The position numbers and the translations under genes were made by a program. From Cellvibrio sp. KY-GH-1 (GTDB taxonomy: Bacteria; Pseudomonadota; Gammaproteobacteria; Pseudomonadales; Cellvibrionaceae), in assembly GCF_008806975.1 (NCBI RefSeq), contig NZ_CP031728.1, positions 2,170,001-2,234,000 of the forward strand: 64,000 nucleotides of DNA, in the 5' to 3' direction. Within the stretch, counting starts at the first letter, position 1, and each line of letters starts with the position of its first letter. Shown here piece by piece: positions 1 to 64,000 of this stretch. The notes under the pieces are model-generated. The model made no database searches and had not been told where the DNA came from. It saw nothing but the letters and a program-made list of their open reading frames with translations.

Positions 1-1449
1 CTGCTGGCCAACAAATCCTTTAAAGATGGTTTGCCACAATATTTTTAGGTCCAGCAAAAGTGACCAGTGACGAATGTATTCCAAGTCATAAGCAATGCGG
101 CCGGACATTTTATCCAACGTCTCTGTTTCACCGCGAAAGCCATTCACTTGCGCCAAACCGGTAATGCCCGGTTTAACTTTATGACGCAGCATATAGCCTT
201 TAATTTGTCCGCGGTAATATTCGTTATGCGCAACAGCATGCGGGCGAGGCCCCACCAACGACATGCTGCCAGAAATCACGTTAAACAATTGCGGCAGCTC
301 ATCCAGCGACGTGCGGCGTAAAAAATTTCCAAAGGGCGTTACACGCGGATCTGATTTTTTTGCTTGGGCAACGTTAGGCCCATCTTCGCATACACTCATG
401 GAACGGAATTTCCAGACCTTGATCGGATCGCCGCCCAATCCATAGCGAGTTTGCTTAAAAAACACAGGGCCTTTGGACGTGATTTTTACACCTGCAGCAA
501 TCACCAACATGGGAATTGAAAGCCCAAGTAGCATTAGTGATCCCAGCACAAAATCTTCCAGACGTTTGGCCCAGCCATTATCCACCAGCGGTGAATCATA
601 AATACTCAGCGCGGGAATTCCCTGCAAGCAAGTCAGCCGCGAATGGAGAAGATCGAAATTAAAAACATCGGGAATCAAATAAGGGGATACCGTAGTATCT
701 GCCAGCCGATCAATCACAGCATGCATGCGCAATTCTGCTCGCATCGGCAAGGTAATAAATACAATGTCCAATTTACCATCGTGAGCATCGGCATACAGTT
801 GTTCAAGACCGCCTTTCACATCAATGTGCTGCCCCACCAAGCGACGATCAACATCATTGCTGGCTGCCCGGTCATCGTAAAAGCCCATTATTTTGTAGCC
901 CATCCAAGGCATGCTTTGAATGGAATTGATCAGGCGCAAACCTAAGTCGTTAGCACCAACAATTGCCACCCGTCGCGGCTCCGTTGGATTGGCTCTCAGC
1001 TTGGCCAAAAAAACTCTCCGGCCAATATGCATAGCTACCATCGCGGCGGGGGTCGCCAACACCCAAAGGGCTATTGCAAAGAATCCCTCCTTGTTGGGCG
1101 AATAAGCGAGCAACGCGGCAAACATAATAAACACCGAGGTAGCGAACCAAGCCAACAATAATTGCAACGAAAGTTTCATCATGGAGTCGCCGCGCCACAA
1201 ATAATAAACTTCATTCGTCTCGGCAAAAAAACCAAAGATAATTACCGCGCATAGTGCAAATGCGGTATGGAAATTACTCCACTCAAGGGAAAAAAAGTGC
1301 ACTCCCACCCAAAGCAGCGCAACAATAAGCGCGCTGTCTAATGCACGGAATAATGCAAGTATTTTTGAATGATGAAAACGAATGACCGGCGGTTGACCGG
1401 ATAGATGTTGGGACCCCATTGCCAAGGGAGAAACATGGTGACTATTCAT
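1..1449 (-). CDS. Undecaprenyl-phosphate sugar phosphotransferase (WcaJ/EpsE type), C-terminus cut by window edge
   Basis: This enzyme would transfer a sugar-1-phosphate from a nucleotide sugar to undecaprenyl phosphate, the priming step of exopolysaccharide synthesis at the inner membrane. I read 483 codons from ATG at 1449, preceded by GGAGG at 1456-1460, with no stop before the window edge; the family's usual length suggests only a few residues are missing. The N-terminal third has several hydrophobic segments, followed by a Rossmann-like section (VAIVGANDLG). The C-terminal catalytic domain carries the family motifs KFRSM, RRTSLDELPQL, SLVGPRP and KPGITGLAQVNG. It faces the divergent metalloprotease gene across about 300 bp. 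The sugar specificity cannot be read from the sequence. Family assignment is firm. Confidence 0.92.
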   Translation of the reverse strand, partial: MNSHHVSPLAMGSQHLSGQPPVIRFHHSKILALFRALDSALIVALLWVGVHFFSLEWSNFHTAFALCAVIIFGFFAETNEVYYLWRGDSMMKLSLQLLLAWFATSVFIMFAALLAYSPNKEGFFAIALWVLATPAAMVAMHIGRRVFLAKLRANPTEPRRVAIVGANDLGLRLINSIQSMPWMGYKIMGFYDDRAASNDVDRRLVGQHIDVKGGLEQLYADAHDGKLDIVFITLPMRAELRMHAVIDRLADTTVSPYLIPDVFNFDLLHSRLTCLQGIPALSIYDSPLVDNGWAKRLEDFVLGSLMLLGLSIPMLVIAAGVKITSKGPVFFKQTRYGLGGDPIKVWKFRSMSVCEDGPNVAQAKKSDPRVTPFGNFLRRTSLDELPQLFNVISGSMSLVGPRPHAVAHNEYYRGQIKGYMLRHKVKPGITGLAQVNGFRGETETLDKMSGRIAYDLEYIRHWSLLLDLKILWQTIFKGFVGQQ

Positions 1450-1758
1450 TGATTACCTCCATGCGATTTACTACTGGTTAAATCCCTATCTGCATAATTC
1501 AAGCCAGAAAATAGGCAACGACTCGCGAAGGTGGTTTTCTTTGATGAAAGCTCCAAATTTACCTGTGAATGTAAAAGGGAGCGACACATTTAGCGTATGA
1601 CAACGTAGACATCGCCTCACCAGAAGGCACAATCGCCCTAAGATAATGCAAAAAATGCAGCGCTCGCCCAGAAATTACAAACTCCCAGGTAGGAGAAGCA
1701 AATTCCTCTGCCTATAATGCGCGTCCCCAATTTGCGATCTATCGATTACCTACTTCCA
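1450..1758. other. Divergent intergenic region without a gene
   Basis: About 310 bp separate the sugar transferase start and the metalloprotease start. I see no convincing open reading frame. A TATAAT hexamer lies at 1713-1718 and overlaps an upstream in-frame ATG at 1717. If that hexamer is a -10 element, translation must begin at the later ATG (1759), which family alignment also favours. No clear -35 partner was found. Confidence 0.4.
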
Positions 1759-2265
1759 ATGAAACACCTTCAATACCTGACCGGCTATTCACCGCAAACA
1801 CTGCAACAAGTGGACGTTCTTATTAATGAAGGTCGTTTAGCAGAGGTGTTGTTAAGGCGCTATCCGAATACCCATAGCATTCGTACGGATAATGCGCTCT
1901 ATACCTATACCCAGACACTGAAAAGCGAATTCATGAGCAAAGCCCAACCGCTCAGCCGGGTTGCCTACGATGGAAAAATAAAGGTGATCCAGCATGCGTT
2001 AGGGCAACACCACTACATCACCCGTGTGCAAGGCAGCAAACTCAAAACCCAAAATGAAATTAAAATCGCCAGCGTCTTTCGCAATGCACCAGAAGCATTT
2101 TTAAAAATGATTGTCGTGCACGAGCTTGCCCATTTTCGTGAAAAGGAACACAACAAAGCCTTTTACCAACTGTGCTGCCATATGGAACCCAACTACCATC
2201 AGTATGAATTTGATTTGCGGTTGTATTTAACTTATCTGGATTTGTGCGGGGAGCTTTACGAGTAA
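1759..2265 (+). CDS. YgjP/DUF45-type zinc metallopeptidase (M48-like)
   Basis: A cytosolic protein of 168 residues with the zincin signature HELAH at residues 121-125 and a further histidine six positions on (H131), giving HExxH-x5-H as in YgjP/DUF45 proteins. The tail (HMEPNYHQYEFDLRLYLT) is also typical of the family. No signal peptide is present. The frame extends upstream to an ATG at 1717. I prefer ATG 1759 because the family begins with a motif like KHLQYLTGY and the extra 14 residues look non-coding. Neither start has a good ribosome binding site. The physiological substrate of the family is not established. It stands alone, divergent from the sugar transferase. Confidence 0.85.
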   Translation: MKHLQYLTGYSPQTLQQVDVLINEGRLAEVLLRRYPNTHSIRTDNALYTYTQTLKSEFMSKAQPLSRVAYDGKIKVIQHALGQHHYITRVQGSKLKTQNEIKIASVFRNAPEAFLKMIVVHELAHFREKEHNKAFYQLCCHMEPNYHQYEFDLRLYLTYLDLCGELYE

Positions 2266-2326
2266 CCCCAAAATAGATTTTCCCATCCACTATGCACGAT
2301 GTAGACATTTATTTTTTCAAACGCCA

Positions 2327-3952
2327 CTAAAGACTTTTTATATATTCCACCAAATCCCAGCGCTGCTCATCACTCAATTGAGTGCCGTACTCATGGCCCG
2401 CGTTGGAATTACCGCGCAGGTGGGTATTAAATAGCGTGGCATTGGGAGTTTCAGTTGTCAGATACCCTACCTTAACAACATCCAATTCAATATTACCCAC
2501 ATAAAAAATTGCGGGGCGTTGTACGGCGGGCAATAGTAAATCGTAAATCGTCGGTACCGAGCCATTGTGGAGATAAGGCGCCGATGCCCACACGCCATTA
2601 ATAGGGCGCGCTTTGTAGACGCGATCATTTTGTTGCTCCGGTTTTGGGTAGCGGGACTCACGCTCGTTAATAATTGCTTTGAGCGATTGCCAGGGCTGAT
2701 TAACCAAGGCACCGGCAGCAACATGAGTCACCAAATCTATGGGCTTTGCTTCCACAGCGAGAGCATCGCCCGCAACCAGAAGTACTCGGTCGCCTTCCAA
2801 CACACCCGCTTTTACGCGGCGATTTGCAAAATTATCGACTATTAACGGATCAGTACCCACATCAGCTACCGACGTTAATACCGCGCGCAACTTGCGCTTT
2901 ACATCGCTCGCGTCGACATAGGTGTGGCACCGCGCGCAATGCTGTTCATACAGCGATTTACCGCGTGCTATTTTTTCTGCGTCCAATTGCCCGGCATACT
3001 CAACGGGCCATTTGGGTGCGGTTAATTTGTAAAAGCCGCTCTGCAAATCGCCCAGGTTGCTGATGCGAATGGACGAGTGATAGGTCAATTTATTTTTAGG
3101 CACAGACACAGTGCCGTACACGGCCAGCACCGTAATTGCATTTTGAAATAATGGCCCCGGTTCCTGATTAGGTGCCGATGCATTCCACTGCACTACATCG
3201 AGATGGGATGCGTCCCACAACACCGGGTAACTGGCGGGGGCATCAGGTGCGCGAGCGTTTTCCGGTAACTGTAATGCTTCTACTGCAATCGCATTAAAAA
3301 TTTGGCCGAATGCATCCAGACGGCCTTTACCATAAGGAACATCGGTAGCATTCGCCGTGAAGCGCTGCTCCAACTCGGCAATACGTGTGGTCATTTGTTG
3401 TTTGAGAGAAGCGGCGGTTACTGAAGGATTTTTTTCAATTATCGACAAGAAAAAGCGCGCAAATTTTTCTGCATCCGCAACAGTAGATTTTAATGAATCC
3501 AGCACTGAGTGTTCAAAACGCGTGAAGTCAATTAATGCCTGACTACCATCGATATAAATTGTTTGTCCTTGCACACTTACCTGCCCCGTATGGCAAGCCG
3601 TGCAGGTTAAACCGAGATAATCGCCCTGCTGTTTATCGCTATCGCGCACTAGCCCAACGGGCAAACCATCTGGATTCAATTCACTGATTGCACCGGGAAC
3701 AAAACCCAGGGCAGTCATATGCTCAGGGCTGCGCAATAGTTCAGTGGAGCCTGTTTGCTCCAACAGCAGAAACCAATCGTAGGGAATAAAGCGGGAGCCA
3801 AACGAGGTGTAATACATTTGCTGGCGGGTTTTATCATCCCAACCTTGCGCGAGGTAGACAGGATTAACATTTGCCGCCATGGAAATTCCACTGGCGGCAA
3901 TAAGAATCAGAAAGTGAAACAAAATCAGGCCGAGCGTCGTAATTTTTTTCAT
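2327..3952 (-). CDS. Secreted di-haem cytochrome c, RoxA / cytochrome-c-peroxidase-like
   Basis: A 541-residue periplasmic or extracellular protein with a signal peptide (hydrophobic residues 5-24, cleavage likely after SMAA). Two covalent haem sites are visible: CTACH at residues 117-121 and CARCH at 339-343. The wide spacing and the N-terminal PYDWFLLLEQ...ALGFVP region fit the di-haem family that includes rubber oxygenase RoxA and MauG/CcpA-like peroxidases rather than short electron-carrier cytochromes. The start has GGGAA eight bases upstream. The neighbouring genes suggest no pathway, so whether it is a peroxidase, a dioxygenase or an electron-transfer protein is open. The next gene in this direction is on the opposite strand. 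Confidence 0.8.
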   Translation of the reverse strand: MKKITTLGLILFHFLILIAASGISMAANVNPVYLAQGWDDKTRQQMYYTSFGSRFIPYDWFLLLEQTGSTELLRSPEHMTALGFVPGAISELNPDGLPVGLVRDSDKQQGDYLGLTCTACHTGQVSVQGQTIYIDGSQALIDFTRFEHSVLDSLKSTVADAEKFARFFLSIIEKNPSVTAASLKQQMTTRIAELEQRFTANATDVPYGKGRLDAFGQIFNAIAVEALQLPENARAPDAPASYPVLWDASHLDVVQWNASAPNQEPGPLFQNAITVLAVYGTVSVPKNKLTYHSSIRISNLGDLQSGFYKLTAPKWPVEYAGQLDAEKIARGKSLYEQHCARCHTYVDASDVKRKLRAVLTSVADVGTDPLIVDNFANRRVKAGVLEGDRVLLVAGDALAVEAKPIDLVTHVAAGALVNQPWQSLKAIINERESRYPKPEQQNDRVYKARPINGVWASAPYLHNGSVPTIYDLLLPAVQRPAIFYVGNIELDVVKVGYLTTETPNATLFNTHLRGNSNAGHEYGTQLSDEQRWDLVEYIKSL

Positions 3953-4091
3953 GCTGTATTCCCAACATTTTCATGTCGGGCTGCACGTCCTGGCCGCAGC
4001 CTGACACTTAAATTACTTACGCCTGTTTTCTGTTCGCCTCCTTCGTGTTATTGACTATAGACAAGGATTACCAGCATACAAATTACATCAC

Positions 4092-5633
4092 CTAACGGCG
4101 ACCACCCAACAAGGAACCGAGAATGCCACGCACAATTTGACGCCCCAAATTGCTACCTATAGCACGCGCTGCGCTTTTTGCCAGCGCTTCTGCTGCAGAC
4201 TCACGCCGCGCACCACCGCGCTCTGCTTGCTGTTGTGCACGCGCTTGCTCTCGCTGGATTTGTTGCTGTTGTTTTTGCTGCTCTTTGAAAATACGCTCCT
4301 GCTCTACACGCAATTGTTCCTGCACTTTTTGCTGCTGTTCTGTATGTTGTTGCTGGGTAACGCGTGCTTTCAAAACTTCATAAGCTGATTCGCGATCAAT
4401 CATTTGGTTATAAATAGTTTTATACGGTGAGCGATTCATTACTTCAACTCGCTCTTCAGTCGTTAGCGGCCCAATGCGCGATGCAGGCGGTGCGATAAAC
4501 ACACGTTCTACCGGTGTGGGCGATCCCTTATCATCCAATACCGATACTAGCGCTTCACCAATTCCCAATTCAGTGATCACACCCTCGGTTGAAAACGCGG
4601 GATTAGGGCGGAAGGTTTGCGCAGCCACTTTTACCGCTTGCTGGTCTTTGGGCGTAAACGCGCGCAGCGCATGTTGAATACGATTGCCAAGCTGCCCAAG
4701 AACGTTATCGGGAATATCAGCCGGACTTTGTGAAATAAAATAAATACCCACGCCTTTGGAGCGAATTAAGCGCACCACCTGTTCGATTTTATCCACCAAC
4801 AACTTAGGAGCACCGTTAAACAGCAAATGCGCCTCATCGAAAAAGAATACCAACTTTGGCTTATCGGCATCGCCCTGTTCTGGTAAATTTTCAAACAATT
4901 CGGAGACCAGCCAAAGAAGAAAGATGGCGTAGAGCTTTGGTTGATTCACCAGCGTGGTTGCATCCAGAATATTAATTACACCGGTACCTTCCAGGGTCGT
5001 TTGCATTAAGTGGTTTAAATCCAATGCCGGTTCACCAAAAAAGTTATCGGCACCTTCCTGGTCCAGCATCATCAATCGGCGTTGAATCGCCGCTATGCTC
5101 GCTTCGCTGATTCCACCGTATTCATCCTCCAGCGTTTTGCGTTCGTCCTTCATCCAATTGAGCATGGCCTGCAGGTCTTTTAAATCAAGCAACAACATGC
5201 CCTGGTCGTCGGCAATTTTAAAAGCCGCGTAAAGCACAGCGGTTTGCGTTTCATTCAGATCAAAAAAATTCGCCAGCAGCAAGGGGCCAAAATCCGAAAT
5301 AGTGGCGCGCACCGGGTGGCCATTTTTTGCGTACAGATCCCAGAAAACACAAGGAAACACGCGCTGCTGGTAATCACTGATTTGCATTAATTGCACACGC
5401 TCATCCACTTTGGGATGTGGCTTACCCGCTTTGGCCAACCCGGAAAGATCGCCTTTAATATCCGCCATAAACACCGGCACACCGGCTTTGGCAAACCCTT
5501 CGGCCAATACCTGCAGGCTCACCGTTTTACCAGTACCCGTTGCACCGGCAATTAGTCCGTGACGATTGGCCATGCGCAAATTTAATTGCACGGTGTGCTG
5601 TCCATTACCACCAATCAAAAAACGCTCAGACAT
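4092..5633 (-). CDS. HerA-like ATPase of the YjgR / DUF853 family
   Basis: A soluble P-loop ATPase of 513 residues. The Walker A motif GATGTGKT is at residues 30-37 and a Walker B-like strand (LVFFFDEAHLLF) is near the middle. This matches the YjgR (DUF853) group of HerA-type ATPases, whose role in bacteria is not established. The C-terminal 110 residues are rich in Q, E and R (residues about 410-480) and are probably a long coiled coil, ending in a Gly/Arg-rich tail (GSNLGRQIVRGILGSLLGGRR). AAGGAG lies six bases before the ATG. The gene follows the YceI gene by about 22 bp in the same direction, so it may be co-transcribed with it. Confidence 0.88.
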   Translation of the reverse strand: MSERFLIGGNGQHTVQLNLRMANRHGLIAGATGTGKTVSLQVLAEGFAKAGVPVFMADIKGDLSGLAKAGKPHPKVDERVQLMQISDYQQRVFPCVFWDLYAKNGHPVRATISDFGPLLLANFFDLNETQTAVLYAAFKIADDQGMLLLDLKDLQAMLNWMKDERKTLEDEYGGISEASIAAIQRRLMMLDQEGADNFFGEPALDLNHLMQTTLEGTGVINILDATTLVNQPKLYAIFLLWLVSELFENLPEQGDADKPKLVFFFDEAHLLFNGAPKLLVDKIEQVVRLIRSKGVGIYFISQSPADIPDNVLGQLGNRIQHALRAFTPKDQQAVKVAAQTFRPNPAFSTEGVITELGIGEALVSVLDDKGSPTPVERVFIAPPASRIGPLTTEERVEVMNRSPYKTIYNQMIDRESAYEVLKARVTQQQHTEQQQKVQEQLRVEQERIFKEQQKQQQQIQREQARAQQQAERGGARRESAAEALAKSAARAIGSNLGRQIVRGILGSLLGGRR

Positions 5634-5655
5634 AACAACTCCTTAATAGCGAGAT

Positions 5656-6279
5656 CTATTGTTGTTGAAATTCGGCAAATACTTCGAGATCCACCTGATC
5701 GGCAATAGCGGGCACTAAATAATCCATGCCGAAAGTAGAACGGTTGATTGATGACGTCGCACTAAAACCCAAGGTATAGGAGCCGGTGAGCATATTGTTA
5801 CCGCCGCCATTGAAGTGAATTTTCAAATTGATAGGGGCAGTTACACCATGCAAGTTTAAATCACCACTAAACTCGGCGGTGTTTTCATCGATAACTTTTA
5901 CACTAGTCGTTTTAAAAAATGCTTGCGGATATTTTTCAGTATCAAACCAGCTGCTACCACGCAAGGTTTCTTCCAAATCAGCATTATTAACATCGACGCT
6001 TGCAATATCGATAACCGCCGAAAGTTTCGCGGCAGCAATATTCATTGGGTCAAACTCCAGGCTGGCATCCACTTTATTAAAGCGTCCCACAAAGGTGGAG
6101 AGCCCCATGTGGTTAATTTTAAATAGTACCGCCACATGAGACGGATCCAGTTTGTAGGAACCTTTTTCCAACTGAATTAAACCGGTTTTCACTTTTGGCT
6201 TAATCAAAGTACCGCAGCTGGCGAGTAACAACACTGCCAGACATAAAATGAAAAGTTTGAATGATGGTTGTCGCTGCAT
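5656..6279 (-). CDS. YceI-family lipoprotein
   Basis: A 207-residue protein starting with a lipoprotein signal (LLLASC, acylated Cys at about residue 22). A YceI domain fills the rest: a lipocalin-like barrel beginning at YKLDPSHVAVLFKINHMGLSTFVGRF. YceI proteins bind long-chain isoprenoid lipids such as polyprenyl quinones in the periplasm; the ligand here is unknown. The ATG follows the TGA of the upstream exonuclease gene by one base, so the two are translationally adjacent and probably one transcript. AAGGA lies within the end of the upstream gene. Confidence 0.88.
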   Translation of the reverse strand: MQRQPSFKLFILCLAVLLLASCGTLIKPKVKTGLIQLEKGSYKLDPSHVAVLFKINHMGLSTFVGRFNKVDASLEFDPMNIAAAKLSAVIDIASVDVNNADLEETLRGSSWFDTEKYPQAFFKTTSVKVIDENTAEFSGDLNLHGVTAPINLKIHFNGGGNNMLTGSYTLGFSATSSINRSTFGMDYLVPAIADQVDLEVFAEFQQQ

Positions 6280-6280
6280 T

Positions 6281-6958
6281 TCAGTTGGATTCCTTGGCAG
6301 TGGTTTGTAGATAAAACTTTCGTAACTGATGCTTGGGAGTTTTGGTCAAGCGATACATAAAATCAAATGTAGGTGACTCCTGCCGATGATGCTCGCGCAG
6401 TTCGCCCAACATACTTAACCATAAATGCGCAGTCACTTCCGCATCAGCTAATGCACGGTGATAAATACCTTCATTGGGCAAATCCTTATAACTAGCTAAG
6501 GTTGCCAATTGATGATTGGGAGCCAATTGAAAAATACGGCGCGCGGCTAGCAAACTGCACGCAATACCGCCGGAAAAATGTTTTTTAATCCGGCGAAATT
6601 CCGCACGCAGAAAGCGCTCATCAAAACTGGCATTGTGTGCAACCAGATTATGCCCGGCAATAAATTCATAGAATTCACCCATCACATCCGCATTCTTGCG
6701 CGCGCCTTTTACCATGGCGTTGGTGATGCCAGTGAGGTTTTCGATAAATAGTGGGATACGTATACCCGGGTTCATTAGTTGCTGGAAGCGATCAGTAATC
6801 CGCCCGTTTTCAATCAGCACCGCCCCTATTTCAATGGCCCTATCGCCCATATCTGGCGAAAGCCCCGTGGTTTCGAAATCGAATACCACCAAGTGATCCG
6901 CAGGCTTATGCTGCACATGAATGTCCATCAACCCATTAAACTCTGTAATTTCAGCCAC
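6281..6958 (-). CDS. DnaQ-like 3'-5' exonuclease (DEDDh)
   Basis: A 225-residue exonuclease related to the proofreading subunit of DNA polymerase III. The DEDDh pattern is visible: ExoI VVFDFETTGL near residue 24, ExoII HNASFDERFL in the middle, and ExoIII HRALADAEVT with the catalytic histidine. It lacks polymerase-binding or GIY-YIG extensions, so it is a stand-alone paralogue rather than clearly the replicative epsilon subunit. The frame starts with GTG at 6958. An ATG at 6928 (MDIHVQ) is an alternative, and neither has a strong ribosome binding site. It leads the gene pair with YceI and sits just after the minCDE terminator. Confidence 0.85.
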   Translation of the reverse strand: MAEITEFNGLMDIHVQHKPADHLVVFDFETTGLSPDMGDRAIEIGAVLIENGRITDRFQQLMNPGIRIPLFIENLTGITNAMVKGARKNADVMGEFYEFIAGHNLVAHNASFDERFLRAEFRRIKKHFSGGIACSLLAARRIFQLAPNHQLATLASYKDLPNEGIYHRALADAEVTAHLWLSMLGELREHHRQESPTFDFMYRLTKTPKHQLRKFYLQTTAKESN

Positions 6959-6975
6959 GACTCTTACAGTTGAAT

Positions 6976-7011
6976 AAAAAAGGGACGCACCAGGCGGTGC
7001 ATCCCTTTTTT
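6976..7011 (-). terminator. Intrinsic terminator of minCDE
   Basis: Stem AAAAAAGGGA-C-GCACC against GGTGC-A-TCCCTTTTTT with loop AGGC and a single C/A mismatch. It lies 45 bp after minE and is flanked by T runs on both strands, so it could also work in the other direction. Confidence 0.85.
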
Positions 7012-7055
7012 GCTACTGCAATGTTTATTACTCAAGCATCCGGCGATCACACCGA

Positions 7056-7313
7056 TTAATCCGGCAGAGTAATATTCAACTCCAACACCGAACAGTTATC
7101 AGAGTTGTCGAGATTAACTGAAACCTGATCCGATTCAATGTGAATGTACTTACGAATCACCGCGATAATTTCCTGTTGCATTTGCGGCAGAAAATCCGGC
7201 TGACTCAGATTGCGTTTATTGCGCTCGTGCGCAACGATAATTTGCAAGCGCTCCTTGGCCACCGAGGCCGAGGAAGGCGCGCGCTTTTTGATTAAAAAAT
7301 CCAGAATGCTCAC
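7056..7313 (-). CDS. minE: Cell division topological specificity factor MinE
   Basis: An 85-residue protein of normal MinE length. The N-terminal membrane and MinD-binding part ([22 protein letters not shown]) and the following IIVAHERN segment match the family. MinE stimulates MinD ATPase and drives pole-to-pole oscillation, so that MinC inhibits FtsZ rings everywhere except mid-cell. It follows minD by 3 bp and is the last gene of minCDE, just before an intrinsic terminator. Confidence 0.96.
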
Positions 7314-7316
7314 GCT

Positions 7317-8126
7317 TTACACCCCCAACAAACGTTTGAGGAAACTTTTCTTTTCCGCTTCCAGGAAGCGGTGAGGAATATCTTTGCCGAGCAGACGATC
7401 TACCGCATCGTTATACGCCTGGCCTGCAGTGGTTGCTTCATCCAGAATCACCGGAGCACCCTGGTTAGACGCTTTCAGTACCGCTTCTGATTCAGGAATT
7501 ACCCCTAGCAATGGAATTGCCAGAATTTCTTCCACATCGTTCACGCTCAACATTTCACCCGCGTCTACGCGCGTCGGGTTGTAACGAGTCAACAACAAAT
7601 GCTCTTTGATCGGCTCCAGGTTTTGCTCAGCGCGACGCGACTTGCTTTGCAGAATACCGAGGATACGATCCGAGTCGCGCACCGAAGATACTTCCGGGTT
7701 GGTCACTACAATGGCGATGTCAGCAAAGTACAAAGCCATCAATGCGCCCTGCTCGATACCCGCAGGTGAATCACACACTATGTAATCAAAATCTTTAGAA
7801 AGTTCATTGATAACATTTTCTACACCATCGCGGGTCAATGCATCTTTATCGCGAGTTTGTGATGCAGGCAATACATACAAACCTTCAGTGCGTTTGTCTT
7901 TGATCATCGCCTGGTTCAGGGTGGCTTCGCCTTTAATTACGTTTACGAAATCGTAAACCACACGGCGCTCGCAGCCCATGATCAAATCCAGGTTACGCAG
8001 GCCCACGTCAAAATCGATAACCACTGTTTTGTGACCGCGCATGGCCAAACCGGTGCTGATCGCTGCGCTTGAAGTGGTTTTACCAACACCGCCTTTACCG
8101 GAAGTGACAACAATAATCTTGGCCAA
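7317..8126 (-). CDS. minD: Septum site-determining ATPase MinD
   Basis: A 269-residue ParA/MinD ATPase with the deviant Walker A motif KGGVGKT at residues 11-17 (signature lysine K11), switch region DFDVGLRNLDLIMG and the C-terminal amphipathic membrane helix KKSFLKRLLGV. It binds the membrane as an ATP dimer, recruits MinC and oscillates with MinE. It lies between minC (about 100 bp upstream) and minE (3 bp downstream). The roughly 100-bp gap after minC is longer than usual and could hold a secondary promoter, but I found no clear motif. Confidence 0.97.
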   Translation of the reverse strand: MAKIIVVTSGKGGVGKTTSSAAISTGLAMRGHKTVVIDFDVGLRNLDLIMGCERRVVYDFVNVIKGEATLNQAMIKDKRTEGLYVLPASQTRDKDALTRDGVENVINELSKDFDYIVCDSPAGIEQGALMALYFADIAIVVTNPEVSSVRDSDRILGILQSKSRRAEQNLEPIKEHLLLTRYNPTRVDAGEMLSVNDVEEILAIPLLGVIPESEAVLKASNQGAPVILDEATTAGQAYNDAVDRLLGKDIPHRFLEAEKKSFLKRLLGV

Positions 8127-8224
8127 GGGAGGGCTCCTTTAAATAGCAAATTTTTTAATGACATGAGTTTGCAATACAACAACATTATTCTGCGGTACTG
8201 CTTGATCGTCGATCTGACAATCGA

Positions 8225-8989
8225 TTAATTACTTACTAAGGCTTCCACCACCACTTTTTCACCTTGCAGGGAAATTTGTGTTGGTTTTTTCAATAATTCT
8301 TTGGGCAGAGAATCCTGCAGTACAAAGTTGCCCGCGACAGATACCAACTCCGCTTCCAGCTGCTGGCAAAAAATACGCGCAGTTTCATCGCCGCGCACTC
8401 CAGCAAGCGCTCTGCCACGCAGGGTGCCGTAGACATGGATATGGCCATCGGCCAGTACTTCAGCACCTTCGCTTACTTGTGCCAGCACAATCAAATCCGC
8501 TCCTTCAGCGTAGATTTGCTGACCGGACCGTACCGGGCGGGTAATCACCTTGCTCTGGCGCTGGACAATTCGCTCTTCAACAACAACCCGCTCTTCAATC
8601 ACGGTTTCTACAACGGTTTCAACCACCCTCTCAACACTGGGGGCTGCCTCTTGTTTTGGCAACTTGAGCGCACGTTCGTTCGGGGTCGGTAGTACCGCTA
8701 AACCGGTCTTGTTGACTGGCGCTAACAATACCTCAGGTACGCCGCTAAAACCTAGTGGTTGTAAATCCAGTTCGCGGCAAATTGTCAGCAAATCCCCTAC
8801 TTTTTTCAGGGCTTCGGGGTTCTCCAGACGATCCAGATTGATTAGCACTGGGGAGTTCACAAAGAACTGGGGCGCCTGGGCAATTTTTTCTTTCAGCTCA
8901 TCCACCAGACTTTTGGGTTCGTAGCGGATAATGGCCAGCACAACTACCGTAATAGCGCTGCCTTTCAACTGAAAATTGACGTCAATCAT
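8225..8989 (-). CDS. minC: Septum site-determining protein MinC
   Basis: A 254-residue FtsZ-ring inhibitor. The N-terminal FtsZ-interacting domain begins with FQLKGSAITVVVL. A linker rich in V, E and R follows (residues about 110-145). The C-terminal MinD-binding beta-helix domain contains RSGQQIYAEGADLIVLAQVS and GRALAGVRGDETARIFCQ. The frame extends upstream to 9034. I prefer ATG 8989 because the family begins two to five residues before the LKG motif and GGGAA lies about nine bases upstream. The 9034 ATG also has a possible GGGAG, so the start is not fully settled. Confidence 0.94.
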   Translation of the reverse strand: MIDVNFQLKGSAITVVVLAIIRYEPKSLVDELKEKIAQAPQFFVNSPVLINLDRLENPEALKKVGDLLTICRELDLQPLGFSGVPEVLLAPVNKTGLAVLPTPNERALKLPKQEAAPSVERVVETVVETVIEERVVVEERIVQRQSKVITRPVRSGQQIYAEGADLIVLAQVSEGAEVLADGHIHVYGTLRGRALAGVRGDETARIFCQQLEAELVSVAGNFVLQDSLPKELLKKPTQISLQGEKVVVEALVSN

Positions 8990-9178
8990 TCGTAATTCCC
9001 GGGTTATAGGTCGATTTGGGAGGAAGTGCGCCATTATCGGGGCGGCTCCCGATTAGTCAAGCAAGATGGAATTGGCAAAATCCGTCGAGGATAGAATCAG
9101 TTCAGCCAGCATTAAGCGCCCGGCGCCTATATATAGATCAAACTAACACCCAACACGCGCACAGCGAGCGAGAAGATC

Positions 9179-10852
9179 ATGAGCCAGTTACTGCAACGCC
9201 CCGGCAAACTTGCGTTAACCATCGGCCTGTTATTACCCCTGATGGTTGGCTGCACTACGACCCAGGCGGTAGATCGACCCAGTTATAGCACTACTGCAGC
9301 TCAAGCCAGCTTTAGTGACGCGCAACTGGACTCGCTGCTTGCGCCCATCGCGCTCTACCCGGATACCGTTCTATCCCACGTTCTAATTGCGTCTACTTAT
9401 CCACTGGAAGTGGTCGAAGCCGACCGTTGGGCGCGCAACAATACCCGCTACAAAGGCGATGAAGCAGTCAACGCGGTAGAAAACCGCGATTGGGACCCTA
9501 GTGTGAAGGCGCTGGTTGCTTTCCCCGAGGTATTGCGTCGCATGAGCGAAGATCTGGAGTGGACCCAACAGTTGGGCGATGCCTTCCTCGCCGATGAAGA
9601 GGGCGTGATGGACAGCGTGCAAAAGCTGCGCAACCGCGCCTATGCCTCCGGCCACCTGGATAAAGTTGAGCAGGTGCGTGTGATTCGCGAAGAAAAAACC
9701 ATTGTGATCGAGCCCAGCGTTGAGCGAGTTGTTTACGTACCCGCCTACGATACCCGCGTGGTTTACGGCAACTGGTGGTGGCCAGACTATCCGCCCGTGT
9801 ACTGGCATTACCCCAGCAGCTACGTATTTGTGTCCGGCTTCTACTGGGGGCCACGTGTTTATATCGGCCCGCGCTTCTATTTTAGTGGCTGTCACTGGCG
9901 CGATCGCCGTGTCTACGTGGTCGATCATCACCATCACCACGGTCATCGTTTTTACGATAGTCGCAGCGTAGTTCGCCACGTAGATGCCACTCGCTGGAAC
10001 CACAATCCAGTGCACAGACGCGGCGTTGCCTACTACGACAACCACACCCGCGAACGTTTTAATAGCCCGCGCGAAAGTTTCCGTGATTCGCAATCCTACC
10101 GCGCTAACTTACGAGGCGACAATGTTCGTGGAGATAATGTTCGTGGCGATGCAGGCCATAGAGAAAATGCGCGTGGCAATGACCGCACCCAGTGGCGTAG
10201 TGAAGATCGGGCCAACCGCACCAATCCCAATATCGCTCCCAACCAGGCGCGCGACCAACGCCAGAATCGCTCTGATGAATTCCAACAGCGCCTGGAGCGT
10301 CGCCAGGCTGGTCAGATAACTACGCCCAGCAATCGCATTACCGGTACTGAGCGGGCACAACCGCGCGCGGATCAATTGCGTGAACGGATGAACAATCGCA
10401 CTGAGCGCCGTAATGAAAGCACTAACAATGAACGAATGAACAACACAGAAAATCGCACGCAGGAGCGCCAATCAAGCAATCAAGAAAGCCATCTCCAGGA
10501 GCGTTTGAACAGAGACAGAATTGAGCGCACCCAAACTCCACGTGCGGATAGATTCCAGCAGGAACGCCCACAAATCCAGCGCGAGGAACGCCAGATACAA
10601 CGTATTGAGCGTCCCAATGCATCCGTACAAAGAACTGAACAACCACGTATTGAGCGTAGCGAACAGCCCAGATTCGAACGTAGCGAACAGCCCAGAATTG
10701 AACGCACTGAACAACCAAGAATTGAGCGCAGTGAGCAACCGCGTTTTGAGCCGCGTGCCGAGCGCGTTGAAAGATTTCGCGATAACGGTGGCGCTCGTGA
10801 GAGCCGCCAATCCAATGATCGCAGCGAAATTCGCGGCGGCCGCGAACGCTAA
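9179..10852 (+). CDS. DUF3300 lipoprotein with Arg/Glu-rich repetitive tail
   Basis: A 557-residue protein with a lipoprotein signal (LLPLMVGC, acylated Cys about residue 24). The DUF3300 domain spans roughly residues 45-240 and is recognised by LLAPIALYPDTVLSHVLIAS and RVVYVPAYDTRVVYG. A Trp/Tyr/His-rich patch follows (NWWWPDYPPVYWHYPSS and a run of histidines near residue 253). The last 250 residues are low-complexity, rich in R, E, N and Q, and include five tandem octapeptides. The function of DUF3300 proteins is unknown. The aromatic and His-rich part would be periplasmic or surface-exposed. It is divergent from minC and seems to be monocistronic. Confidence 0.85.
   Translation: MSQLLQRPGKLALTIGLLLPLMVGCTTTQAVDRPSYSTTAAQASFSDAQLDSLLAPIALYPDTVLSHVLIASTYPLEVVEADRWARNNTRYKGDEAVNAVENRDWDPSVKALVAFPEVLRRMSEDLEWTQQLGDAFLADEEGVMDSVQKLRNRAYASGHLDKVEQVRVIREEKTIVIEPSVERVVYVPAYDTRVVYGNWWWPDYPPVYWHYPSSYVFVSGFYWGPRVYIGPRFYFSGCHWRDRRVYVVDHHHHHGHRFYDSRSVVRHVDATRWNHNPVHRRGVAYYDNHTRERFNSPRESFRDSQSYRANLRGDNVRGDNVRGDAGHRENARGNDRTQWRSEDRANRTNPNIAPNQARDQRQNRSDEFQQRLERRQAGQITTPSNRITGTERAQPRADQLRERMNNRTERRNESTNNERMNNTENRTQERQSSNQESHLQERLNRDRIERTQTPRADRFQQERPQIQREERQIQRIERPNASVQRTEQPRIERSEQPRFERSEQPRIERTEQPRIERSEQPRFEPRAERVERFRDNGGARESRQSNDRSEIRGGRER
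10634..10753 (+). repeat. Five tandem 24-bp repeats encoding (S/T)EQPR(I/F)ER
   Basis: Five consecutive 8-residue units inside the DUF3300 gene: TEQPRIER, SEQPRFER, SEQPRIER, TEQPRIER, SEQPRFEP. The DNA copies differ at synonymous positions, so they are not freshly duplicated. Copy number may vary between strains through slippage. Confidence 0.9.
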
Positions 10853-10872
10853 ATCACTGGTTAACTTATACA

Positions 10873-10897
10873 CACCGGCGGGCAAAACCTGCCGGTG
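10873..10897 (+). terminator. GC-rich hairpin after the DUF3300 gene
   Basis: A 10-bp stem (CACCGGCGGG / CCTGCCGGTG, one G-T wobble) with loop CAAAA, 20 bp after the stop codon. No T run follows, so it may be a weak terminator or an mRNA-stabilising hairpin. Confidence 0.5.
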
Positions 10898-11025
10898 CTA
10901 CAACAGAATATTCTGAAACCGCGCACAAAAGCCCCTGTATTCTAAACATCGCTGCTTTTATACTATTGCAACAAACCTGCGCCACACTTATCTCAAACCT
11001 AGCTACCCAGAGTTCGTATTAACCT

Positions 11026-11583
11026 ATGCAGAACACCGCACCGATCTTTCGTTTGCTGGCATTACTTGCGTTAACCTCCAGCTTATTTGCCTGTAGCACC
11101 CAAAAAATGGCACGTGACGAAAACTGGCCGGCAACCATGCCCCCACGCGCCTACTTTGTGAAAGCCTTTGAGGCCGATGAGGTTAATAAAAAAATCCAGA
11201 CTCAACAGGAATACATGACCTGGATTGTGCGCTTTTACAATGGCTGGGAGCTATACGGACGCGGTTGGACCAAGATGACCAATGAGCTACTTAGTCAAAT
11301 TGAAAGTCCAAGCGAAGCCAAAGAAATTAAAGATAAAGTAGATCGTATTGGCCGTCAGGTATCCGCAGAATGGGCCAAAAAATCGGACACCCGTACCATT
11401 TATTTGCGCCACGTATCCATCTGGGGAAATGCATTGCTGGAATCGTTGGATCGGGATCAAGCCTTACAGCTGGTTACCAAAGTGAATCAGGATGTTGATG
11501 ACCTACTCGCGCATAAAATAAAACCCGCAGTTATTACCGCTGAGCGTTACTTTCCCGCCGATGAAGATGACCCGTTTTTGTAA
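11026..11583 (+). CDS. Orphan lipoprotein of unknown function
   Basis: A 185-residue predicted lipoprotein with signal LLALTSSLFAC and Cys at about residue 23. The mature part is mostly helical and charged, with no domain I recognise. Recurrent features are a Trp/Tyr-rich centre (WIVRFYNGWELYGRGWTKM) and an acidic C-terminus (PADEDDPFL). It stands alone between the DUF3300 lipoprotein and a convergent TonB receptor. The coding status is supported by the signal peptide, the normal codon use and the terminator placed right behind it. Confidence 0.75.
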   Translation: MQNTAPIFRLLALLALTSSLFACSTQKMARDENWPATMPPRAYFVKAFEADEVNKKIQTQQEYMTWIVRFYNGWELYGRGWTKMTNELLSQIESPSEAKEIKDKVDRIGRQVSAEWAKKSDTRTIYLRHVSIWGNALLESLDRDQALQLVTKVNQDVDDLLAHKIKPAVITAERYFPADEDDPFL

Positions 11584-11599
11584 CTACAAAACAACAGAT

Positions 11600-11631
11600 A
11601 AAAAAATCCCCGGAAATCCGGGGATTTTTTT
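11600..11631. terminator. Bidirectional intrinsic terminator
   Basis: A perfect 14-bp stem (AAAAAAATCCCCGG / CCGGGGATTTTTTT, loop AAAT) between convergent genes: 16 bp after the orphan lipoprotein and 13 bp after the end of the TonB receptor on the other strand. It should serve both. Confidence 0.92.
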
Positions 11632-11644
11632 GCTTTGAAGTTCC

Positions 11645-14641
11645 TTACCAATTCCAGTTAACACCCAGTTTGATCGTCATAGGTGGACCAGCAAACGTGC
11701 CGTTAGGTTGTGCGAAATTGGCTGGCAAGCCTTCGCCCGCACCACCAAACCAATCTTGATAGCCACCGTGGTTTACGGCATTGGTCAAATTGAGCACGTC
11801 CAGACGCAAATTCAAAGTACTGCCATCAGCAATTGAATTCGTCGGGATTTGTTTGCTAAACGCGATATCTAACTGTTTATAACCAATAAAGCCATCGCTC
11901 TCGGGTTTGAAAGTGTTGTATTTACAGGCGTTCCAACCCGCGCGGCAATCGGTTCCCATATAAGTTTTTACACTTTCCAGATTTAATTTCGCCGAAAAAT
12001 CCACGCCGCCCGGCAAATCAAACAACGCAGCAATCACCAAACGATGCTCAGGTACCGAGACAGAATCGAACCATGTGTAATCATCCATACTCGGGTAATC
12101 CAACGCGAATACTTCGCCGGCTTTACGATTCTCCTGCGCGTCGGTATAGGTATAGGCAATGGTCATTCCCCAAAAATCATCCGCTTTGGGCTTATCGAGT
12201 TTGATATAGAGTGAATCCGCTTCGGATTCCAAACCATTCATTCCAATCAAGCCGTTACTGTAGCCGGGAATACCGAACCCCCAGGGCTGCCCCCAACTGG
12301 CACCCGACTCAAAAAAGCTACCATCCGGGCGGCGATTTAGCAGCATCCACACAAACCCGTCGTGGCTTTTTATGTGCGATAAACTGATTTCAGAATCCCA
12401 ATCCCCCAAGGTACCACGCAACCCCAAGCTGAATTGATCCGAGTAAGGCGTTTTTAAATCATTGTTCACCATAAAGACTTCGCGACCACCGCCCGTATTG
12501 GAGTAAAGCAATTCCTCCAATCCTTCACGCGTTAAATATTTTGGATTCCAGGCGACGCAATTGGACTCTACAGCAGGATCACAATTGTGTTGTGGATCTT
12601 CCGAATCAAAATTTATGCTGTAAGTTGGGAAGGTGGCTTTGGTTCTCTCCAATTGCAAATTATCAAACAAGTTGCGGTCATAGGCGCGCCCCGCCCCACC
12701 GAATGCAACCAGGTTGTAGTCACTGCCTATGTCATAGCTAAAACCCACACGCGGTTGCCATGCGCCAGTAAAGCTATCGCGGTTACGACCTGTACTAATG
12801 TAATCGTCGATATTGATATTGGAGTTTTTCAGATTCGGCCAATTGCGCAGTGCAGTCACTACCGCATCCGGCGTTTGATAATCCAGATAGGAATCCGATT
12901 TTTCATAATCCCAACGCACACCGGCATTAATCGTTAAACGCTCAGTCGCGCTCCAGTCATCCTGAATGTAAATACCAATTTGTTGATTGTCGCTCTGCGC
13001 GGTGCCATCGCCAATATTGGCCAGAGGTGCACCCCATTCAACGCGATAGGGTTGTGTCCAGGAATAATCGATATTGTATTTATACTGCGGGTTATAGGGC
13101 TGCTGCTCCGCCGACGATAATTCAATTGCTTTGTATTTAAAGCCGGTTTTAATTTGATGGTCGTCCAGTGAAAGATAGGTGAAATCCTCCTGCAAACCCC
13201 AGCCCGATTGACTTTTCTTTTGAAAATCCCGCCCTGCTCCAGTATTCAATACCGTGCGATCTGCCGCGTTTAATAAAATAGTTCCGTTACCCAACGTATG
13301 TGGGCGCGGATTAAAGGTGTAATCCTCGTAGGTAAAACGAAAATCATTGACCCAATTTTCAGTACGCCAGTTGTGGCTGAGCACCCAGCGACTTTCTTCA
13401 TTATTTTTATCGGTGCCAAAATCCAATACATTCTGACCGCCAATACCGGTCAATTCAGTTTCATCGCGATACTTGGCCGTGAGTTCAATTTTTTGCTCAT
13501 CGTTAACGACATAACTCAACTTACCGAAAATTAAATCCTCTTCAAAATCGGCAGCAACTCCACCCAATTGCGCACGAATTCCCTCAGGCAATTTATTGGC
13601 ATCGTAACCTGAGCCGACAATAACCTCGCGCGGGTCACTATTGCTTTTACCTTCATAGGCGAGGAAAAAATGCAGCGTATCCTGAATAATTGGACCCCCA
13701 ACATTAGCGCCGTATTGGATTTGCTGACTGGGTACTTTTTTATGGGCATTAAGCTCATTGGGATTTTTCTCGCGCATACCTTCATCAGAGTAATCGTAAA
13801 AAAATCCACCCTTGAATTCATTGGTACCGGATGCAGTCACGGCAACAATCGCCGCGCTGCTTAATTGATCATATTCTGCTGAATAGTTTTGGGTGATCAC
13901 CTTGTATTCGGAAATAGCCGACTGCGGAAAGGGCGTGCCACGGCTCGCATCCTGCCCGCTAATACCACCGCGTAGCACATAATTTTTTTGCCCTACGCCA
14001 TCGATAAAAACATTGATGGCGTTGGGGCTTTGCGCACCGCCCTGAATACTGGTACTGCCATCCTGCCCTTCATTAAATTGCACACCGGGCGCGAGGTCGG
14101 CAAACGCCAAAAAATTGCGCGTGGTTTGCGGCAGGGCTTCAATTTGCTCAAGGGTAATATTGGTACCCACCTCACCGCCCACGTTGTAATTCACTTGAGT
14201 TCCCAGCACTAACAGCTCCTCTACTGGCTGCTCAGGATTTTGTTGTTCAAGGTCGATATTTAAATTTACTTTTTGACCCACACGCAGATTAATTGGCTGC
14301 TGCCCCTGCAAACTTTTACCCGCAACTTCCAGGCGATACTCTCCGGGTGCCAAACCAGTAATTACATAGCTACCATCGGCTTTGGTTGTGGTTTTTGCAC
14401 TGTAGCCATTAGCGGTATTTACCAGTGTGACCGAGGTACCTGCCAATGGTTGGTCGCGTGTTTCAATCACACCACCCAAACTGGCGCTGCCTATTTGCGC
14501 CACGGCAGAATCAGCAAAACCGGTGGCACAACAAAACCCAATCAACGTGGCCAGAATATTTTTGCGAGACGGAGCCAATCGGGAAGAAAAAAAATGAGAT
14601 GAAGAGTTAGAGCGAGATGAACTAACAGGGTGCGCGTGCAT
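11645..14641 (-). CDS. Oar-like TonB-dependent receptor with carboxypeptidase-regulatory-like N-terminal domain
   Basis: A 998-residue outer-membrane receptor. After the signal region comes a beta-sandwich carboxypeptidase-regulatory-like domain (SLGGVIETRDQPLAGTSVTL through VNLNIDLEQQ, about residues 50-140). A plug-like region follows (VEELLVLGTQVNYNVGGEVG and IEALPQTTRNFLAFADLAPG), then a large beta barrel ending in aromatic LGVNWNW. This layout resembles Oar-type receptors. The substrate is unknown; polysaccharide fragments or peptides are plausible given the neighbouring enzymes. ATG 14641 is preferred over ATG 14647, because AAGGA sits seven bases before the former and abuts the latter. 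Confidence 0.88.
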   Translation of the reverse strand: MHAHPVSSSRSNSSSHFFSSRLAPSRKNILATLIGFCCATGFADSAVAQIGSASLGGVIETRDQPLAGTSVTLVNTANGYSAKTTTKADGSYVITGLAPGEYRLEVAGKSLQGQQPINLRVGQKVNLNIDLEQQNPEQPVEELLVLGTQVNYNVGGEVGTNITLEQIEALPQTTRNFLAFADLAPGVQFNEGQDGSTSIQGGAQSPNAINVFIDGVGQKNYVLRGGISGQDASRGTPFPQSAISEYKVITQNYSAEYDQLSSAAIVAVTASGTNEFKGGFFYDYSDEGMREKNPNELNAHKKVPSQQIQYGANVGGPIIQDTLHFFLAYEGKSNSDPREVIVGSGYDANKLPEGIRAQLGGVAADFEEDLIFGKLSYVVNDEQKIELTAKYRDETELTGIGGQNVLDFGTDKNNEESRWVLSHNWRTENWVNDFRFTYEDYTFNPRPHTLGNGTILLNAADRTVLNTGAGRDFQKKSQSGWGLQEDFTYLSLDDHQIKTGFKYKAIELSSAEQQPYNPQYKYNIDYSWTQPYRVEWGAPLANIGDGTAQSDNQQIGIYIQDDWSATERLTINAGVRWDYEKSDSYLDYQTPDAVVTALRNWPNLKNSNINIDDYISTGRNRDSFTGAWQPRVGFSYDIGSDYNLVAFGGAGRAYDRNLFDNLQLERTKATFPTYSINFDSEDPQHNCDPAVESNCVAWNPKYLTREGLEELLYSNTGGGREVFMVNNDLKTPYSDQFSLGLRGTLGDWDSEISLSHIKSHDGFVWMLLNRRPDGSFFESGASWGQPWGFGIPGYSNGLIGMNGLESEADSLYIKLDKPKADDFWGMTIAYTYTDAQENRKAGEVFALDYPSMDDYTWFDSVSVPEHRLVIAALFDLPGGVDFSAKLNLESVKTYMGTDCRAGWNACKYNTFKPESDGFIGYKQLDIAFSKQIPTNSIADGSTLNLRLDVLNLTNAVNHGGYQDWFGGAGEGLPANFAQPNGTFAGPPMTIKLGVNWNW

Positions 14642-14757
14642 AAGCATTTCCTTTTCTTAATTATTGGAAGAAGTCGATTTTCTTAACCACTCAATCGACT
14701 GGCCTAAGCCTTCACACAGTGTAGATCAGAAACACAAAACTGCTGATTTAGGTGCAT

Positions 14758-14782
14758 AAAAAAGCCCATACTGCGATGGGCT
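14758..14782 (-). terminator. Intrinsic terminator of the M50 protease gene
   Basis: Stem AGCCCAT / ATGGGCT with a 6-nt loop, followed on the minus strand by TTTTTT. It lies about 45 bp after the M50 stop codon and before the TonB receptor start. Confidence 0.8.
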
Positions 14783-14828
14783 ATTTGTTTTTCACTGATT
14801 TTTTAAGGGTGCAAAAATATTTTGCAAA

Positions 14829-15935
14829 TTAAGATGCCAAAACCTTCATGGCGATTTCTGATCCTGGCAAAGCATCCTGTGCGATCAGCACAATCATCCC
14901 CAGGAACATCGCGACGATCGCCAGATACCAGAACACCGAAAACCAGATGCCGTAGCGATTGAGAGGAGTGATATCTTCGGCAAGCCCTACCCGCCAACCG
15001 GCTAAAATATCGACCACCCCAATAACAATAAAAAAGGTGATGAAATAAAAACCCATTTTCCATGCGAACACAAAACACAGCGCCGAAATACCGAGCAGTG
15101 CAACCAGAGCCAAATAATTGCGCCCGGAAAATACCAGCGATTTCACTACACGCCCGCCATCCAGCGGATATACCGGAATCAAATTGAATAAATTTAACAG
15201 CGCGCTGGTGGAGGCAACCAGTCCAGCAAAATGACTTTCTGTCACCAGGTAAAAAATGTAAAACACCAGTGTCATTACCAACCCAAACACCGGGCCCATC
15301 ATGGAGATATACACATCTTGCCAGCGGCTTTTGGGCATGTCGCCCACGGCCAAACCACCGACAAAGGGAATCAAGTACATGCCTTTAGTGGGCAGGCCAC
15401 ATTTTTTCATCGCGCGCAAATGGCCATATTCATGGAACACCAATACTGCAATTAACGCGATGGCAAACTCCAGGGTAAACATCACGCTGTACACAGCGAC
15501 CGATGCAGCAAGCAATGCGACTTTAATAACCTGTACGGTTTTTAATAATTTAAATCCGACCAGTGCCAGGGAAACCCAGGAGGTATTTTTTACCGGTGCT
15601 GGTGCAGGCGCAGCAGCAGCGACAGTTTCATCCGCCGTTTCAGTAGCAACAGCGCCCTCGTCCTCGCGCACTAGCTGCAAACGCGCTTGCGCCCCCAACA
15701 CCTGGGTACCGCCCACCCACAGTTGATAAATCACACTGGCAGTAGCCAGATTTAATTGAAATCCAACCCGCACTTCACCCAAATCCGGCAGATCAAAACG
15801 GTGCTCACTGATTGGATTAAAATTGCGCAAATGGGACACTCGTTCACCATCTACATTCACCCACTCTTCCCCGGTCGCTGGCGTTGCCGCGACTACAAAC
15901 TCACGCCCGGCGTAAGCAAACGAAAATACCTGCAT
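14829..15935 (-). CDS. M50 (site-2-protease-like) membrane metallopeptidase
   Basis: A 368-residue integral membrane protease. Metal ligands are visible: HEYGH at residues 168-172 and NLIPVYPLDGG at 251-261, the aspartate being the third zinc ligand in this family. The first 115 residues form a soluble beta-rich domain, followed by an Ala/Pro linker and then about six membrane segments. The large soluble N-terminal domain is an unusual companion for a minimal M50 core and may bind a substrate or partner. The substrate is not evident, as no anti-sigma factor or sigma factor lies nearby. The gene is followed by its own terminator. Confidence 0.87.
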   Translation of the reverse strand: MQVFSFAYAGREFVVAATPATGEEWVNVDGERVSHLRNFNPISEHRFDLPDLGEVRVGFQLNLATASVIYQLWVGGTQVLGAQARLQLVREDEGAVATETADETVAAAAPAPAPVKNTSWVSLALVGFKLLKTVQVIKVALLAASVAVYSVMFTLEFAIALIAVLVFHEYGHLRAMKKCGLPTKGMYLIPFVGGLAVGDMPKSRWQDVYISMMGPVFGLVMTLVFYIFYLVTESHFAGLVASTSALLNLFNLIPVYPLDGGRVVKSLVFSGRNYLALVALLGISALCFVFAWKMGFYFITFFIVIGVVDILAGWRVGLAEDITPLNRYGIWFSVFWYLAIVAMFLGMIVLIAQDALPGSEIAMKVLAS

Positions 15936-16083
15936 AACACATCAACTCATCAGATCAACTATCAGATAAAAAAGGGCCGCAACCCGGCAAAACCCGTGGT
16001 TTAACTGGCAATCGTGGCAGTGCGCGCATAGACTAGGCGTCTGTATAGCTATCAACATTCGACAATTTCACCGCAGGTTTTCT

Positions 16084-16914
16084 ATGTTACGGGTAGGCGA
16101 TCACAATCGTTTAAAAATTATCAAGCGCACCGACTTCGGCATTTTTCTGGATGGCGGCAAGTTTGGCAACATTTTATTGCCCAAACGTTACGTGACCGAG
16201 GCCATGACTATTGGCGATGAGCTGGACGTATTTATTTATCTGGATTCGGACGATTGCATTATTGCCACCACGCTCACCCCGCACGCCACTGTCGGGGAAT
16301 GCGCATTTCTGGAAGTGAAAGAAGTTAATCAAGTCGGCGCATTCCTGGATTGGGGCTTACCCAAAGATTTATTAGTTCCTTACAGCGAACAACATAAACC
16401 CATGGAAGTGGGCCGCTCCTATGTAGTTTGTATTTATCTGGATGAATACACCGGCCGCATTACCGCCTCATCGCGTTTAAACCGCCATTTAGAAGAGCGC
16501 GCCAGTGGCCTGCGCGCACAACAAGCAGTCGATTTAATTATTTGTGGCCGCAGCGATATGGGTTACAAAGCAGTTGTCAACAACTCGCACCTGGGTTTGA
16601 TTTTTCGCGATGATGCGTTTCGCACACTACTCTACGGCGAAAAAGTAAAAGGCTTTATTAAAGCCATTCGCGCCGATCGCAAAATTGATTTGAGCTTGCA
16701 ACAACACGCACGCGACAGTAAAGAAGATCTTGCCGAAAAAATTCTCGCGGATTTGCAAAAGCGCGGCGGAGTTTCCTTCCTCACCGACAAAAGCGAACCC
16801 GATGCTATTTACAAAGCCTTTAACGTAAGCAAAGGCAATTACAAAAATGCACTGAGTTTACTGTACAAGCAACGTAAGATCCTGATTGAAAAAGACAAGA
16901 TTACCTTGGTGTAA
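16084..16914 (+). CDS. CvfB/YitL-like S1 RNA-binding protein
   Basis: A 276-residue cytosolic protein with successive S1-like OB folds (LKIIKRTDFGIFLDGGKFGNILLP, then LEVKEVNQVGAFLDWGLPKDLLVPYSEQ) and a C-terminal winged-helix-like part (YKAFNVSKGNYKNALSLLYKQRKI). This is the architecture of the conserved virulence factor B family, which binds RNA and in staphylococci affects expression of virulence genes. In proteobacteria its role is poorly defined. The start at ATG 16084 follows a weak AGG. It is followed by an oxidoreductase gene in the same direction after about 50 bp. Confidence 0.9.
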   Translation: MLRVGDHNRLKIIKRTDFGIFLDGGKFGNILLPKRYVTEAMTIGDELDVFIYLDSDDCIIATTLTPHATVGECAFLEVKEVNQVGAFLDWGLPKDLLVPYSEQHKPMEVGRSYVVCIYLDEYTGRITASSRLNRHLEERASGLRAQQAVDLIICGRSDMGYKAVVNNSHLGLIFRDDAFRTLLYGEKVKGFIKAIRADRKIDLSLQQHARDSKEDLAEKILADLQKRGGVSFLTDKSEPDAIYKAFNVSKGNYKNALSLLYKQRKILIEKDKITLV

Positions 16915-16967
16915 TGGAGTTTATGAGGTTAATTTTTTTGTCATTGCTTGTAATAGGTGAATAACGA

Positions 16968-17948
16968 ATGAAACAAATCCGCTGGGGCATTATTGGTGTT
17001 GGCGATGTTTGCGAAGTAAAAAGCGGACCGGGGTTTTACAAGGCGCCGGGTTCAGAGTTACACGCGGTAATGCGCCGCAACGGTGACAAAGCGCGCGATT
17101 ATGCCCAGCGCCATCAAGTTCCCCTTTGGTACGACAATGCCGAAGCACTCTTGGCCAATCCGGACATTAATGCTGTTTATATTGCTACTCCTCCCGCACA
17201 ACATAAAGATTACGCCATTGCTGCCATGCAGGCCGGCAAGGATGTGTATATCGAAAAGCCCGTCACTTTAAATGCGGCTGAATGCGATGCAATTATTGCC
17301 GCAGAAAAAACGACTGGCCGCAAGGTAGTGGCAGCGCACTATCGCCGCTATGTACCCTGCTTTATAAAAATGCACGATTTGATTCGCAGTGGCGTTATCG
17401 GTGATCCATTAATGGTGCAATTGGAGATGCTGCAACCCGCCGTTTCCAAAATTATTACAACTACAGAAGACAACTGGCGAGTGAATCCGGAATTATCAGG
17501 CGGTGGATTATTTCACGATCTATCGCCCCATCAGCTCGATCTTATGTTGTATTGGTTTGGGCAGGTGATAAATGCCAGCGGCTTTGGCACCAATCAACGG
17601 CAATTTAATCGCGCCGATGATGCAGTGCACGGTTGGGCCAAACTGGAATCCGGGGTGTTATTGCAGGGGCGCTGGCATTTTGCCGTGGCCCCGGAGCAAA
17701 CCCGCGACCAGTGCGAAATTATCGGAACTGCTGGAAAATTAACCATTAATTTTTTCGGCCAACAAGTGATTCGCATCAGCACCCGCAGTGGCGACGAAGA
17801 AATCGTCATTCCCAACCCGCAACATATCCAGCAGCCAATGATTGAGCAGGTGAATGCTTATTTTCGCGCAGAACGGGACAACCCTTGCAGCATTGCCGAC
17901 GCACAAAAAGTCATGCAACTTATCGATCGCTTTAGCCAACCACTGTAA
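16968..17948 (+). CDS. Gfo/Idh/MocA-family NAD(P)-dependent oxidoreductase
   Basis: A 326-residue soluble dehydrogenase. The N-terminal Rossmann fold starts with RWGIIGVGDVCEVKSGPGF, the family motif GKDVYIEKPV lies near residue 90, and the C-terminal substrate domain contains GGGLFHDLSPHQLDLMLYWFG. Family members oxidise or reduce sugars and sugar derivatives such as inositol, glucose-fructose or UDP-sugars. In this polysaccharide-degrading setting a sugar substrate is likely but not identifiable. AGGTGA lies upstream of ATG 16968. It could be co-transcribed with the CvfB-like gene. Confidence 0.88.
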   Translation: MKQIRWGIIGVGDVCEVKSGPGFYKAPGSELHAVMRRNGDKARDYAQRHQVPLWYDNAEALLANPDINAVYIATPPAQHKDYAIAAMQAGKDVYIEKPVTLNAAECDAIIAAEKTTGRKVVAAHYRRYVPCFIKMHDLIRSGVIGDPLMVQLEMLQPAVSKIITTTEDNWRVNPELSGGGLFHDLSPHQLDLMLYWFGQVINASGFGTNQRQFNRADDAVHGWAKLESGVLLQGRWHFAVAPEQTRDQCEIIGTAGKLTINFFGQQVIRISTRSGDEEIVIPNPQHIQQPMIEQVNAYFRAERDNPCSIADAQKVMQLIDRFSQPL

Positions 17949-17970
17949 CCCGCCCTTTTACCCACCCCCA

Positions 17971-17994
17971 CCAGGGTTGCTTTCGCATCCCTGG
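17971..17994. terminator. Inverted repeat after the oxidoreductase gene, possible weak terminator
   Basis: CCAGGG and CCCTGG are separated by 12 nt, about 20 bp after the stop codon. No T run follows, so terminator function is uncertain. Confidence 0.3.
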
Positions 17995-18208
17995 CACCTA
18001 AATATTCCACTAAAAATCACTTTTACCTTTTTTGCTTCGTTAACGTGCATAAAATCTCAAAAGTGACGTATTTTTCTCGGCAGAATTTTTGCTTGTCTCT
18101 AAACTGTCAAACAGCATTTGCACCAATTGGGCTGGTTAAAATGCTGTGGAAATCAACTTATAAGGTCTAGCGACCCGCGGACCAACATCAATGAGCGAAG
18201 GAGTTATG

Positions 18209-21200
18209 ATGATCAAGCAAAATACTTTATACCTCGCAATTCACACACACACAGTTCAAACAGTTACCTCGCTTGCCTCTTCTCCGTTAACCAAACTACT
18301 TACCGCCGCCGGTGTTTGCAGCTTGCTTTGGGCGAGCCCACAAACGCTCGCACAAACCACGGAGAAGGCTAAAGCGAAAGAAGAAATTGAAGAAATGGTG
18401 GTGGTAGGTTCACGTATTCGCCAAACCAACTTGAAAACTATCTCGCCTACGCTGTTGATCACCCGCGAAGACGCGGCGGCGGCGGGACTTAATTCCACGG
18501 CAGATTTGCTGCAATCCAACGCGATTACCGGCGGCGCTTCACAAATTAACAACGCCTTCGGGGGTTACGTCACTAACGGCGGGCCGGGAGCCAATACCAT
18601 TTCCTTGCGCGGTTTAGGTGAGAGCAGAACCCTGGTATTAATCAACGGTCGCCGTGTCGCGCCCTCAGGTACACAAGGCTCAGTAGGCACCGCTGACTTG
18701 AACGTACTACCTACGGCGATGATTGAACGTGTTGAAATCCTGCGCGATGGCGCTTCCTCCATCTACGGTTCAGACGCCGTGAGCGGTGTAATCAATGTGA
18801 TCACCCGCGAAACGGTTGAGGGGCTTTCCATCGAGGGCGATTTCAACCATCCCACTGAAGGTGAAGGTGAGCAAACACGCCTATCCATTTCCGGCGGCAT
18901 GGATGAAGAACGTTTTTCTCTATCTGGTTCGTTTGATGTATACGAGCGCAAAGCACTGGCATTAGGTGATCGCGAGTGGACGCGCTGTAATCAGGATAAG
19001 TTCCGCGATCCGGAAACGGGTGAGTCTTATGATGATATTGACCCAAGAACCGGTAAATCAAAGTGTTACCCAATCTCTACCACAGGTTCAAACGGTGTAA
19101 CGGTCAATACGATTGGCACTCAGGGAATAACCGCAAGTAACTGGGAAACCTTGGGGTTAAACGGCCCGGTTATTGGTGCCCCCAATGCGCCTAATCCTGC
19201 GAATAGCTCATTTACGCGTTTTCGACCAAATCCGGCCGTGCTATCTGGTGTAATTGGCTATGAGGGAGTGGGCGGATCTGAGAGAATCGATGGTGTTCTG
19301 GTACCCATGAGCATCAACATTCGCGATACCTTTGAACCACGCATGCTCAACGAAGATTTAATTTCTCCCGCAAAAATTTATACCGGTTTTGTACAAGGCA
19401 AATACGATTTACAAGCTCTCGGTAATGCGGAGGTATATGGTGAACTTCTCGCCTCGCGCCGTGAATCAGAACAAACGGGCTATCGCCAACTCACCATGGA
19501 TTATCGCCGTGGAAGCCCGCTTATTCCTGCTGAGTTGGCGCACGGCAACTTCGGAGCAGACCAGGGCGTTAGTGATGGTGAACGTGTTGGTGTGCGTGCG
19601 TTTGTTGGTTTTGGTAATGATCACAGTGAACAAAGTGTCGACTTTTACAAACCGACGGTTGGTATTAAAGGCGATTTAACTTTCCTGCCAGATTGGCACT
19701 ACGATGTTTACATTAGCCACGCCAAATCCGATGCAGATTATGAGCGCAACTCATTTCTGATCGATAAATTAACCTATGCCAGTGATGCTGTCGTTGCTAC
19801 TGGCACTGTAGACGCAAGTCTGGTGCGCGGTGGTTTAACCTGCGAAATAAACCTGACCGATCCCAATGAAAAATGTATTCCTTTCCCACGGTTAACCACC
19901 GCAGTTGTCGGCGGCGATTTACCGCAGGATTTCAAGGATTACATTTTCCAGAATACTATCGGTAACACCGAATACGAGGAAAATATTTATAGCGCTATTA
20001 TCGATGGCCCCCTATTCGAATTACCGGCGGGCAAAGTACAAGGCGTATTGGGCCTTGAACATCGCAAAATGGAAATTAATGACCAACCCGATGAAAATAG
20101 TGTTAATGGCAACCTCTACAATTTGAGTAGCGCCTCACCGACTGTGGGTGAAGACAAAGTCACCGAGGTTTATACAGAATTCCAGATTCCTATTTTATCA
20201 GGTGTCGCGTTTGCAGAAGATTTAACTCTGAACGGATCTCTGCGTTATACAGATTATGATTCCTACGGTTCAGACGATACTTACAAGATAGGTTTAATTT
20301 ATTCGCCTACCGATTGGTTCTCGCTACGCGCGAGCCGTGGCACCTCCTTCCGCGCACCCGCGCTCTTTGAACAATTTCAAGGGCCAACAAGCGGTTTCCG
20401 TGCCGCCGCCCTCGATCCCTGCAACGACTACGGCGCGGAGGATACACCGCCAAATATCGCGGCGAACTGTGCAATAGAATTGCCAGACCAACCCAACTTT
20501 GATGCAACCAGTGGCATTGAAGTATTTAACCTTGGCGGCGCCGAAGCCGGATTATTCGCTGAAACCTCTGACAACATAACGTATGGTTTTATTCTGGATC
20601 CTGACATCAGCGATTCCACATCAATCAGCATTGCTGTTGATTATTTTGATATTGAAATTGAAAACGGTGTCAATCAGGTCGGGGAAGTAAATATTCTCGA
20701 AAAATGCTATAACTCTGCCGACGATTTTGCTAACGAAACCGGTGTTTGCCGTTTAGTTTCACGCGATCCTGTCACTAAACAACTGACGGTAAATGATGCC
20801 TACACCAACGTGGCCACAGAAGTCGTACGTGGGCTGGATATCAATACGGATTTCTCACAAGACATAGGTCCAGGAAATTTCGGCGTGTACCTGAGCTTTA
20901 CCCGTTATTACGAACAATCTGAAAAATTATTTTCCGATGATCCACTGCAGGATTTTAATGGCGGCTTGGAAAAACCGGAATTCGGTGGTTCAGCGTCACT
21001 CAGTTACACTTGGGAGGAATGGCGCTTCCTTTACGGCGTAGAATGGATCGGCAGCATGGATGGATACAAGCAAGCAGATGAAGATCCTGTAGATAGTATT
21101 TCGGATTACACTGTTCCCAGTTACCTGGAGCATCGCATCTCCGCTCGCTATCAAACCGACACCTGGAAAACCACCTTCGGAGTACGCAACCTGACCAATG

Positions 21201-21316
21201 AAACGCCACCGGAAATTTCCGCCGGTTATTTCAACCGCGTTGGCAATTCACCTTTGTACAGCGGTTATGATTACGTGGGGCGCGAAGTGTTTATTAATTT
21301 CCAAATTAATTACTAA
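18209..21316 (+). CDS. TonB-dependent outer-membrane receptor
   Basis: A 1035-residue receptor with a long signal peptide (likely cleavage after PQTLAQ). A TonB-box-like stretch follows (EEMVVVGSRI), then the plug domain (ISPTLLITREDAAAAGLNST, TLVLINGRRVAPSG, IERVEILRDGASSIYGSDAV) and a C-terminal barrel ending in INFQINY. The barrel motif SLRASRGTSFRAPALFEQF is typical of the large receptors of Cellvibrio and relatives that take up oligosaccharides or peptides. I chose ATG 18209 because AAGGAG at 18198-18203 is correctly spaced for it. The ATG at 18191 lies upstream of this site and has none. A strong terminator follows. Confidence 0.92.
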   Translation: MIKQNTLYLAIHTHTVQTVTSLASSPLTKLLTAAGVCSLLWASPQTLAQTTEKAKAKEEIEEMVVVGSRIRQTNLKTISPTLLITREDAAAAGLNSTADLLQSNAITGGASQINNAFGGYVTNGGPGANTISLRGLGESRTLVLINGRRVAPSGTQGSVGTADLNVLPTAMIERVEILRDGASSIYGSDAVSGVINVITRETVEGLSIEGDFNHPTEGEGEQTRLSISGGMDEERFSLSGSFDVYERKALALGDREWTRCNQDKFRDPETGESYDDIDPRTGKSKCYPISTTGSNGVTVNTIGTQGITASNWETLGLNGPVIGAPNAPNPANSSFTRFRPNPAVLSGVIGYEGVGGSERIDGVLVPMSINIRDTFEPRMLNEDLISPAKIYTGFVQGKYDLQALGNAEVYGELLASRRESEQTGYRQLTMDYRRGSPLIPAELAHGNFGADQGVSDGERVGVRAFVGFGNDHSEQSVDFYKPTVGIKGDLTFLPDWHYDVYISHAKSDADYERNSFLIDKLTYASDAVVATGTVDASLVRGGLTCEINLTDPNEKCIPFPRLTTAVVGGDLPQDFKDYIFQNTIGNTEYEENIYSAIIDGPLFELPAGKVQGVLGLEHRKMEINDQPDENSVNGNLYNLSSASPTVGEDKVTEVYTEFQIPILSGVAFAEDLTLNGSLRYTDYDSYGSDDTYKIGLIYSPTDWFSLRASRGTSFRAPALFEQFQGPTSGFRAAALDPCNDYGAEDTPPNIAANCAIELPDQPNFDATSGIEVFNLGGAEAGLFAETSDNITYGFILDPDISDSTSISIAVDYFDIEIENGVNQVGEVNILEKCYNSADDFANETGVCRLVSRDPVTKQLTVNDAYTNVATEVVRGLDINTDFSQDIGPGNFGVYLSFTRYYEQSEKLFSDDPLQDFNGGLEKPEFGGSASLSYTWEEWRFLYGVEWIGSMDGYKQADEDPVDSISDYTVPSYLEHRISARYQTDTWKTTFGVRNLTNETPPEISAGYFNRVGNSPLYSGYDYVGREVFINFQINY

Positions 21317-21346
21317 TCACTAATCGGCGCAACTAAAAGCGTCACG

Positions 21347-21380
21347 AAAAAAGCCAGCATCGAGAGATGCTGGCTTTTTT
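21347..21380. terminator. Strong bidirectional intrinsic terminator
   Basis: A 14-bp stem (AAAAAAGCCAGCAT / ATGCTGGCTTTTTT) with a 6-nt loop, 30 bp after the TonB receptor and 63 bp beyond the end of the convergent DUF1415 gene. Confidence 0.92.
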
Positions 21381-21443
21381 ATTCAGGTTGCATTCGAACA
21401 AAATTGCTTACCAAAGAAACACCCGCAAGCAGGCAAAAAACAT

Positions 21444-21992
21444 TCAACCAAACAAATAGGGAAACAAACGATGCTTTTCTTCCAGAGTTAACGCCTCTAC
21501 CCGCCGCTTATTATTCTCGGGTACATCCTCTACCCCTTCATAATAGTGCAGCGCTTTTTCCAAACTGGCTTCGCGAATAATATGAAGTATTGGGTAAGGA
21601 GAGCGATTAGTCAGATTCTCGGCATCCTCCGGATCAGCGCCGGCAAAGCAGTAATCAGGATGAAATGTCGCCAGCTGATAAACACCTGTCCAACCATTGC
21701 GTTTTATCATTTTTTCCGCCCAGTTTAAAAACTGGTTGTAATCGAAAAAATCGTGCAAGTGTCGGGGAACCACTACCAAGGTAGTTTCTATTGCGCTTGC
21801 CGGTTTTTCATCCAGCAACTCCATTTCGCGCTGCAAATCTTGCAAGAGCACTTCATCATCATTCGCATGGGAAATAAAAAAGCGAACTCGATTTTCACCG
21901 GTGGGTTTACCAGCAAAGGGGCACAGGTTTAAGCCGATCACCACCTCGTTAAGCCAGCGTACTACCGCAATTTTTATTGCTTGTTCATCCAT
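21444..21992 (-). CDS. DUF1415 protein
   Basis: A 182-residue cytosolic protein of the DUF1415 family, recognised by the N-terminus VVRWLNEVVIGLNLCPFAGK and the central segment YQLATFHPDYCFAGADPED. The family is widespread in gammaproteobacteria and has no assigned function. Conserved Cys and His residues (CPFA, FHPDYCF) could bind metal or form an active site, but this is inference. It starts 3 bp after the DUF1456 gene ends, indicating co-transcription. Confidence 0.88.
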   Translation of the reverse strand: MDEQAIKIAVVRWLNEVVIGLNLCPFAGKPTGENRVRFFISHANDDEVLLQDLQREMELLDEKPASAIETTLVVVPRHLHDFFDYNQFLNWAEKMIKRNGWTGVYQLATFHPDYCFAGADPEDAENLTNRSPYPILHIIREASLEKALHYYEGVEDVPENNKRRVEALTLEEKHRLFPYLFG

Positions 21993-21995
21993 CGA

Positions 21996-22481
21996 TCAAG
22001 CCTCGTGAGCCGGGCCTTGCTGCAACCATTTACCCAAACCTTCGATAAAGTCCAACACCAGCTCATCGTCGCAGGCTTTGAAGTGGGTATTGCCCGGCTT
22101 GCGAAACAATGCCGACAAATCCGACTTGGTTAATTCAATAGTTGCGGCTGCAAAAACTTCGCGCACATCCTGCTCGTGCAAATTAAACGCAATGCGCAAT
22201 TTTTTTAGTACATCGTTATTAGGCAGCTTTTGATGCTTGGCAACGGGCTCAGGCTCGGCACCGTCTTTTTTTCCGCGCTTGCTATCAATTAAGTTATTCA
22301 GGAGGATCAACAATATATAATCTGGCATGACGGAAAAGCCGGGTTGGCAATCTGTTTTCAACAAGTTGGCGATTTCTTTTTCGCTCAGATCAATATTTGC
22401 CGGCGCAAACAAGGCTTGAATGGTTGGCGTATCCCAGTGTAAAGATTGGGTCAGTTGGCGAAAAATATCATTGGTTCTCAT
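21996..22481 (-). CDS. DUF1456 (YehS-like) protein
   Basis: A 161-residue protein made of two related units, MRTNDIFRQLTQSLHWDTPTI (truncated here) and NNDVLKKLRIAFNLHEQDV, each about 60 residues, as in E. coli YehS (DUF1456). The function is unknown. It forms a two-gene unit with the DUF1415 gene and is divergent from the acetyltransferase gene. Confidence 0.88.
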   Translation of the reverse strand: MRTNDIFRQLTQSLHWDTPTIQALFAPANIDLSEKEIANLLKTDCQPGFSVMPDYILLILLNNLIDSKRGKKDGAEPEPVAKHQKLPNNDVLKKLRIAFNLHEQDVREVFAAATIELTKSDLSALFRKPGNTHFKACDDELVLDFIEGLGKWLQQGPAHEA

Positions 22482-22567
22482 GGAGCACTCTTTATAATGC
22501 AGCTGGGGTATTAGCGCCTATTCTACTCCAAACCCCATTTAAAAACGCCGGGTAGGAAAATAACTCT

Positions 22568-23119
22568 ATGCATCCGTTTACTGAAATTCACCCCTTCGAC
22601 CCGGAACTGGTAGCCGCCCGCAAGCGGGCCAAACACCTCTGCCAACAGCTAAATGCCTTGCGCGCCGACCAAACCAAAGCCCGCAAACCCATCTACCAAC
22701 AATTATTCGGGCAGGTCTCCAGCGCCTACATAGAGCCAAATTTTTTTTGCGACTATGGCAGTAATATTTTTTTGGGCGAAAAATTCTACGCGAACCACAA
22801 CTGCGTGATTCTGGATTGCGCTGAGGTGAGAATTGGTGACCGGGTGATGTTTGGCCCCAGCGTGCAAATTTACGCAACCACCCACCCGGTTGACCCGGCC
22901 GAGCGCGCCACCGGTAAAGAATTCAGCGCAGCCGTCACCATTGGCGACGACTGTTGGATTGGCGGAGGGGCAATTATTTTGGCCGGGGTAACCATCGGCA
23001 ATGGTTCTGTGATTGGCGCGGGCAGCGTGATAACTAAAGATATTCCCGCCGGCGTTGTCGCACTCGGCAATCCTTGCCGGGTGGTTAAATCCGTAAATGA
23101 AACTTCCCCTTCAAAATGA
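22568..23119 (+). CDS. Maltose/galactoside O-acetyltransferase-like enzyme (Maa/LacA/NodL)
   Basis: A 183-residue left-handed beta-helix acetyltransferase. Hexapeptide repeats run through the C-terminal half (IGDRVMFGPSVQIYATTHPV, IGDDCWIGGGAIILAGVTIG, GNGSVIGAGSVITKDIPAGV), and the catalytic histidine lies in the THPVDP motif. The N-terminal Maa-type helix (ARKRAKHLCQQLNALRAD) is present. It would acetylate a sugar hydroxyl using acetyl-CoA in the cytosol; the acceptor is unknown. AGGA lies about ten bases upstream of the ATG. An 8-bp inverted repeat (GAAACTTC / GAAGTTTC, 23099-23127) straddles the stop codon. Confidence 0.9.
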   Translation: MHPFTEIHPFDPELVAARKRAKHLCQQLNALRADQTKARKPIYQQLFGQVSSAYIEPNFFCDYGSNIFLGEKFYANHNCVILDCAEVRIGDRVMFGPSVQIYATTHPVDPAERATGKEFSAAVTIGDDCWIGGGAIILAGVTIGNGSVIGAGSVITKDIPAGVVALGNPCRVVKSVNETSPSK

Positions 23120-23152
23120 GAAGTTTCGTTAACGTGGAAATAAACGTTTTAG

Positions 23153-24325
23153 TTAATCCAGAATAATATGCGGCAAAAAACGTGAGCTGTCTTTGGTGAT
23201 TAAGGTTTCATCTTCGCGAATACAAATGCCGGCGGCGCTGTCACCGACAATCCAGCTACCTACCATGGTGTAGGTGTCGGCATTGCGGTATTCATCGCGG
23301 AATTTTGGCAAAGGCTGCAGAGCCTGGCGAACAAAGCGGCCATCACTGTATGGGCCATGTGCCGATACTTTTTCACCGCTGGTGGTAATCAAATCCACAT
23401 TGGCGCCTTCACGCGAAAATAACGGCTTACGTACCCAACCTGCCCCCATAGGTTCGCTTGTTGGTGTTTCGAAAAACGCTGGCAATAAATTGGGGTGATT
23501 AGGGTAGCGTTGCCACAAGAGCGGCAAAATGCCCTTATTGGATAACAACATTTTCCACGCAGGCTCGATAAATTGGGTTTGGGTGTTAATCATCACCCGC
23601 CCGAACTCTTCCTGCACCATAAATTCCCAGGGGTAAAGTTTGAATAAGCCTTTAATGGGTTGATTATCCAAATCTACCAATTGCCCTTGCCACTCGCCCA
23701 AATCCTCAATGGCGATGTAACGCGAATCCACACCTGCTTGCGTAGCAATATCCATTAAGTAATCTACGGTACCGCGATCTTCAATACTTTCGCGCACGCT
23801 GGAAAAATAAAACGGCTGTGGTAACGCAAGCTCAGCAAAGGCTTGTTCGAGTTTATCTTGCAGGGAATTAAATTGATCCGCATGCTCGGGCAATACACCC
23901 GCTTTGATTTGATCTTCCAACCACACCCATTGAAAAAATCCGGTTTCGTAGAGCGATGTTGGAGTGTCGTAATTTAACTCCATTAACTTGGCGGGGCTTT
24001 TACCGTCGTAAACAAAATCCATGCGGCCATATAAATGCGGCTGGGTTTTATTCCAGGAATTCCACACAAAACTCCAATAGTCACGTGGAATCGCCAACAG
24101 CGTGAGCATTTCTTCGCTGCGCGTAATATCGCCCACCATATCCATGACCATTTGGTGCAGCTCTTCGGTGGGAGCTTCGAGATCTTGCTCTATTTGCTGG
24201 AGAGAAAATTGGTAATAAGCAGTCTCATCCCAATAGGGCTCACCATCAAACGTGTGAAATTTAAACCCGAGTTCTTCCGCTTGAGCGCGCCAATTAGCGC
24301 GCTCATCAATACTGATTCGCTTCAT
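23153..24325 (-). CDS. Glutathionylspermidine-synthase-like ATP-grasp ligase (YgiC/YjfC type)
   Basis: A 390-residue protein covering the synthetase (ATP-grasp) half of glutathionylspermidine synthase without the amidase domain, as in E. coli YgiC and YjfC. Family motifs are RMDFVYDGKSPAKLMELNYD near residue 100, IKGLFKLYPWEFMVQEEFG, and the tail GSWIVGDSAAGICIREDETL. The substrate joined by these stand-alone ligases is not established. It is the last gene of a trio with a YgiB-like lipoprotein (3 bp upstream) and a DUF350 membrane protein, an arrangement also seen around ygiBC and yjfLMC in enterobacteria. Confidence 0.9.
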   Translation of the reverse strand: MKRISIDERANWRAQAEELGFKFHTFDGEPYWDETAYYQFSLQQIEQDLEAPTEELHQMVMDMVGDITRSEEMLTLLAIPRDYWSFVWNSWNKTQPHLYGRMDFVYDGKSPAKLMELNYDTPTSLYETGFFQWVWLEDQIKAGVLPEHADQFNSLQDKLEQAFAELALPQPFYFSSVRESIEDRGTVDYLMDIATQAGVDSRYIAIEDLGEWQGQLVDLDNQPIKGLFKLYPWEFMVQEEFGRVMINTQTQFIEPAWKMLLSNKGILPLLWQRYPNHPNLLPAFFETPTSEPMGAGWVRKPLFSREGANVDLITTSGEKVSAHGPYSDGRFVRQALQPLPKFRDEYRNADTYTMVGSWIVGDSAAGICIREDETLITKDSSRFLPHIILD

Positions 24326-24328
24326 CGA

Positions 24329-24946
24329 TTAACCGCCGAAACCGCTGTAGCCAGAGCGTGAAGCAGCTTGTCCACCAAAGCCGCCACGTTTAACCACCTG
24401 ACCAAATTGCGGCTGCACTTGTGAGGGTTTTAATTGGATAGGCCCAATGCCTTTATCGAGCTTCACATTGTTAGAGGTGCGGAAATTATTGTAATCATCG
24501 CGGCCTTTATAAAGTGGTTGTGTGCGAATTGCGCGGCCAACACCAGCCGCTCCACCTGCATAGTTAGAATTTCCCTGGCTTGAATGCTGTTGGAAATTTT
24601 GCGGTGCTGCTGCACTGCGGTTCATCATTTGGCCCATCATGTAGCCCATCATCATCGGCATAAAAAAGCTACCGCCGGAACTCGCAGGTGCCGCTTCACA
24701 TTTGCCAGCACCGAACTCAGTTTCACAATCCGCTTTACTTTCATATTTGGGTGCGGTTAACGGATGCAAGGCTTTTGCTTCGGCGTAATCCGCCTGACAC
24801 TGTTCAGCGGTATTAAACCCACTGGAGGCACACTCGCTCGGATCAGCATAAACCAGCGCGTTTTCGCGCTCTTCTCCACAACCCGCCAAAAGGATCGTTG
24901 CCGTAGGAACCATTAATACCAATGCAGCTTTTTTACTACGTTTCAT
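24329..24946 (-). CDS. YgiB/DUF1190-family lipoprotein
   Basis: A 205-residue lipoprotein (signal ILLAGC, Cys about residue 23 from ATG 24946). The mature N-terminus has conserved cysteines (YADPSECASSGFNTAEQC, DCETEFGAGKCEA) typical of DUF1190. A Gly/Met/Gln/Asn-rich segment follows (MPMMMGYMMGQMM). The C-terminus is glycine- and arginine-rich. ATG 24946 has AGGA eight bases upstream. The ATG at 24955 has no spacing to that site and is disfavoured. Location is periplasmic or outer-membrane; function unknown. It lies between the DUF350 gene and the ATP-grasp ligase. Confidence 0.86.
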   Translation of the reverse strand: MKRSKKAALVLMVPTATILLAGCGEERENALVYADPSECASSGFNTAEQCQADYAEAKALHPLTAPKYESKADCETEFGAGKCEAAPASSGGSFFMPMMMGYMMGQMMNRSAAAPQNFQQHSSQGNSNYAGGAAGVGRAIRTQPLYKGRDDYNNFRTSNNVKLDKGIGPIQLKPSQVQPQFGQVVKRGGFGGQAASRSGYSGFGG

Positions 24947-24967
24947 AATTGACATCCTGTAAATAAA

Positions 24968-25381
24968 TTAATAGCTCATACAAGCCGCGTTGATCATACC
25001 CACTGCAATGGCTACCGCCGCAGAAAAAATTCCGCTGGCGATTTCGCCCTGTTTAATGCGCGCCTCCAACTGTTTAAGGCTAAAGCGCAACACTAAAAAG
25101 GTCAGCACCTGTACAATCAATGCCACTGCGCCCCAGATTGCACAATCAAGCACCGACAATGAATGAGTGATAGAACTTGACAAAGGCAAAGCAAAACCTA
25201 TCAGTGCCCCACCAAACGCCAGTGCCGCAGCAGGATTATTCGCGCGAATTAATGCCAACTCATCGTGCGGAGTCACCCAGGTGTAAATGCGGATAAACAA
25301 CAGCACCAACACTATGGCTACGGCGAAATAGGCAAGAAATGCGGGCAGACCATCAAGCGATGAAAGAGTGGTTTCTAACAT
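24968..25381 (-). CDS. DUF350 (YjfL-like) inner-membrane protein
   Basis: A 137-residue protein with four hydrophobic segments (around residues 10-30, 48-68, 75-97 and 112-132), matching DUF350/YjfL length and topology. Motifs include ALAFGGALIGFALPLSSSI. AAGGAAAT lies correctly before ATG 25381. The longer frame to 25414 has no support. It is the first gene of the DUF350 / YgiB / ATP-grasp unit and likely carries its promoter in the roughly 120-bp gap before the divergent HlyD gene. Function unknown; the constant gene association suggests one membrane-associated process. Confidence 0.87.
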   Translation of the reverse strand: MLETTLSSLDGLPAFLAYFAVAIVLVLLFIRIYTWVTPHDELALIRANNPAAALAFGGALIGFALPLSSSITHSLSVLDCAIWGAVALIVQVLTFLVLRFSLKQLEARIKQGEIASGIFSAAVAIAVGMINAACMSY

Positions 25382-25505
25382 GGTAGATTTCCTTAATATT
25401 TTGATAAACAACAATACAATTTGTGGAGAAGAGCAATAGAATCTGGCGGCGATTCTGACATATATCTCCCCGTTGCTCTACGGCTTCCGAATTCAGGGAT
25501 AAGTG

Positions 25506-26462
25506 ATGAAAAATTCAGCATTATATTTACTCATGGTGTGCAACCTCAGCCTACTGGCGTGTAGCGATTCACAGCCACACCAAGCACTGGGAACACTCGA
25601 GCGCGACCGGATTATCCTGAAGGCCACCGCCGCCGAAATTATTACCCAGCTACCGATTAACGAGGGGACACAAGTTGCTGAAGGTGACTTGTTATTGCAG
25701 CTGGACGATCGCCGACAACGCGCGTTAGTCGCCAAGGCAGATGCAAATCTACTGAGCGCCCAAGCCAATCTAACCAAGTTACAAAATGGCAATCGCAACG
25801 AAGATATTGCTGCCGCACGCTCGCAGGTCAAAGGCGCCGAAGCACAATTACTCGAAGCTCAAAAAACCTTCGATCGCACCCAAACGCTGGTGACGCGCAA
25901 ACTCGCCGGCGCTGCTGAACTGGACACCGCCCGCGCAAAACGCGACTCAGCACAAGCCAATCAGGAAAAAGCGCGCGAGAATTTATTGCTACTAACCAAC
26001 GGCACCCGCGAGGAGGATTTGCAGCAGGCCGAAGCACAGGTCGCACTCGCCAAAGCCGCACTGGAATTGGAACAACACAATTTGTCCGACCTGAGCGTGC
26101 GCGCTACGCGTGCAGCGCGGCTCGATCATTTACCCAAGCATTTGGGCGAGCGCACTCAAGTCGGGGAGGCGGTAGCTACCCTGCTGGATGCGGGCGCGCC
26201 CTATGCCCGTATCTATGTGCCTGAAACCCATCGCTTAAAAATCAAAACCGGTGATTCACTGCAGATCCATATCGATGGATTGGCAGAGCCACAAACTGGC
26301 AAGGTGCGCTGGATCTCTCAAGACCCAGCCTTTACGCCCTACTTTGCCCTGAACTCCACCGACCGGGCGCGCCTGATGTATTTGGCTGAAGTGAAACTGC
26401 CCGACTCAGATTCAAACTTACCCAGTGGCTTGCCGGTACAGGTTGACCTACCCCATGAATAA
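25506..26462 (+). CDS. HlyD-type periplasmic adaptor lipoprotein of an ABC exporter
   Basis: A 318-residue membrane-fusion protein with a lipoprotein signal (LSLLAC, Cys about residue 19). Biotinyl-lipoyl-like halves (ILKATAAEIITQLPINEGTQ and the later DLSVRATRAARLDHLPKHLG) flank two long coiled-coil helices (about residues 75-200), followed by a beta-barrel domain. It resembles YbhG/YhiI adaptors. It would link an inner-membrane ABC transporter to an outer-membrane channel; no TolC gene is nearby. ATG 25506 is preferred over GTG 25503 because AGGG sits at the correct distance. Its stop overlaps the ATPase start, so the three genes form one operon. Confidence 0.9.
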   Translation: MKNSALYLLMVCNLSLLACSDSQPHQALGTLERDRIILKATAAEIITQLPINEGTQVAEGDLLLQLDDRRQRALVAKADANLLSAQANLTKLQNGNRNEDIAAARSQVKGAEAQLLEAQKTFDRTQTLVTRKLAGAAELDTARAKRDSAQANQEKARENLLLLTNGTREEDLQQAEAQVALAKAALELEQHNLSDLSVRATRAARLDHLPKHLGERTQVGEAVATLLDAGAPYARIYVPETHRLKIKTGDSLQIHIDGLAEPQTGKVRWISQDPAFTPYFALNSTDRARLMYLAEVKLPDSDSNLPSGLPVQVDLPHE

Positions 26463-27423
26463 TTCTGGTACAGGTTCGGCGCGCAGCGAATGGGCCATTG
26501 AAACCACCGGCATGACCCGCCGCTTTGGCGAGTTTGTGGCGGTGGATAAACTGGATTTGCGCATTCCGCATAAAAGTATTTACGGCTTTCTCGGCCCTAA
26601 CGGCTGCGGCAAATCTACCAGCATGCGCTTGATTACCGGCTTGCTCACACCCAGCGAGGGTTCGATTCGCGTACTGGGTATGCACATTCCCGAGCAGGCC
26701 GAACAATTGCGTCGTCGGCTCGGCTACATGACCCAGAAGTTCTCGCTGTATGAAGACCTGACCGTAATTGAAAATCTGCGTTTTATGGCGCAGATCTACA
26801 ACCTCGGTAAACACCAGAGTAAACAACTGATCGACCAGCAGTTGAGTCGATATCAACTGGATGAGCGCCGCCAGCGTCTTGCTGGCGCTTTGAGCGGTGG
26901 GCAGCGCCAGCGCCTCGCCCTGGCCGCCGCAACCTTGCATCAGCCGGAGCTATTGATCCTCGACGAGCCCACCTCTGCGGTAGATCCCGAGAACCGACGC
27001 GATTTTTGGGAAAAACTGTTTGACCTGTGTGAAGCGGGCACCACGATTCTTGTTTCTACCCACTACATGGATGAAGCCGAGCGCTGCCATGGATTGGCGA
27101 TTATGGAAGCGGGCATCAAACGCGCCGATGGCGCACCCGCTCAACTGATGCGCGACCTGGGCGCCAGTGTGGTGGAAGTCGATGGCGACAACTTGCGCTT
27201 GCTTAAGCAGCAGTTGGGCGCGTTACCTGAAGTGTTATCCACCGCCCAACAAGGCACCCATCTGCGCGTGCTCATAAAGGAAGAAATAAGTGCACCGGAA
27301 ACCTGGCTGCGCGGCAATTACCCGGCGCTGGTTAACGGACGGCAAATTAATCAGGTTCGGCCCAGCCTCGAGGATGTGTTCGTCCATTGCACCGGCGGTG
27401 AAAATGGGGGAGCACGTCAATGA
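26455..27423 (+). CDS. ABC exporter ATP-binding protein (YbhF/CcmA-like, single nucleotide-binding domain)
   Basis: A 322-residue ATPase with Walker A GPNGCGKST near residue 45, signature LSGGQRQRLALAAATLHQPE, Walker B LLILDEPTSAVD and the C-terminal regulatory domain found in drug/ABC-2 ATPases (DRA type). E. coli YbhF carries two nucleotide-binding domains; this protein has one and would dimerise. ATG 26455 overlaps the last codons of the HlyD gene (ATG at 26455, stop ending 26462). The product ends 4 bp into the permease gene (ATGA-type overlap), showing tight co-translation. Confidence 0.93.
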   Translation: MNNSGTGSARSEWAIETTGMTRRFGEFVAVDKLDLRIPHKSIYGFLGPNGCGKSTSMRLITGLLTPSEGSIRVLGMHIPEQAEQLRRRLGYMTQKFSLYEDLTVIENLRFMAQIYNLGKHQSKQLIDQQLSRYQLDERRQRLAGALSGGQRQRLALAAATLHQPELLILDEPTSAVDPENRRDFWEKLFDLCEAGTTILVSTHYMDEAERCHGLAIMEAGIKRADGAPAQLMRDLGASVVEVDGDNLRLLKQQLGALPEVLSTAQQGTHLRVLIKEEISAPETWLRGNYPALVNGRQINQVRPSLEDVFVHCTGGENGGARQ

Positions 27424-28553
27424 ACCACGCCATAACATCATCCACGAGTGGCATAAGTCGTAGCTTGCAGAGAATCGGAGCCATAGTCTTTAAAGAGTTG
27501 CGCCAGCTCACTCGGGATCGTCCGACGTTCGGCATGATCGTAATGGTGCCGCTGATTCAGCTTTTATTATTTGGTTTTGCCATCAACACCAATGTGCGCG
27601 ATCTACCCGTTGGCTTGGTAGACCTAAGCCACACCCAAGTCGCCCGTCAGCTAACAGCGGATTTACAAGCCACTCAGGTAGTCCGTTTCAGCGAGACCTA
27701 CCAAACCCCACAACAGGCGGAAGACGCCATTCGCCGCGGTCATGTCCATGCCGTATTGATAATCCCCGACGACTTTGGCCAGCGCCTGCAAGACAACCGG
27801 TCCATCGCGCATTGGCTGATCGACGGCTCGGACACCATGGTTAGCAACGCCCTGCTTGCACTACAACAAATGCCGTTTAGTAGCGGCTTTGAAGCCCAAC
27901 CAATGCAGCGCAAAAATACCTTTGAGATAGCGCTGTTTTTTAACCCGGAGCGCCGCTCGGCAGTCAACATTGTGCCGGGACTGGTGGCGATTGTATTAAC
28001 CATGACGATGGTAATGTTTACCTCTGCCGCACTGGTGCGTGAACGCGAGCGTGGCAACCTGGAGTTGTTGATCACCACGCCTGTGCACTCCAGCGAAATT
28101 ATGATCGGGAAAATCGTACCCTACATTTTTGTTGGGTTGATCCAGATGGCCATTATCCTGGGTCTTGGCCATTTGATTTTCGATGTGCCTATTAACGGGC
28201 GCATCGACCAATTGGTGCTGGGTGTATTCGCCTTTATCAGCGCCAGCCTGACACTCGGGCTGTTGATCTCCACTATCGCCAAAACCCAATTGCAGGCGAT
28301 GCAATTGACTGTCTTTCTACTTATCCCATCAATCCTCCTGTCCGGCTTTATGTTTCCCTACGAGGGAATGCCGGAAGCGGCGCAGTGGATTGCGGAAACA
28401 CTTCCGGCTACTCACTTTATTCGCATGGTGCGGGCAATCGTGTTGCGCGGCGCCACTCTCGATGACCTCTGGCCAGACCTGCTCTGGTTAATCGGTTTTA
28501 CGATTCTCGGCGTATTCGCAGCAGCAATGCGCTTCAAAAAACGCCTCGACTAG
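27420..28553 (+). CDS. ABC-2-type permease (YbhR/YbhS/YhhJ-like)
   Basis: A 377-residue permease with one N-terminal membrane helix (FGMIVMVPLIQLLLFGFAIN), a periplasmic domain of about 150 residues, and five C-terminal helices. Motifs include RERERGNLELLITTPVHSSEIMIGK (truncated here to its key RERGxLExLxxTP pattern). YbhR/YbhS systems have two permeases; only one is encoded here, so it probably homodimerises. The cargo is unknown; drugs, lipids or sodium-linked export are all known in the family. It closes the HlyD-ATPase-permease operon and is followed by a hairpin. Confidence 0.92.
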   Translation: MNHAITSSTSGISRSLQRIGAIVFKELRQLTRDRPTFGMIVMVPLIQLLLFGFAINTNVRDLPVGLVDLSHTQVARQLTADLQATQVVRFSETYQTPQQAEDAIRRGHVHAVLIIPDDFGQRLQDNRSIAHWLIDGSDTMVSNALLALQQMPFSSGFEAQPMQRKNTFEIALFFNPERRSAVNIVPGLVAIVLTMTMVMFTSAALVRERERGNLELLITTPVHSSEIMIGKIVPYIFVGLIQMAIILGLGHLIFDVPINGRIDQLVLGVFAFISASLTLGLLISTIAKTQLQAMQLTVFLLIPSILLSGFMFPYEGMPEAAQWIAETLPATHFIRMVRAIVLRGATLDDLWPDLLWLIGFTILGVFAAAMRFKKRLD

Positions 28554-28556
28554 CAG

Positions 28557-28582
28557 GCTTATACCCAACGTTTGGTATAAGC
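28557..28582 (+). terminator. Hairpin at the end of the ABC exporter operon
   Basis: A perfect 9-bp inverted repeat GCTTATACC / GGTATAAGC with an 8-nt spacer starts 3 bp after the stop codon. No T run follows, so it is a probable mRNA-end structure rather than a classic intrinsic terminator. Confidence 0.45.
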
Positions 28583-28710
28583 AGCTCGAATCACCAGAGT
28601 TTATAACCAAAAAAATTAACCAGAAAAATTTTTATAGTGGTTTGCCTTGAGCTTGCGCAGAATTCAACCTAAACTTGCATCACATCAATTTTGTGAACTG
28701 GTTCGCACAT

Positions 28711-29721
28711 ATGCTCAAGCAAGTTTCTGCCCTTTTCGCTCTGGTGATCGCTGCCAATGCCAGTGCTATTAGTATCGATTTGGGTGCCGCTACCGGCTAC
28801 AACCTCTTTATCAAAGAAAACTTCAGCCAACCGGGTGCCGACTCCCAGGGCAAGATTGCTATTGGCGGCAACGCCAATATTGGCCAGTACGATGTAGGCG
28901 TGAACTACGAGCCCGGTACCTGGCGCGATGGCATTCAATTCTGGAAAGAGCCGGGCAAGTATTCCGACGTACTGGTGGTGGGCGGCAATCTGACGACCAC
29001 TCAATGGGCATGGGGAAACATCAAAGGCAACCTGGTACTGGGTGGCGAGTTAACATCCGGCTCCAGTAAAAACTCGGTGTTAGGCACCACCATCAAAGGC
29101 AACCCTATCGATTTCAACAGCGCCTTTAACTATTTCAGCGATTTATCACAAAACCTGGCCAGCAATAGCAACACTGGCGGACTGGATTTTAAATACAACA
29201 ACTGGCTGCAGCTGAATGGTACGGCGACCAATGATTTGTACTTCGCCAATATCACCGGCCAAATGCTGGCTAATGCCACCGACCTGACGGCGACCGGCCT
29301 GGATAAAAATGACACCTTGATCATCAATGTAAGCGGCAAAAATATTAATTTCGATTCACTGAATTACGGTGCCCGCGAAAACTCTGCCGCATTGAACTTG
29401 TCGTCCAGCAACATCCTTTACAACTTTTTCGAAGCAGAGAACATTACTTTTAGTGGTGGATTTAAAGGCAACATCCTTGCTCCCAATGCCAACTTCACCT
29501 TCCTGCAAGGCGATTTAAGCGGACAGGTGATTGCTAAATCCTGGACCGGTGGCTGGGGTGCGCAAGCCAACTTATGGGATGGCTTTTTTGTTCCCCCCGT
29601 AGACCTTACTCCACCACCCGGCCCAACCCCACCTGTCGTTAGGGTGCCGGAGCCATCCAGCTTATTACTGCTGCTGTGCGGTTTAGTAGCTTTGATTTTT
29701 ATTCGCCGCAGACACAGCTGA
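28711..29721 (+). CDS. Choice-of-anchor A domain protein with PEP-CTERM sorting signal
   Basis: A 336-residue secreted protein with an N-terminal signal peptide (ALFALVIAANASA) and a choice-of-anchor A beta-rich domain (DLGAATGYNLFIKENFSQ, GKIAIGGNANIGQYDVG, ADYSDVLVVGGNL-like stretch). A Pro/Thr linker leads to a C-terminal PEP-CTERM signal: VPEPSS, a hydrophobic segment (LLLLLCGLVALIF) and the basic tail IRRRHS. Such tails are cut by exosortase in organisms that make exopolysaccharide. No exosortase gene is in this window. The longer TTG-start frame at 28675 is less likely; ATG 28711 has only a weak ribosome binding site. A strong terminator follows. Confidence 0.9.
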   Translation: MLKQVSALFALVIAANASAISIDLGAATGYNLFIKENFSQPGADSQGKIAIGGNANIGQYDVGVNYEPGTWRDGIQFWKEPGKYSDVLVVGGNLTTTQWAWGNIKGNLVLGGELTSGSSKNSVLGTTIKGNPIDFNSAFNYFSDLSQNLASNSNTGGLDFKYNNWLQLNGTATNDLYFANITGQMLANATDLTATGLDKNDTLIINVSGKNINFDSLNYGARENSAALNLSSSNILYNFFEAENITFSGGFKGNILAPNANFTFLQGDLSGQVIAKSWTGGWGAQANLWDGFFVPPVDLTPPPGPTPPVVRVPEPSSLLLLLCGLVALIFIRRRHS

Positions 29722-29748
29722 TTTTTCCATATCAATTTCCACGACATC

Positions 29749-29777
29749 AAAAAGCCGCTAGCGATAGCGGCTTTTTT
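29749..29777 (+). terminator. Intrinsic terminator after the PEP-CTERM gene
   Basis: A 12-bp stem (AAAAAGCCGCTA / TAGCGGCTTTTT) with loop GCGA and a T7 run, 27 bp after the stop codon. Confidence 0.92.
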
Positions 29778-29865
29778 TATGCCTCGTATTCGCTACACTG
29801 TCGCGGTATGCCCACTATTTTCTGTTCATCGCTTGCTCTGCAAGCCCAACTCATCAGGGAAAATC

Positions 29866-30777
29866 ATGAAAGCCAATAACATTTTGCAAACCATAGGTAA
29901 TACCCCGCACGTGCGCATCAACCACTTATTCCGCAGCGATATTGAAGTTTGGATGAAAGTGGAACGCTTTAATCCGGGCTCAAGTATTAAAGATCGTATT
30001 GCTCTGGCAATGATTGAAGATGCAGAAGCCAAGGGGCTGATCAATAAAGACACTGTGATTATTGAGCCAACTTCAGGCAATACCGGCATCGGCCTGGCGC
30101 TGGTGTGCGCGGTAAAAGGTTATCGTTTGATTCTAACCATGCCCGAATCCATGTCGATAGAGCGTCGCAAATATATGAAAGCTCTAGGTGCAGAACTGGT
30201 TTTAACGCCGAAAGAATTAGGTATGGGCGGCTGTATCGCGAAAGCCAATGAATTATTAGCAGAAAACGCCAACAGCTGGATGCCGCAACAATTTAATAAC
30301 CCGGCCAACGTGGAAGTACATCGCACCACCACTGCACAAGAAATACTTGCGGATTTCCCGGAAGGTCTTGACTACCTGATTACCGGCGTGGGTACCGGGG
30401 GTCATATCACTGGTTGCAGTGAAGTGTTGAAAGAAAAATTCCCGCAACTGAAAACCCTGGCCGTTGAACCGGAAAAATCTCCCGTCATCAGCGGCGGGCA
30501 AAAAGGCTTGCACCGCATTCAAGGCATAGGTGCCGGTTTTATCCCGCAAGTACTGGCAAAAGAAACACTGGACGGCACCATTCTGGTCAGCGAAGAAAGC
30601 GCTTTTGAAATGGCTCGCCAATGCGCGCTCAAAGAAGGAATTTTTATCGGCATTTCCTCCGGAGCCACCCTTGCCGCCGTCGCGCAAAAACAAGCGGAAT
30701 TTGCACCCGGCAGCAGAGTGATTGTGTTCAGCTACGACACCGGCGAACGCTATTTATCAATTGAGGATTTATTTTAA
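29866..30777 (+). CDS. cysK: Cysteine synthase (O-acetylserine sulfhydrylase)
   Basis: A 303-residue PLP enzyme that makes L-cysteine from O-acetylserine and sulfide. The PLP lysine is in [20 protein letters not shown], the substrate loop is TSGNTGIG, and the glycine-rich phosphate-binding loop is [10 protein letters not shown]. The length and these loops fit the CysK type. The frame opens 87 bases earlier, but ATG 29866 ([14 protein letters not shown]) matches the family N-terminus and has AGGGAA upstream. It is monocistronic between a terminator and a palindromic repeat region. Confidence 0.94.
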
Positions 30778-30779
30778 GT

Positions 30780-30872
30780 AAATCGATAAATACAAAAAAA
30801 AGGGCGCAATAAATTGCGCCCCTCCGGGATGGAAAAAATTATCGATTTGTAGGGGCGCGATTTATCGCGCCC
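30780..30872. repeat. Nested pair of REP-like palindromes
   Basis: Two GC-rich palindromes lie in the gap after cysK: GGGCGCAAT-AA-ATTGCGCCC (30802-30821) and GGGCGCGAT-TT-ATCGCGCCC (30853-30872). The first is enclosed by a second, perfect 10-bp inverted repeat, AAATCGATAA at 30780-30789 and TTATCGATTT at 30840-30849. The structure resembles REP/BIME or MITE-type dispersed elements. The first palindrome may also end cysK transcription, but no T run follows. Confidence 0.8.
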
Positions 30873-31014
30873 TGATTCTTCGCGCCCTTTTCCGCCCCAT
30901 TCCGCTCCATTCCGCAAGAACAAGCCCTCTTTTGGGGCGCATTAAAAAATGTCACATCGCATGTGATAAAGTCCCTTCGCAAAAAAATCTACAACTTCCA
31001 ACAAGGAAACAGCA

Positions 31015-31701
31015 ATGAGCAATATCCACTTTATTGGCGGAGAAAAAGGCGGCGTCGGCAAATCCATGACCGCACGTTTATTAGCACAACATTTAATTGA
31101 TGCGGGTACGCCGTTTATCGGGTTGGATTCCGACCAATCACACGGCACTTTTTCGCGTTTTTACAGCGAGTTTGCTTCGCCACTGATTATTGACAACTAC
31201 GACAGTCTGGATCAATTAATTATTCTGGCCCAAGAAAACCCGGAGAGTGATTTGATCGTTGATTTGGCAGCGCAAACTTCGACTCGCCTAGGTAAATGGA
31301 TTGAAGAAAGCGATGCACTCACGCTACTACAGGAAATAGGCTGTCAGGTTTATTGGTGGCATGTGATGGATGACGGCGCTGACTCGGTACATTTGCTTAA
31401 TAATTTATTAAATCGCTACCCGGAAGACTTTCTGAAAATTGTGGTAGTAAATAATTTTGGGCGCGGCGAATGTTTCGATTATTTCGAAAAGTCCGCAACC
31501 TTTCAGAAAGCCAAAGATCGCGATGCAATTTTTATTAAAATCGGAAAGCTGCAACCGCAATTAGCGGCGCGCATTGATTTCAGCAACACCAGCTTTTGGG
31601 CTGCTGCCAATAACAACGATGTAATGAATATTATAGAGCGCTCACGTGTGCGTGTGTGGTTAAAAAACACCTATCAGGAATTGGAAAAGTTAAGCCAATA
31701 A
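31015..31701 (+). CDS. Orphan ParA/MinD-like P-loop ATPase
   Basis: A 228-residue deviant-Walker ATPase: IGGEKGGVGKSMTARLLAQH near the N-terminus (signature lysine in GEKGGVGKS), GLDSDQSHGTFSRF in place of the usual second motif, and DLIVDLAAQT as Walker B. The rest does not match MinD or chromosomal ParA. Some similarity to MobD/TraL-type ATPases of mobile elements is possible, but I cannot prove it. There is no ParB-like gene, and neither neighbour suggests a partner. AAGGAAA lies seven bases upstream of the ATG. The gene is framed by the nested palindromes upstream and a bidirectional terminator downstream. Confidence 0.75.
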   Translation: MSNIHFIGGEKGGVGKSMTARLLAQHLIDAGTPFIGLDSDQSHGTFSRFYSEFASPLIIDNYDSLDQLIILAQENPESDLIVDLAAQTSTRLGKWIEESDALTLLQEIGCQVYWWHVMDDGADSVHLLNNLLNRYPEDFLKIVVVNNFGRGECFDYFEKSATFQKAKDRDAIFIKIGKLQPQLAARIDFSNTSFWAAANNNDVMNIIERSRVRVWLKNTYQELEKLSQ

Positions 31702-31720
31702 GCTGGCAATAATTTCACCC

Positions 31721-31755
31721 AAACAAAAAGGGCGCAACTCGCGCCCTTTTTGTTT
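31721..31755. terminator. Bidirectional intrinsic terminator
   Basis: A 15-bp stem: AAACAAAAAGGGCGC (31721-31735), loop AACTC, GCGCCCTTTTTGTTT (31741-31755). It sits between the convergent ParA-like gene and the GH51 gene. Confidence 0.92.
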
Positions 31756-31780
31756 ACTGCAACTCTATTTGGATTTTTCG

Positions 31781-33334
31781 CTATTCAACTGCCACTACTA
31801 CAATTGATTTAGCCGGCAGCGCCAATGACAATTTTCCGTTAGTCGCCTTAGCAGAATAGGCTTCAGGTTGAATTGCGGTTGGTGCCGCAAAGGTATTATG
31901 TGCATCCATCGCTTTTGCAGTTAATACCTGCCCACTCACGGAATTAATTTTCACTCCGGCAAGGTTGATATCAACAGTTTCCGCGCTGTGGGGATTCGCG
32001 TTAACCAACGCCAGATAAATCTTCCCATCTTTTGCGCGCGCTGCCGTTGCACTCACCGCTGGAACAGACGTTTTACCCAAGGTGTACTTGGGCACATCTT
32101 TTAACTCCAATGGCAGGCTGGTCGCATCCTGAAACGGAACGTACATTTTGAACACATGATAAGTTGGAGTCAGAATCATTTTTTCCTTATCCGTTAAAAT
32201 CATCGCCTGCAACACGTTCACCATCTGCGCGATGATGCTCATGTGCACGCGGTCCGCATGCTTATGGAAAATATTGAAATTCAATGCCGCCACAATCGCA
32301 TCGCGTAAACTGTTTTGTTGATAGAGGAAACCAGGATCATCGTCACCGGTAACGTCATACCATGTACCCCATTCATCCACATAGAAACCAACCTTTTTCT
32401 CGGGATCGTTTTTATCCATTACCTTTTTGTTGTTAATGATGAATTGATCCATTTTCAGGGTATTCACCAGGGTGGACATCCATTCCGCCTCAGGAAAACC
32501 AAGCGCGGCACCTTTTACTTTCCAATCACCGGTCGGCAAGGTGTAATAGTGAAAGGTCAGTGCATCCATACGCAATGCCCAATTCGGTTTCACATTGGCG
32601 GTAAGATGATCGGCCCAACTGGTGTCGTCAGTGTGACCACCGCTCGCAATCAATATCGGCGTGTTGTGTTTGGGCGTTTTGAGAAAGCTGGCATATTGCT
32701 TATAGAGGTGCGTATAAAACTCCGGGGTCATGTTGCCACCGCAGCCCCAGGCTTCATTGCCGATTGCAAAATAATGGACACGGAAGGGTTTATCGCGGCC
32801 GTTCTTACGACGCAACTCCGCGAGCGTCGACTTGCTTTCGGAGGTCATGTACTCCATCCAATCCGCCATTTCTTGCGCAGTACCAGTACCCAGGTTGCCG
32901 TTGACGTAGGCGTCTGCGCCCAACATTTCCACCAGATCAAAAAACTCGTGAGTACCTACCGCGTTATCCTCAAGCACACCGCCCCAGTTGGTATTTACCC
33001 GCACAGGGCGCTTATCGCGCGGCCCGATACCTTCACGCCAATGGTATTCATCGGCAAAACAACCGCCGGGCCAACGCACCAAGGGGACATGAATTTCTTT
33101 CAAGGCACCGACTACATCATTGCGCCAGCCGCGTGTATTAGGGATTTTGGAGCCCTCACCCACCCAAAGCCCTTCGTATATTCCACGCCCAAGATGTTCG
33201 GTAAATTGGCCATAGATATTCTTATTAATGACCGGACCTGGCTTGGTGGTATCCACGCTCATTTGGGTATTGGCGAATACCAGGGTGGAGGCGCACAGGC
33301 CGATAGCGGCGGCGAGCGGTTTGATAAAACGCAT
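31781..33334 (-). CDS. Alpha-L-arabinofuranosidase, glycoside hydrolase family 51
   Basis: A 517-residue exported enzyme with a type I signal peptide (AAAIGLCASTLVFA). The (beta/alpha)8 catalytic domain contains the acid/base in IGNEAWGCGG (E194) and the nucleophile in FYVDEWGTWYDV (E321). These are the same numbers I recall for Cellvibrio japonicus Abf51A. A C-terminal beta-sandwich domain follows (about residues 395-517). The enzyme removes arabinofuranosyl side chains from arabinoxylan and arabinan. GGAG lies eight bases upstream of the start. It is monocistronic; its promoter lies in the 270-bp gap shared with dinB. Confidence 0.95.
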   Translation of the reverse strand: MRFIKPLAAAIGLCASTLVFANTQMSVDTTKPGPVINKNIYGQFTEHLGRGIYEGLWVGEGSKIPNTRGWRNDVVGALKEIHVPLVRWPGGCFADEYHWREGIGPRDKRPVRVNTNWGGVLEDNAVGTHEFFDLVEMLGADAYVNGNLGTGTAQEMADWMEYMTSESKSTLAELRRKNGRDKPFRVHYFAIGNEAWGCGGNMTPEFYTHLYKQYASFLKTPKHNTPILIASGGHTDDTSWADHLTANVKPNWALRMDALTFHYYTLPTGDWKVKGAALGFPEAEWMSTLVNTLKMDQFIINNKKVMDKNDPEKKVGFYVDEWGTWYDVTGDDDPGFLYQQNSLRDAIVAALNFNIFHKHADRVHMSIIAQMVNVLQAMILTDKEKMILTPTYHVFKMYVPFQDATSLPLELKDVPKYTLGKTSVPAVSATAARAKDGKIYLALVNANPHSAETVDINLAGVKINSVSGQVLTAKAMDAHNTFAAPTAIQPEAYSAKATNGKLSLALPAKSIVVVAVE

Positions 33335-33560
33335 AGGATTTTCTCCAGAGTTTGTATTTATAGTTAAATCAGGCCGGGCAAGGATAGTCGCGCAGAGATC
33401 ATATAGTCATACAATTTAACCTATTTTTACTCGTCTCACACCACATCTGCAGTCTCTGGAGTAAAGGCAAAATCGGGGGAATTTCCACTTTGCTGTCAGT
33501 CATTGGCAGCAACATCACCCGCCAGCTCTCAAATCAACATTCAATCGCTGCCTTTTAAGG

Positions 33561-33584
33561 GATACTGTGTTTAAATACAGTATC
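33561..33584 (+). promoter_or_regulatory. LexA (SOS) operator of dinB
   Basis: A perfect 24-bp palindrome in its arms: GATACTGT, eight central bases GTTTAAAT, then ACAGTATC. The core CTGT-N8-ACAG is the gammaproteobacterial LexA box. It ends 23 bp before the dinB start codon, the position expected for SOS repression. Confidence 0.92.
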
Positions 33585-33607
33585 ACCATGCTGATTGAGC
33601 TGCTCGC

Positions 33608-34708
33608 ATGCGCAAAATTATCCACCTTGATGCCGACTGCTTTTTTGCCGCAATTGAAATGCGTGATGATCCGTCGTTGGTCAATTTACCGATTGCTGTC
33701 GGCGGGCGCAGTGAACGACGAGGGGTTATATCCACCTGCAATTATGTCGCGCGGCGCTTTGGCGTACATTCGGCTATGCCCACCAGCCATGCCAAGCGCT
33801 TGTGTCCAGACCTGCTGGTATTGCCACACCGCATGGACGCTTACCGCGAAGCCTCACTGCAAATGCGCAGTATCTTTTACGAATACACTGACTTGATCGA
33901 ACCCTTATCATTGGATGAAGCCTTTTTGGATGTGAGTGATTCAGAGTTTCATAACGGCAGTGCCACCTTGATTGCACAGGAAATTCGCGCACGCATCCAG
34001 AAAGAAATTGGAATTACCGTTTCTGCCGGCATTGCGCCCAATAAATTCCTCGCGAAAATTGCCAGCGACTGGAATAAACCCAATGGGCAATTTGTAATTC
34101 CGCCGGCAAAAGTTGCAGCGTTTGTGGCCAATCTACCGGTTAAAAAAATCTACGGCGTCGGTAAGGCCATGGCTGCCAAACTCGCAGAATCCAGTATTTT
34201 CACCTGTGGGGATTTGCACAAATTTTCAGTGTTTGAATTAACCCAGCGCTTTGGTCAAATGGGCACCCGTCTCTATCATTTGAGTCGAGGTGTTGATGAT
34301 CGACCCGTGACGGTGGATCGCCGTCGCAAATCATTGAGCGTGGAAAATACCTTTGCCAATGATTTACCGGGGTTAGCACATTGTCTGAATGAGATCCCCG
34401 CGCTCAGCCAACAATTAGCCATTCGCTTGCGCCGTGTGGACGATGACTACCAGGTGGTAAAACTGTTTGTGAAAATAAAATTTTCCGATTTCAGCATCAC
34501 CACTATTGAACGTAGTGCCAGTGCTGTTGCATTGAGTGAATTGCAAAGCCTATGCAGCGATGCGTACGAACGAAAAAATATGCCCGTGCGACTATTAGGT
34601 GTGGGAGTACGATTTATTGATTTGCGAGTGGACAATAATTTTTTGCAGCTGGAGTTATTTTCCGGCGCGGGCAACGTCGTGTCACTGCCAAGCAACACTA
34701 CTCACTAG
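33608..34708 (+). CDS. dinB: DNA polymerase IV (Y-family translesion polymerase)
   Basis: A 366-residue polymerase that bypasses damaged bases and extends mismatched ends. Catalytic residues are visible: D8 in HLDADCFFAAIE, and D103/E104 in SLDEAFLDVS. The helix-hairpin-helix region (VKKIYGVGKAMAAKLAE) and little-finger domain follow. The C-terminus LQLELFSG resembles a beta-clamp-binding QxxLF-type motif. The upstream LexA palindrome predicts SOS induction. It ends close to a convergent gene. Confidence 0.96.
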   Translation: MRKIIHLDADCFFAAIEMRDDPSLVNLPIAVGGRSERRGVISTCNYVARRFGVHSAMPTSHAKRLCPDLLVLPHRMDAYREASLQMRSIFYEYTDLIEPLSLDEAFLDVSDSEFHNGSATLIAQEIRARIQKEIGITVSAGIAPNKFLAKIASDWNKPNGQFVIPPAKVAAFVANLPVKKIYGVGKAMAAKLAESSIFTCGDLHKFSVFELTQRFGQMGTRLYHLSRGVDDRPVTVDRRRKSLSVENTFANDLPGLAHCLNEIPALSQQLAIRLRRVDDDYQVVKLFVKIKFSDFSITTIERSASAVALSELQSLCSDAYERKNMPVRLLGVGVRFIDLRVDNNFLQLELFSGAGNVVSLPSNTTH

Positions 34709-34712
34709 CAGC

Positions 34713-35294
34713 TCACCGCTGATTCCAATCATATTCCATCTGTCGCGCCGTTTTTTCCGCCAAATCGCGACTGTGTAAGCGACTTACCAAATACAAACTC
34801 ATATCAATTCCTGCGGAAATACCTCCGGAAGTGACCAGACTTCCTGCATCGACCCAGCGAATTTTTTCCTGTACCACGAGTGCCGGGAATTGCTGGCGCA
34901 ATTCGGGGATATCTTCCCAATGCGTTGTCACTTCAACGTTACCTAAATCAGTGGCGTTGGCAAGCAAAAAAATGCCAGTACAAACGGTAGCAACAAGGGG
35001 TACCCGGTCACATTGTTGTTTTAGCCAAACCATTACAGTATTTTTTTCCATTTCACCGGAATGTACGCCGCCAACAACTACCAGCAAATCCAACGCCGGA
35101 TGTTTGTGAATTGAATAATCCGGAATCACTTTAAAGCCCGCACGAGCCGTAACACTACGCCCTGTTTCGCCGATGAGGTAGACACTAAATAGATCCGGTG
35201 TGCCGTTAACCCTCGCAGCGGTAGAAAATACTTCAAACGGCCCGGAGAAATCCAACACTTCAGCATCGTCATAAATATAAATTCCTACATTCAT
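34713..35294 (-). CDS. DJ-1/PfpI family protein (isonitrile-hydratase-like)
   Basis: A 193-residue class-I glutamine-amidotransferase-like fold. The nucleophile elbow Cys lies in ATVCTGIFLLANA, and the N-terminus (VGIYIYDDAEVLDFSGPFEV) is typical of the branch containing isonitrile hydratase InhA and the sensing domain of AraC-type GlxA regulators. There is no DNA-binding domain. The substrate is unknown. It lies 15 bp downstream of the MFS transporter in the same direction, so the pair may handle a common compound. It ends convergently with dinB. Confidence 0.88.
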   Translation of the reverse strand: MNVGIYIYDDAEVLDFSGPFEVFSTAARVNGTPDLFSVYLIGETGRSVTARAGFKVIPDYSIHKHPALDLLVVVGGVHSGEMEKNTVMVWLKQQCDRVPLVATVCTGIFLLANATDLGNVEVTTHWEDIPELRQQFPALVVQEKIRWVDAGSLVTSGGISAGIDMSLYLVSRLHSRDLAEKTARQMEYDWNQR

Positions 35295-35309
35295 TGCAGA
35301 GCTCTCCCA

Positions 35310-36587
35310 TTAGCTCACGTTTTTAGTTAGTTTGAATTTTGCCCAGGTTAATAACGCCATGGCAATTAACGCAAAAAATGGTACCTGCCATAAGAGTGCA
35401 CTACGCAACGCATTGCCTTCAGCCGACTCGGGAAACTGCGTAAGTAACACAGAGAACGCCAAGCTAAAAATGCCGTAACCCAAATTAAAAATAAGCCCTT
35501 TAACCGATAATACAGTCGCACGACGAAATGATTCCGCTTCCTCGTGCAACACACGGCTCACCGTAAAACCCAGGAAAAAGATCACGCTAAACACAAATAT
35601 GGCTGGAATCAATCCGAACACTGGCCAGGCCGGCACAAGAGCTACTAACCCCAACAAGGTACACACAACAATAAAGACCAAATTGGTAAATAGGCTGAAG
35701 TTTTCATTGAGATATTTTGCAATTGAGGGAATAACGAACCCCATTACCCCAAACAGAGCACCAAGAAAGCCGTAGGTCCATTCAGGCACTTCAATTAATC
35801 GATAATAGCTGCTGTTGATGGTGGCAAAGTTACGCACGATAGAATCCACCGCAACGCCAATCAAAATAATCACCAGGGTTTTGGGTGTGGTTAACACCCA
35901 GCGCGCCGAGCTGAGAATATGGTTGAGCGTATTTTCCAGTCTGGCGCCGGCGATAGCATGGGTCGGTTCAATCATTTTTAACGTGAACCATAAGCAGACC
36001 AGTGCTTGCAGCAATACCAAAATGACGGGCAGCCGGTGCGCGAATTCAGTAGTAATTTGCGCGAAGGATGGCAAAACGAAATTGACAATACGTGGGTCAT
36101 ATAACAACCCGCCCAGAATCATGGCAACGACAAAACCCACCGAGCGCCAACGCATGGCTTTTGCGAGTAATTCATCCCAGGCCGCCGCGCGATTTTGTTC
36201 TGGTAGCGAATCATAGGCAAGCGCCTCATCGGCACCGCTGGCACAAGCTTCCGATAACCCGGAACAAATTCGATTGATAACACAGAGCCCTAACAACAGT
36301 GCCCCGCTCGTCCAGGAAGCCAATAACAGGCAGAGCATTTCAAGCAACATTAACGCTGCTGCTGCAACAAGCAATTTGCGCCGCCCAAGCGTATCAGCCA
36401 ATGCGCCCGAGGGAACTTCAAACAGGAAGATTGTGAGGGCCCAAATGAAATTGAGCATGACAAATTGATCAAGCGTCAGCCCCAAATCAATAAATAAAAT
36501 AGCTAAAACGGGATAGTAGGCGCGAGCGGTGAAAAAAACGGAAAAAATAACAAATCGACTGCTATTGCCGGACAGATCTGCACCCAT
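35310..36587 (-). CDS. Major facilitator superfamily transporter
   Basis: A 425-residue inner-membrane protein with about 12 hydrophobic segments and the MFS motif A region in the loop after helix 2 (GALADTLGRRKLL). The start ATG 36587 has AAGGA seven bases upstream and is preferred over the frame opening at 36620. The substrate is unknown. It is followed after 15 bp by the DJ-1 family gene, suggesting a two-gene operon. Confidence 0.9.
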   Translation of the reverse strand: MGADLSGNSSRFVIFSVFFTARAYYPVLAILFIDLGLTLDQFVMLNFIWALTIFLFEVPSGALADTLGRRKLLVAAAALMLLEMLCLLLASWTSGALLLGLCVINRICSGLSEACASGADEALAYDSLPEQNRAAAWDELLAKAMRWRSVGFVVAMILGGLLYDPRIVNFVLPSFAQITTEFAHRLPVILVLLQALVCLWFTLKMIEPTHAIAGARLENTLNHILSSARWVLTTPKTLVIILIGVAVDSIVRNFATINSSYYRLIEVPEWTYGFLGALFGVMGFVIPSIAKYLNENFSLFTNLVFIVVCTLLGLVALVPAWPVFGLIPAIFVFSVIFFLGFTVSRVLHEEAESFRRATVLSVKGLIFNLGYGIFSLAFSVLLTQFPESAEGNALRSALLWQVPFFALIAMALLTWAKFKLTKNVS

Positions 36588-36715
36588 ATTTGTGTCCTTG
36601 ATAACTTGATCAATGTGCACTCAATATAGCTGTTTATCCCGCCGGCGTCAGCGGCAATAGATCAGTAAAAATCACATACCACCACCAGCTACACGGCTAT
36701 CACTGGCAATGGTTA

Positions 36716-36743
36716 GCCGATATTGGGAGCGCCCAATACCGGC
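36716..36743 (-). terminator. Hairpin after the small lipoprotein gene
   Basis: Stem GCCG-A-TATTGGG against CCCAATA-C-CGGC with a 4-nt loop and one A/C mismatch, about 20 bp after the lipoprotein stop codon. There is no T run, so a terminator role is uncertain. Confidence 0.4.
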
Positions 36744-36763
36744 TGTTGTTGAAATCATTCTAA

Positions 36764-36970
36764 TTAGCAGTTTTTGTCGGTAGCCTCTTCGCAAACATCT
36801 TCGACTTTATCCTTGATTTCATCAGCCGCGTCATCAATTTTATCGCGCACCTCATTACCGGCTTCATCAAGTTTTTTGCCCAATTGTTCTGCTTTCCCAT
36901 CATTGGAATCACAGGCCGCCAATGGAAATGCCAGACATAAAATAATCAATACTTGCTTTAGCGTTGTCAT
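36764..36970 (-). CDS. Small helical lipoprotein
   Basis: A 68-residue lipoprotein. The signal is LCLAFPLAAC, with the acylated Cys about residue 20. The mature 48 residues are highly charged and helical (KLDEAGNEVRDKIDDAADEI), ending in Cys. Similar small periplasmic helix proteins occur near membrane stress genes, but I assign no function. AAGGAG lies upstream of the ATG, which supports real coding despite the short length. Confidence 0.78.
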   Translation of the reverse strand: MTTLKQVLIILCLAFPLAACDSNDGKAEQLGKKLDEAGNEVRDKIDDAADEIKDKVEDVCEEATDKNC

Positions 36971-37228
36971 AATAGACTCCTTACCGATTTATTTCTTTTC
37001 AATAAAGAATTGCACAACATCAAACATCACATTTCGTAATGCGTAATGCATGCCAACTAATTAAATTCCCAATAAATTCAACAGGTAAAGATTAATCGCC
37101 CGCAAAAATTGCGAATAGCCTAATGAAAAATTAATAACAATCGGTAAAAATTACAAACATCCAACACTACAACCTTCCTTTATAAAGCAAGCGGGTATGT
37201 TCATAGATTTCCGCAAACATCCAGGTTA

Positions 37229-39793
37229 CTAATGCAGAAAGCCCAAACCATACCGGGTAGTTTCAAAGGTGCCAATAAATAGATCCTGCTCAGCGGGAAT
37301 AACACCCGGTTGAATGCCTAACCTTGCAGTATGGTTTTCGCCAACAGTATTTCGCATAAAGTCCTTATACCAACCGAGCCAATACAATTCACCGATTGGA
37401 CTTGTTTCTAAATAGCCCTGCTCCTCCGCACCGTGCAACCCCTCCAATCCATTGTAAAAACCGTAAATATCGCGCTGATATTGCTCGTACACATGCAAAA
37501 TTTCATGCGTAAATACCGGATGTGGTGCATTGGGAGTATTCGGCCACTGCGTAGCATTATTCATTGAAATAAACCCGTTGCCAGCCCAAGCTCCCGCACC
37601 ACCAGCACCATCGATGCGAGCACCGTTTTGGTTATACACCGAAAATGCAAAAATAATAATTTGATATTGCGCGCGAAGTTGCTGCAAACCAGCATCGGAG
37701 AGAAACGCCTCAGGACTAAAATCCTGGTTGCTATTAGTACGCAACGTAACATTTTCCACCATCGGTAATACACTCATATCCCATTGCTGCAAACCATAGG
37801 AAAAGGGTTTGGTCCAGATGTTGTAAGTCATCTCCAACTGTTTTAAGTAGCCGGCCAATTCACTCTGCTGTAAGACGCCAGTTAAATTGGTGTTTGAATA
37901 GAGCGCGTATTTAATGGGTAAAATCGCAATTTTCACCGTATTTTGCACACCCAGAGGCTGTAACCCTGCAAAATTTACCAACGCATTGCCATTGCGCAAA
38001 TCTACGTCTTGTTCGAAAAAATTACCTTGATAATTCAGATGCTCATCGCGGTATTTTCCCAGACCTACTTTATAGCTCCCCACCGGCAAGAAAACCGTCG
38101 CCGGCATCGAACCAGGGATATACATATCATTAATATAAAGATTTGCGCCCCATTGGGCGTCTACCGTTGGCGCGACTTCCAGTTTCTGCGGCTCGGGTAA
38201 ATTGGGGGTATTAACCGTTAAATAATAACGATGGCGTATTCCCTCGGGATTGTCGGCCAAGCATTGAGGTTCATAATCGTATTCCGCACAATATTTAGAA
38301 AAAATAGATTGACCATTCACCCATAACTGAACATCAATTGGGTTTCTATTTTTACCGTTAATGCCAATCACTTTTACACTATTCGCACCTTTCCAAAACA
38401 ATGCACTGATATCCAGCTTTCCGTTGACAGGCGGCGACAACTTACTTCTGCGCAATTGCCCGCTGCGCCATACCTCCCGCACCACATCATTCACAATGAC
38501 ATAGAGAATATCGGTATTGCCTTTAACTTCGATTTCTACCTTATCCTGGACCGGACTAATAGCTGGCACAAAACGTATATTATCAAGCGTTAGATTGCTA
38601 ATAACGGATGCACTGGAAATTACCAGGCTAAATGCCAGATCAGTGTATTCCCCTTCAAGATCTTGTAAGGCTTGCGGTATGGCCGCCGTGATACCGGTGA
38701 ATTTTTTTAGCGGAATATCTGCGAGATCAATTGTTGATAAGCGCAGATTATGGATATTTCTGGATGGTACACTGGCTTCAATTGCCAATGTGCCGACAGC
38801 AGCATTTTCCAGATAGATATCCATTCCCATCTGTGCCCCCCAATTTTTAAATGAATTAATTGCCGCTGAAGTAATTTTCGTCGTAGTGATATTAGTTAAA
38901 CTGAGTGCATAGTCGCCTTGTGTACGATTACTGGATAATTGCACGCTGGTATTACTCGCCGTCCATAACCCCGTACGCTCAAAACCAAAGAGTAAATGTG
39001 GATTAATTTTTGAGTACGGAAGCGTTACGGTGTTCGAGATAGAAGAAGCGGATGAACTGGAACCAGTGTTCGGCGTAAATTTAATCCAGTTAATATTTAC
39101 GCCGCCGGACGCAATCGCAAAGCGAAAAGTGTGCACCCCTGCCGTGGAAATAATCACTGTCGCTGGACGCTGCGTAGCCCAACTATGCCATCCAGCAGTG
39201 GTAATCCCCACATTAGAAACCAGCGTAACTCCATCCATACTAAGACTGTAGCTACCTGTGATTGCAGAGGCAACACGCGTGCTAATGGTGTAGGTGCCAG
39301 GCAACAAATCAACCTCATACTCCAACCATTCACCCGGCGTTCCCCAACCGACGTTATAGCCCCCACCAACATCGCTGACCGGTTCAATATCAACCGCATC
39401 AGTGCGATAACTTCCACCTTCATTGGCCGGCGTTGAGTCAAAATAGCGGTTGTAATCCTCAGCCTGAACAATTACTTCGCGTGCGGCCAACGCCGAACTA
39501 TTCGACGATGAAATATCAGACACGGAACTCGAAGACAACACACTTGACGATGCGCTTGATAAAACTCCGGCCGCAACGCTGGAATTGGGGATAGAGGAAA
39601 GAGATTCGGGACTCGATGTAACTGACGATAGTGACGATGGTGTTGAGGAAATAGCACTGGCGGTAGACGAGGAATTTGCCGGCGTTAACGATGAAGGGGG
39701 TTGCCCGCCTGCGCTTTTACCGCCACCTCCACCACCGCAACTAACTAATCCACTAATTAACAACAATGACAACACACGTAGATACCGGTCCAT
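37229..39793 (-). CDS. Modular CBM6 lipoprotein with zincin-like metallopeptidase domain
   Basis: An 854-residue predicted surface lipoprotein. The signal ends in LISGLVSC and is followed by a glycine run. A polyserine linker covers about residues 30-105. A CBM6 module follows (VIVQAEDYNRYFDSTPA, GYNVGWGTPGEWLEYEVDL, NINWIKFTP; about residues 108-245). Next come a second beta-rich module (about residues 260-410), a middle region with no recognised domain, and a C-terminal domain with HEILHVYEQYQ, an HExxH zincin motif. The HGAEEQGY segment 25 residues further on may supply a third ligand. The substrate is unknown; binding to plant cell wall with proteolytic activity is inference. ATG 39793 is preferred over GTG 39808. 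Confidence 0.78.
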   Translation of the reverse strand: MDRYLRVLSLLLISGLVSCGGGGGGKSAGGQPPSSLTPANSSSTASAISSTPSSLSSVTSSPESLSSIPNSSVAAGVLSSASSSVLSSSSVSDISSSNSSALAAREVIVQAEDYNRYFDSTPANEGGSYRTDAVDIEPVSDVGGGYNVGWGTPGEWLEYEVDLLPGTYTISTRVASAITGSYSLSMDGVTLVSNVGITTAGWHSWATQRPATVIISTAGVHTFRFAIASGGVNINWIKFTPNTGSSSSASSISNTVTLPYSKINPHLLFGFERTGLWTASNTSVQLSSNRTQGDYALSLTNITTTKITSAAINSFKNWGAQMGMDIYLENAAVGTLAIEASVPSRNIHNLRLSTIDLADIPLKKFTGITAAIPQALQDLEGEYTDLAFSLVISSASVISNLTLDNIRFVPAISPVQDKVEIEVKGNTDILYVIVNDVVREVWRSGQLRRSKLSPPVNGKLDISALFWKGANSVKVIGINGKNRNPIDVQLWVNGQSIFSKYCAEYDYEPQCLADNPEGIRHRYYLTVNTPNLPEPQKLEVAPTVDAQWGANLYINDMYIPGSMPATVFLPVGSYKVGLGKYRDEHLNYQGNFFEQDVDLRNGNALVNFAGLQPLGVQNTVKIAILPIKYALYSNTNLTGVLQQSELAGYLKQLEMTYNIWTKPFSYGLQQWDMSVLPMVENVTLRTNSNQDFSPEAFLSDAGLQQLRAQYQIIIFAFSVYNQNGARIDGAGGAGAWAGNGFISMNNATQWPNTPNAPHPVFTHEILHVYEQYQRDIYGFYNGLEGLHGAEEQGYLETSPIGELYWLGWYKDFMRNTVGENHTARLGIQPGVIPAEQDLFIGTFETTRYGLGFLH

Positions 39794-39838
39794 CACAATA
39801 AAATCCACCGTTTAAAAGAGAATATAAAACCGAAAAAA

Positions 39839-39865
39839 AATAAGGCGACATAATGTCGCCTTATT
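39839..39865 (-). terminator. Intrinsic terminator of the GH3 gene
   Basis: Stem AATAAGGCGACA / TGTCGCCTTATT with loop TAA. On the minus strand it is followed by a T8 run. It lies 25 bp after the GH3 stop codon. Confidence 0.9.
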
Positions 39866-39889
39866 TGCGGAGAGAAGCAAGCCATTGGC

Positions 39890-42148
39890 TTACTTCCCAT
39901 TAACGTCCACCACTTGCGCCGGAAGTTTTACCTTCACCCGCGCTTGTGGCTCAGTCGCTGACGTGGCAAGGATCACCTCATACTGGCCTTTGGCAATTTT
40001 CCAGGTTTTGGTTTTACCCTGATACATTCCCAATAAACGCGGATCAACGCTCACCGACACCTGGGTAGACTCACCGGGTTTTAAGTCTACTTTCTGGAAT
40101 GCCCCCAAACGTTTCGGTGCCTCCCATTTGGTGCTCAGTGGGGCAATATAAACTTGCGCCACTTCTTTACCCGCAACAACCCCGGTATTTTTTACACTAA
40201 AACTGATATTGAGCTGGTTGTTTTTCACAACAGCTTTCAAATCGTTAAATTCAAAATTGGTGTACGACAAACCAAAACCGAACGGAAATAAAGGCTCCTG
40301 CTTGTTTGCATCAAACCATTTGTAACCTACGGTCGCCCCTTCGGAGTACGTCACGTCAAAACGTTGATCTTTGACTTCCGGATATCCATCTACTTTTACA
40401 CGCGGCAGTTGCGTCTCTGCAGCTGGAAAGGTAATTGGCAAATGCCCCGAGGGATTCACTTCGCCGGTCAGTACGCGTGCGATAGCTTCTCCACCACTAG
40501 TACCTGGATACCAGGCTTCTACCACGGCGCCGACATCAGTTAACCAAGGCATTAATACCGCACCGCCCGTTTGCAAAACCACCGCCGTTTTTTTGTTAAC
40601 CTTGGCTACCGCGGAAATTAAGGCATCCTGATTATCTGGCAATGACAAACTAGCCGCATCCACTGACTCTGCGGTCCACTGATTAGCAAACACCAATACC
40701 AAATCACTTTCTGCGGCCAACTTTGCAGCAGCTTCTACATTAGTACCCTCATCAAAGGTAATACGCGTGTTGGGCAGGCGCGCTTCCAATGCTTTCATGG
40801 GTGACGAAGGATGGTAAACCATAGGGCCGGGGAATACTTTCGGGCCAAGACCAGAAACCGCCATACCACCGAGCGGATAAACCTGTGAGGAACCACCACC
40901 GGAAAGCACGCCAACATTTGCATGGGAACCAATAATGGCAATTTTTTTCACGTCTTTTGCAACGGGCAACAGCTTGTCATTTTTTAATAAAACGATAGCT
41001 TCTTCTGCATCTTTTTGAGTGATGAGTGCATGCTTTTTGAAATCGATATTGTTACTGCCTTTGGGTACCGGGTTGTCGATAATACCTTTATCAAACAAGG
41101 CAAAAAGAACGCGCCCGGCCATATCATCAAAACGCTCTGGTGATACCCAACCATTCACCACCGCTTCTTTTAGCGGCTCTTTAAAATAGGCAGAGACATC
41201 GAAGGGAAAACCAGATTGTTGATCGAGCCCGTTATTTGCCGCGGGCACAGTCGAGTGAGTTGCGCCCCAGTCGGACATAACCCAACCTTTGAAGCCCCAA
41301 TCCTGTTTCAACACCTGATTCAATAAGTAATCGCTTTCACAAGCATAAACACCGTAGACACGATTGTACGAACACATGACCGATCCCGGGTTGCCAATCT
41401 CGTAGGCGAATTGCAACGCAAGCAAATCAGACATGCGTCCGGCAGCTTCATCGATATTTACGTTCACATTAAAACGCCCGGTTTCCTGATCGTTGTAAGC
41501 AAAATGTTTTAAGGTGGATACAATGTGGTTGGATTGCACACCTTTAATTTGATGACCGACCATCACGCCTGCGAGATAAGGGTCTTCACCACCGTATTCA
41601 AAATTGCGCCCGTTGCGTGGCTCGCGCACCAGATTCACACCACCAGCCAGCAATACATTAAAGCCTGACGTGCGCGCTTCGGAACCTATCATGGCACCGC
41701 CGTCAAACCCCACTTGTGGATTCCAGGTAGCTGCCGTCGCCATGCCCGATGGCAATGAGGTGCGTTCACGTACATTAGGACCTGATTGCGAAGCGACACC
41801 AACACCGGCATCCGCTTGCCAAATATGTGGAATTCCCAGACGCGGAACACCGTAAACAAACCCGGCGGACTGTGGATAAGACTCAACCGGACGAGTAAAA
41901 TTTTTCCAGGGCGCATCTGTTCCAAAATAACCCATCAATAAACCCAGCTTTTCATCCATGGTCATTTCTTTTAACACCAGTTGTGTACGCTCCTGGGCGC
42001 TGAGTTTGGTGTTCATCCAGGGTTTGCTTGCCAGCTCTTGTTGACTGGGTACAACCTGCGGTTGTGGAGGTTGTGCAAGTGCACTTAGCGGCAAACCAGC
42101 CAGAGCGCAGCTCATGGCGATAATGCTGAGTTTTTTGGAATAGGTCAT
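39890..42148 (-). CDS. Glycoside hydrolase family 3 beta-glucosidase
   Basis: A 752-residue exported enzyme (signal peptide ending LSALA-Q). The GH3 N-terminal barrel contains KHF (residues 214-216), RNFEYGGEDP (181-190) and the nucleophile aspartate D293 in GWVMSDWGATHS. The alpha/beta sandwich domain follows, then a fibronectin-III-like C-terminal domain. It would release glucose or similar sugars from cello-oligosaccharides or mixed glucans, possibly mannobiose-derived products. It sits downstream of the GH26 mannanase with a 220-bp gap, so the two may be co-regulated. Specificity cannot be read from the sequence alone. Confidence 0.93.
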   Translation of the reverse strand: MTYSKKLSIIAMSCALAGLPLSALAQPPQPQVVPSQQELASKPWMNTKLSAQERTQLVLKEMTMDEKLGLLMGYFGTDAPWKNFTRPVESYPQSAGFVYGVPRLGIPHIWQADAGVGVASQSGPNVRERTSLPSGMATAATWNPQVGFDGGAMIGSEARTSGFNVLLAGGVNLVREPRNGRNFEYGGEDPYLAGVMVGHQIKGVQSNHIVSTLKHFAYNDQETGRFNVNVNIDEAAGRMSDLLALQFAYEIGNPGSVMCSYNRVYGVYACESDYLLNQVLKQDWGFKGWVMSDWGATHSTVPAANNGLDQQSGFPFDVSAYFKEPLKEAVVNGWVSPERFDDMAGRVLFALFDKGIIDNPVPKGSNNIDFKKHALITQKDAEEAIVLLKNDKLLPVAKDVKKIAIIGSHANVGVLSGGGSSQVYPLGGMAVSGLGPKVFPGPMVYHPSSPMKALEARLPNTRITFDEGTNVEAAAKLAAESDLVLVFANQWTAESVDAASLSLPDNQDALISAVAKVNKKTAVVLQTGGAVLMPWLTDVGAVVEAWYPGTSGGEAIARVLTGEVNPSGHLPITFPAAETQLPRVKVDGYPEVKDQRFDVTYSEGATVGYKWFDANKQEPLFPFGFGLSYTNFEFNDLKAVVKNNQLNISFSVKNTGVVAGKEVAQVYIAPLSTKWEAPKRLGAFQKVDLKPGESTQVSVSVDPRLLGMYQGKTKTWKIAKGQYEVILATSATEPQARVKVKLPAQVVDVNGK

Positions 42149-42329
42149 AAGGAGCCCCTTGCGTTGTGTATTGGAGAGTTTTTTAAAAATATTGTTGTTA
42201 TGTGATGCTTATATATCGAGCCTTGTGAGAGCCGCGCGATACTAGCGGTTCGGCGTGTTGAACGCAGGAACTTAACGCATTTTTACCTGCCATTCCTGCA
42301 CCCACCGTTTTAGTAGCCTGCATAAGGAA

Positions 42330-42355
42330 ACGGCCCTTGTGCGAGAGCCGTTTTT
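42330..42355 (-). terminator. Possible terminator after the GH26 gene
   Basis: A 7-bp inverted repeat AAACGGC / GCCGTTT with a 12-nt spacer, 15 bp after the mannanase stop. The T run is on the plus-strand side (TTTTTATT), so activity in the gene's own direction is doubtful. Confidence 0.4.
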
Positions 42356-42369
42356 ATTACTGAAAACCT

Positions 42370-43764
<1,395 letters not shown>

Positions 43765-43796
43765 TTACCAATCATTTATGCATTGATCACTTTTAC

Positions 43797-43819
43797 ATCG
43801 ATCACATGTGTATCGATCA
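43797..43819. promoter_or_regulatory. ATCGATCA direct repeats around a CACATGTG palindrome
   Basis: ATCGATCA occurs at 43797-43804 and 43812-43819, with the 8-bp palindrome CACATGTG at 43803-43810 between them. It lies in the gap between the pentapeptide-repeat gene end and the mannanase start. It may be an additional protein-binding site. Confidence 0.35.
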
Positions 43820-43891
43820 ATCGGCATTTCATGATTAGCTACTGTTTTTATAATTTTGTTGATCGAAAATCCAAACGCGAGCAGAACACTA

Positions 43892-44242
43892 CTATTTGCT
43901 GAAATAGCGCACTCGAATTCCCAGATCAAACGACAATCGCAATTCTGTTGCTGGTATCTCTGCGGGAAAAAAGCAACCCGAGATATGCGCCTGGCAAAAG
44001 CTTGCTCCTTCCAGTTGCGTATTGCGAAAATCAACCCCACGCAAATCGGCACCGCGAAAATACGCATCGCGTAAATCAAGACCACTGGCATCCAACTCGC
44101 GTAAATCCAACCCGCGGAAGTCGCCACCGCGCAACATATTTTCTTTCACTTCCCCGCGCGCTTTGCGCTGATTAAACTCCGCCACCCGCTCTGAACGAAG
44201 CAATGCGTAGTAAGGGTTATTGTGCACAATCGGCTTGGTCAT
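43892..44242 (-). CDS. Short pentapeptide-repeat protein
   Basis: A 116-residue protein. About twelve consecutive A(D/N)LXX-type pentapeptides (LRGGDFRGLDLRELDASGLD and following; residues about 37-90) would form a short right-handed quadrilateral beta helix. No signal peptide is seen. Members include gyrase-protecting proteins and many of unknown role; this one is too short and generic to assign. ATG 44242 has GGAG six bases upstream and is preferred over ATG 44254. Confidence 0.85.
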   Translation of the reverse strand: MTKPIVHNNPYYALLRSERVAEFNQRKARGEVKENMLRGGDFRGLDLRELDASGLDLRDAYFRGADLRGVDFRNTQLEGASFCQAHISGCFFPAEIPATELRLSFDLGIRVRYFSK

Positions 44243-44758
44243 AGCAGACTCCATTGAGTAACAATAGCGGTAGCAACAAATATTCTAAAAACCTGCTTTG
44301 ACTATAGTTGATGAATCCACTTTTGCTTAACCGGTTTAGCGGTGGAAGGGATTATACTGTAAACGATTACATTCGGGTTTAAGAAGTGTTATAGGCAATC
44401 TAAATGGCTACGCCAAACAGTTGGTATTTTGCCTGCCAACAGTTACACTGGTACCCAAGCTGCAACATAGCAGCGCGCCCAATAGTTACGGTTTTCGTGT
44501 GGTCATCCATTGAGCCTTTTGGGCAGGCAATCCTCGGTCAAACTTATCTCTTCGTGTATTGGCAGCATGCTATTACGCGATGGAATAACAACATTCAACC
44601 AGTCTCCCTTTCCAAAGGTTGCTCGTTTATTTTTCGAGCTAGGCTTTATCTATAGCTTCAGGAAAGACGGAACATGCGTTGAGCGTAATACTTTCTTGCC
44701 ATCGCACAGCCTCAGCGGGAAAAGCTGTTGCCTCGGCATATCTTGAGGAATTGTGAGA
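44243..44758. other. Intergenic region of about 516 bp without a convincing gene
   Basis: The region between the divergent pentapeptide-repeat and uxaC genes. Short frames exist on the plus strand but lack ribosome binding sites and protein-like composition. The only structured element I can support is a palindrome at 44358-44371. The rest may be a long uxaC leader or the remnant of a lost gene. Confidence 0.5.
44358..44371. promoter_or_regulatory. LacI-family-like operator upstream of uxaC
   Basis: TGTAAACGATTACA: palindromic TGTAA/TTACA arms around a central CG, a typical LacI/GalR-family operator pattern. It lies about 390 bp before the uxaC start codon and 116 bp before the divergent pentapeptide-repeat start. 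No LacI-type gene is present in the window. Confidence 0.5.
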
Positions 44759-46174
44759 ATGAGCTTTATCCACGACGACTTTTTGCTCGATACCGAACAG
44801 GCGAAGGTGCTGTTTCATGACTACGCCAAGAACATGCCAATCATCGATTACCACTGCCACCTACCGCCCGAACAAGTAGGCCAAAATAAGCAATTCCGAA
44901 ATCTCTACGAGGTTTGGCTGGCGGGTGATCATTACAAATGGCGAGCTATGCGCTCCAACGGCGTCGATGAACGCTACTGTACTGGCGACGCCAGCGACTG
45001 GGAAAAATTTGAACAATGGTGCGCAACGGTTCCGTATACCCTGCGTAATCCTCTCTACCATTGGACTCACCTCGAACTGCGTAAACCTTTCGGTATTACG
45101 GATCGCTTGCTTGACAGCACCAACGCCAAACGCACCTGGGACCAATGCAACGAATTGTTGGCAACACCCGAATTCAGCGCGCGCGGCTTGATGCAACAGG
45201 CCAACGTTAAAATGGTGTGCACTACCGACGATCCAATTCACGATCTCCAGCATCATAAAACCGCCGCTGCCGATAAATCGTTTAAATCGGCGATGCTGCC
45301 AACCTGGCGCCCTGACCGCGCTATGGCGGTGGAGAATACTGAAGCCTACAACAAGTATCTGGATCGGTTGGCGATTGCTGCTGATGTAAACATCAACACC
45401 TTCACCGATTTAATGCGCGCGCTGGACATTCGCCACGATTATTTCCACGCTAATGGCTGCCGTTTGTCGGATCATGGTTTGGAAACCGTTTACGCAGCGG
45501 ATTACACCGACGAAGAAATTAAAGCAATTTTCCTCAAAATCCGGAGCCACAAAGATCTGGACGCAGTGGAAATTGAGAAGTTCCAATCCGCCATGATGGT
45601 AGAGTTCGCCCTGCAAGATCACGCCAAAGGCTGGGTGCAACAATTCCATATTGGAGCAATTCGCAACAACAACCCGCGCTTGTATCGCACTCTGGGCGCT
45701 GATACGGGTTTTGATTCGATTGGTGACCACAACTACGCCAAACCCCTGGCGAAATTTTTGGGCCGTCTGGATGATCAAAACAAACTTGCCAAGACGATTA
45801 TTTACAACTTGAACCCGCGTGACAACGAAGTCATTGGCACCATGATCGGTAACTTCCAGGACGGCTCAGTGGCTGGCAAAATCCAATTTGGTAGCGGCTG
45901 GTGGTTCCTCGACCAAATGGATGGCATGACTCGTCAAATCGAAGCCTTGAGTCAATTAGGTTTATTGAGTCGCTTTGTGGGCATGCTGACTGACAGCCGC
46001 AGCTTCCTGAGCTATTCGCGTCACGAATACTTCCGTCGCATACTGTGCGGAATGTTGGGCCGCGATATGGCAAAAGGTTTAGTGCCAAACGATACCAAAA
46101 TGGTAGGCAAAATGATTCAGGACATCAGCTTCAACAATGCGAAAAGTTATTTTCCGTTTGTAGTGCCTGAATAA
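44759..46174 (+). CDS. uxaC: Glucuronate/uronate isomerase
   Basis: A 471-residue amidohydrolase-fold enzyme that interconverts D-glucuronate and D-fructuronate, and D-galacturonate and D-tagaturonate, the entry step of uronate catabolism. Characteristic segments are IIDYHCHLPPEQV (metal-binding HxH), TTDDPIHDLQ and FVGMLTDSRSFLSYSRHEYFRRI. ATG 44759 is preferred over the in-frame GTG 44753; GAGGA lies ten bases upstream. Glucuronoxylan or pectin side chains degraded by the enzymes of the window would supply the substrate. A strong terminator follows. Confidence 0.95.
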   Translation: MSFIHDDFLLDTEQAKVLFHDYAKNMPIIDYHCHLPPEQVGQNKQFRNLYEVWLAGDHYKWRAMRSNGVDERYCTGDASDWEKFEQWCATVPYTLRNPLYHWTHLELRKPFGITDRLLDSTNAKRTWDQCNELLATPEFSARGLMQQANVKMVCTTDDPIHDLQHHKTAAADKSFKSAMLPTWRPDRAMAVENTEAYNKYLDRLAIAADVNINTFTDLMRALDIRHDYFHANGCRLSDHGLETVYAADYTDEEIKAIFLKIRSHKDLDAVEIEKFQSAMMVEFALQDHAKGWVQQFHIGAIRNNNPRLYRTLGADTGFDSIGDHNYAKPLAKFLGRLDDQNKLAKTIIYNLNPRDNEVIGTMIGNFQDGSVAGKIQFGSGWWFLDQMDGMTRQIEALSQLGLLSRFVGMLTDSRSFLSYSRHEYFRRILCGMLGRDMAKGLVPNDTKMVGKMIQDISFNNAKSYFPFVVPE

Positions 46175-46212
46175 GTCTACGGGTTTGTTTTGCCATACAT
46201 CATTTGCAGTAC

Positions 46213-46240
46213 AATAAAGCCCGGTTCGCCGGGCTTTATT
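46213..46240. terminator. Strong intrinsic terminator of uxaC
   Basis: A 12-bp stem AATAAAGCCCGG / CCGGGCTTTATT with the stable loop TTCG, 39 bp after the uxaC stop codon. Confidence 0.93.
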
Positions 46241-46290
46241 GTTTTCGGCGTTAAAGATTTTTCACGCGAGCATTAGGCTTCAGGTAAATC

Positions 46291-47247
46291 GTGCTTACAC
46301 ACGCACTCCACACATTTCTTTTTGCCTTTAAAATTACTGCGCCCGTTTTCGTAATGTTATTTCTCGGGCTTTGGCTCAAAAAGCGCAACAAGATTAACGA
46401 CACCTTTATCAAAACCTCATCGCAATTGGTATATAGCCTCGGCTTGCCGGTGATGCTATTTATTACTTGCGCGACCGCCGACACGTCGCATGCAACCGAC
46501 TGGACCTTATTAATTGCGTTTGCGGTAATGACCGGACTGGTCTTTATCGGCAGCTTGTTAACAGCCCATTGGCACTGTAGCGATAAACGCGATGAAGGTG
46601 TGTTTATTCAGGGTGCTTTTCGTGGAAATTTGGTAATTCTCGGGCTGGCATTTTGTGCCAATGCGTATGGGGAGAAAGGATTAGCGCTCGCATCACTGCC
46701 CGTTGCAATGACGGTTATTGTCTACAATGTGCTCTCCGTTTACGTATTGAACCGCAGCTTGAGCGAGAGCGGCGCTTCATTAAAACCCACGCTGATTGGC
46801 ATTGCAAAAAATCCGCTGATTATCGCAATTGCGCTGGGGTTCCTCGTAAACCTATGCAGAATTACATTACCAGAGGTTATTCTCGATAGCGGAAAATATC
46901 TCAGCCAAATGGTATTGCCGCTGGCATTAATTTGTATTGGCGGTTCACTTGGAACAGCGCGCTTAACTCACATTGATTCAGCCACCATGAGCGCCTGCGT
47001 GTGGAAACTAATTCTTTCACCGCTAATTGCCTGCTCATTGGCAATTGCCTTGGGTTTACGCGGTGATGCACTGGCTATTTTATTTTTATTAGCGGCGTCG
47101 CCCAGCGCGACCATTAGCTTTGTGATGGTGCAAGCGATGAACGGCAACGCACCTCTCGCTGCAAGAATCGTAGCGCACACCACCGTGTGGGCACTCGTTA
47201 GTGTCACTATTGGCTTATGGGGTTTGGAGTTAATGCAATTAACGTGA
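46291..47247 (+). CDS. AEC-family (auxin efflux carrier-like) transporter
   Basis: A 318-residue inner-membrane carrier with about ten hydrophobic segments, the pattern of the AEC/PIN-like family (N-terminal FKITAPVFVMLFLGLWLKKR; C-terminal LAASPSATISFVMVQAMNGN). Bacterial members export malate, malonate or amino-acid-like compounds; the substrate here is unknown. The start is GTG 46291 with AGGT upstream. It is separated from uxaC by a terminator and thus has its own promoter. It ends 15 bp from the convergent acetyltransferase gene with no terminator seen between. Confidence 0.87.
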   Translation: MLTHALHTFLFAFKITAPVFVMLFLGLWLKKRNKINDTFIKTSSQLVYSLGLPVMLFITCATADTSHATDWTLLIAFAVMTGLVFIGSLLTAHWHCSDKRDEGVFIQGAFRGNLVILGLAFCANAYGEKGLALASLPVAMTVIVYNVLSVYVLNRSLSESGASLKPTLIGIAKNPLIIAIALGFLVNLCRITLPEVILDSGKYLSQMVLPLALICIGGSLGTARLTHIDSATMSACVWKLILSPLIACSLAIALGLRGDALAILFLLAASPSATISFVMVQAMNGNAPLAARIVAHTTVWALVSVTIGLWGLELMQLT

Positions 47248-47262
47248 GCGTATTTGCGTCAA

Positions 47263-47757
47263 TTAATTTAACTTCTTTTGCCAGAACACCGCGTGCCCTA
47301 CTTTGGGGTCCAGAGCATAACCGGAAAAACCGAATTTCTGGTATGCGCGCTGTGCGGCTTCATTACCGGTTAATACTTCCAGGGTTATTTTGCAGCAACC
47401 GCGTTCGCGCGCGATTACCTCTAATGCAGCCAGCAAACGCTGACTGAGTTGCAAGCCGCGATATTCTTTTACCACAATTACATCGTGAATATTAATTAAA
47501 GGTTTTGCGGCAAAGGTAGAAAACCCTTCAAACGCATTGAGCAACCCCGCCGGCGCCCCATTTACATAGGCAAGCAGTGACAGCGCAAAATCGCGTTTGG
47601 CCAATTCAGCAACCAGCGTGTTTTGCACCTGATCTGCCAGCGCAGTTCCGCCGCCCATAGGGTCAGTGGCATAGGTATTTAACAAATACACCAGGTCCTG
47701 CGCGTGTTGTGGATTTTTGTAATCGGCTTGCACAATTTGAATAGATGCTTGTGTCAT
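47263..47757 (-). CDS. GNAT-family N-acetyltransferase
   Basis: A 164-residue acetyl-CoA-dependent transferase. The acetyl-CoA-binding motif region is VVKEYRGLQLSQRLLAALEV and the C-terminal motif is GNEAAQRAYQKFGFSGYALD. The substrate is unknown. The open frame extends to 47862, but ATG 47757 (MTQASIQIVQADY) has GGAA upstream, and the extra residues are the neighbouring gene's tail in another frame. It lies 13 bp after the SMP-30 gene, so they are probably co-transcribed. Confidence 0.87.
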   Translation of the reverse strand: MTQASIQIVQADYKNPQHAQDLVYLLNTYATDPMGGGTALADQVQNTLVAELAKRDFALSLLAYVNGAPAGLLNAFEGFSTFAAKPLINIHDVIVVKEYRGLQLSQRLLAALEVIARERGCCKITLEVLTGNEAAQRAYQKFGFSGYALDPKVGHAVFWQKKLN

Positions 47758-47770
47758 AAATATTTCCGTG

Positions 47771-48652
47771 TTAACCAAACCGGGATTCTTCCAAGCCCTG
47801 AATATCGGTTTGAAAAATAAATAAATTTCCAGCTTGTGGCTGCTGTCGCAATGCTTCATCACTTAACCCAATACGCGCACTAGTGACCGCCAAAACATTT
47901 AATTGCTCGCCGCCAAAAGCAACACAGGTTGCCTGGGATACCGGCATGGGTAATACAAAATCTTTAGCGCCATCGGGTGCGTAACGCACTACGCGACTGC
48001 CACCCCACTGTGCATTCCACACATAGCCCTGCGCATCTACGCAGGCACCATCAGGTTCCACACCGGGTTCGGTTTGCGCAAATATTTGGCGATTGGAAAA
48101 TGTGCCGGTTGCTGCGTCAAAGTCATAAACATTGATAGCGTGTGACGGAGAATCCGCGTGATAAAGCTTGCGCGAATCCGGGCTCCAGCAGAGCGCATTG
48201 GAAATATGTAAACCGGCAAGATGCTGATGTACATCCCCATCAGCCGTTAAAGAATAAAGTGCTGCACATTGATCCGGGGTATGTTGTTGTTCACGAATGG
48301 TCCCCATCCAAAAGCGGCCCTGACGATCACAGCGGCCATCATTGGAGCGATTGCCGATTAGATGCGCTTCCGGTTTTGCAATCCACGCCAATGCACCTGT
48401 TTGCGGTTCAAACCAGGCAAAGCCGGAAGCAAAAGCCGCCAACAAACGCGAATCATTTTTTGCAAATGCAAAACATCCCAGTTTTTCCGGTAAATCCCAG
48501 TGCGATATTTTCCTGGTATCCAGGTGATAGCGATAAAGTGTTGCGCTATGAATATCCGTCCACCAGAAACACCCATCTTGATGATTCCATTGCACGCCTT
48601 CGCCTAACAGGTTTTCACAGGGAACCGTATCGATTAATGTTATCTGAGTCAT
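47771..48652 (-). CDS. SMP-30/gluconolactonase-family sugar lactonase
   Basis: A 293-residue six-bladed beta-propeller hydrolase. Metal-binding residues are visible in LGEGVQWNHQDGCFWWTDIHS (Glu near the N-terminus), NRSNDGRCDRQGRFWMGT and HISNALCWSPDSRKLYHADS (Asn and Asp). It would hydrolyse an aldonolactone made by a sugar 1-dehydrogenase such as the SDR gene 2 kb upstream. The family also contains arabinolactonase and galactonolactonase. ATG 48652 matches the family N-terminus; an earlier ATG at 48685 is possible. Confidence 0.9.
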   Translation of the reverse strand: MTQITLIDTVPCENLLGEGVQWNHQDGCFWWTDIHSATLYRYHLDTRKISHWDLPEKLGCFAFAKNDSRLLAAFASGFAWFEPQTGALAWIAKPEAHLIGNRSNDGRCDRQGRFWMGTIREQQHTPDQCAALYSLTADGDVHQHLAGLHISNALCWSPDSRKLYHADSPSHAINVYDFDAATGTFSNRQIFAQTEPGVEPDGACVDAQGYVWNAQWGGSRVVRYAPDGAKDFVLPMPVSQATCVAFGGEQLNVLAVTSARIGLSDEALRQQPQAGNLFIFQTDIQGLEESRFG

Positions 48653-48765
48653 TGCGATTATCTTTTGATCGGTAGTTGCTGTCATTTTGGGAAAAACTAT
48701 TCTCGCAAGCTGCTGAGTTAACAACTAACTCTAACTTCCGCAGGGAAATTCACAGCTGTAAAAAT

Positions 48766-48793
48766 AAAAATGCCCCTAAAAAGGGGCATTTTT
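48766..48793 (-). terminator. Intrinsic terminator of the symporter gene
   Basis: A 12-bp stem AAAAATGCCCCT / AGGGGCATTTTT with loop AAAA, 22 bp after the symporter stop codon, with T-rich flanks on both strands. Confidence 0.9.
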
Positions 48794-48814
48794 TTATCCC
48801 GAATGGGGGTCAGC

Positions 48815-50380
48815 TTACCACCAGGTAGCGTAGATTACGACAAGCACCAAAATTACACCGAGCGATGCAATGTTGAAGCCTCCAGTAGTTTTAAAGCTAA
48901 TACCTTTCAGATCAATCGCATTGTCCTGTGCTTTAGCGCCAGCAAGATAGGTAACGGCGGCAGCCAACACACAACACAAAATAAATACCAGACCAACACG
49001 ATCCATAAATGGCATTTCGGGCAAATAAATCTTAAACGCCCAAGACAACACTACAGAGGCAATTGCAGCGGTTAGCGCAGAGGCAGCGGTTGCTTTTTTC
49101 CAGAAGAAACCAAACAGGAAAATCACCACAATGCCCGGGGTAAAGAAGCCGGTAAATTCTTGAATAAATTGGAATGCCTGCTCGGATTTACCCACTAGAG
49201 GTTTGGCCAACAATACCGCAATGATCATCGCGACGGTCGCAGTTGCACGACCGATAAATACCAGTTTGTGTTCTGATGCTTCCGGATTAATAGATTTTTT
49301 ATAAATATCCATAGTAAAAATGGTGGACACGCTGTTGCTCATAGAACTCAATGACGAAGCAATCGCTGCAACCAGGGCAGCAAAGGCAACCCCCAACAAC
49401 CCGTGTGGTAATAACTTCATCATTTCAGGATAAGCTTGGTCTGCTTTCGCCAAATCCGGCGCGAGGACTACTGCGCAAATTCCCGGCAGTACCACAATAA
49501 TCGGCACAAACAATTTTACGTAAGCGGCGAATGCCATTCCCTTTTGCGCCTCTTGAATACTTTTTGCAGCCAGAGCGCGCTGAATGATGTATTGGTTAAA
49601 ACCCCAGTAGCTGATATTCATAATCCACAAGCCGCCAATCAACACTGAAATACCTGGCAGGTTGCTGTAGTTAGGATTATCCGGCGACAAAATCATATCG
49701 AATTTTTCCGGTGCTTTTTCCAACAAGGTAGAGAAACCGGAGACTACACCAGCCCCGCCAGAAATTTGATTTAACGCGAGATAGCTCACCAAAATTCCGC
49801 CCAATACCAATAACGCAACTTGAATGATATCGGTCATAGCTACCGCTTTAAGGCCGCCATAAATGGAGTAAGTCATAGAGAAAATGGCGAGAAAGATCAT
49901 GCCATACAACATGTCTACACCGAGGAATTGTGAAATAGCCAATGAACCCAGATACAACACTGAGGTTAAGTTTACAAAGGTGTAAAGCGCGAGCCAGAAA
50001 ATCGCCATAACAGTGCGCACGCGTCCGTCATACCGGTTTTCCAAAAATTGAGGCATGGTGTAAATGCCTTTGGCGAGGAAGATCGGCAAAAAATACTTTG
50101 CGATAATAATCAGCGTAATTGCCGCCATTAACTCGTAAGCCGCGATGCCCATTCCGATCACATAACCAGAACCGGACATACCAATGATTTGTTCTGCCGA
50201 AATATTTGCGGCAATCAGCGATGCGCCTATCGCCCACCAGGGCAAAGATTTGCTTGCCAGAAAGTAGTCATTCGCATTTTTGTCGTGCCCTTTTTCATCG
50301 CGGGAAACCCACCAGGCCACACCTAATAACACCAACGTGTAGACGACCAATACGCCTATATCAATGCCGTTAAGAATCAT
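48815..50380 (-). CDS. Sodium/solute symporter (SSS family, SGLT-like)
   Basis: A 521-residue inner-membrane transporter with about 13-14 hydrophobic helices. The fold markers include SLPWWAIGASLIAANISAEQ (first helix pair), YWGFNQYIIQRALAAKS and a Na+-site region FAALVAAIASSLSSMSNSVS. Such SGLT-like members with the WGFNQYIIQR motif transport sugars. Its location downstream of the dehydrogenase and FCD regulator suggests uptake of the sugar oxidised by this cluster. It is separated from the SDR gene by 228 bp containing a long hairpin. Confidence 0.93.
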   Translation of the reverse strand: MILNGIDIGVLVVYTLVLLGVAWWVSRDEKGHDKNANDYFLASKSLPWWAIGASLIAANISAEQIIGMSGSGYVIGMGIAAYELMAAITLIIIAKYFLPIFLAKGIYTMPQFLENRYDGRVRTVMAIFWLALYTFVNLTSVLYLGSLAISQFLGVDMLYGMIFLAIFSMTYSIYGGLKAVAMTDIIQVALLVLGGILVSYLALNQISGGAGVVSGFSTLLEKAPEKFDMILSPDNPNYSNLPGISVLIGGLWIMNISYWGFNQYIIQRALAAKSIQEAQKGMAFAAYVKLFVPIIVVLPGICAVVLAPDLAKADQAYPEMMKLLPHGLLGVAFAALVAAIASSLSSMSNSVSTIFTMDIYKKSINPEASEHKLVFIGRATATVAMIIAVLLAKPLVGKSEQAFQFIQEFTGFFTPGIVVIFLFGFFWKKATAASALTAAIASVVLSWAFKIYLPEMPFMDRVGLVFILCCVLAAAVTYLAGAKAQDNAIDLKGISFKTTGGFNIASLGVILVLVVIYATWW

Positions 50381-50536
50381 GATTAACCTCTATGTAGTAG
50401 TGCTTCAGACACAAAGCACTTTGTTATTAAAAAATTTTGTTTTTATCAGGACTGCGATTTCTTGGTCTACTACGACTTTTGGGTCTAAAGGTGCCAACTT
50501 GTCTCGCGTATTAAAAATAGCTCTCTCTTTAAGCAA

Positions 50537-50569
50537 GAAGCATTCACCAGTGGTACTGATGAATGCTTC
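50537..50569 (-). promoter_or_regulatory. Long hairpin between the SDR and symporter genes
   Basis: GAAGCATTCA and TGAATGCTTC form a 10-bp stem. Inside, CAGT and ACTG extend it by four pairs after one mismatch, closing on GGT. It lies 40 bp after the SDR stop and 157 bp before the symporter start. On the minus strand TTGCTT follows, so it may be an attenuating terminator or an RNA-processing site. Confidence 0.5.
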
Positions 50570-50608
50570 CCGGGCATTACTTAATTCAATCTGCACTGTT
50601 GCTCGTGC

Positions 50609-51394
50609 TTATATCCTCCCACCATCGACAACAAATTCTTGCGAGGTGATCATGGCAGAATCATCGGCCGCTAAAAACAACGCAAGGCTGGCAACGTCCG
50701 GCGCCCCCAAGCGTTTTTTCAGGCAAACGCGCTTCATCAGTTCTGCTTCTTCTTCCTGTGTCAGCCATTTTTCCAATTGCTTGGGTGTTGCGACCCAGCC
50801 AGGCAAAATAGAATTCACTCGAATATTATCCACACCGTAATCAGTTGCCAGGGCTTTGGAAATTCCCAAAATACCGGCTTTGGCGGTGATGTAACTGGCC
50901 AAATTGGGCGGCCCAAACTGGACATTGATGGAACTGATATTAATGATCGAACCACCACCCAATTTTGCCATCATCGGCTGCACAGTTTGCGCGGCAAAAA
51001 AAGCCGGGTGCAAATTAATTGCCAAACCGCGATACCAATTGTCTTCTGTCATAGTGCGTGTGTCGTAACGCTGATCATTCGCCGCATTATTGACCAGCAC
51101 GCTGATCTCGCCCAGATCTTCAGCCGCTTTCTCAATACTCTGTTTCAGCGCTGCTATATCGCTAACATCGCATGCCGCAAACCAGGGGCGCGAAAGACCT
51201 TTTTGCACCAGCTCATCGCATAGCGCCTCGGCGCCCGCTACATCGATATCGACAAACGCGACCTTCGCCCCCTGGGAGACAAAAGCCTCAACCAGTGCCG
51301 CGCCAATCCCCGTGGCTCCGCCAGTAATAAACACCGCACGCCCCTGCAGGCTGGCGTAGCGGGTGTATCCTTGATGGCTTGAATAACTTTGCAT
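50609..51394 (-). CDS. Short-chain dehydrogenase/reductase, probable sugar 1-dehydrogenase
   Basis: A 261-residue NAD(P)-dependent dehydrogenase. The cofactor motif is TGGATGIGAALVEAF, NNAAN follows near residue 95, and the catalytic set is S-(Y)xxxK in SSINV...YITAKAGILG. The C-terminus DDSAMITSQEFVVDGGRI is canonical. The overall pattern fits D-xylose, L-arabinose or D-galactose 1-dehydrogenases of oxidative sugar pathways, which agrees with the lactonase and symporter nearby. ATG 51394 has GGAGAG eight bases upstream and is preferred over TTG 51400. Confidence 0.88.
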   Translation of the reverse strand: MQSYSSHQGYTRYASLQGRAVFITGGATGIGAALVEAFVSQGAKVAFVDIDVAGAEALCDELVQKGLSRPWFAACDVSDIAALKQSIEKAAEDLGEISVLVNNAANDQRYDTRTMTEDNWYRGLAINLHPAFFAAQTVQPMMAKLGGGSIINISSINVQFGPPNLASYITAKAGILGISKALATDYGVDNIRVNSILPGWVATPKQLEKWLTQEEEAELMKRVCLKKRLGAPDVASLALFLAADDSAMITSQEFVVDGGRI

Positions 51395-51467
51395 GTTCAA
51401 TTCTCTCCGGGTTCTAACCCTTTGCTTACCGATTTTAGCTCAGGTAGAAAGCTCTGACCGTGGCAAT

Positions 51468-52178
51468 CTATTTCGGTTTTACCAGAGAGACATTGATTAA
51501 CTGCATAACTTCTTGCAGCAAGGTTTTGACCGCCTTGCTAGCGGCGTCCTGATCGCCCGCACAAATCGCATCATAGATACGCTTGTGATCATCATAATCG
51601 GCTGTCAGTACACCCTTTAACTGGTTGGTACTCGCGATACTTACTCGCAACGCAACCTGGATAAACTCGCGCAATTGGAAGAAAAAGCGATTATTGCTTG
51701 CAGCCAAAATTGCACAGTGAAACTCTATATCTGCCGCGAGTGGATCATCGTGCCCCTCATCTGCCTTTTTCATTCGCGCCAGCGCATCGCCAATCACTTT
51801 CAACTTGGCGGCATCCTTATAATTTTCTGCAGCCAGCGCCGCTGCTTCCGGCTCAATCGCCATGCGCAGCTGGGTGAACTCGCGCAACAGCTCTAGCGAT
51901 GGCCGCGCATTCAAGGTCCAACCCAGAACATCTGCATCAAACATATTCCAATGAGTACTGGGCATGACCCGGATACCCTGCCGTGGCCGAGAGGCAATCA
52001 ACCCCTTGGCTGTCAGCATCTTCACCGCCTCGCGGGTAACGCTGCGGCTAATGTTAAATTGTTGCGATAATTCCGCCTCTGTCGGGAAGGACTTATCAAT
52101 CGCATATTGACCTTGGACTATCGCCGCACCCAATTGATGGGTTAACTGGTGAGTTAGGTTGCGCCCTGTATCCAGCAT
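51468..52178 (-). CDS. GntR-family regulator with FCD domain
   Basis: A 236-residue transcription factor. The N-terminal winged helix (FPTEAELSQQFNISRSVTRE) binds DNA, and the C-terminal FCD all-helical domain (LRMAIEPEAAALAAENYKDA ... DIEFHCAILAASNNRFF) binds the effector, with metal-ligand histidines in DIEFH. FCD regulators usually control sugar-acid catabolism and sense a pathway acid. It is the first gene of the GntR-SDR-symporter series and is probably the local regulator. The A/T-rich upstream region (52179-52230) could hold its operator, but I could not define it. Confidence 0.92.
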   Translation of the reverse strand: MLDTGRNLTHQLTHQLGAAIVQGQYAIDKSFPTEAELSQQFNISRSVTREAVKMLTAKGLIASRPRQGIRVMPSTHWNMFDADVLGWTLNARPSLELLREFTQLRMAIEPEAAALAAENYKDAAKLKVIGDALARMKKADEGHDDPLAADIEFHCAILAASNNRFFFQLREFIQVALRVSIASTNQLKGVLTADYDDHKRIYDAICAGDQDAASKAVKTLLQEVMQLINVSLVKPK

Positions 52179-52297
52179 ATTTATTTAGCCTATTTATATT
52201 ATATATTTATGCGTTCCCCGGCAAGAGCCCTGTGTTGGATGGTTGCTTGAAGCTGTGCCTGAAGCAGGAAACGCTGTTGTGACCCCAGAAAAAACAA

Positions 52298-52324
52298 AAC
52301 CCGCACCTGGTGCAGGCGCGGGTT
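52298..52324 (-). terminator. Intrinsic terminator of the pst-phoU operon
   Basis: Stem AACCCGCACCTG / CAGGCGCGGGTT (one A/C mismatch) with loop GTG, followed on the minus strand by TTTTGTTTTTT. It lies 75 bp after phoU. Confidence 0.9.
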
Positions 52325-52398
52325 ATTTAACAAGAGGATCTGGCTTTAGTCACGCAAAACTTGCATGAAACCCCTTCTATCCATGAGGTGCCTAACGG

Positions 52399-53124
52399 TT
52401 ACTCTTTGTTGGTCAGGTTATCGACTATCTCTTCCAGATTAGAGTGACGCACGTCCTCGCCGTTAACCAGGTAAATTACGTACTGGGCCAGATTGCGTGC
52501 GTGATCGCCAATACGCTCCAGCGCACGTAGCGACCAGATGATGTTCAACACGCGCGTAATACTGCGCGGATCTTCAATCATGAAAGTCACCAACTCGCGC
52601 ATGGCGGTGCTGTATTCCATATCCACTTGCTTGTCCGTTTGCACTACGTTCAGCGCCAACTCCATATCCAGACGCGCAAATGCATCCAGTGCATCCTGCA
52701 GCATTTTCGACACGTGGCCACCGATATGACGCACCTCAATGTAACCGCGGGGTGCATGACCATCTTTATTCATGGCGATTGCCTGACGGGCAATTTTCGA
52801 TGCTTCGTCACCGATGCGCTCCAAATCGGTAATCGCTTTGGTGACCGCAATGACCAGACGCAAGTCGCTCGCCGCTGGCTGGCGACGAGCGAGGATGCGC
52901 ACGCATTCTTCATCAATCGTAATCTCCATGGAGTTTACTTTGGTATCAGCGCGCACCACTTGTTCGGCGCGTTCCAGATCCGCGTCAATCAACGCCTGGA
53001 TCGCATCGTTCACTTGTCGCTGGGCCATGCCGCCCATTTCTGACAAATGGGTACGAATGGTTTCCAACTCAATATTGTATTGCTGCGAGATATGATGAGT
53101 GTGACTCGTAATATCCATAACCAT
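52399..53124 (-). CDS. phoU: Phosphate-specific transport regulator PhoU
   Basis: A 241-residue all-helical protein with two tandem PhoU repeats, each with a metal-binding helix pattern (EECVRILARRQPAASDLRLV, RIGDEASKIARQA, then LRALERIGDHARNLAQYVIY). It links PstSCAB to the PhoR kinase so that Pho genes stay silent when phosphate is plentiful. GGAGG lies eight bases before ATG 53124. It is the last gene of the pst operon, 15 bp after pstB. phoB/phoR are not in the window. Confidence 0.96.
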   Translation of the reverse strand: MVMDITSHTHHISQQYNIELETIRTHLSEMGGMAQRQVNDAIQALIDADLERAEQVVRADTKVNSMEITIDEECVRILARRQPAASDLRLVIAVTKAITDLERIGDEASKIARQAIAMNKDGHAPRGYIEVRHIGGHVSKMLQDALDAFARLDMELALNVVQTDKQVDMEYSTAMRELVTFMIEDPRSITRVLNIIWSLRALERIGDHARNLAQYVIYLVNGEDVRHSNLEEIVDNLTNKE

Positions 53125-53139
53125 GATGCGACCTCCGCA

Positions 53140-53916
53140 TTAACCGTAACGGCCGGTGATGTAATCTTCAGTTTGTTTTTTGCTGGGATTGGTAAAGAGA
53201 GTATCGGTTAAATCGTGCTCAATTAAATCCCCCATGTACATAAACGCGGTGTAATCGGAAACGCGCGCTGCCTGTTGCATATTGTGCGTCACAATCACAA
53301 TCGTGTACTGGTGCTTTAATTCGTTAATGAGTTCTTCAATTTTCAACGTAGAAATTGGATCGAGTGCCGATGCCGGCTCATCCAATAAAATCACTTCAGG
53401 TTCAATCGCAATTGCACGCGCGATCACCAAGCGCTGCTGTTGACCGCCTGACAAGCCAAAGGCGTTGTCGTGCAAGCGATCTTTTACCTCGTCCCAAAGC
53501 GCAGCACCACGCAATGATTTTTCGACTACTTCGTCTAATACACGCTTGGATTTCACACCTTGCAAGCGTAGACCATAGGCAACATTTTCGTAGATAGTTT
53601 TTGGGAATGGATTGGGTTTTTGGAACACCATTCCCACTTGGCGGCGCAACTCAGCCACATCGACCGCTTTGTCATAAATGTTAGCGCCTTCCAACAAAAT
53701 TTCACCTTCAATGCGGCAGGCATCTACCAAATCGTTCATGCGATTAAAGCAGCGCAATAAAGTTGACTTACCACACCCGGAAGGGCCGATAAAGGCAGTC
53801 ACTTTTTTCTCTGGAATTTTCATATTCACAGTGTTTAACGCGCGTTTCGGACCGTAGTACAAGTTGAGGTTTTTCACTTCAAGCTTAATAGGTTCTACCA
53901 GTGCTGTTGGGCTCAT
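53140..53916 (-). CDS. pstB: Phosphate ABC transporter ATPase PstB
   Basis: A 258-residue ATPase. Walker [20 protein letters not shown], signature [16 protein letters not shown] and Walker [13 protein letters not shown] are all present, matching PstB closely. It drives PstCA-mediated phosphate uptake. The 87-bp gap from pstA holds a putative PhoB promoter, so pstB-phoU may be boosted separately. Confidence 0.97.
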
Positions 53917-53956
53917 ATTCGGGGCCTGTGTAAGACTCGGTTAAATTTTGATGAAC

Positions 53957-53990
53957 AATATATTGCAAATAAATGACAAAATTATTACAA
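53957..53990 (-). promoter_or_regulatory. Putative PhoB promoter of pstB-phoU
   Basis: On the minus strand TTGTAAT-AATT-TTGTCAT (53990-53973) is two 7-mers 4 nt apart, the Pho-box layout. Ten bases later the -10-like TATATT occupies 53962-53957, 40 bp before pstB. It is the same design as the pstS and pstC sites. Confidence 0.75.
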
Positions 53991-54003
53991 ACCCACGTAC
54001 CCA

Positions 54004-55692
54004 TTAATCCGACGCACTGCGGTATTTTTCACGCAGGTTATTACGGATTTTGATGGCGGTAATATTCAGGGCAATAATCAACAACACCAGCGTTAATGAA
54101 GTGGCATATACCAATGGGCGCGCCGCTTCTACGTTAGGGCTTTGGAAGCCCACATCATAAATGTGGAAGCCGAGGTGCATAATTTTTTGATCCAGGTGCA
54201 AGTAAGGGTAATTGCCATCTACCGGCAAGGCGGGAGCTAACTTAACAACCCCCACCAACATTAATGGTGCAACCTCACCTGCCGCGCGAGCAATTGCCAG
54301 AATCAAACCCGTCATCATCGCGGGTGTTGCTAGCGGCACAACCACTTTCCAAAGGGTTTCCGCTTTGGTAGCGCCCAGCGCAAGACTGCCCTGGCGAATC
54401 GTGCTGGGAATACGCGACAATCCCTCTTCTGTCGATACAATCACAATCGGCAAGGTTAACAATGCAAGCGTTAACGACGCCCAAAATAAACCGGGAGTAC
54501 CAAAGGTTGGCGATGGCAAAGACTCGGTATAAAACAATTCATCGATGTTGCCACCGAGCGTATAGACAAAGAATCCCAAACCAAATACTCCGTACACAAT
54601 CGAAGGAACACCGGCGAGGTTATACACAGAGATACGAATAATTTTTAAGAAAGTGCCCTGTTTGGCGTATTCACGCAGATAAATCGCCGCCAGCACACCA
54701 AATGGCGTAACCATAATAGACATCACGATTACCATCGTGAGGGTGCCGAAAATTGCCGGGAAGATACCGCCTTCAGTATTTGCCTCGCGCGGCTCGGCTG
54801 TCATAAATTCCCAGAAGCGCTCCACGTACTGACCTGACTTGGCAATCACACCCATATCATTCGGGCGAGTAACGCGCACTATATGATCGAACGCAATCAC
54901 AACTTCTTTGTTGTCTGCGGTGCGCGCAATTAATTTGTCACGTGTTGCCTGCGTAAGGATTTCATCGCGCTCTTTTTTTATCACTTCGTATTCTGCTTCC
55001 AGCGCCGCGCGACGCTCAGCCAATTCTGCATCAGCATTGGCCAATTGCGTACCAGCGACACCATCCAATTCCAACCGGCGGCGCTCCAGACGCAACTCGT
55101 CCATTTGATTGTTGATACGACCAATATCCACTTTTTCAATGCGATGGATCTTGTCATGCAATTCCAATGCACGACCGAGCCGCTGATCCAGTTGCTGCCA
55201 AAAATCAGCGCTGCTTAATTCACTAACAACATGGTCCTGCTCTTTAATGGCCACAGGATAACCGTAAAAATTACCCCACTCACGACGCTCAATCGCAATC
55301 GCATCTTTGGGGTATTCCCACTTATCCATCCCTGTATCGAGGAACCAGGCAAAGTCGCGGCCGTTGACATCGCGATTACCCATTTTTAATAAATGGCGAG
55401 TGATTAACTCAACCTCAGGTGCAACTGTGTAGCCGCCATCACGTGCTACCGCCGCAGAAATAATTTCATCGCGCACGGCTTCACCCATCACGACATGACG
55501 CTCGCCGTCGCGGTCAACAATCGACGTTTGCAAAATATCCGCCGGCCAGAAGTGACCAAAACCACGCACCGCAATCAAACCCAGCAGGCCCAACACCATC
55601 AACATACAAATGGCAACTGCACCGCCGTTTAGCCAAATCCAGGGCGAGCCACTGCTGAACCAGGACGTTTTTCGTTTCAATAAATTTTTCAT
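54004..55692 (-). CDS. pstA: Phosphate ABC transporter permease PstA with large N-terminal insertion
   Basis: A 562-residue permease. E. coli PstA has about 296 residues. The extra part lies between the first membrane helix (about residues 20-45) and the permease core (residues about 325-555). It is a periplasmic domain with a helical coiled-coil stretch (IDKVDIG-type charged helix, residues about 165-245). The core has the EAA-like loop (GSLALGATKAETLWKVVVPL) of binding-protein-dependent permeases. With PstC it forms the phosphate channel. It starts 29 bp after pstC, indicating one transcript. Confidence 0.94.
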   Translation of the reverse strand: MKNLLKRKTSWFSSGSPWIWLNGGAVAICMLMVLGLLGLIAVRGFGHFWPADILQTSIVDRDGERHVVMGEAVRDEIISAAVARDGGYTVAPEVELITRHLLKMGNRDVNGRDFAWFLDTGMDKWEYPKDAIAIERREWGNFYGYPVAIKEQDHVVSELSSADFWQQLDQRLGRALELHDKIHRIEKVDIGRINNQMDELRLERRRLELDGVAGTQLANADAELAERRAALEAEYEVIKKERDEILTQATRDKLIARTADNKEVVIAFDHIVRVTRPNDMGVIAKSGQYVERFWEFMTAEPREANTEGGIFPAIFGTLTMVIVMSIMVTPFGVLAAIYLREYAKQGTFLKIIRISVYNLAGVPSIVYGVFGLGFFVYTLGGNIDELFYTESLPSPTFGTPGLFWASLTLALLTLPIVIVSTEEGLSRIPSTIRQGSLALGATKAETLWKVVVPLATPAMMTGLILAIARAAGEVAPLMLVGVVKLAPALPVDGNYPYLHLDQKIMHLGFHIYDVGFQSPNVEAARPLVYATSLTLVLLIIALNITAIKIRNNLREKYRSASD

Positions 55693-55721
55693 TACAGGCT
55701 TCCGAAAAAAATCATCTGAAA

Positions 55722-58013
55722 TTACAGATTGCTATAGCGTTGACGCAAACGCTGACGAATAACTTCTGCCAAGGTGTTCACTACGAACGTCAGTGCAAGT
55801 AACACCAGTGCCGCCAGGAACAGCACCCGGAAATGCGTACTACCTACTGCAGTTTCAGGCAATTCCACCGCGATGTTTGCCGATAGCGTACGCATACCTT
55901 CGAAGATATTGAAATTCACCACTGGGCTATTACCAGTTGCCATCAGCACAATCATGGTTTCACCCACTGCCCGACCAAACCCCATCATCACTGCGGAAAA
56001 AATACCTGGACTTGCGGTTGGCAACACTACTCCCACCATCGTCTGCCAAGGCGTTGCGCCTAAAGCGAGCGAACCTTGTGTGAGATGACGCGGTACACTG
56101 AACACGGCATCTTCAGCGATAGAAAAAATACTTGGAATAACTGCAAAGCCCATGATAATTCCCACCACCAACGCGTTGCGCTGATCGTAATTTATTCCGG
56201 CATCGGTAAACCATTGACGCATGCTGCCATTAAAAAACCAGACTTCCGTTAATGGACTGACCGTAACGCAGGCCCACACAGTGGCAACAATTGGTAACAA
56301 CACAATTACCGCCTCCCAACCTTCCGGCATTTTGTTGCGGACAGATTCAGGGCACTTACTCCACGCAAATCCGGTTACCAACATAGTGACTGGCAACAAT
56401 ATTAATATGCTGAAAATTGCGGGTAGATGATTTTCAATAAAAGGCGCGAGCCACAATCCTGCAAGGAAACCGAGAATTACTGTCGGCAGCGCCGCCATAA
56501 TTTCAATGGTCGGTTTTACAATGCCGCGCAATTTCGGAGTCATAAAATAAGCGGTGTAAATTGCGCCCATCACACCCAGCGGAACCGCAAATAAAATCGC
56601 GAAGAAAGCGGCTTTTAAGGTACCTAACGAAAGCGGGACAAAACTCATCTTGGCTTCGAAGTTGTCGCTACCTGAAGAAGCCTGCCAAATATATTCCGGC
56701 GCATCGCGACCTTCGTACCACACTTTTTGCCAGAGCGAGCTGAAAGATACTTCCGGGTGTTTGTTCCAAACATCGAGTAGTGACAAATTTTTGCTGTTAT
56801 CAATTAGCAAAGCGCGGTTGTTTATTGGTGATACGGCAATTTTGTTAATGGGTTTGTCGCCCATGGACTCAACTAACAAGGTGCGCTGCGACGTGCCGAA
56901 ATAAATACCGATATTGCCTTTAACATCGCCGGCCCAAAAACCGCGACGCGCAAACTCCGGGGCAAACCCGGTAATTGCACCTGGCAGAGAATCAAAATCG
57001 CGCACATGGGTTACGTGATATTCATTGTGTTGGTCGCGCACTAAAAACCATTGACTTACGTGGCCTTCGCTAGTGCCCACAGCCAGCGAACCCGTGCCTA
57101 CCAGAAATTGCATGGCGGTGATTTTTCCGTGAGGAATAACCACGGCTTCTTTGCGCTCTGCCGCAGAAGGGCTAACAATTTTGTACAAAATAATTTGCGC
57201 TTTATCGGTTGCAACAACCAGATGTTGTGCCCCCTCATCGATTTGCATGTGCGTACCGGTCGCGCCTTGTGGCAAAGGTGGTAAAGTAAAAATTTCCTGC
57301 TCGAGGTTTACCGCACCGGTAATTAAATTGCGACTGCTGCTAAATACACCGAGTATTAACCTATTATCGGCCGTCAAGGCTCCAATTAACGTACCACTGG
57401 AGGTCTCCTGAATCGCTAATACGCTTAAAGCACTGCCCTTCTCATCCAATTGAATTGGCTGATCGCCTAGTGGAAATTCAATGCTAGGAGTAATTTGACG
57501 TTTGTCGTTTGGGTAGCTGAGTTCATATTCTGTTTTCGCGACAGCAACCTGACCATTGTTATAGCCGTAAGCTACCAGACCATGATCAGCCGTACTGGTT
57601 GCCAGCGCCGAAAATTCGCTGCGTTCCGATTTTGGCATTTGAGCAGACAGCAGGGTTTTACCGTCATCCACGGTGAAGAAACTAATAGCGCCACTGCGTT
57701 TAAAGTTGCCACCAATTTCTTCATAGCGCTCCAGGGTCAGGAATTCTGTTTCATCTTCCGGCGCTTGATGAAGGGCCTCAGGTGTATAAGTTTTGACTAC
57801 CTCTACCGATGCCCCACGAAACAGGGGTGCGATCTCAGAGAAAAGGTAGAAAAATATCAACCCCAATGAAAAAACAACCGCCATGCCGGCGGTCATCACT
57901 CCATAACGGGATAAGCCATCCTTAAATTTGCGTAGGCGACGCAGGCGGTTGCGCTGTTCGAGTGTCGGCATCAAGCTGACGGTTTCTTTTACCAAGGGAA
58001 TGGGTTCGGACAT
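55722..58013 (-). CDS. pstC: Phosphate ABC transporter permease PstC with large periplasmic domain
   Basis: A 763-residue permease, more than twice the E. coli length. After the first helix (about residues 38-60) comes a beta-rich region of about 400 residues that looks like a beta-propeller, with repeated strands such as HGKITAMQFLVGTGSLAVGT and NKIAVSPINNRALLIDNSKN. The membrane core follows (residues about 500-755), with the EAA-like loop GSLALGATPWQTMVGVVLPT. Long PstC/PstA versions are known in other gammaproteobacteria; the role of the extra domain is not established. An upstream Pho box and -10 support PhoB control. Confidence 0.94.
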   Translation of the reverse strand: MSEPIPLVKETVSLMPTLEQRNRLRRLRKFKDGLSRYGVMTAGMAVVFSLGLIFFYLFSEIAPLFRGASVEVVKTYTPEALHQAPEDETEFLTLERYEEIGGNFKRSGAISFFTVDDGKTLLSAQMPKSERSEFSALATSTADHGLVAYGYNNGQVAVAKTEYELSYPNDKRQITPSIEFPLGDQPIQLDEKGSALSVLAIQETSSGTLIGALTADNRLILGVFSSSRNLITGAVNLEQEIFTLPPLPQGATGTHMQIDEGAQHLVVATDKAQIILYKIVSPSAAERKEAVVIPHGKITAMQFLVGTGSLAVGTSEGHVSQWFLVRDQHNEYHVTHVRDFDSLPGAITGFAPEFARRGFWAGDVKGNIGIYFGTSQRTLLVESMGDKPINKIAVSPINNRALLIDNSKNLSLLDVWNKHPEVSFSSLWQKVWYEGRDAPEYIWQASSGSDNFEAKMSFVPLSLGTLKAAFFAILFAVPLGVMGAIYTAYFMTPKLRGIVKPTIEIMAALPTVILGFLAGLWLAPFIENHLPAIFSILILLPVTMLVTGFAWSKCPESVRNKMPEGWEAVIVLLPIVATVWACVTVSPLTEVWFFNGSMRQWFTDAGINYDQRNALVVGIIMGFAVIPSIFSIAEDAVFSVPRHLTQGSLALGATPWQTMVGVVLPTASPGIFSAVMMGFGRAVGETMIVLMATGNSPVVNFNIFEGMRTLSANIAVELPETAVGSTHFRVLFLAALVLLALTFVVNTLAEVIRQRLRQRYSNL

Positions 58014-58047
58014 GGTCTGCTCACCTGATTAAACTTCTGGCACGAGA

Positions 58048-58081
58048 ATCCTAACAATCAAAAATGACACTTTTGTTACAA
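58048..58081 (-). promoter_or_regulatory. Putative PhoB promoter of pstCAB-phoU
   Basis: On the minus strand TTGTAAC-AAAA-GTGTCAT (58081-58064) followed after ten bases by TAGGAT (58053-58048), 34 bp before pstC. It has the same geometry as the pstS and pstB sites. Confidence 0.78.
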
Positions 58082-58093
58082 AACCCGATTTGA

Positions 58094-58111
58094 TTGTCAT
58101 TTTTCTGTAAC
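58094..58111 (+). promoter_or_regulatory. Additional Pho-box-like site, opposite orientation
   Basis: On the plus strand TTGTCAT-TTTT-CTGTAAC, a 7-4-7 arrangement. It points away from pstC, toward pstS, whose terminator starts 17 bp further on. It may be an auxiliary site or a symmetric variant of the pstC box. Confidence 0.45.
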
Positions 58112-58127
58112 ACAAATCACTAGGACG

Positions 58128-58152
58128 AAAAAAAGCCGCCCATCGGGGCGGC
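58128..58152 (-). terminator. Intrinsic terminator of pstS
   Basis: Stem GCCGCCC / GGGCGGC with loop ATCG, followed on the minus strand by T7. It lies 20 bp after pstS and would separate its transcript from pstCAB-phoU. Confidence 0.9.
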
Positions 58153-58172
58153 CTTTAACATCAGCAAATTAG

Positions 58173-59144
58173 TTATTTTTGCAGATCAGCCAGCGCTTTG
58201 GTGGTCATGGTCGACGGCAGCGGGATATAACCATCACGCACTACAGTTTCCTGACCTTGCTTGGAGAGAACCATCTTCAAAAACTCGAGCTGCAGAGCAT
58301 CCAGCTTGCGATTTGGGTGCTTATTGATGTAAACATACAACACGCGCGCCAGAGGATAGGTGCCATCCAATGCGTGAGTTGCATCAGGCGTTATGAATGG
58401 TTGTCCATCTTTCTTGGAGAGTGGCAACGCACGCACGCCAGAAGTGATGTAACCAATACCTGAGTAACCAATACCGTTGATCGACTCTGATACACCCTGC
58501 ACTACCGAAGCAGAACCTGGTTGCTCATTGATAGTTGCTTTGAAGTCACCTTTACACAGGGCTTCATCCTTAAAGTAACCGTAGGTACCCGATACTGCGT
58601 TACGGCTGTAGATGGTGAAATCGCGGTTCGCCCATGCACCCTCAAGACCTACCTCACCCCAACGGGTGATATCTTTAGCTTCGCCGCACTTGCGGGTAGC
58701 AGAGAAAATGGCATCCACTTGTTGCAGCGACAAACCTTTTACCGGGTTGTCCTTGTTTACATAGACTGCTAAAACATCGATCGCCACAGGCACAGCAGTT
58801 GGCTTGTAACCGTATTTTGCTTCGAAAGCCTGAACTTCTTCAGCTTTCATTTCACGGCTCATTGGGCCGAAGTTAGCAGTACCTTCGATCAACGCTGGTG
58901 GCGCAGTTGAAGAACCAGCACCTTGAATCTGGATGTTTACATTCGGGTACAGCTTTTTGAAATCTTCTGCCCAAAGGGTCATCAAGTTGTTCAGTGTGTC
59001 TGAACCAATTGAGTTAACGTTGCCGGAAACCCCTGTTGCCACCTTGTATTCCGGCAACTTTGGATCAACGGCAGCCTGCAGTGCAGCAGTGCAAACCATA
59101 GAGCCGGCCAATACCAGCCCCTTGATAATGTTCTTGGCGTTCAT
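58173..59144 (-). CDS. pstS: Periplasmic phosphate-binding protein PstS
   Basis: A 323-residue exported binding protein with signal peptide ([15 protein letters not shown]). PstS phosphate-contact segments are present: [47 protein letters not shown] and [16 protein letters not shown]. It delivers phosphate to PstCA. It is flanked by a terminator and its own Pho-box promoter, which fits the high expression expected for the binding protein relative to the membrane subunits. Confidence 0.96.
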
Positions 59145-59208
59145 AGAGCGCTCCGTTAGTCATTGCGTAGATTGGTTAGATGGCAAGGTTGCCTTACCAC
59201 TGAGCGCT

Positions 59209-59242
59209 ACTCTAACGAGCGAATATGACAGTAATGTGACCA
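59209..59242 (-). promoter_or_regulatory. Putative PhoB promoter of pstS
   Basis: On the minus strand TGGTCAC-ATTA-CTGTCAT (59242-59225) is followed after ten bases by TAGAGT (59214-59209), 64 bp before the pstS start. CTGTCAT is the canonical Pho half-site. Confidence 0.82.
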
Positions 59243-59253
59243 ACGAATGTTTT

Positions 59254-59282
59254 TGTCACAAATATGTCGCACAAGCGTCACA
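59254..59282 (-). promoter_or_regulatory. Upstream Pho-site triplet of pstS
   Basis: Read on the plus strand: TGTCACA-AATA-TGTCGCA-CAAG-CGTCACA, three 7-mers spaced 4 nt apart (11-bp period). On the minus strand these are TGTGACG, TGCGACA and TGTGACA, 12 bp upstream of the proximal Pho box. Extra boxes suggest cooperative PhoB binding. Confidence 0.6.
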
Positions 59283-59297
59283 AACCTGCACCTAAAG

Positions 59298-59327
59298 CAA
59301 CAACACCAGCCGCAGCTGGTGTTGTTG
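59298..59327 (-). terminator. Hairpin after sspB
   Basis: A perfect 13-bp stem CAACAACACCAGC / GCTGGTGTTGTTG with loop CGCA, 10 bp after the sspB stop. Only a short T run (CTTTAGG) follows on the minus strand. Confidence 0.65.
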
Positions 59328-59336
59328 AGTCTAGTT

Positions 59337-59753
59337 TTATTTCACAACCCTGAGTCCGGGCCGTTTCGCCCCATCCCCTATTGACTTAACCGGTGGTGTA
59401 GGTGGGGTAGGAGGCGGCACCGGCGGCTGGGGATGTGCCTCCGCCTCAAACATCATCCCCTGGCCATTTTCACGGGCATAGATACCCAGAACGGCGCCTG
59501 TGGGGATATACAGATTATTCACCACACCACTAAAACGAGCATTAAAGGAAACCGCCGTATTATCCATAAAAAAATCTTTCACTGCAGTGGGTGATATATT
59601 CAAGATGATCTGACCATCTTTGTTGACATGCTGCTGGGGTACCTGGGTTCCTTGCACATGGGCATCCACCAAAATATGAGGGGTGCAATTATTGTCCAAT
59701 ATCCATTCGTAGATGGCGCGCAAAAAGTAAGGGCGACTGGAAGACATGGACAT
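59337..59753 (-). CDS. sspB: ClpXP specificity-enhancing factor SspB
   Basis: A 138-residue adaptor that delivers ssrA-tagged proteins to ClpXP. The core begins RPYFLRAIYEWILDNNCTPH and includes VSFNARFSGVVNNLYIP, the tag-binding region. The tail is proline-rich (PPVPPPTPPTPPV) and ends in GLRVVK, a likely ClpX-binding peptide. The open frame extends to 59885, but ATG 59753 has AAGGA seven bases upstream and matches the family start; the extra 44 residues overlap a terminator. The usual upstream neighbour sspA is missing here. Confidence 0.94.
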   Translation of the reverse strand: MSMSSSRPYFLRAIYEWILDNNCTPHILVDAHVQGTQVPQQHVNKDGQIILNISPTAVKDFFMDNTAVSFNARFSGVVNNLYIPTGAVLGIYARENGQGMMFEAEAHPQPPVPPPTPPTPPVKSIGDGAKRPGLRVVK

Positions 59754-59815
59754 AAAATTTTCCTTGAAAGTAAACAACATCATCAAGTTACAGGGATTCA
59801 ACAATAGACTCAAAC

Positions 59816-59843
59816 AAAAAGGGCGACTTGCGTCGCCCTTTTT
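59816..59843 (-). terminator. Intrinsic terminator of petA-petBC
   Basis: Stem AAAAAGGGCGAC / GTCGCCCTTTTT with loop TTGC, 16 bp after the fused cytochrome gene, within the longer arms AAACAAAAAGGGCG and CGCCCTTTTTGTTT that recur at 31721-31755. Confidence 0.92.
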
Positions 59844-59859
59844 GTTTGTTGCAGATCTA

Positions 59860-62094
59860 TCAGTGAATTTCTCGCCAGAACTCACGGTTCAGGAAGTATA
59901 CAAAGATAAATAAAATTACCAGAAAGCCCAAGACATAGTATCCAATGCCCTGACGCTTTACAGCGATTGGCTCAGCCACATACTCCAGGAAGTTAACAAG
60001 GTCATACACCGCCTCATCAAACTCAGCTTGAGACATAGAACCCTTAACTTTACCTTCTTTGAGCGCACCGCAATGCTCATCGATTTCCACCTGACCAACA
60101 TCGTTGCGCAACGCGCCACCGTGATGATTCAGTTTTGGGCCGGCACCGCATTCAAGCAAGCCTTGCGGGCCGATTAACACGTGCGGCATACCCACATTAG
60201 GAAATACACGGTTGTTAACACCCCATGGGCGGGTTTCATCTTTGTAGAAGTTACGCAAATAGGTATAAATCCACTCAGGTGAGCGTGCACGCGCAACCAA
60301 AGTCAAATCCGGAGGAACCACACCAAACCAAATTTTGGCTTGCTGGGGCTTCATAGCAATCTCCATCAATTGACCGATACGTTGATCGCCGAAAATCAGG
60401 TTTTGCTCCATCACATCATGGGGAATACCCAAGTCATCAGCTACACGCTCAAAACGGGAATATTTCAGTGAATGGCAACCCATACAGTAGTTCGTGAAAT
60501 ATTTGGCGCCACGCTGCAATGAATCCTTGTCATTCAGGTCAGCCTCCATGTAATCACAAGGAATCGCACCGCAATTGAAAGCACCTTCAGATGCCACCGC
60601 TTTGATAGGTACGACCGCCAGAATCACAAACAGGATAAAGCCAGCAGCAACCAACAAGCCCGGCAATCCTTTGGCCTGAACACGAGTCGGCTCAACCAAA
60701 TCTTTATCACGCGCCGCCAACAAGGGCAGAACCGCGAAGATAGCCGCTAGCAGGAAGCAGAACCCAATCAGCAGCGCAGGTACATCACCACCGATATAAA
60801 CAGCACCCATCCAGGCAAAGATCACCGCAAAAGCACCACTCAACACCCACGAGGTTTTGGATTTGGCTTTTTCTGCACTCGTAGTTGTCCAAACCGGCAT
60901 AGTTACGAAATATGCAAAGTAGAACGCTGTGGCAATTTGCGATAGCAGGGTTCTACCTTCCGTTGGAGCCTTAACACCCAAATACCCGAGAACAACGAAC
61001 ATGGAGGCAAATGCAATCAGCGCAATACGTGGAATATGTCCGCGATAGCGCATAGATTTGACCTTGCTGCGATCCAACCAGGGCAATACGAACAGAATAG
61101 CGATTGCCGCTGCCATAGCCACAAAGCCTAAGAACTTGGCGGTCAATACCATTGGGCCGAGTTCGATTTGCATGGTCACTGCGCGCAGTACCGCATAGAA
61201 AGGAGTGAAGTACCATACCGGTGCGATATGTGTTGGTGTCTTCAGGTTGTTAGCTTCTTCGAAGTTGGCGTATTCAAGGAAGAAACCGCCCATCTCCGGC
61301 ATAAAGAACATTATGAAACAGAAGGCAAACAGGAATACTGTGATCCCCACCAAATCGTGCACTGTATAGAACGGATGGAAAGGAACGCCATCGCGCGGAA
61401 TGCCATTCTCATCTTTGTTCTTTTTGATCTCAACACCATCAGGGTTGTTTGAACCCACTTCGTGCAGCGCCAAAATGTGCATCATTACCAAAGCTAACAA
61501 TACAATTGGCAACGCCACTACGTGCAGGGCGAAGAAGCGGTTCAAGGTAATACCGGAAATCAGGTAATCACCACGAATCCACTGCACCAAATCTTCCCCA
61601 ATACCGGGAATAGCACCGAATAGCGAAACAATTACCTGTGCACCCCAGTAGGACATCTGCCCCCAAGGCAATACATAACCCATAAAGGCTTCTGCCATGA
61701 GCACCAGATAGATGGTCATACCGAAGATCCACACCAGTTCACGTGGAGCCTTATAAGAACCGTACATCATGCCGCGGAACATATGCAGATAAACAACGAT
61801 GAAGAATGCAGAAGCGCCGGTAGAGTGCATGTAACGCAGTAACCAACCGAAATCCACATCGCGCATAATGTATTCAACAGACGCGAAAGCACCTTCTGCT
61901 GAAGGGTTGTAGCTCATGGTCAACCAGATACCGGTAACCAATTGGTTAACCAATACCAGCAGCGAAAGCACACCAAAGAAATACCAGAAGTTAAAGTTCT
62001 TGGGTGCGTAGTATTTACCCATATGGGTATCCCAGGCACGTTGTACCGGAAGACGCTTATCAACCCATTGCCACAATCCAACTAACCAATTCAT
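59860..62094 (-). CDS. Fused cytochrome b / cytochrome c1 of the bc1 complex
   Basis: A single 744-residue reading frame joining the two usual subunits. Cytochrome b: haem ligands H90, H104, H191 and H206 (RYMHSTGASAFFIVVYLHMF and FALHVV...VMMHILALH) and the PEWY-type quinol site, seen here as APVWYFTPFYAV. A joining part (about residues 412-500) has extra hydrophobic segments (SWVLSGAFAVIFAWMGAVYI and LLIGFCFLLAAIFAVLPLL). Cytochrome c1: haem motif CMGCH at residues 537-541, PPDLTLVARARSPEW, and a C-terminal anchor helix. ATG 62094 has AAGGGG six bases upstream and lies one base after the petA stop. It resembles Bradyrhizobium fbcH in principle, whose product is cleaved after synthesis. Confidence 0.93.
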   Translation of the reverse strand: MNWLVGLWQWVDKRLPVQRAWDTHMGKYYAPKNFNFWYFFGVLSLLVLVNQLVTGIWLTMSYNPSAEGAFASVEYIMRDVDFGWLLRYMHSTGASAFFIVVYLHMFRGMMYGSYKAPRELVWIFGMTIYLVLMAEAFMGYVLPWGQMSYWGAQVIVSLFGAIPGIGEDLVQWIRGDYLISGITLNRFFALHVVALPIVLLALVMMHILALHEVGSNNPDGVEIKKNKDENGIPRDGVPFHPFYTVHDLVGITVFLFAFCFIMFFMPEMGGFFLEYANFEEANNLKTPTHIAPVWYFTPFYAVLRAVTMQIELGPMVLTAKFLGFVAMAAAIAILFVLPWLDRSKVKSMRYRGHIPRIALIAFASMFVVLGYLGVKAPTEGRTLLSQIATAFYFAYFVTMPVWTTTSAEKAKSKTSWVLSGAFAVIFAWMGAVYIGGDVPALLIGFCFLLAAIFAVLPLLAARDKDLVEPTRVQAKGLPGLLVAAGFILFVILAVVPIKAVASEGAFNCGAIPCDYMEADLNDKDSLQRGAKYFTNYCMGCHSLKYSRFERVADDLGIPHDVMEQNLIFGDQRIGQLMEIAMKPQQAKIWFGVVPPDLTLVARARSPEWIYTYLRNFYKDETRPWGVNNRVFPNVGMPHVLIGPQGLLECGAGPKLNHHGGALRNDVGQVEIDEHCGALKEGKVKGSMSQAEFDEAVYDLVNFLEYVAEPIAVKRQGIGYYVLGFLVILFIFVYFLNREFWREIH

Positions 62095-62095
62095 C

Positions 62096-62695
62096 TTAAG
62101 CCCCTTGATCTTCGCCAATCACAACTACAGCATCACTCTCATAACGATGAGGAGGAACTTCCAGGTTCAGTGGAGCAGGAACGCCGATGTAAACGCGGCC
62201 TGCCAAATCGTATTTCGAACCATGACATGGGCAGAAGAAGCCACCCTGCCATTTCTCACCACCCAGGTCCGCCGCGTGTACATCCGGACGATACATAGGT
62301 GCACAACCCAAATGGGTACAAACGCCCAACAGGATCGCAAACTCTTTATTGATGGCACGCTCTGGATTTTTTGCATACTCAGGTTGCTGAGGCTCTTCCG
62401 AGTTTGCGTCGAGCAATACTCCCAACTCCTCTACCTTTTTCAGGCTATCCAGTGCGGCTTGGGTACGACGCACCACAAACACCGGTTTACCGCGCCACTC
62501 AACGGTGACCATAGCGCCCGGCTCTACCTTGCTAAGGTTGTATTTCACAGGAGCACCTGCAGCTTTCGCCTTGGCACTCGGGTTCCAGGAACCTACAAAC
62601 GGCACTGCTGCACCAACCACACCAACCGCACCCACTGCACAAGTGGCTCCGATTAATACACGACGGCGCGTCTTATTTACTGCGTCATTACTCAT
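62096..62695 (-). CDS. petA: Rieske iron-sulfur subunit of the bc1 complex
   Basis: A 199-residue protein with a twin-arginine-type N-terminus (RRRVLIGATCAVGAVGVVG, acting as anchor) and 2Fe-2S ligands in CTHLGC and CPCHGSKYD. It transfers electrons from quinol to cytochrome c1. It is the first gene of the bc1 operon; its stop codon is one base before the start of the fused b/c1 gene, so translation is coupled. Confidence 0.96.
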   Translation of the reverse strand: MSNDAVNKTRRRVLIGATCAVGAVGVVGAAVPFVGSWNPSAKAKAAGAPVKYNLSKVEPGAMVTVEWRGKPVFVVRRTQAALDSLKKVEELGVLLDANSEEPQQPEYAKNPERAINKEFAILLGVCTHLGCAPMYRPDVHAADLGGEKWQGGFFCPCHGSKYDLAGRVYIGVPAPLNLEVPPHRYESDAVVVIGEDQGA

Positions 62696-62896
62696 GACGA
62701 ATTTCTCCCCTAACAGCTAACGGCTAGCAAATCGCCTAAATCGCGCTGCGACTGTGCAAAGATTCTGCAACCAAGTCCGACGACAAAGGATTATTGGGTG
62801 ACTCAAGAAAAGGCGGGCAATCTTAATGAATTCACACACGGCTTACAAGAATAACCACACACAAACAGTGGGTTATTGGCCCGCAATTTTAGACGT

Positions 62897-62936
62897 AAAA
62901 AAACGCCCAAGCCAGAAAAGACTTGGGCGTTTTTTT
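62897..62936 (-). terminator. Intrinsic terminator of rplM-rpsI
   Basis: A 15-bp stem AAAAAAACGCCCAAG / CTTGGGCGTTTTTTT with a 10-nt loop, 45 bp after rpsI and 200 bp before petA. The bc1 operon thus needs its own promoter in 62696-62896. Confidence 0.92.
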
Positions 62937-62980
62937 GATGATCATCAAGCAGCAGGCACAAAACCCACCGCAAGAAATCA

Positions 62981-63370
62981 TTAACGCTTGGAGAATTGTG
63001 GCTTTTTACGCGCTTTACGCAAGCCAACTTTCTTACGCTCAACCTCACGAGAATCGCGGGTTACGTAACCAGCTTTACGCAGATCGCCACGCAGGCTCTC
63101 ATCGTACTCCATCAGAGCGCGAGTCAAACCGTGACGAATAGCGCCAGCTTGACCAAAGCTACCGCCACCAGAGACAGTAACATTTACGTCAAATTTTTCT
63201 ACCAGACCAACCAGCTCGAGCGGCTGACGAACAACCATGCGCGCTACCGGACGACCAAAGTATTCGTCCAGAGGACGATCATTTACAGTAATAGTGCCAG
63301 TACCGGCAGTGATGAACACACGTGCGGTAGAGGTCTTGCGACGGCCTGTGCCGTAAAATTGTGCAGACAT
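62981..63370 (-). CDS. rpsI: 30S ribosomal protein S9
   Basis: A 129-residue ribosomal protein with the S9 N-terminus [14 protein letters not shown], central [21 protein letters not shown] and the basic C-terminal tail [17 protein letters not shown] that reaches the P-site tRNA. It follows rplM by 11 bp as in other gammaproteobacteria. Confidence 0.98.
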
Positions 63371-63381
63371 GTCGACTCCCC

Positions 63382-63810
63382 TTAGATGCTCAGTTCTTTA
63401 GGCTGTTGAGCAGCATGCGGATGCTCATTACCTGCATAAACTTTCAGTTTCTTGAACATAGCGCGACCCAGCGGGCCTTTTGGCAGCATGCCTTTAACGG
63501 CGATCTGGATAGTGCGCTCTGGAGCTTTTTCCATCAACTTTTCGAAGGTAGTAGATTTGATACCGCCAACGAAGTTGGTGTGATGGTAGTAAACCTTGTC
63601 AGTAGCTTTACGGCCAGTAACACGCACTTGCGACGCGTTGATAACAACGATGTAATCACCGGTATCAACGTGTGGAGTGAATTCTGGCTTGTGCTTGCCA
63701 CGCAGACGCGAGGCGATTTCCGCAGATAAACGGCCGAGAGTTTTACCCGCCGCATCCACGATGAACCAGTCATGTACGACAGATTCAGGTTTGGCAATAT
63801 AGGTCTTCAT
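63382..63810 (-). CDS. rplM: 50S ribosomal protein L13
   Basis: A 142-residue ribosomal protein with motifs [31 protein letters not shown] and [20 protein letters not shown]. It is co-transcribed with rpsI. In E. coli L13 represses its own operon through the mRNA leader. The leader here is about 135 bp and contains one small inverted repeat. Confidence 0.98.
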
Positions 63811-63860
63811 GTTATTCCTGCCTAAATTGGATGTGGAACTGATTTAAATGAATCAAACAC

Positions 63861-63874
63861 CCCTGAAATCAGGG
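63861..63874 (-). promoter_or_regulatory. Small inverted repeat in the rplM leader
   Basis: CCCTGA-AA-TCAGGG, 50 bp upstream of the rplM start. It may be the end of the zapE transcript or part of an autoregulatory leader. Evidence for either is only position and symmetry. Confidence 0.35.
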
Positions 63875-63945
63875 AGGCGGCATACTACACATACGACGAG
63901 TAGATTTCAACCAGAATATAGGTTCGGCATCCGCAAGGCGATCGA

Positions 63946-64000
63946 CTATTCGGGGCGATGCGGCCGCGTCAGGTATTCGTGGCTCTGCATTTCTAGCAAC
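63946..64000 (-). CDS. zapE: 3' end of zapE (cell-division ATPase), truncated by window edge
   Basis: Seventeen codons and a TAG stop are visible, reading LLEMQSHEYLTRPHRPE. The QSxEYL motif and arginine-rich end match the C-terminus of ZapE, where E. coli has EMQSEEYLKREH as I recall. zapE directly precedes rplM-rpsI on the same strand in E. coli and other gammaproteobacteria, so position and sequence agree. The product is an AFG1-like ATPase linked to Z-ring function. Confidence 0.7.
   Translation of the reverse strand, partial: LLEMQSHEYLTRPHRPE

Follow-up and report, generated by a model that had tools for sequence, protein, structure and literature searches.

The window, i.e. the whole 64,000-nucleotide stretch of DNA analysed here, carries on its minus strand a single gene for cytochrome b, a linker and cytochrome c1 (fused petBC, 59860..62094, 744 amino acids). 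The reading frame starts with an ATG at 62094, ends with a stop codon at 59860-59862 and has zero internal stops in the minus-strand translation; the plus-strand translation of 59860-62094 is full of stops. Thus, the coordinates given by a preceding sequence-only reading are correct, and the open frame assigns the gene to the minus strand. Directly upstream, on the same strand, lies the gene for the Rieske iron-sulfur subunit (62096..62695; TIGR01416, Rieske_proteo). The cytochrome b part comprises residues 1-402 (60889..62094, minus strand), with the Pfam domains PF00033 (cytochrome b N-terminal, residues 27-214) and PF00032 (cytochrome b C-terminal, residues 280-393). The cytochrome c1 part comprises residues 502-744 (59863..60591, minus strand), and PF02167 (cytochrome c1) covers residues 522-742 in the same frame as cytochrome b. 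The closest solved chains by sequence are 8smr_I for cytochrome b (query residues 9-409) and 8smr_J for c1 (query residues 513-741), from a structure that we take to be the P. aeruginosa bc1 complex. As the first match ends at 409 and the second starts at 513, a linker of about 100 residues lies between them.

An alignment of the window protein with 79 fused relatives revealed that the haem b ligands H90, H104, H191 and H206, C537, C540 and H541 of the CMGCH motif (residues 537-541, 60472-60486) and M636 are invariant. The earlier observation of four haem histidines and CMGCH in a single frame is backed by both the Pfam domains and the ligand columns. All features expected of a bc1 complex are present, i.e. 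the N- and C-terminal cytochrome b domains, a CXXCH-type c1 with a C-terminal membrane anchor (hydrophobic stretch at residues 717-735) and a Rieske neighbour. With its single frame and adjoining Rieske gene, the locus is rightly described as one fused gene within a gammaproteobacterial bc1 operon. The gene is single-copy in the window's genome (5.76 Mb), and a named Cellvibrio record shares 92% identity across the whole fused protein.

Two further observations concern the locus. The Qo motif PVWY (residues 292-295, 61210-61221) is invariant in the same alignment, as are the helix-D haem histidines 191 and 206 (61477-61524), which are 15 residues apart; presumably, this motif and spacing represent a known subtype with b6-like spacing. 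Furthermore, between petBC and sspB, the window and genome G018 both lack a gene that we named sspA by eye (regions compared: window 59337-59860, L194 and L193:5864-6502). An sspA-like gene occupies this position in G012, which belongs to the same genus, and in the inspected loci of genus g9 and of families f14, f30 and f44. When the G012 protein served as query against the window's genome, it gave weak matches only (identity of 37% or less across some 90 residues, lowest E value 1.9e-8), so sspA looks to have been lost from this genome while sspB remains.

Occurrence of the fusion

The sequence-only reading had allowed for a sequencing error that removed a stop and a start between the two parts, and had proposed to search the family and its relatives for the fusion. 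Our searches of the family, order, class and phylum were limited to genomes of at least 90% completeness. A single open frame of at least 682 residues is found in 129 of the 130 family genomes searched, and in the remaining one, G031, the gene is split by contig ends. Two forms differ in the length of the linker: 89 family genomes match the long form in one piece, another 40 have the short form, with open frames between 682 and 715 residues in length, and the split gene of G031 makes up the remainder. Cytochrome b and c1 share one frame in all 62 family loci that were fetched. In the order sample, cytochrome b was found in 137 of 145 genomes, 51 of which are fused and spread over 14 of 42 families, so the fusion is not confined to the window's genome; 48 of these 51 loci were opened, and three (G239, G234 and G209) were judged by frame length. 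Because the long open frame is kept throughout the family, the fusion is not a sequencing error. Together with its occurrence in 14 families of the order, this rules out an artefact of sequencing or assembly, the probability of which we regard as practically nil.

Outside the order, none of the 113 genomes of the class is fused at its best match, to which the count is confined, the second matches being weak (about 20-30% identity). The two candidates there with frames of more than 600 residues, G392 (669) and G376 (628), seemed fused by length and proved not to be fused once opened; G489 (645) and G525 (614) of the phylum sample also looked fused by length and are not. Of the 119 genomes from outside the order in the phylum sample, 3 carry the fusion, and each of these belongs to family f204; G484 and G535 end at a contig edge. 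This family is probably that of Bradyrhizobium. Among 80 named records, the 22 fused ones belong to Cellvibrionaceae, Halieaceae, Porticoccaceae, Spongiibacteraceae (Zhongshania) and Pseudohongiellaceae, or come without a family. The 58 unfused ones include Pseudomonas, Marinobacter, Halomonas, betaproteobacteria and one record titled Cellvibrionales (UBA2034). In the Pseudomonas records examined, the b and c1 genes are indeed separate, as had been assumed. The fused gene is best explained by an in-frame joining of petB and petC, an ordinary bc1 gene pair, in an ancestor shared by several related families within the order.

A signal-peptide-like helix at the junction

By hydropathy, the linker contains three hydrophobic segments (residues 417-435, 441-459 and 479-497), and an AlphaFold model shows three helices (413-432, 440-461 and 479-501), in agreement with the two or three additional helices initially proposed for the joint. 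The model, built with 80 sequences, reaches only a medium quality (mean pLDDT 65.7). Some of its most confident regions lie within residues 351-500 (block means 65-93), the third linker helix stops at residue 501, and pLDDT falls below 50 at residues 502-504.

The nature of the third helix (60592..60660, minus strand) becomes apparent from a comparison with 56 unfused loci. There, cytochrome b typically has a short tail, ...MPFYTRMEKTKPVPERVTG or ...RVTMK, the c1 start overlaps the b stop by 1 or 4 bases in 45 of the 56 cases, and c1 starts with a signal peptide that often ends LP..A.A/A (slashes mark the cut). In the fused proteins, the tail continues into a former signal peptide that lacks a start, which in the window reads ...EPTRVQAKGLPGLLVAAGFILFVILAVVPIKAVA/SEGAF. 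By eye, helix 479-501 matches the signal peptide of unfused c1 (unfused ...LPLVAMA/AEE, fused ...LPLKAVGA/E). It ends in PIKAVA, and the junction PIKAVA/SEG has a signal-peptidase-like site with a predicted cut after residue 501. The statement that c1 comes without its own signal peptide is thus not upheld, as the helix is, by alignment, the old c1 signal peptide and keeps a peptidase-like site. As to the related idea that the extra helices place c1 in the periplasm, two of the three are not required for this, being absent from 58 of 105 fused genes, and the third is the signal-peptide helix.

Close to the helix end, all 105 fused proteins have a proline with I, L, V or M as the next residue, and this proline served as alignment anchor. 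At the successive places after it, K occurs in 91, A in 95, V in 94, G or A in 103 and A or S in 100 of these proteins. We derived a position model from the 56 unfused c1 signals, the training sites of which were placed by rule (that of L135, at least, looks misplaced). In 87 of the 105 fused proteins, this model scores the junction higher than any other position along the chain; the window site scores 13.5 at residues 501/502, and the next best 8.1. It is important to note that the junctions have a mean score of 10.2 versus 17.6 for true c1 signals, that some other site outscores the junction in 18 of 105 proteins, including the two rows of f44 g89, where the junction ranks 2nd and 8th, and that position -1 of the best junction site is occupied by G instead of A in 40 of 105. 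Moreover, a lysine at about -5 is unusual for a signal-peptidase site. A separate fused lineage, made up of Pseudohongiella-like records and f44 g89, has lost the KAVGA wording, and its endings are, by eye, of the TAHA/S or AEA/A type.

Proposed maturation of the fused protein

We propose that petBC gives rise to a single precursor. The eight cytochrome b helices would insert as usual, and the hairpin formed by the first two linker helices, where present, would add two helices and leave the topology unchanged. The former c1 signal peptide would take the chain across the membrane, and c1 would fold and receive its haem in the periplasm. Signal peptidase would then cut after the AxA-type site (residue 501 in the window), so that cytochrome b would be left with one or three additional helices at its C-terminus, and c1 would become a subunit of its own, held by its C-terminal anchor. 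To our knowledge, the experimentally known fused cytochromes b/c1 amount to one alphaproteobacterial example that we can name, Bradyrhizobium FbcH, which Thony-Meyer and colleagues reportedly found to be cleaved into two proteins. From the sequence evidence, we regard a corresponding cut of the precursor into two subunits as very probable; the tail helices would stay on cytochrome b.

An uncut polypeptide, in which a covalent link between b and c1 persists and the linker provides supernumerary helices of the complex, seems unlikely to us. The AxA-type ending is conserved while the remaining helix varies, it persists with other wording in the Pseudohongiella relatives, the site is absent where c1 is a separate gene, and FbcH is reportedly cut. 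Such a polypeptide would nevertheless agree with the good modelling of the linker helices, and the conserved lysine in the site region could serve another role. A precedent would be the extra N-terminal helix of Aquifex c1 (PMC10041115).

A much remoter alternative is that translation of c1 begins independently, at an internal start codon ahead of the signal helix. Of the 105 fused genes, 102 do have an ATG, GTG or TTG in frame no more than 18 codons before the core of this helix, but an ATG is present in only 62, and a start together with a Shine-Dalgarno-like sequence in 11 (3 with ATG). The window itself has only TTG codons in this region, one of them with a Shine-Dalgarno-like sequence. 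An internal c1 start is not conserved among the 105 genes. The corresponding control is weak, as a Shine-Dalgarno-like sequence is found at only 10 of 56 unfused c1 starts, perhaps because of the overlap with petB.

An optional hairpin and a candidate exchange cassette

The first two linker helices (413-432 and 440-461) form a hairpin (residues 403-466, 60697..60888, minus strand) that is present in 47 of the 105 fused genes examined. In these 47 long forms, K+R per loop amounts to 1.91 between helix H and the first hairpin helix, 0.64 between the two hairpin helices and 3.43 between the second one and the signal helix. The charges fit a hairpin that runs from cytoplasm to cytoplasm, so that c1 would end on the same side with or without it.

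Phylogenetic trees were based on 161 hand-chosen rows, i.e. the window, 62 of the 129 other family genomes, 42 of the 45 other fused and 49 of the 86 unfused genomes of the order, and 7 from outside the order. L171 and L174 were left out of the separate cytochrome b and c1 trees, the order trees on residues 1-335 and the hhalign comparison. Long and short forms alternate inside genera (the window's genus, g9, g14, g48, g49 and g81), and the joint tree of all fused rows requires 14 changes between them, 11 of which are forced for the long form by well-supported branches. Within the family, the count depends on the region of the protein. Residues 1-335 give 12 changes (bootstrap 11-13, at least 7 forced), whereas residues 343-402, which make up the last two cytochrome b helices G and H (60889..61068, minus strand), give a single change in 100% of the bootstrap trees. 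The DNA trees agree, with 14 changes versus 1. On residues 343-402, all 28 short forms of the family fall into one clade (support 99/99); on residues 1-335, a single clade of short forms is rejected by the AU test (p-AU 0.00015). On the 60-residue cassette, AU tests of enforced genus groups gave rejection in three of four cases, g48 (0.019), g9 (0.035) and g49 (0.048); the fourth, the grouping of g38 with g3, is not rejected (p 0.23). The short gene of g9 illustrates the pattern. It shares 91% of its bases with its long sister over residues 1-100 and 58-75% over residues 340-402, where it reaches 83-90% with short genes of other genera, a best-of-many value that is inflated for that reason. 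At their end, the short forms resemble unfused cytochrome b (MPFWT.REK..PEP).

Because 12 changes on residues 1-335 face only one on residues 343-402, we conclude from the trees that helices G-H probably travel as one exchangeable cassette with the neighbouring hairpin or with the lack of it. Homologous recombination would be the simplest cause of such joint movement. Synonymous codons do not confirm it, which leaves room for parallel change: in eight hand-picked pairs, synonymous identity to the long sister amounts to 143 of 292 codons in the cassette versus 2057 of 3740 elsewhere, and in two of the eight the cassette identity is not lower. Many independent, clean hairpin losses with parallel amino acid changes in G-H and no recombination would suit these partly sister-like codons; between genera, the synonymous signal is close to saturation. 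We consider this scenario possible, though rather doubtful. It has to face the single short-form clade on residues 343-402, which is found on the protein level and corresponds to one change in the DNA tree, and its rejection on residues 1-335; besides, repeated random deletions would hardly restore the ending typical of unfused cytochrome b. Exchange of a cassette remains our preferred reading.

As to the origin of the hairpin, its hhalign comparison with cytochrome b helices gave 20.1 for G-H, 14.8 for F alone and 8.3 for E-F, and a descent from helices E-F was discarded on these values. In a shuffle run, the hairpin aligned with G-H end to end with a score of 23.3, which none of 300 within-helix column shuffles reached (mean 11.4, sd 2.3, max 20.1). 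Since hhalign's own probability for this likeness is 10%, a tandem duplication of G-H is put forward as a suggestion only. The reverse route, in which the short form results from a deletion between the two G-H copies, is unlikely, as it would not give one short-form clade. In a more far-reaching version, which we hold tentatively and at somewhat less than even confidence, G-H plus hairpin would represent two old alternative versions of the joint that have repeatedly recombined between genera, perhaps between families, and the hairpin, duplicated from G-H, would stay in the mature complex as a switchable, built-in supernumerary element.

Apparent splits and exchanges of the c1 half

In family f14 (L135, L139 and L143), cytochrome b and c1 are encoded by separate genes. 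Here, the linker helix is still attached to the C-terminus of cytochrome b (TMNGGIG...VGPLWL...), where it forms a ninth helix that looks like a relic of the fusion. This tail is devoid of a peptidase-like site (scores -0.7 to 1.5 at the three loci), and the f14 c1 has its own signal peptide. The f14 cytochrome b is located inside the fused group (SH-aLRT 99; 89/96 in the 88-row tree), and its c1 groups with those of the unfused f30, f31 and f27 and the fused f13 (82-99). Apparently, f14 descends from a fused gene whose c1 half was replaced, which amounts to an un-fusion. Family f30 may be a second case, its cytochrome b being placed beside the fused f10 (support 91; 90/97).

A related observation was made for the fused genes of f13 (L107, L108, L111 and L112). 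Their c1 parts are found among the unfused f14, f30, f31 and f27 (support 9-99, depending on the branch), and the cytochrome b parts of three of the four rows group with the fused f40 (100/97). This may reflect another exchange of the c1 half.

The number of changes between the fused and the unfused state varies with the tree: 3 in the joint tree (2 forced), 4 with cytochrome b (and again 4 in the 88-row tree, bootstrap 4-5, 1 forced), 6 with residues 1-335 and 5 with c1. Estimates of the total of fusion and split events thus range from 3 to 6, depending on the tree.

Relation to known systems

The sequence-only reading had rightly placed the known fusion, fbcH, in another class. In the wider samples, the Bradyrhizobium-like f204 is the only fused family. 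Like FbcH, the window protein has cytochrome b followed by c1 in one open frame of a single gene. A signal-peptide-like helix is also seen by eye at the junction of the alphaproteobacteria-like fused genes L181-L183 (...SAKA/AEGG, ...DARA/EGD). Unlike the window gene, however, the FbcH-type genes of f204 belong to another class, their linker is dissimilar by eye, and they have no hairpin. The window cytochrome b is 45-46% identical to the fused f204 genes versus 62-80% to unfused members of its own order, and f204 also holds an unfused genome (G487). Because the unfused cytochromes b of the order are closer than the fused ones of f204, and because the junctions differ, the gammaproteobacterial and Bradyrhizobium fusions are probably separate events. 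The fused kind is a recognised annotation class, since PMC12456017 names fbcH beside petB and petC, calls it 'cytochrome b/c1 subunit' and accepts it in place of petB/C.

Other bc1 complexes share single traits with the window protein. The P. aeruginosa complex (8smr) offers the nearest solved b and c1, but these are two separate chains of 403 and 233 residues, and there is no hairpin. According to PMC10041115, Aquifex-type cytochrome c1 retains an extra N-terminal helix in the complex, and supernumerary subunits (R. sphaeroides subunit IV, QCR9/UQCR10) add transmembrane helices to the three-subunit core. The Aquifex helix, however, belongs to the c1 subunit, whereas the window helix matches the signal peptide of its relatives and leads on from cytochrome b. 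Likewise, supernumerary subunits are separate proteins, whereas the window hairpin lies within the fused polypeptide itself and is similar to cytochrome b helices G-H. A full-text literature search, with subscription journals mostly outside its coverage, listed no title on the gammaproteobacterial fusion among its matches. This is weak evidence that the fusion has previously gone unreported.

Discussion

Overall, we consider it likely that a petB-petC fusion, a precursor cut into two subunits and a cassette of helices G-H with the hairpin jointly account for the gene found in the window. The data establish a second and wide occurrence of fused cytochrome b/c1, this time in Gammaproteobacteria, including culturable relatives of Cellvibrio. 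The apparent reversions (f14 and perhaps f30) and the optional helix pair provide natural experiments on the delivery of c1 and on the value of a covalent linkage. A repeated exchange of an internal segment within cytochrome b, if true, would be unexpected, since the common assumption for core bioenergetic subunits is that each evolves as a unit.
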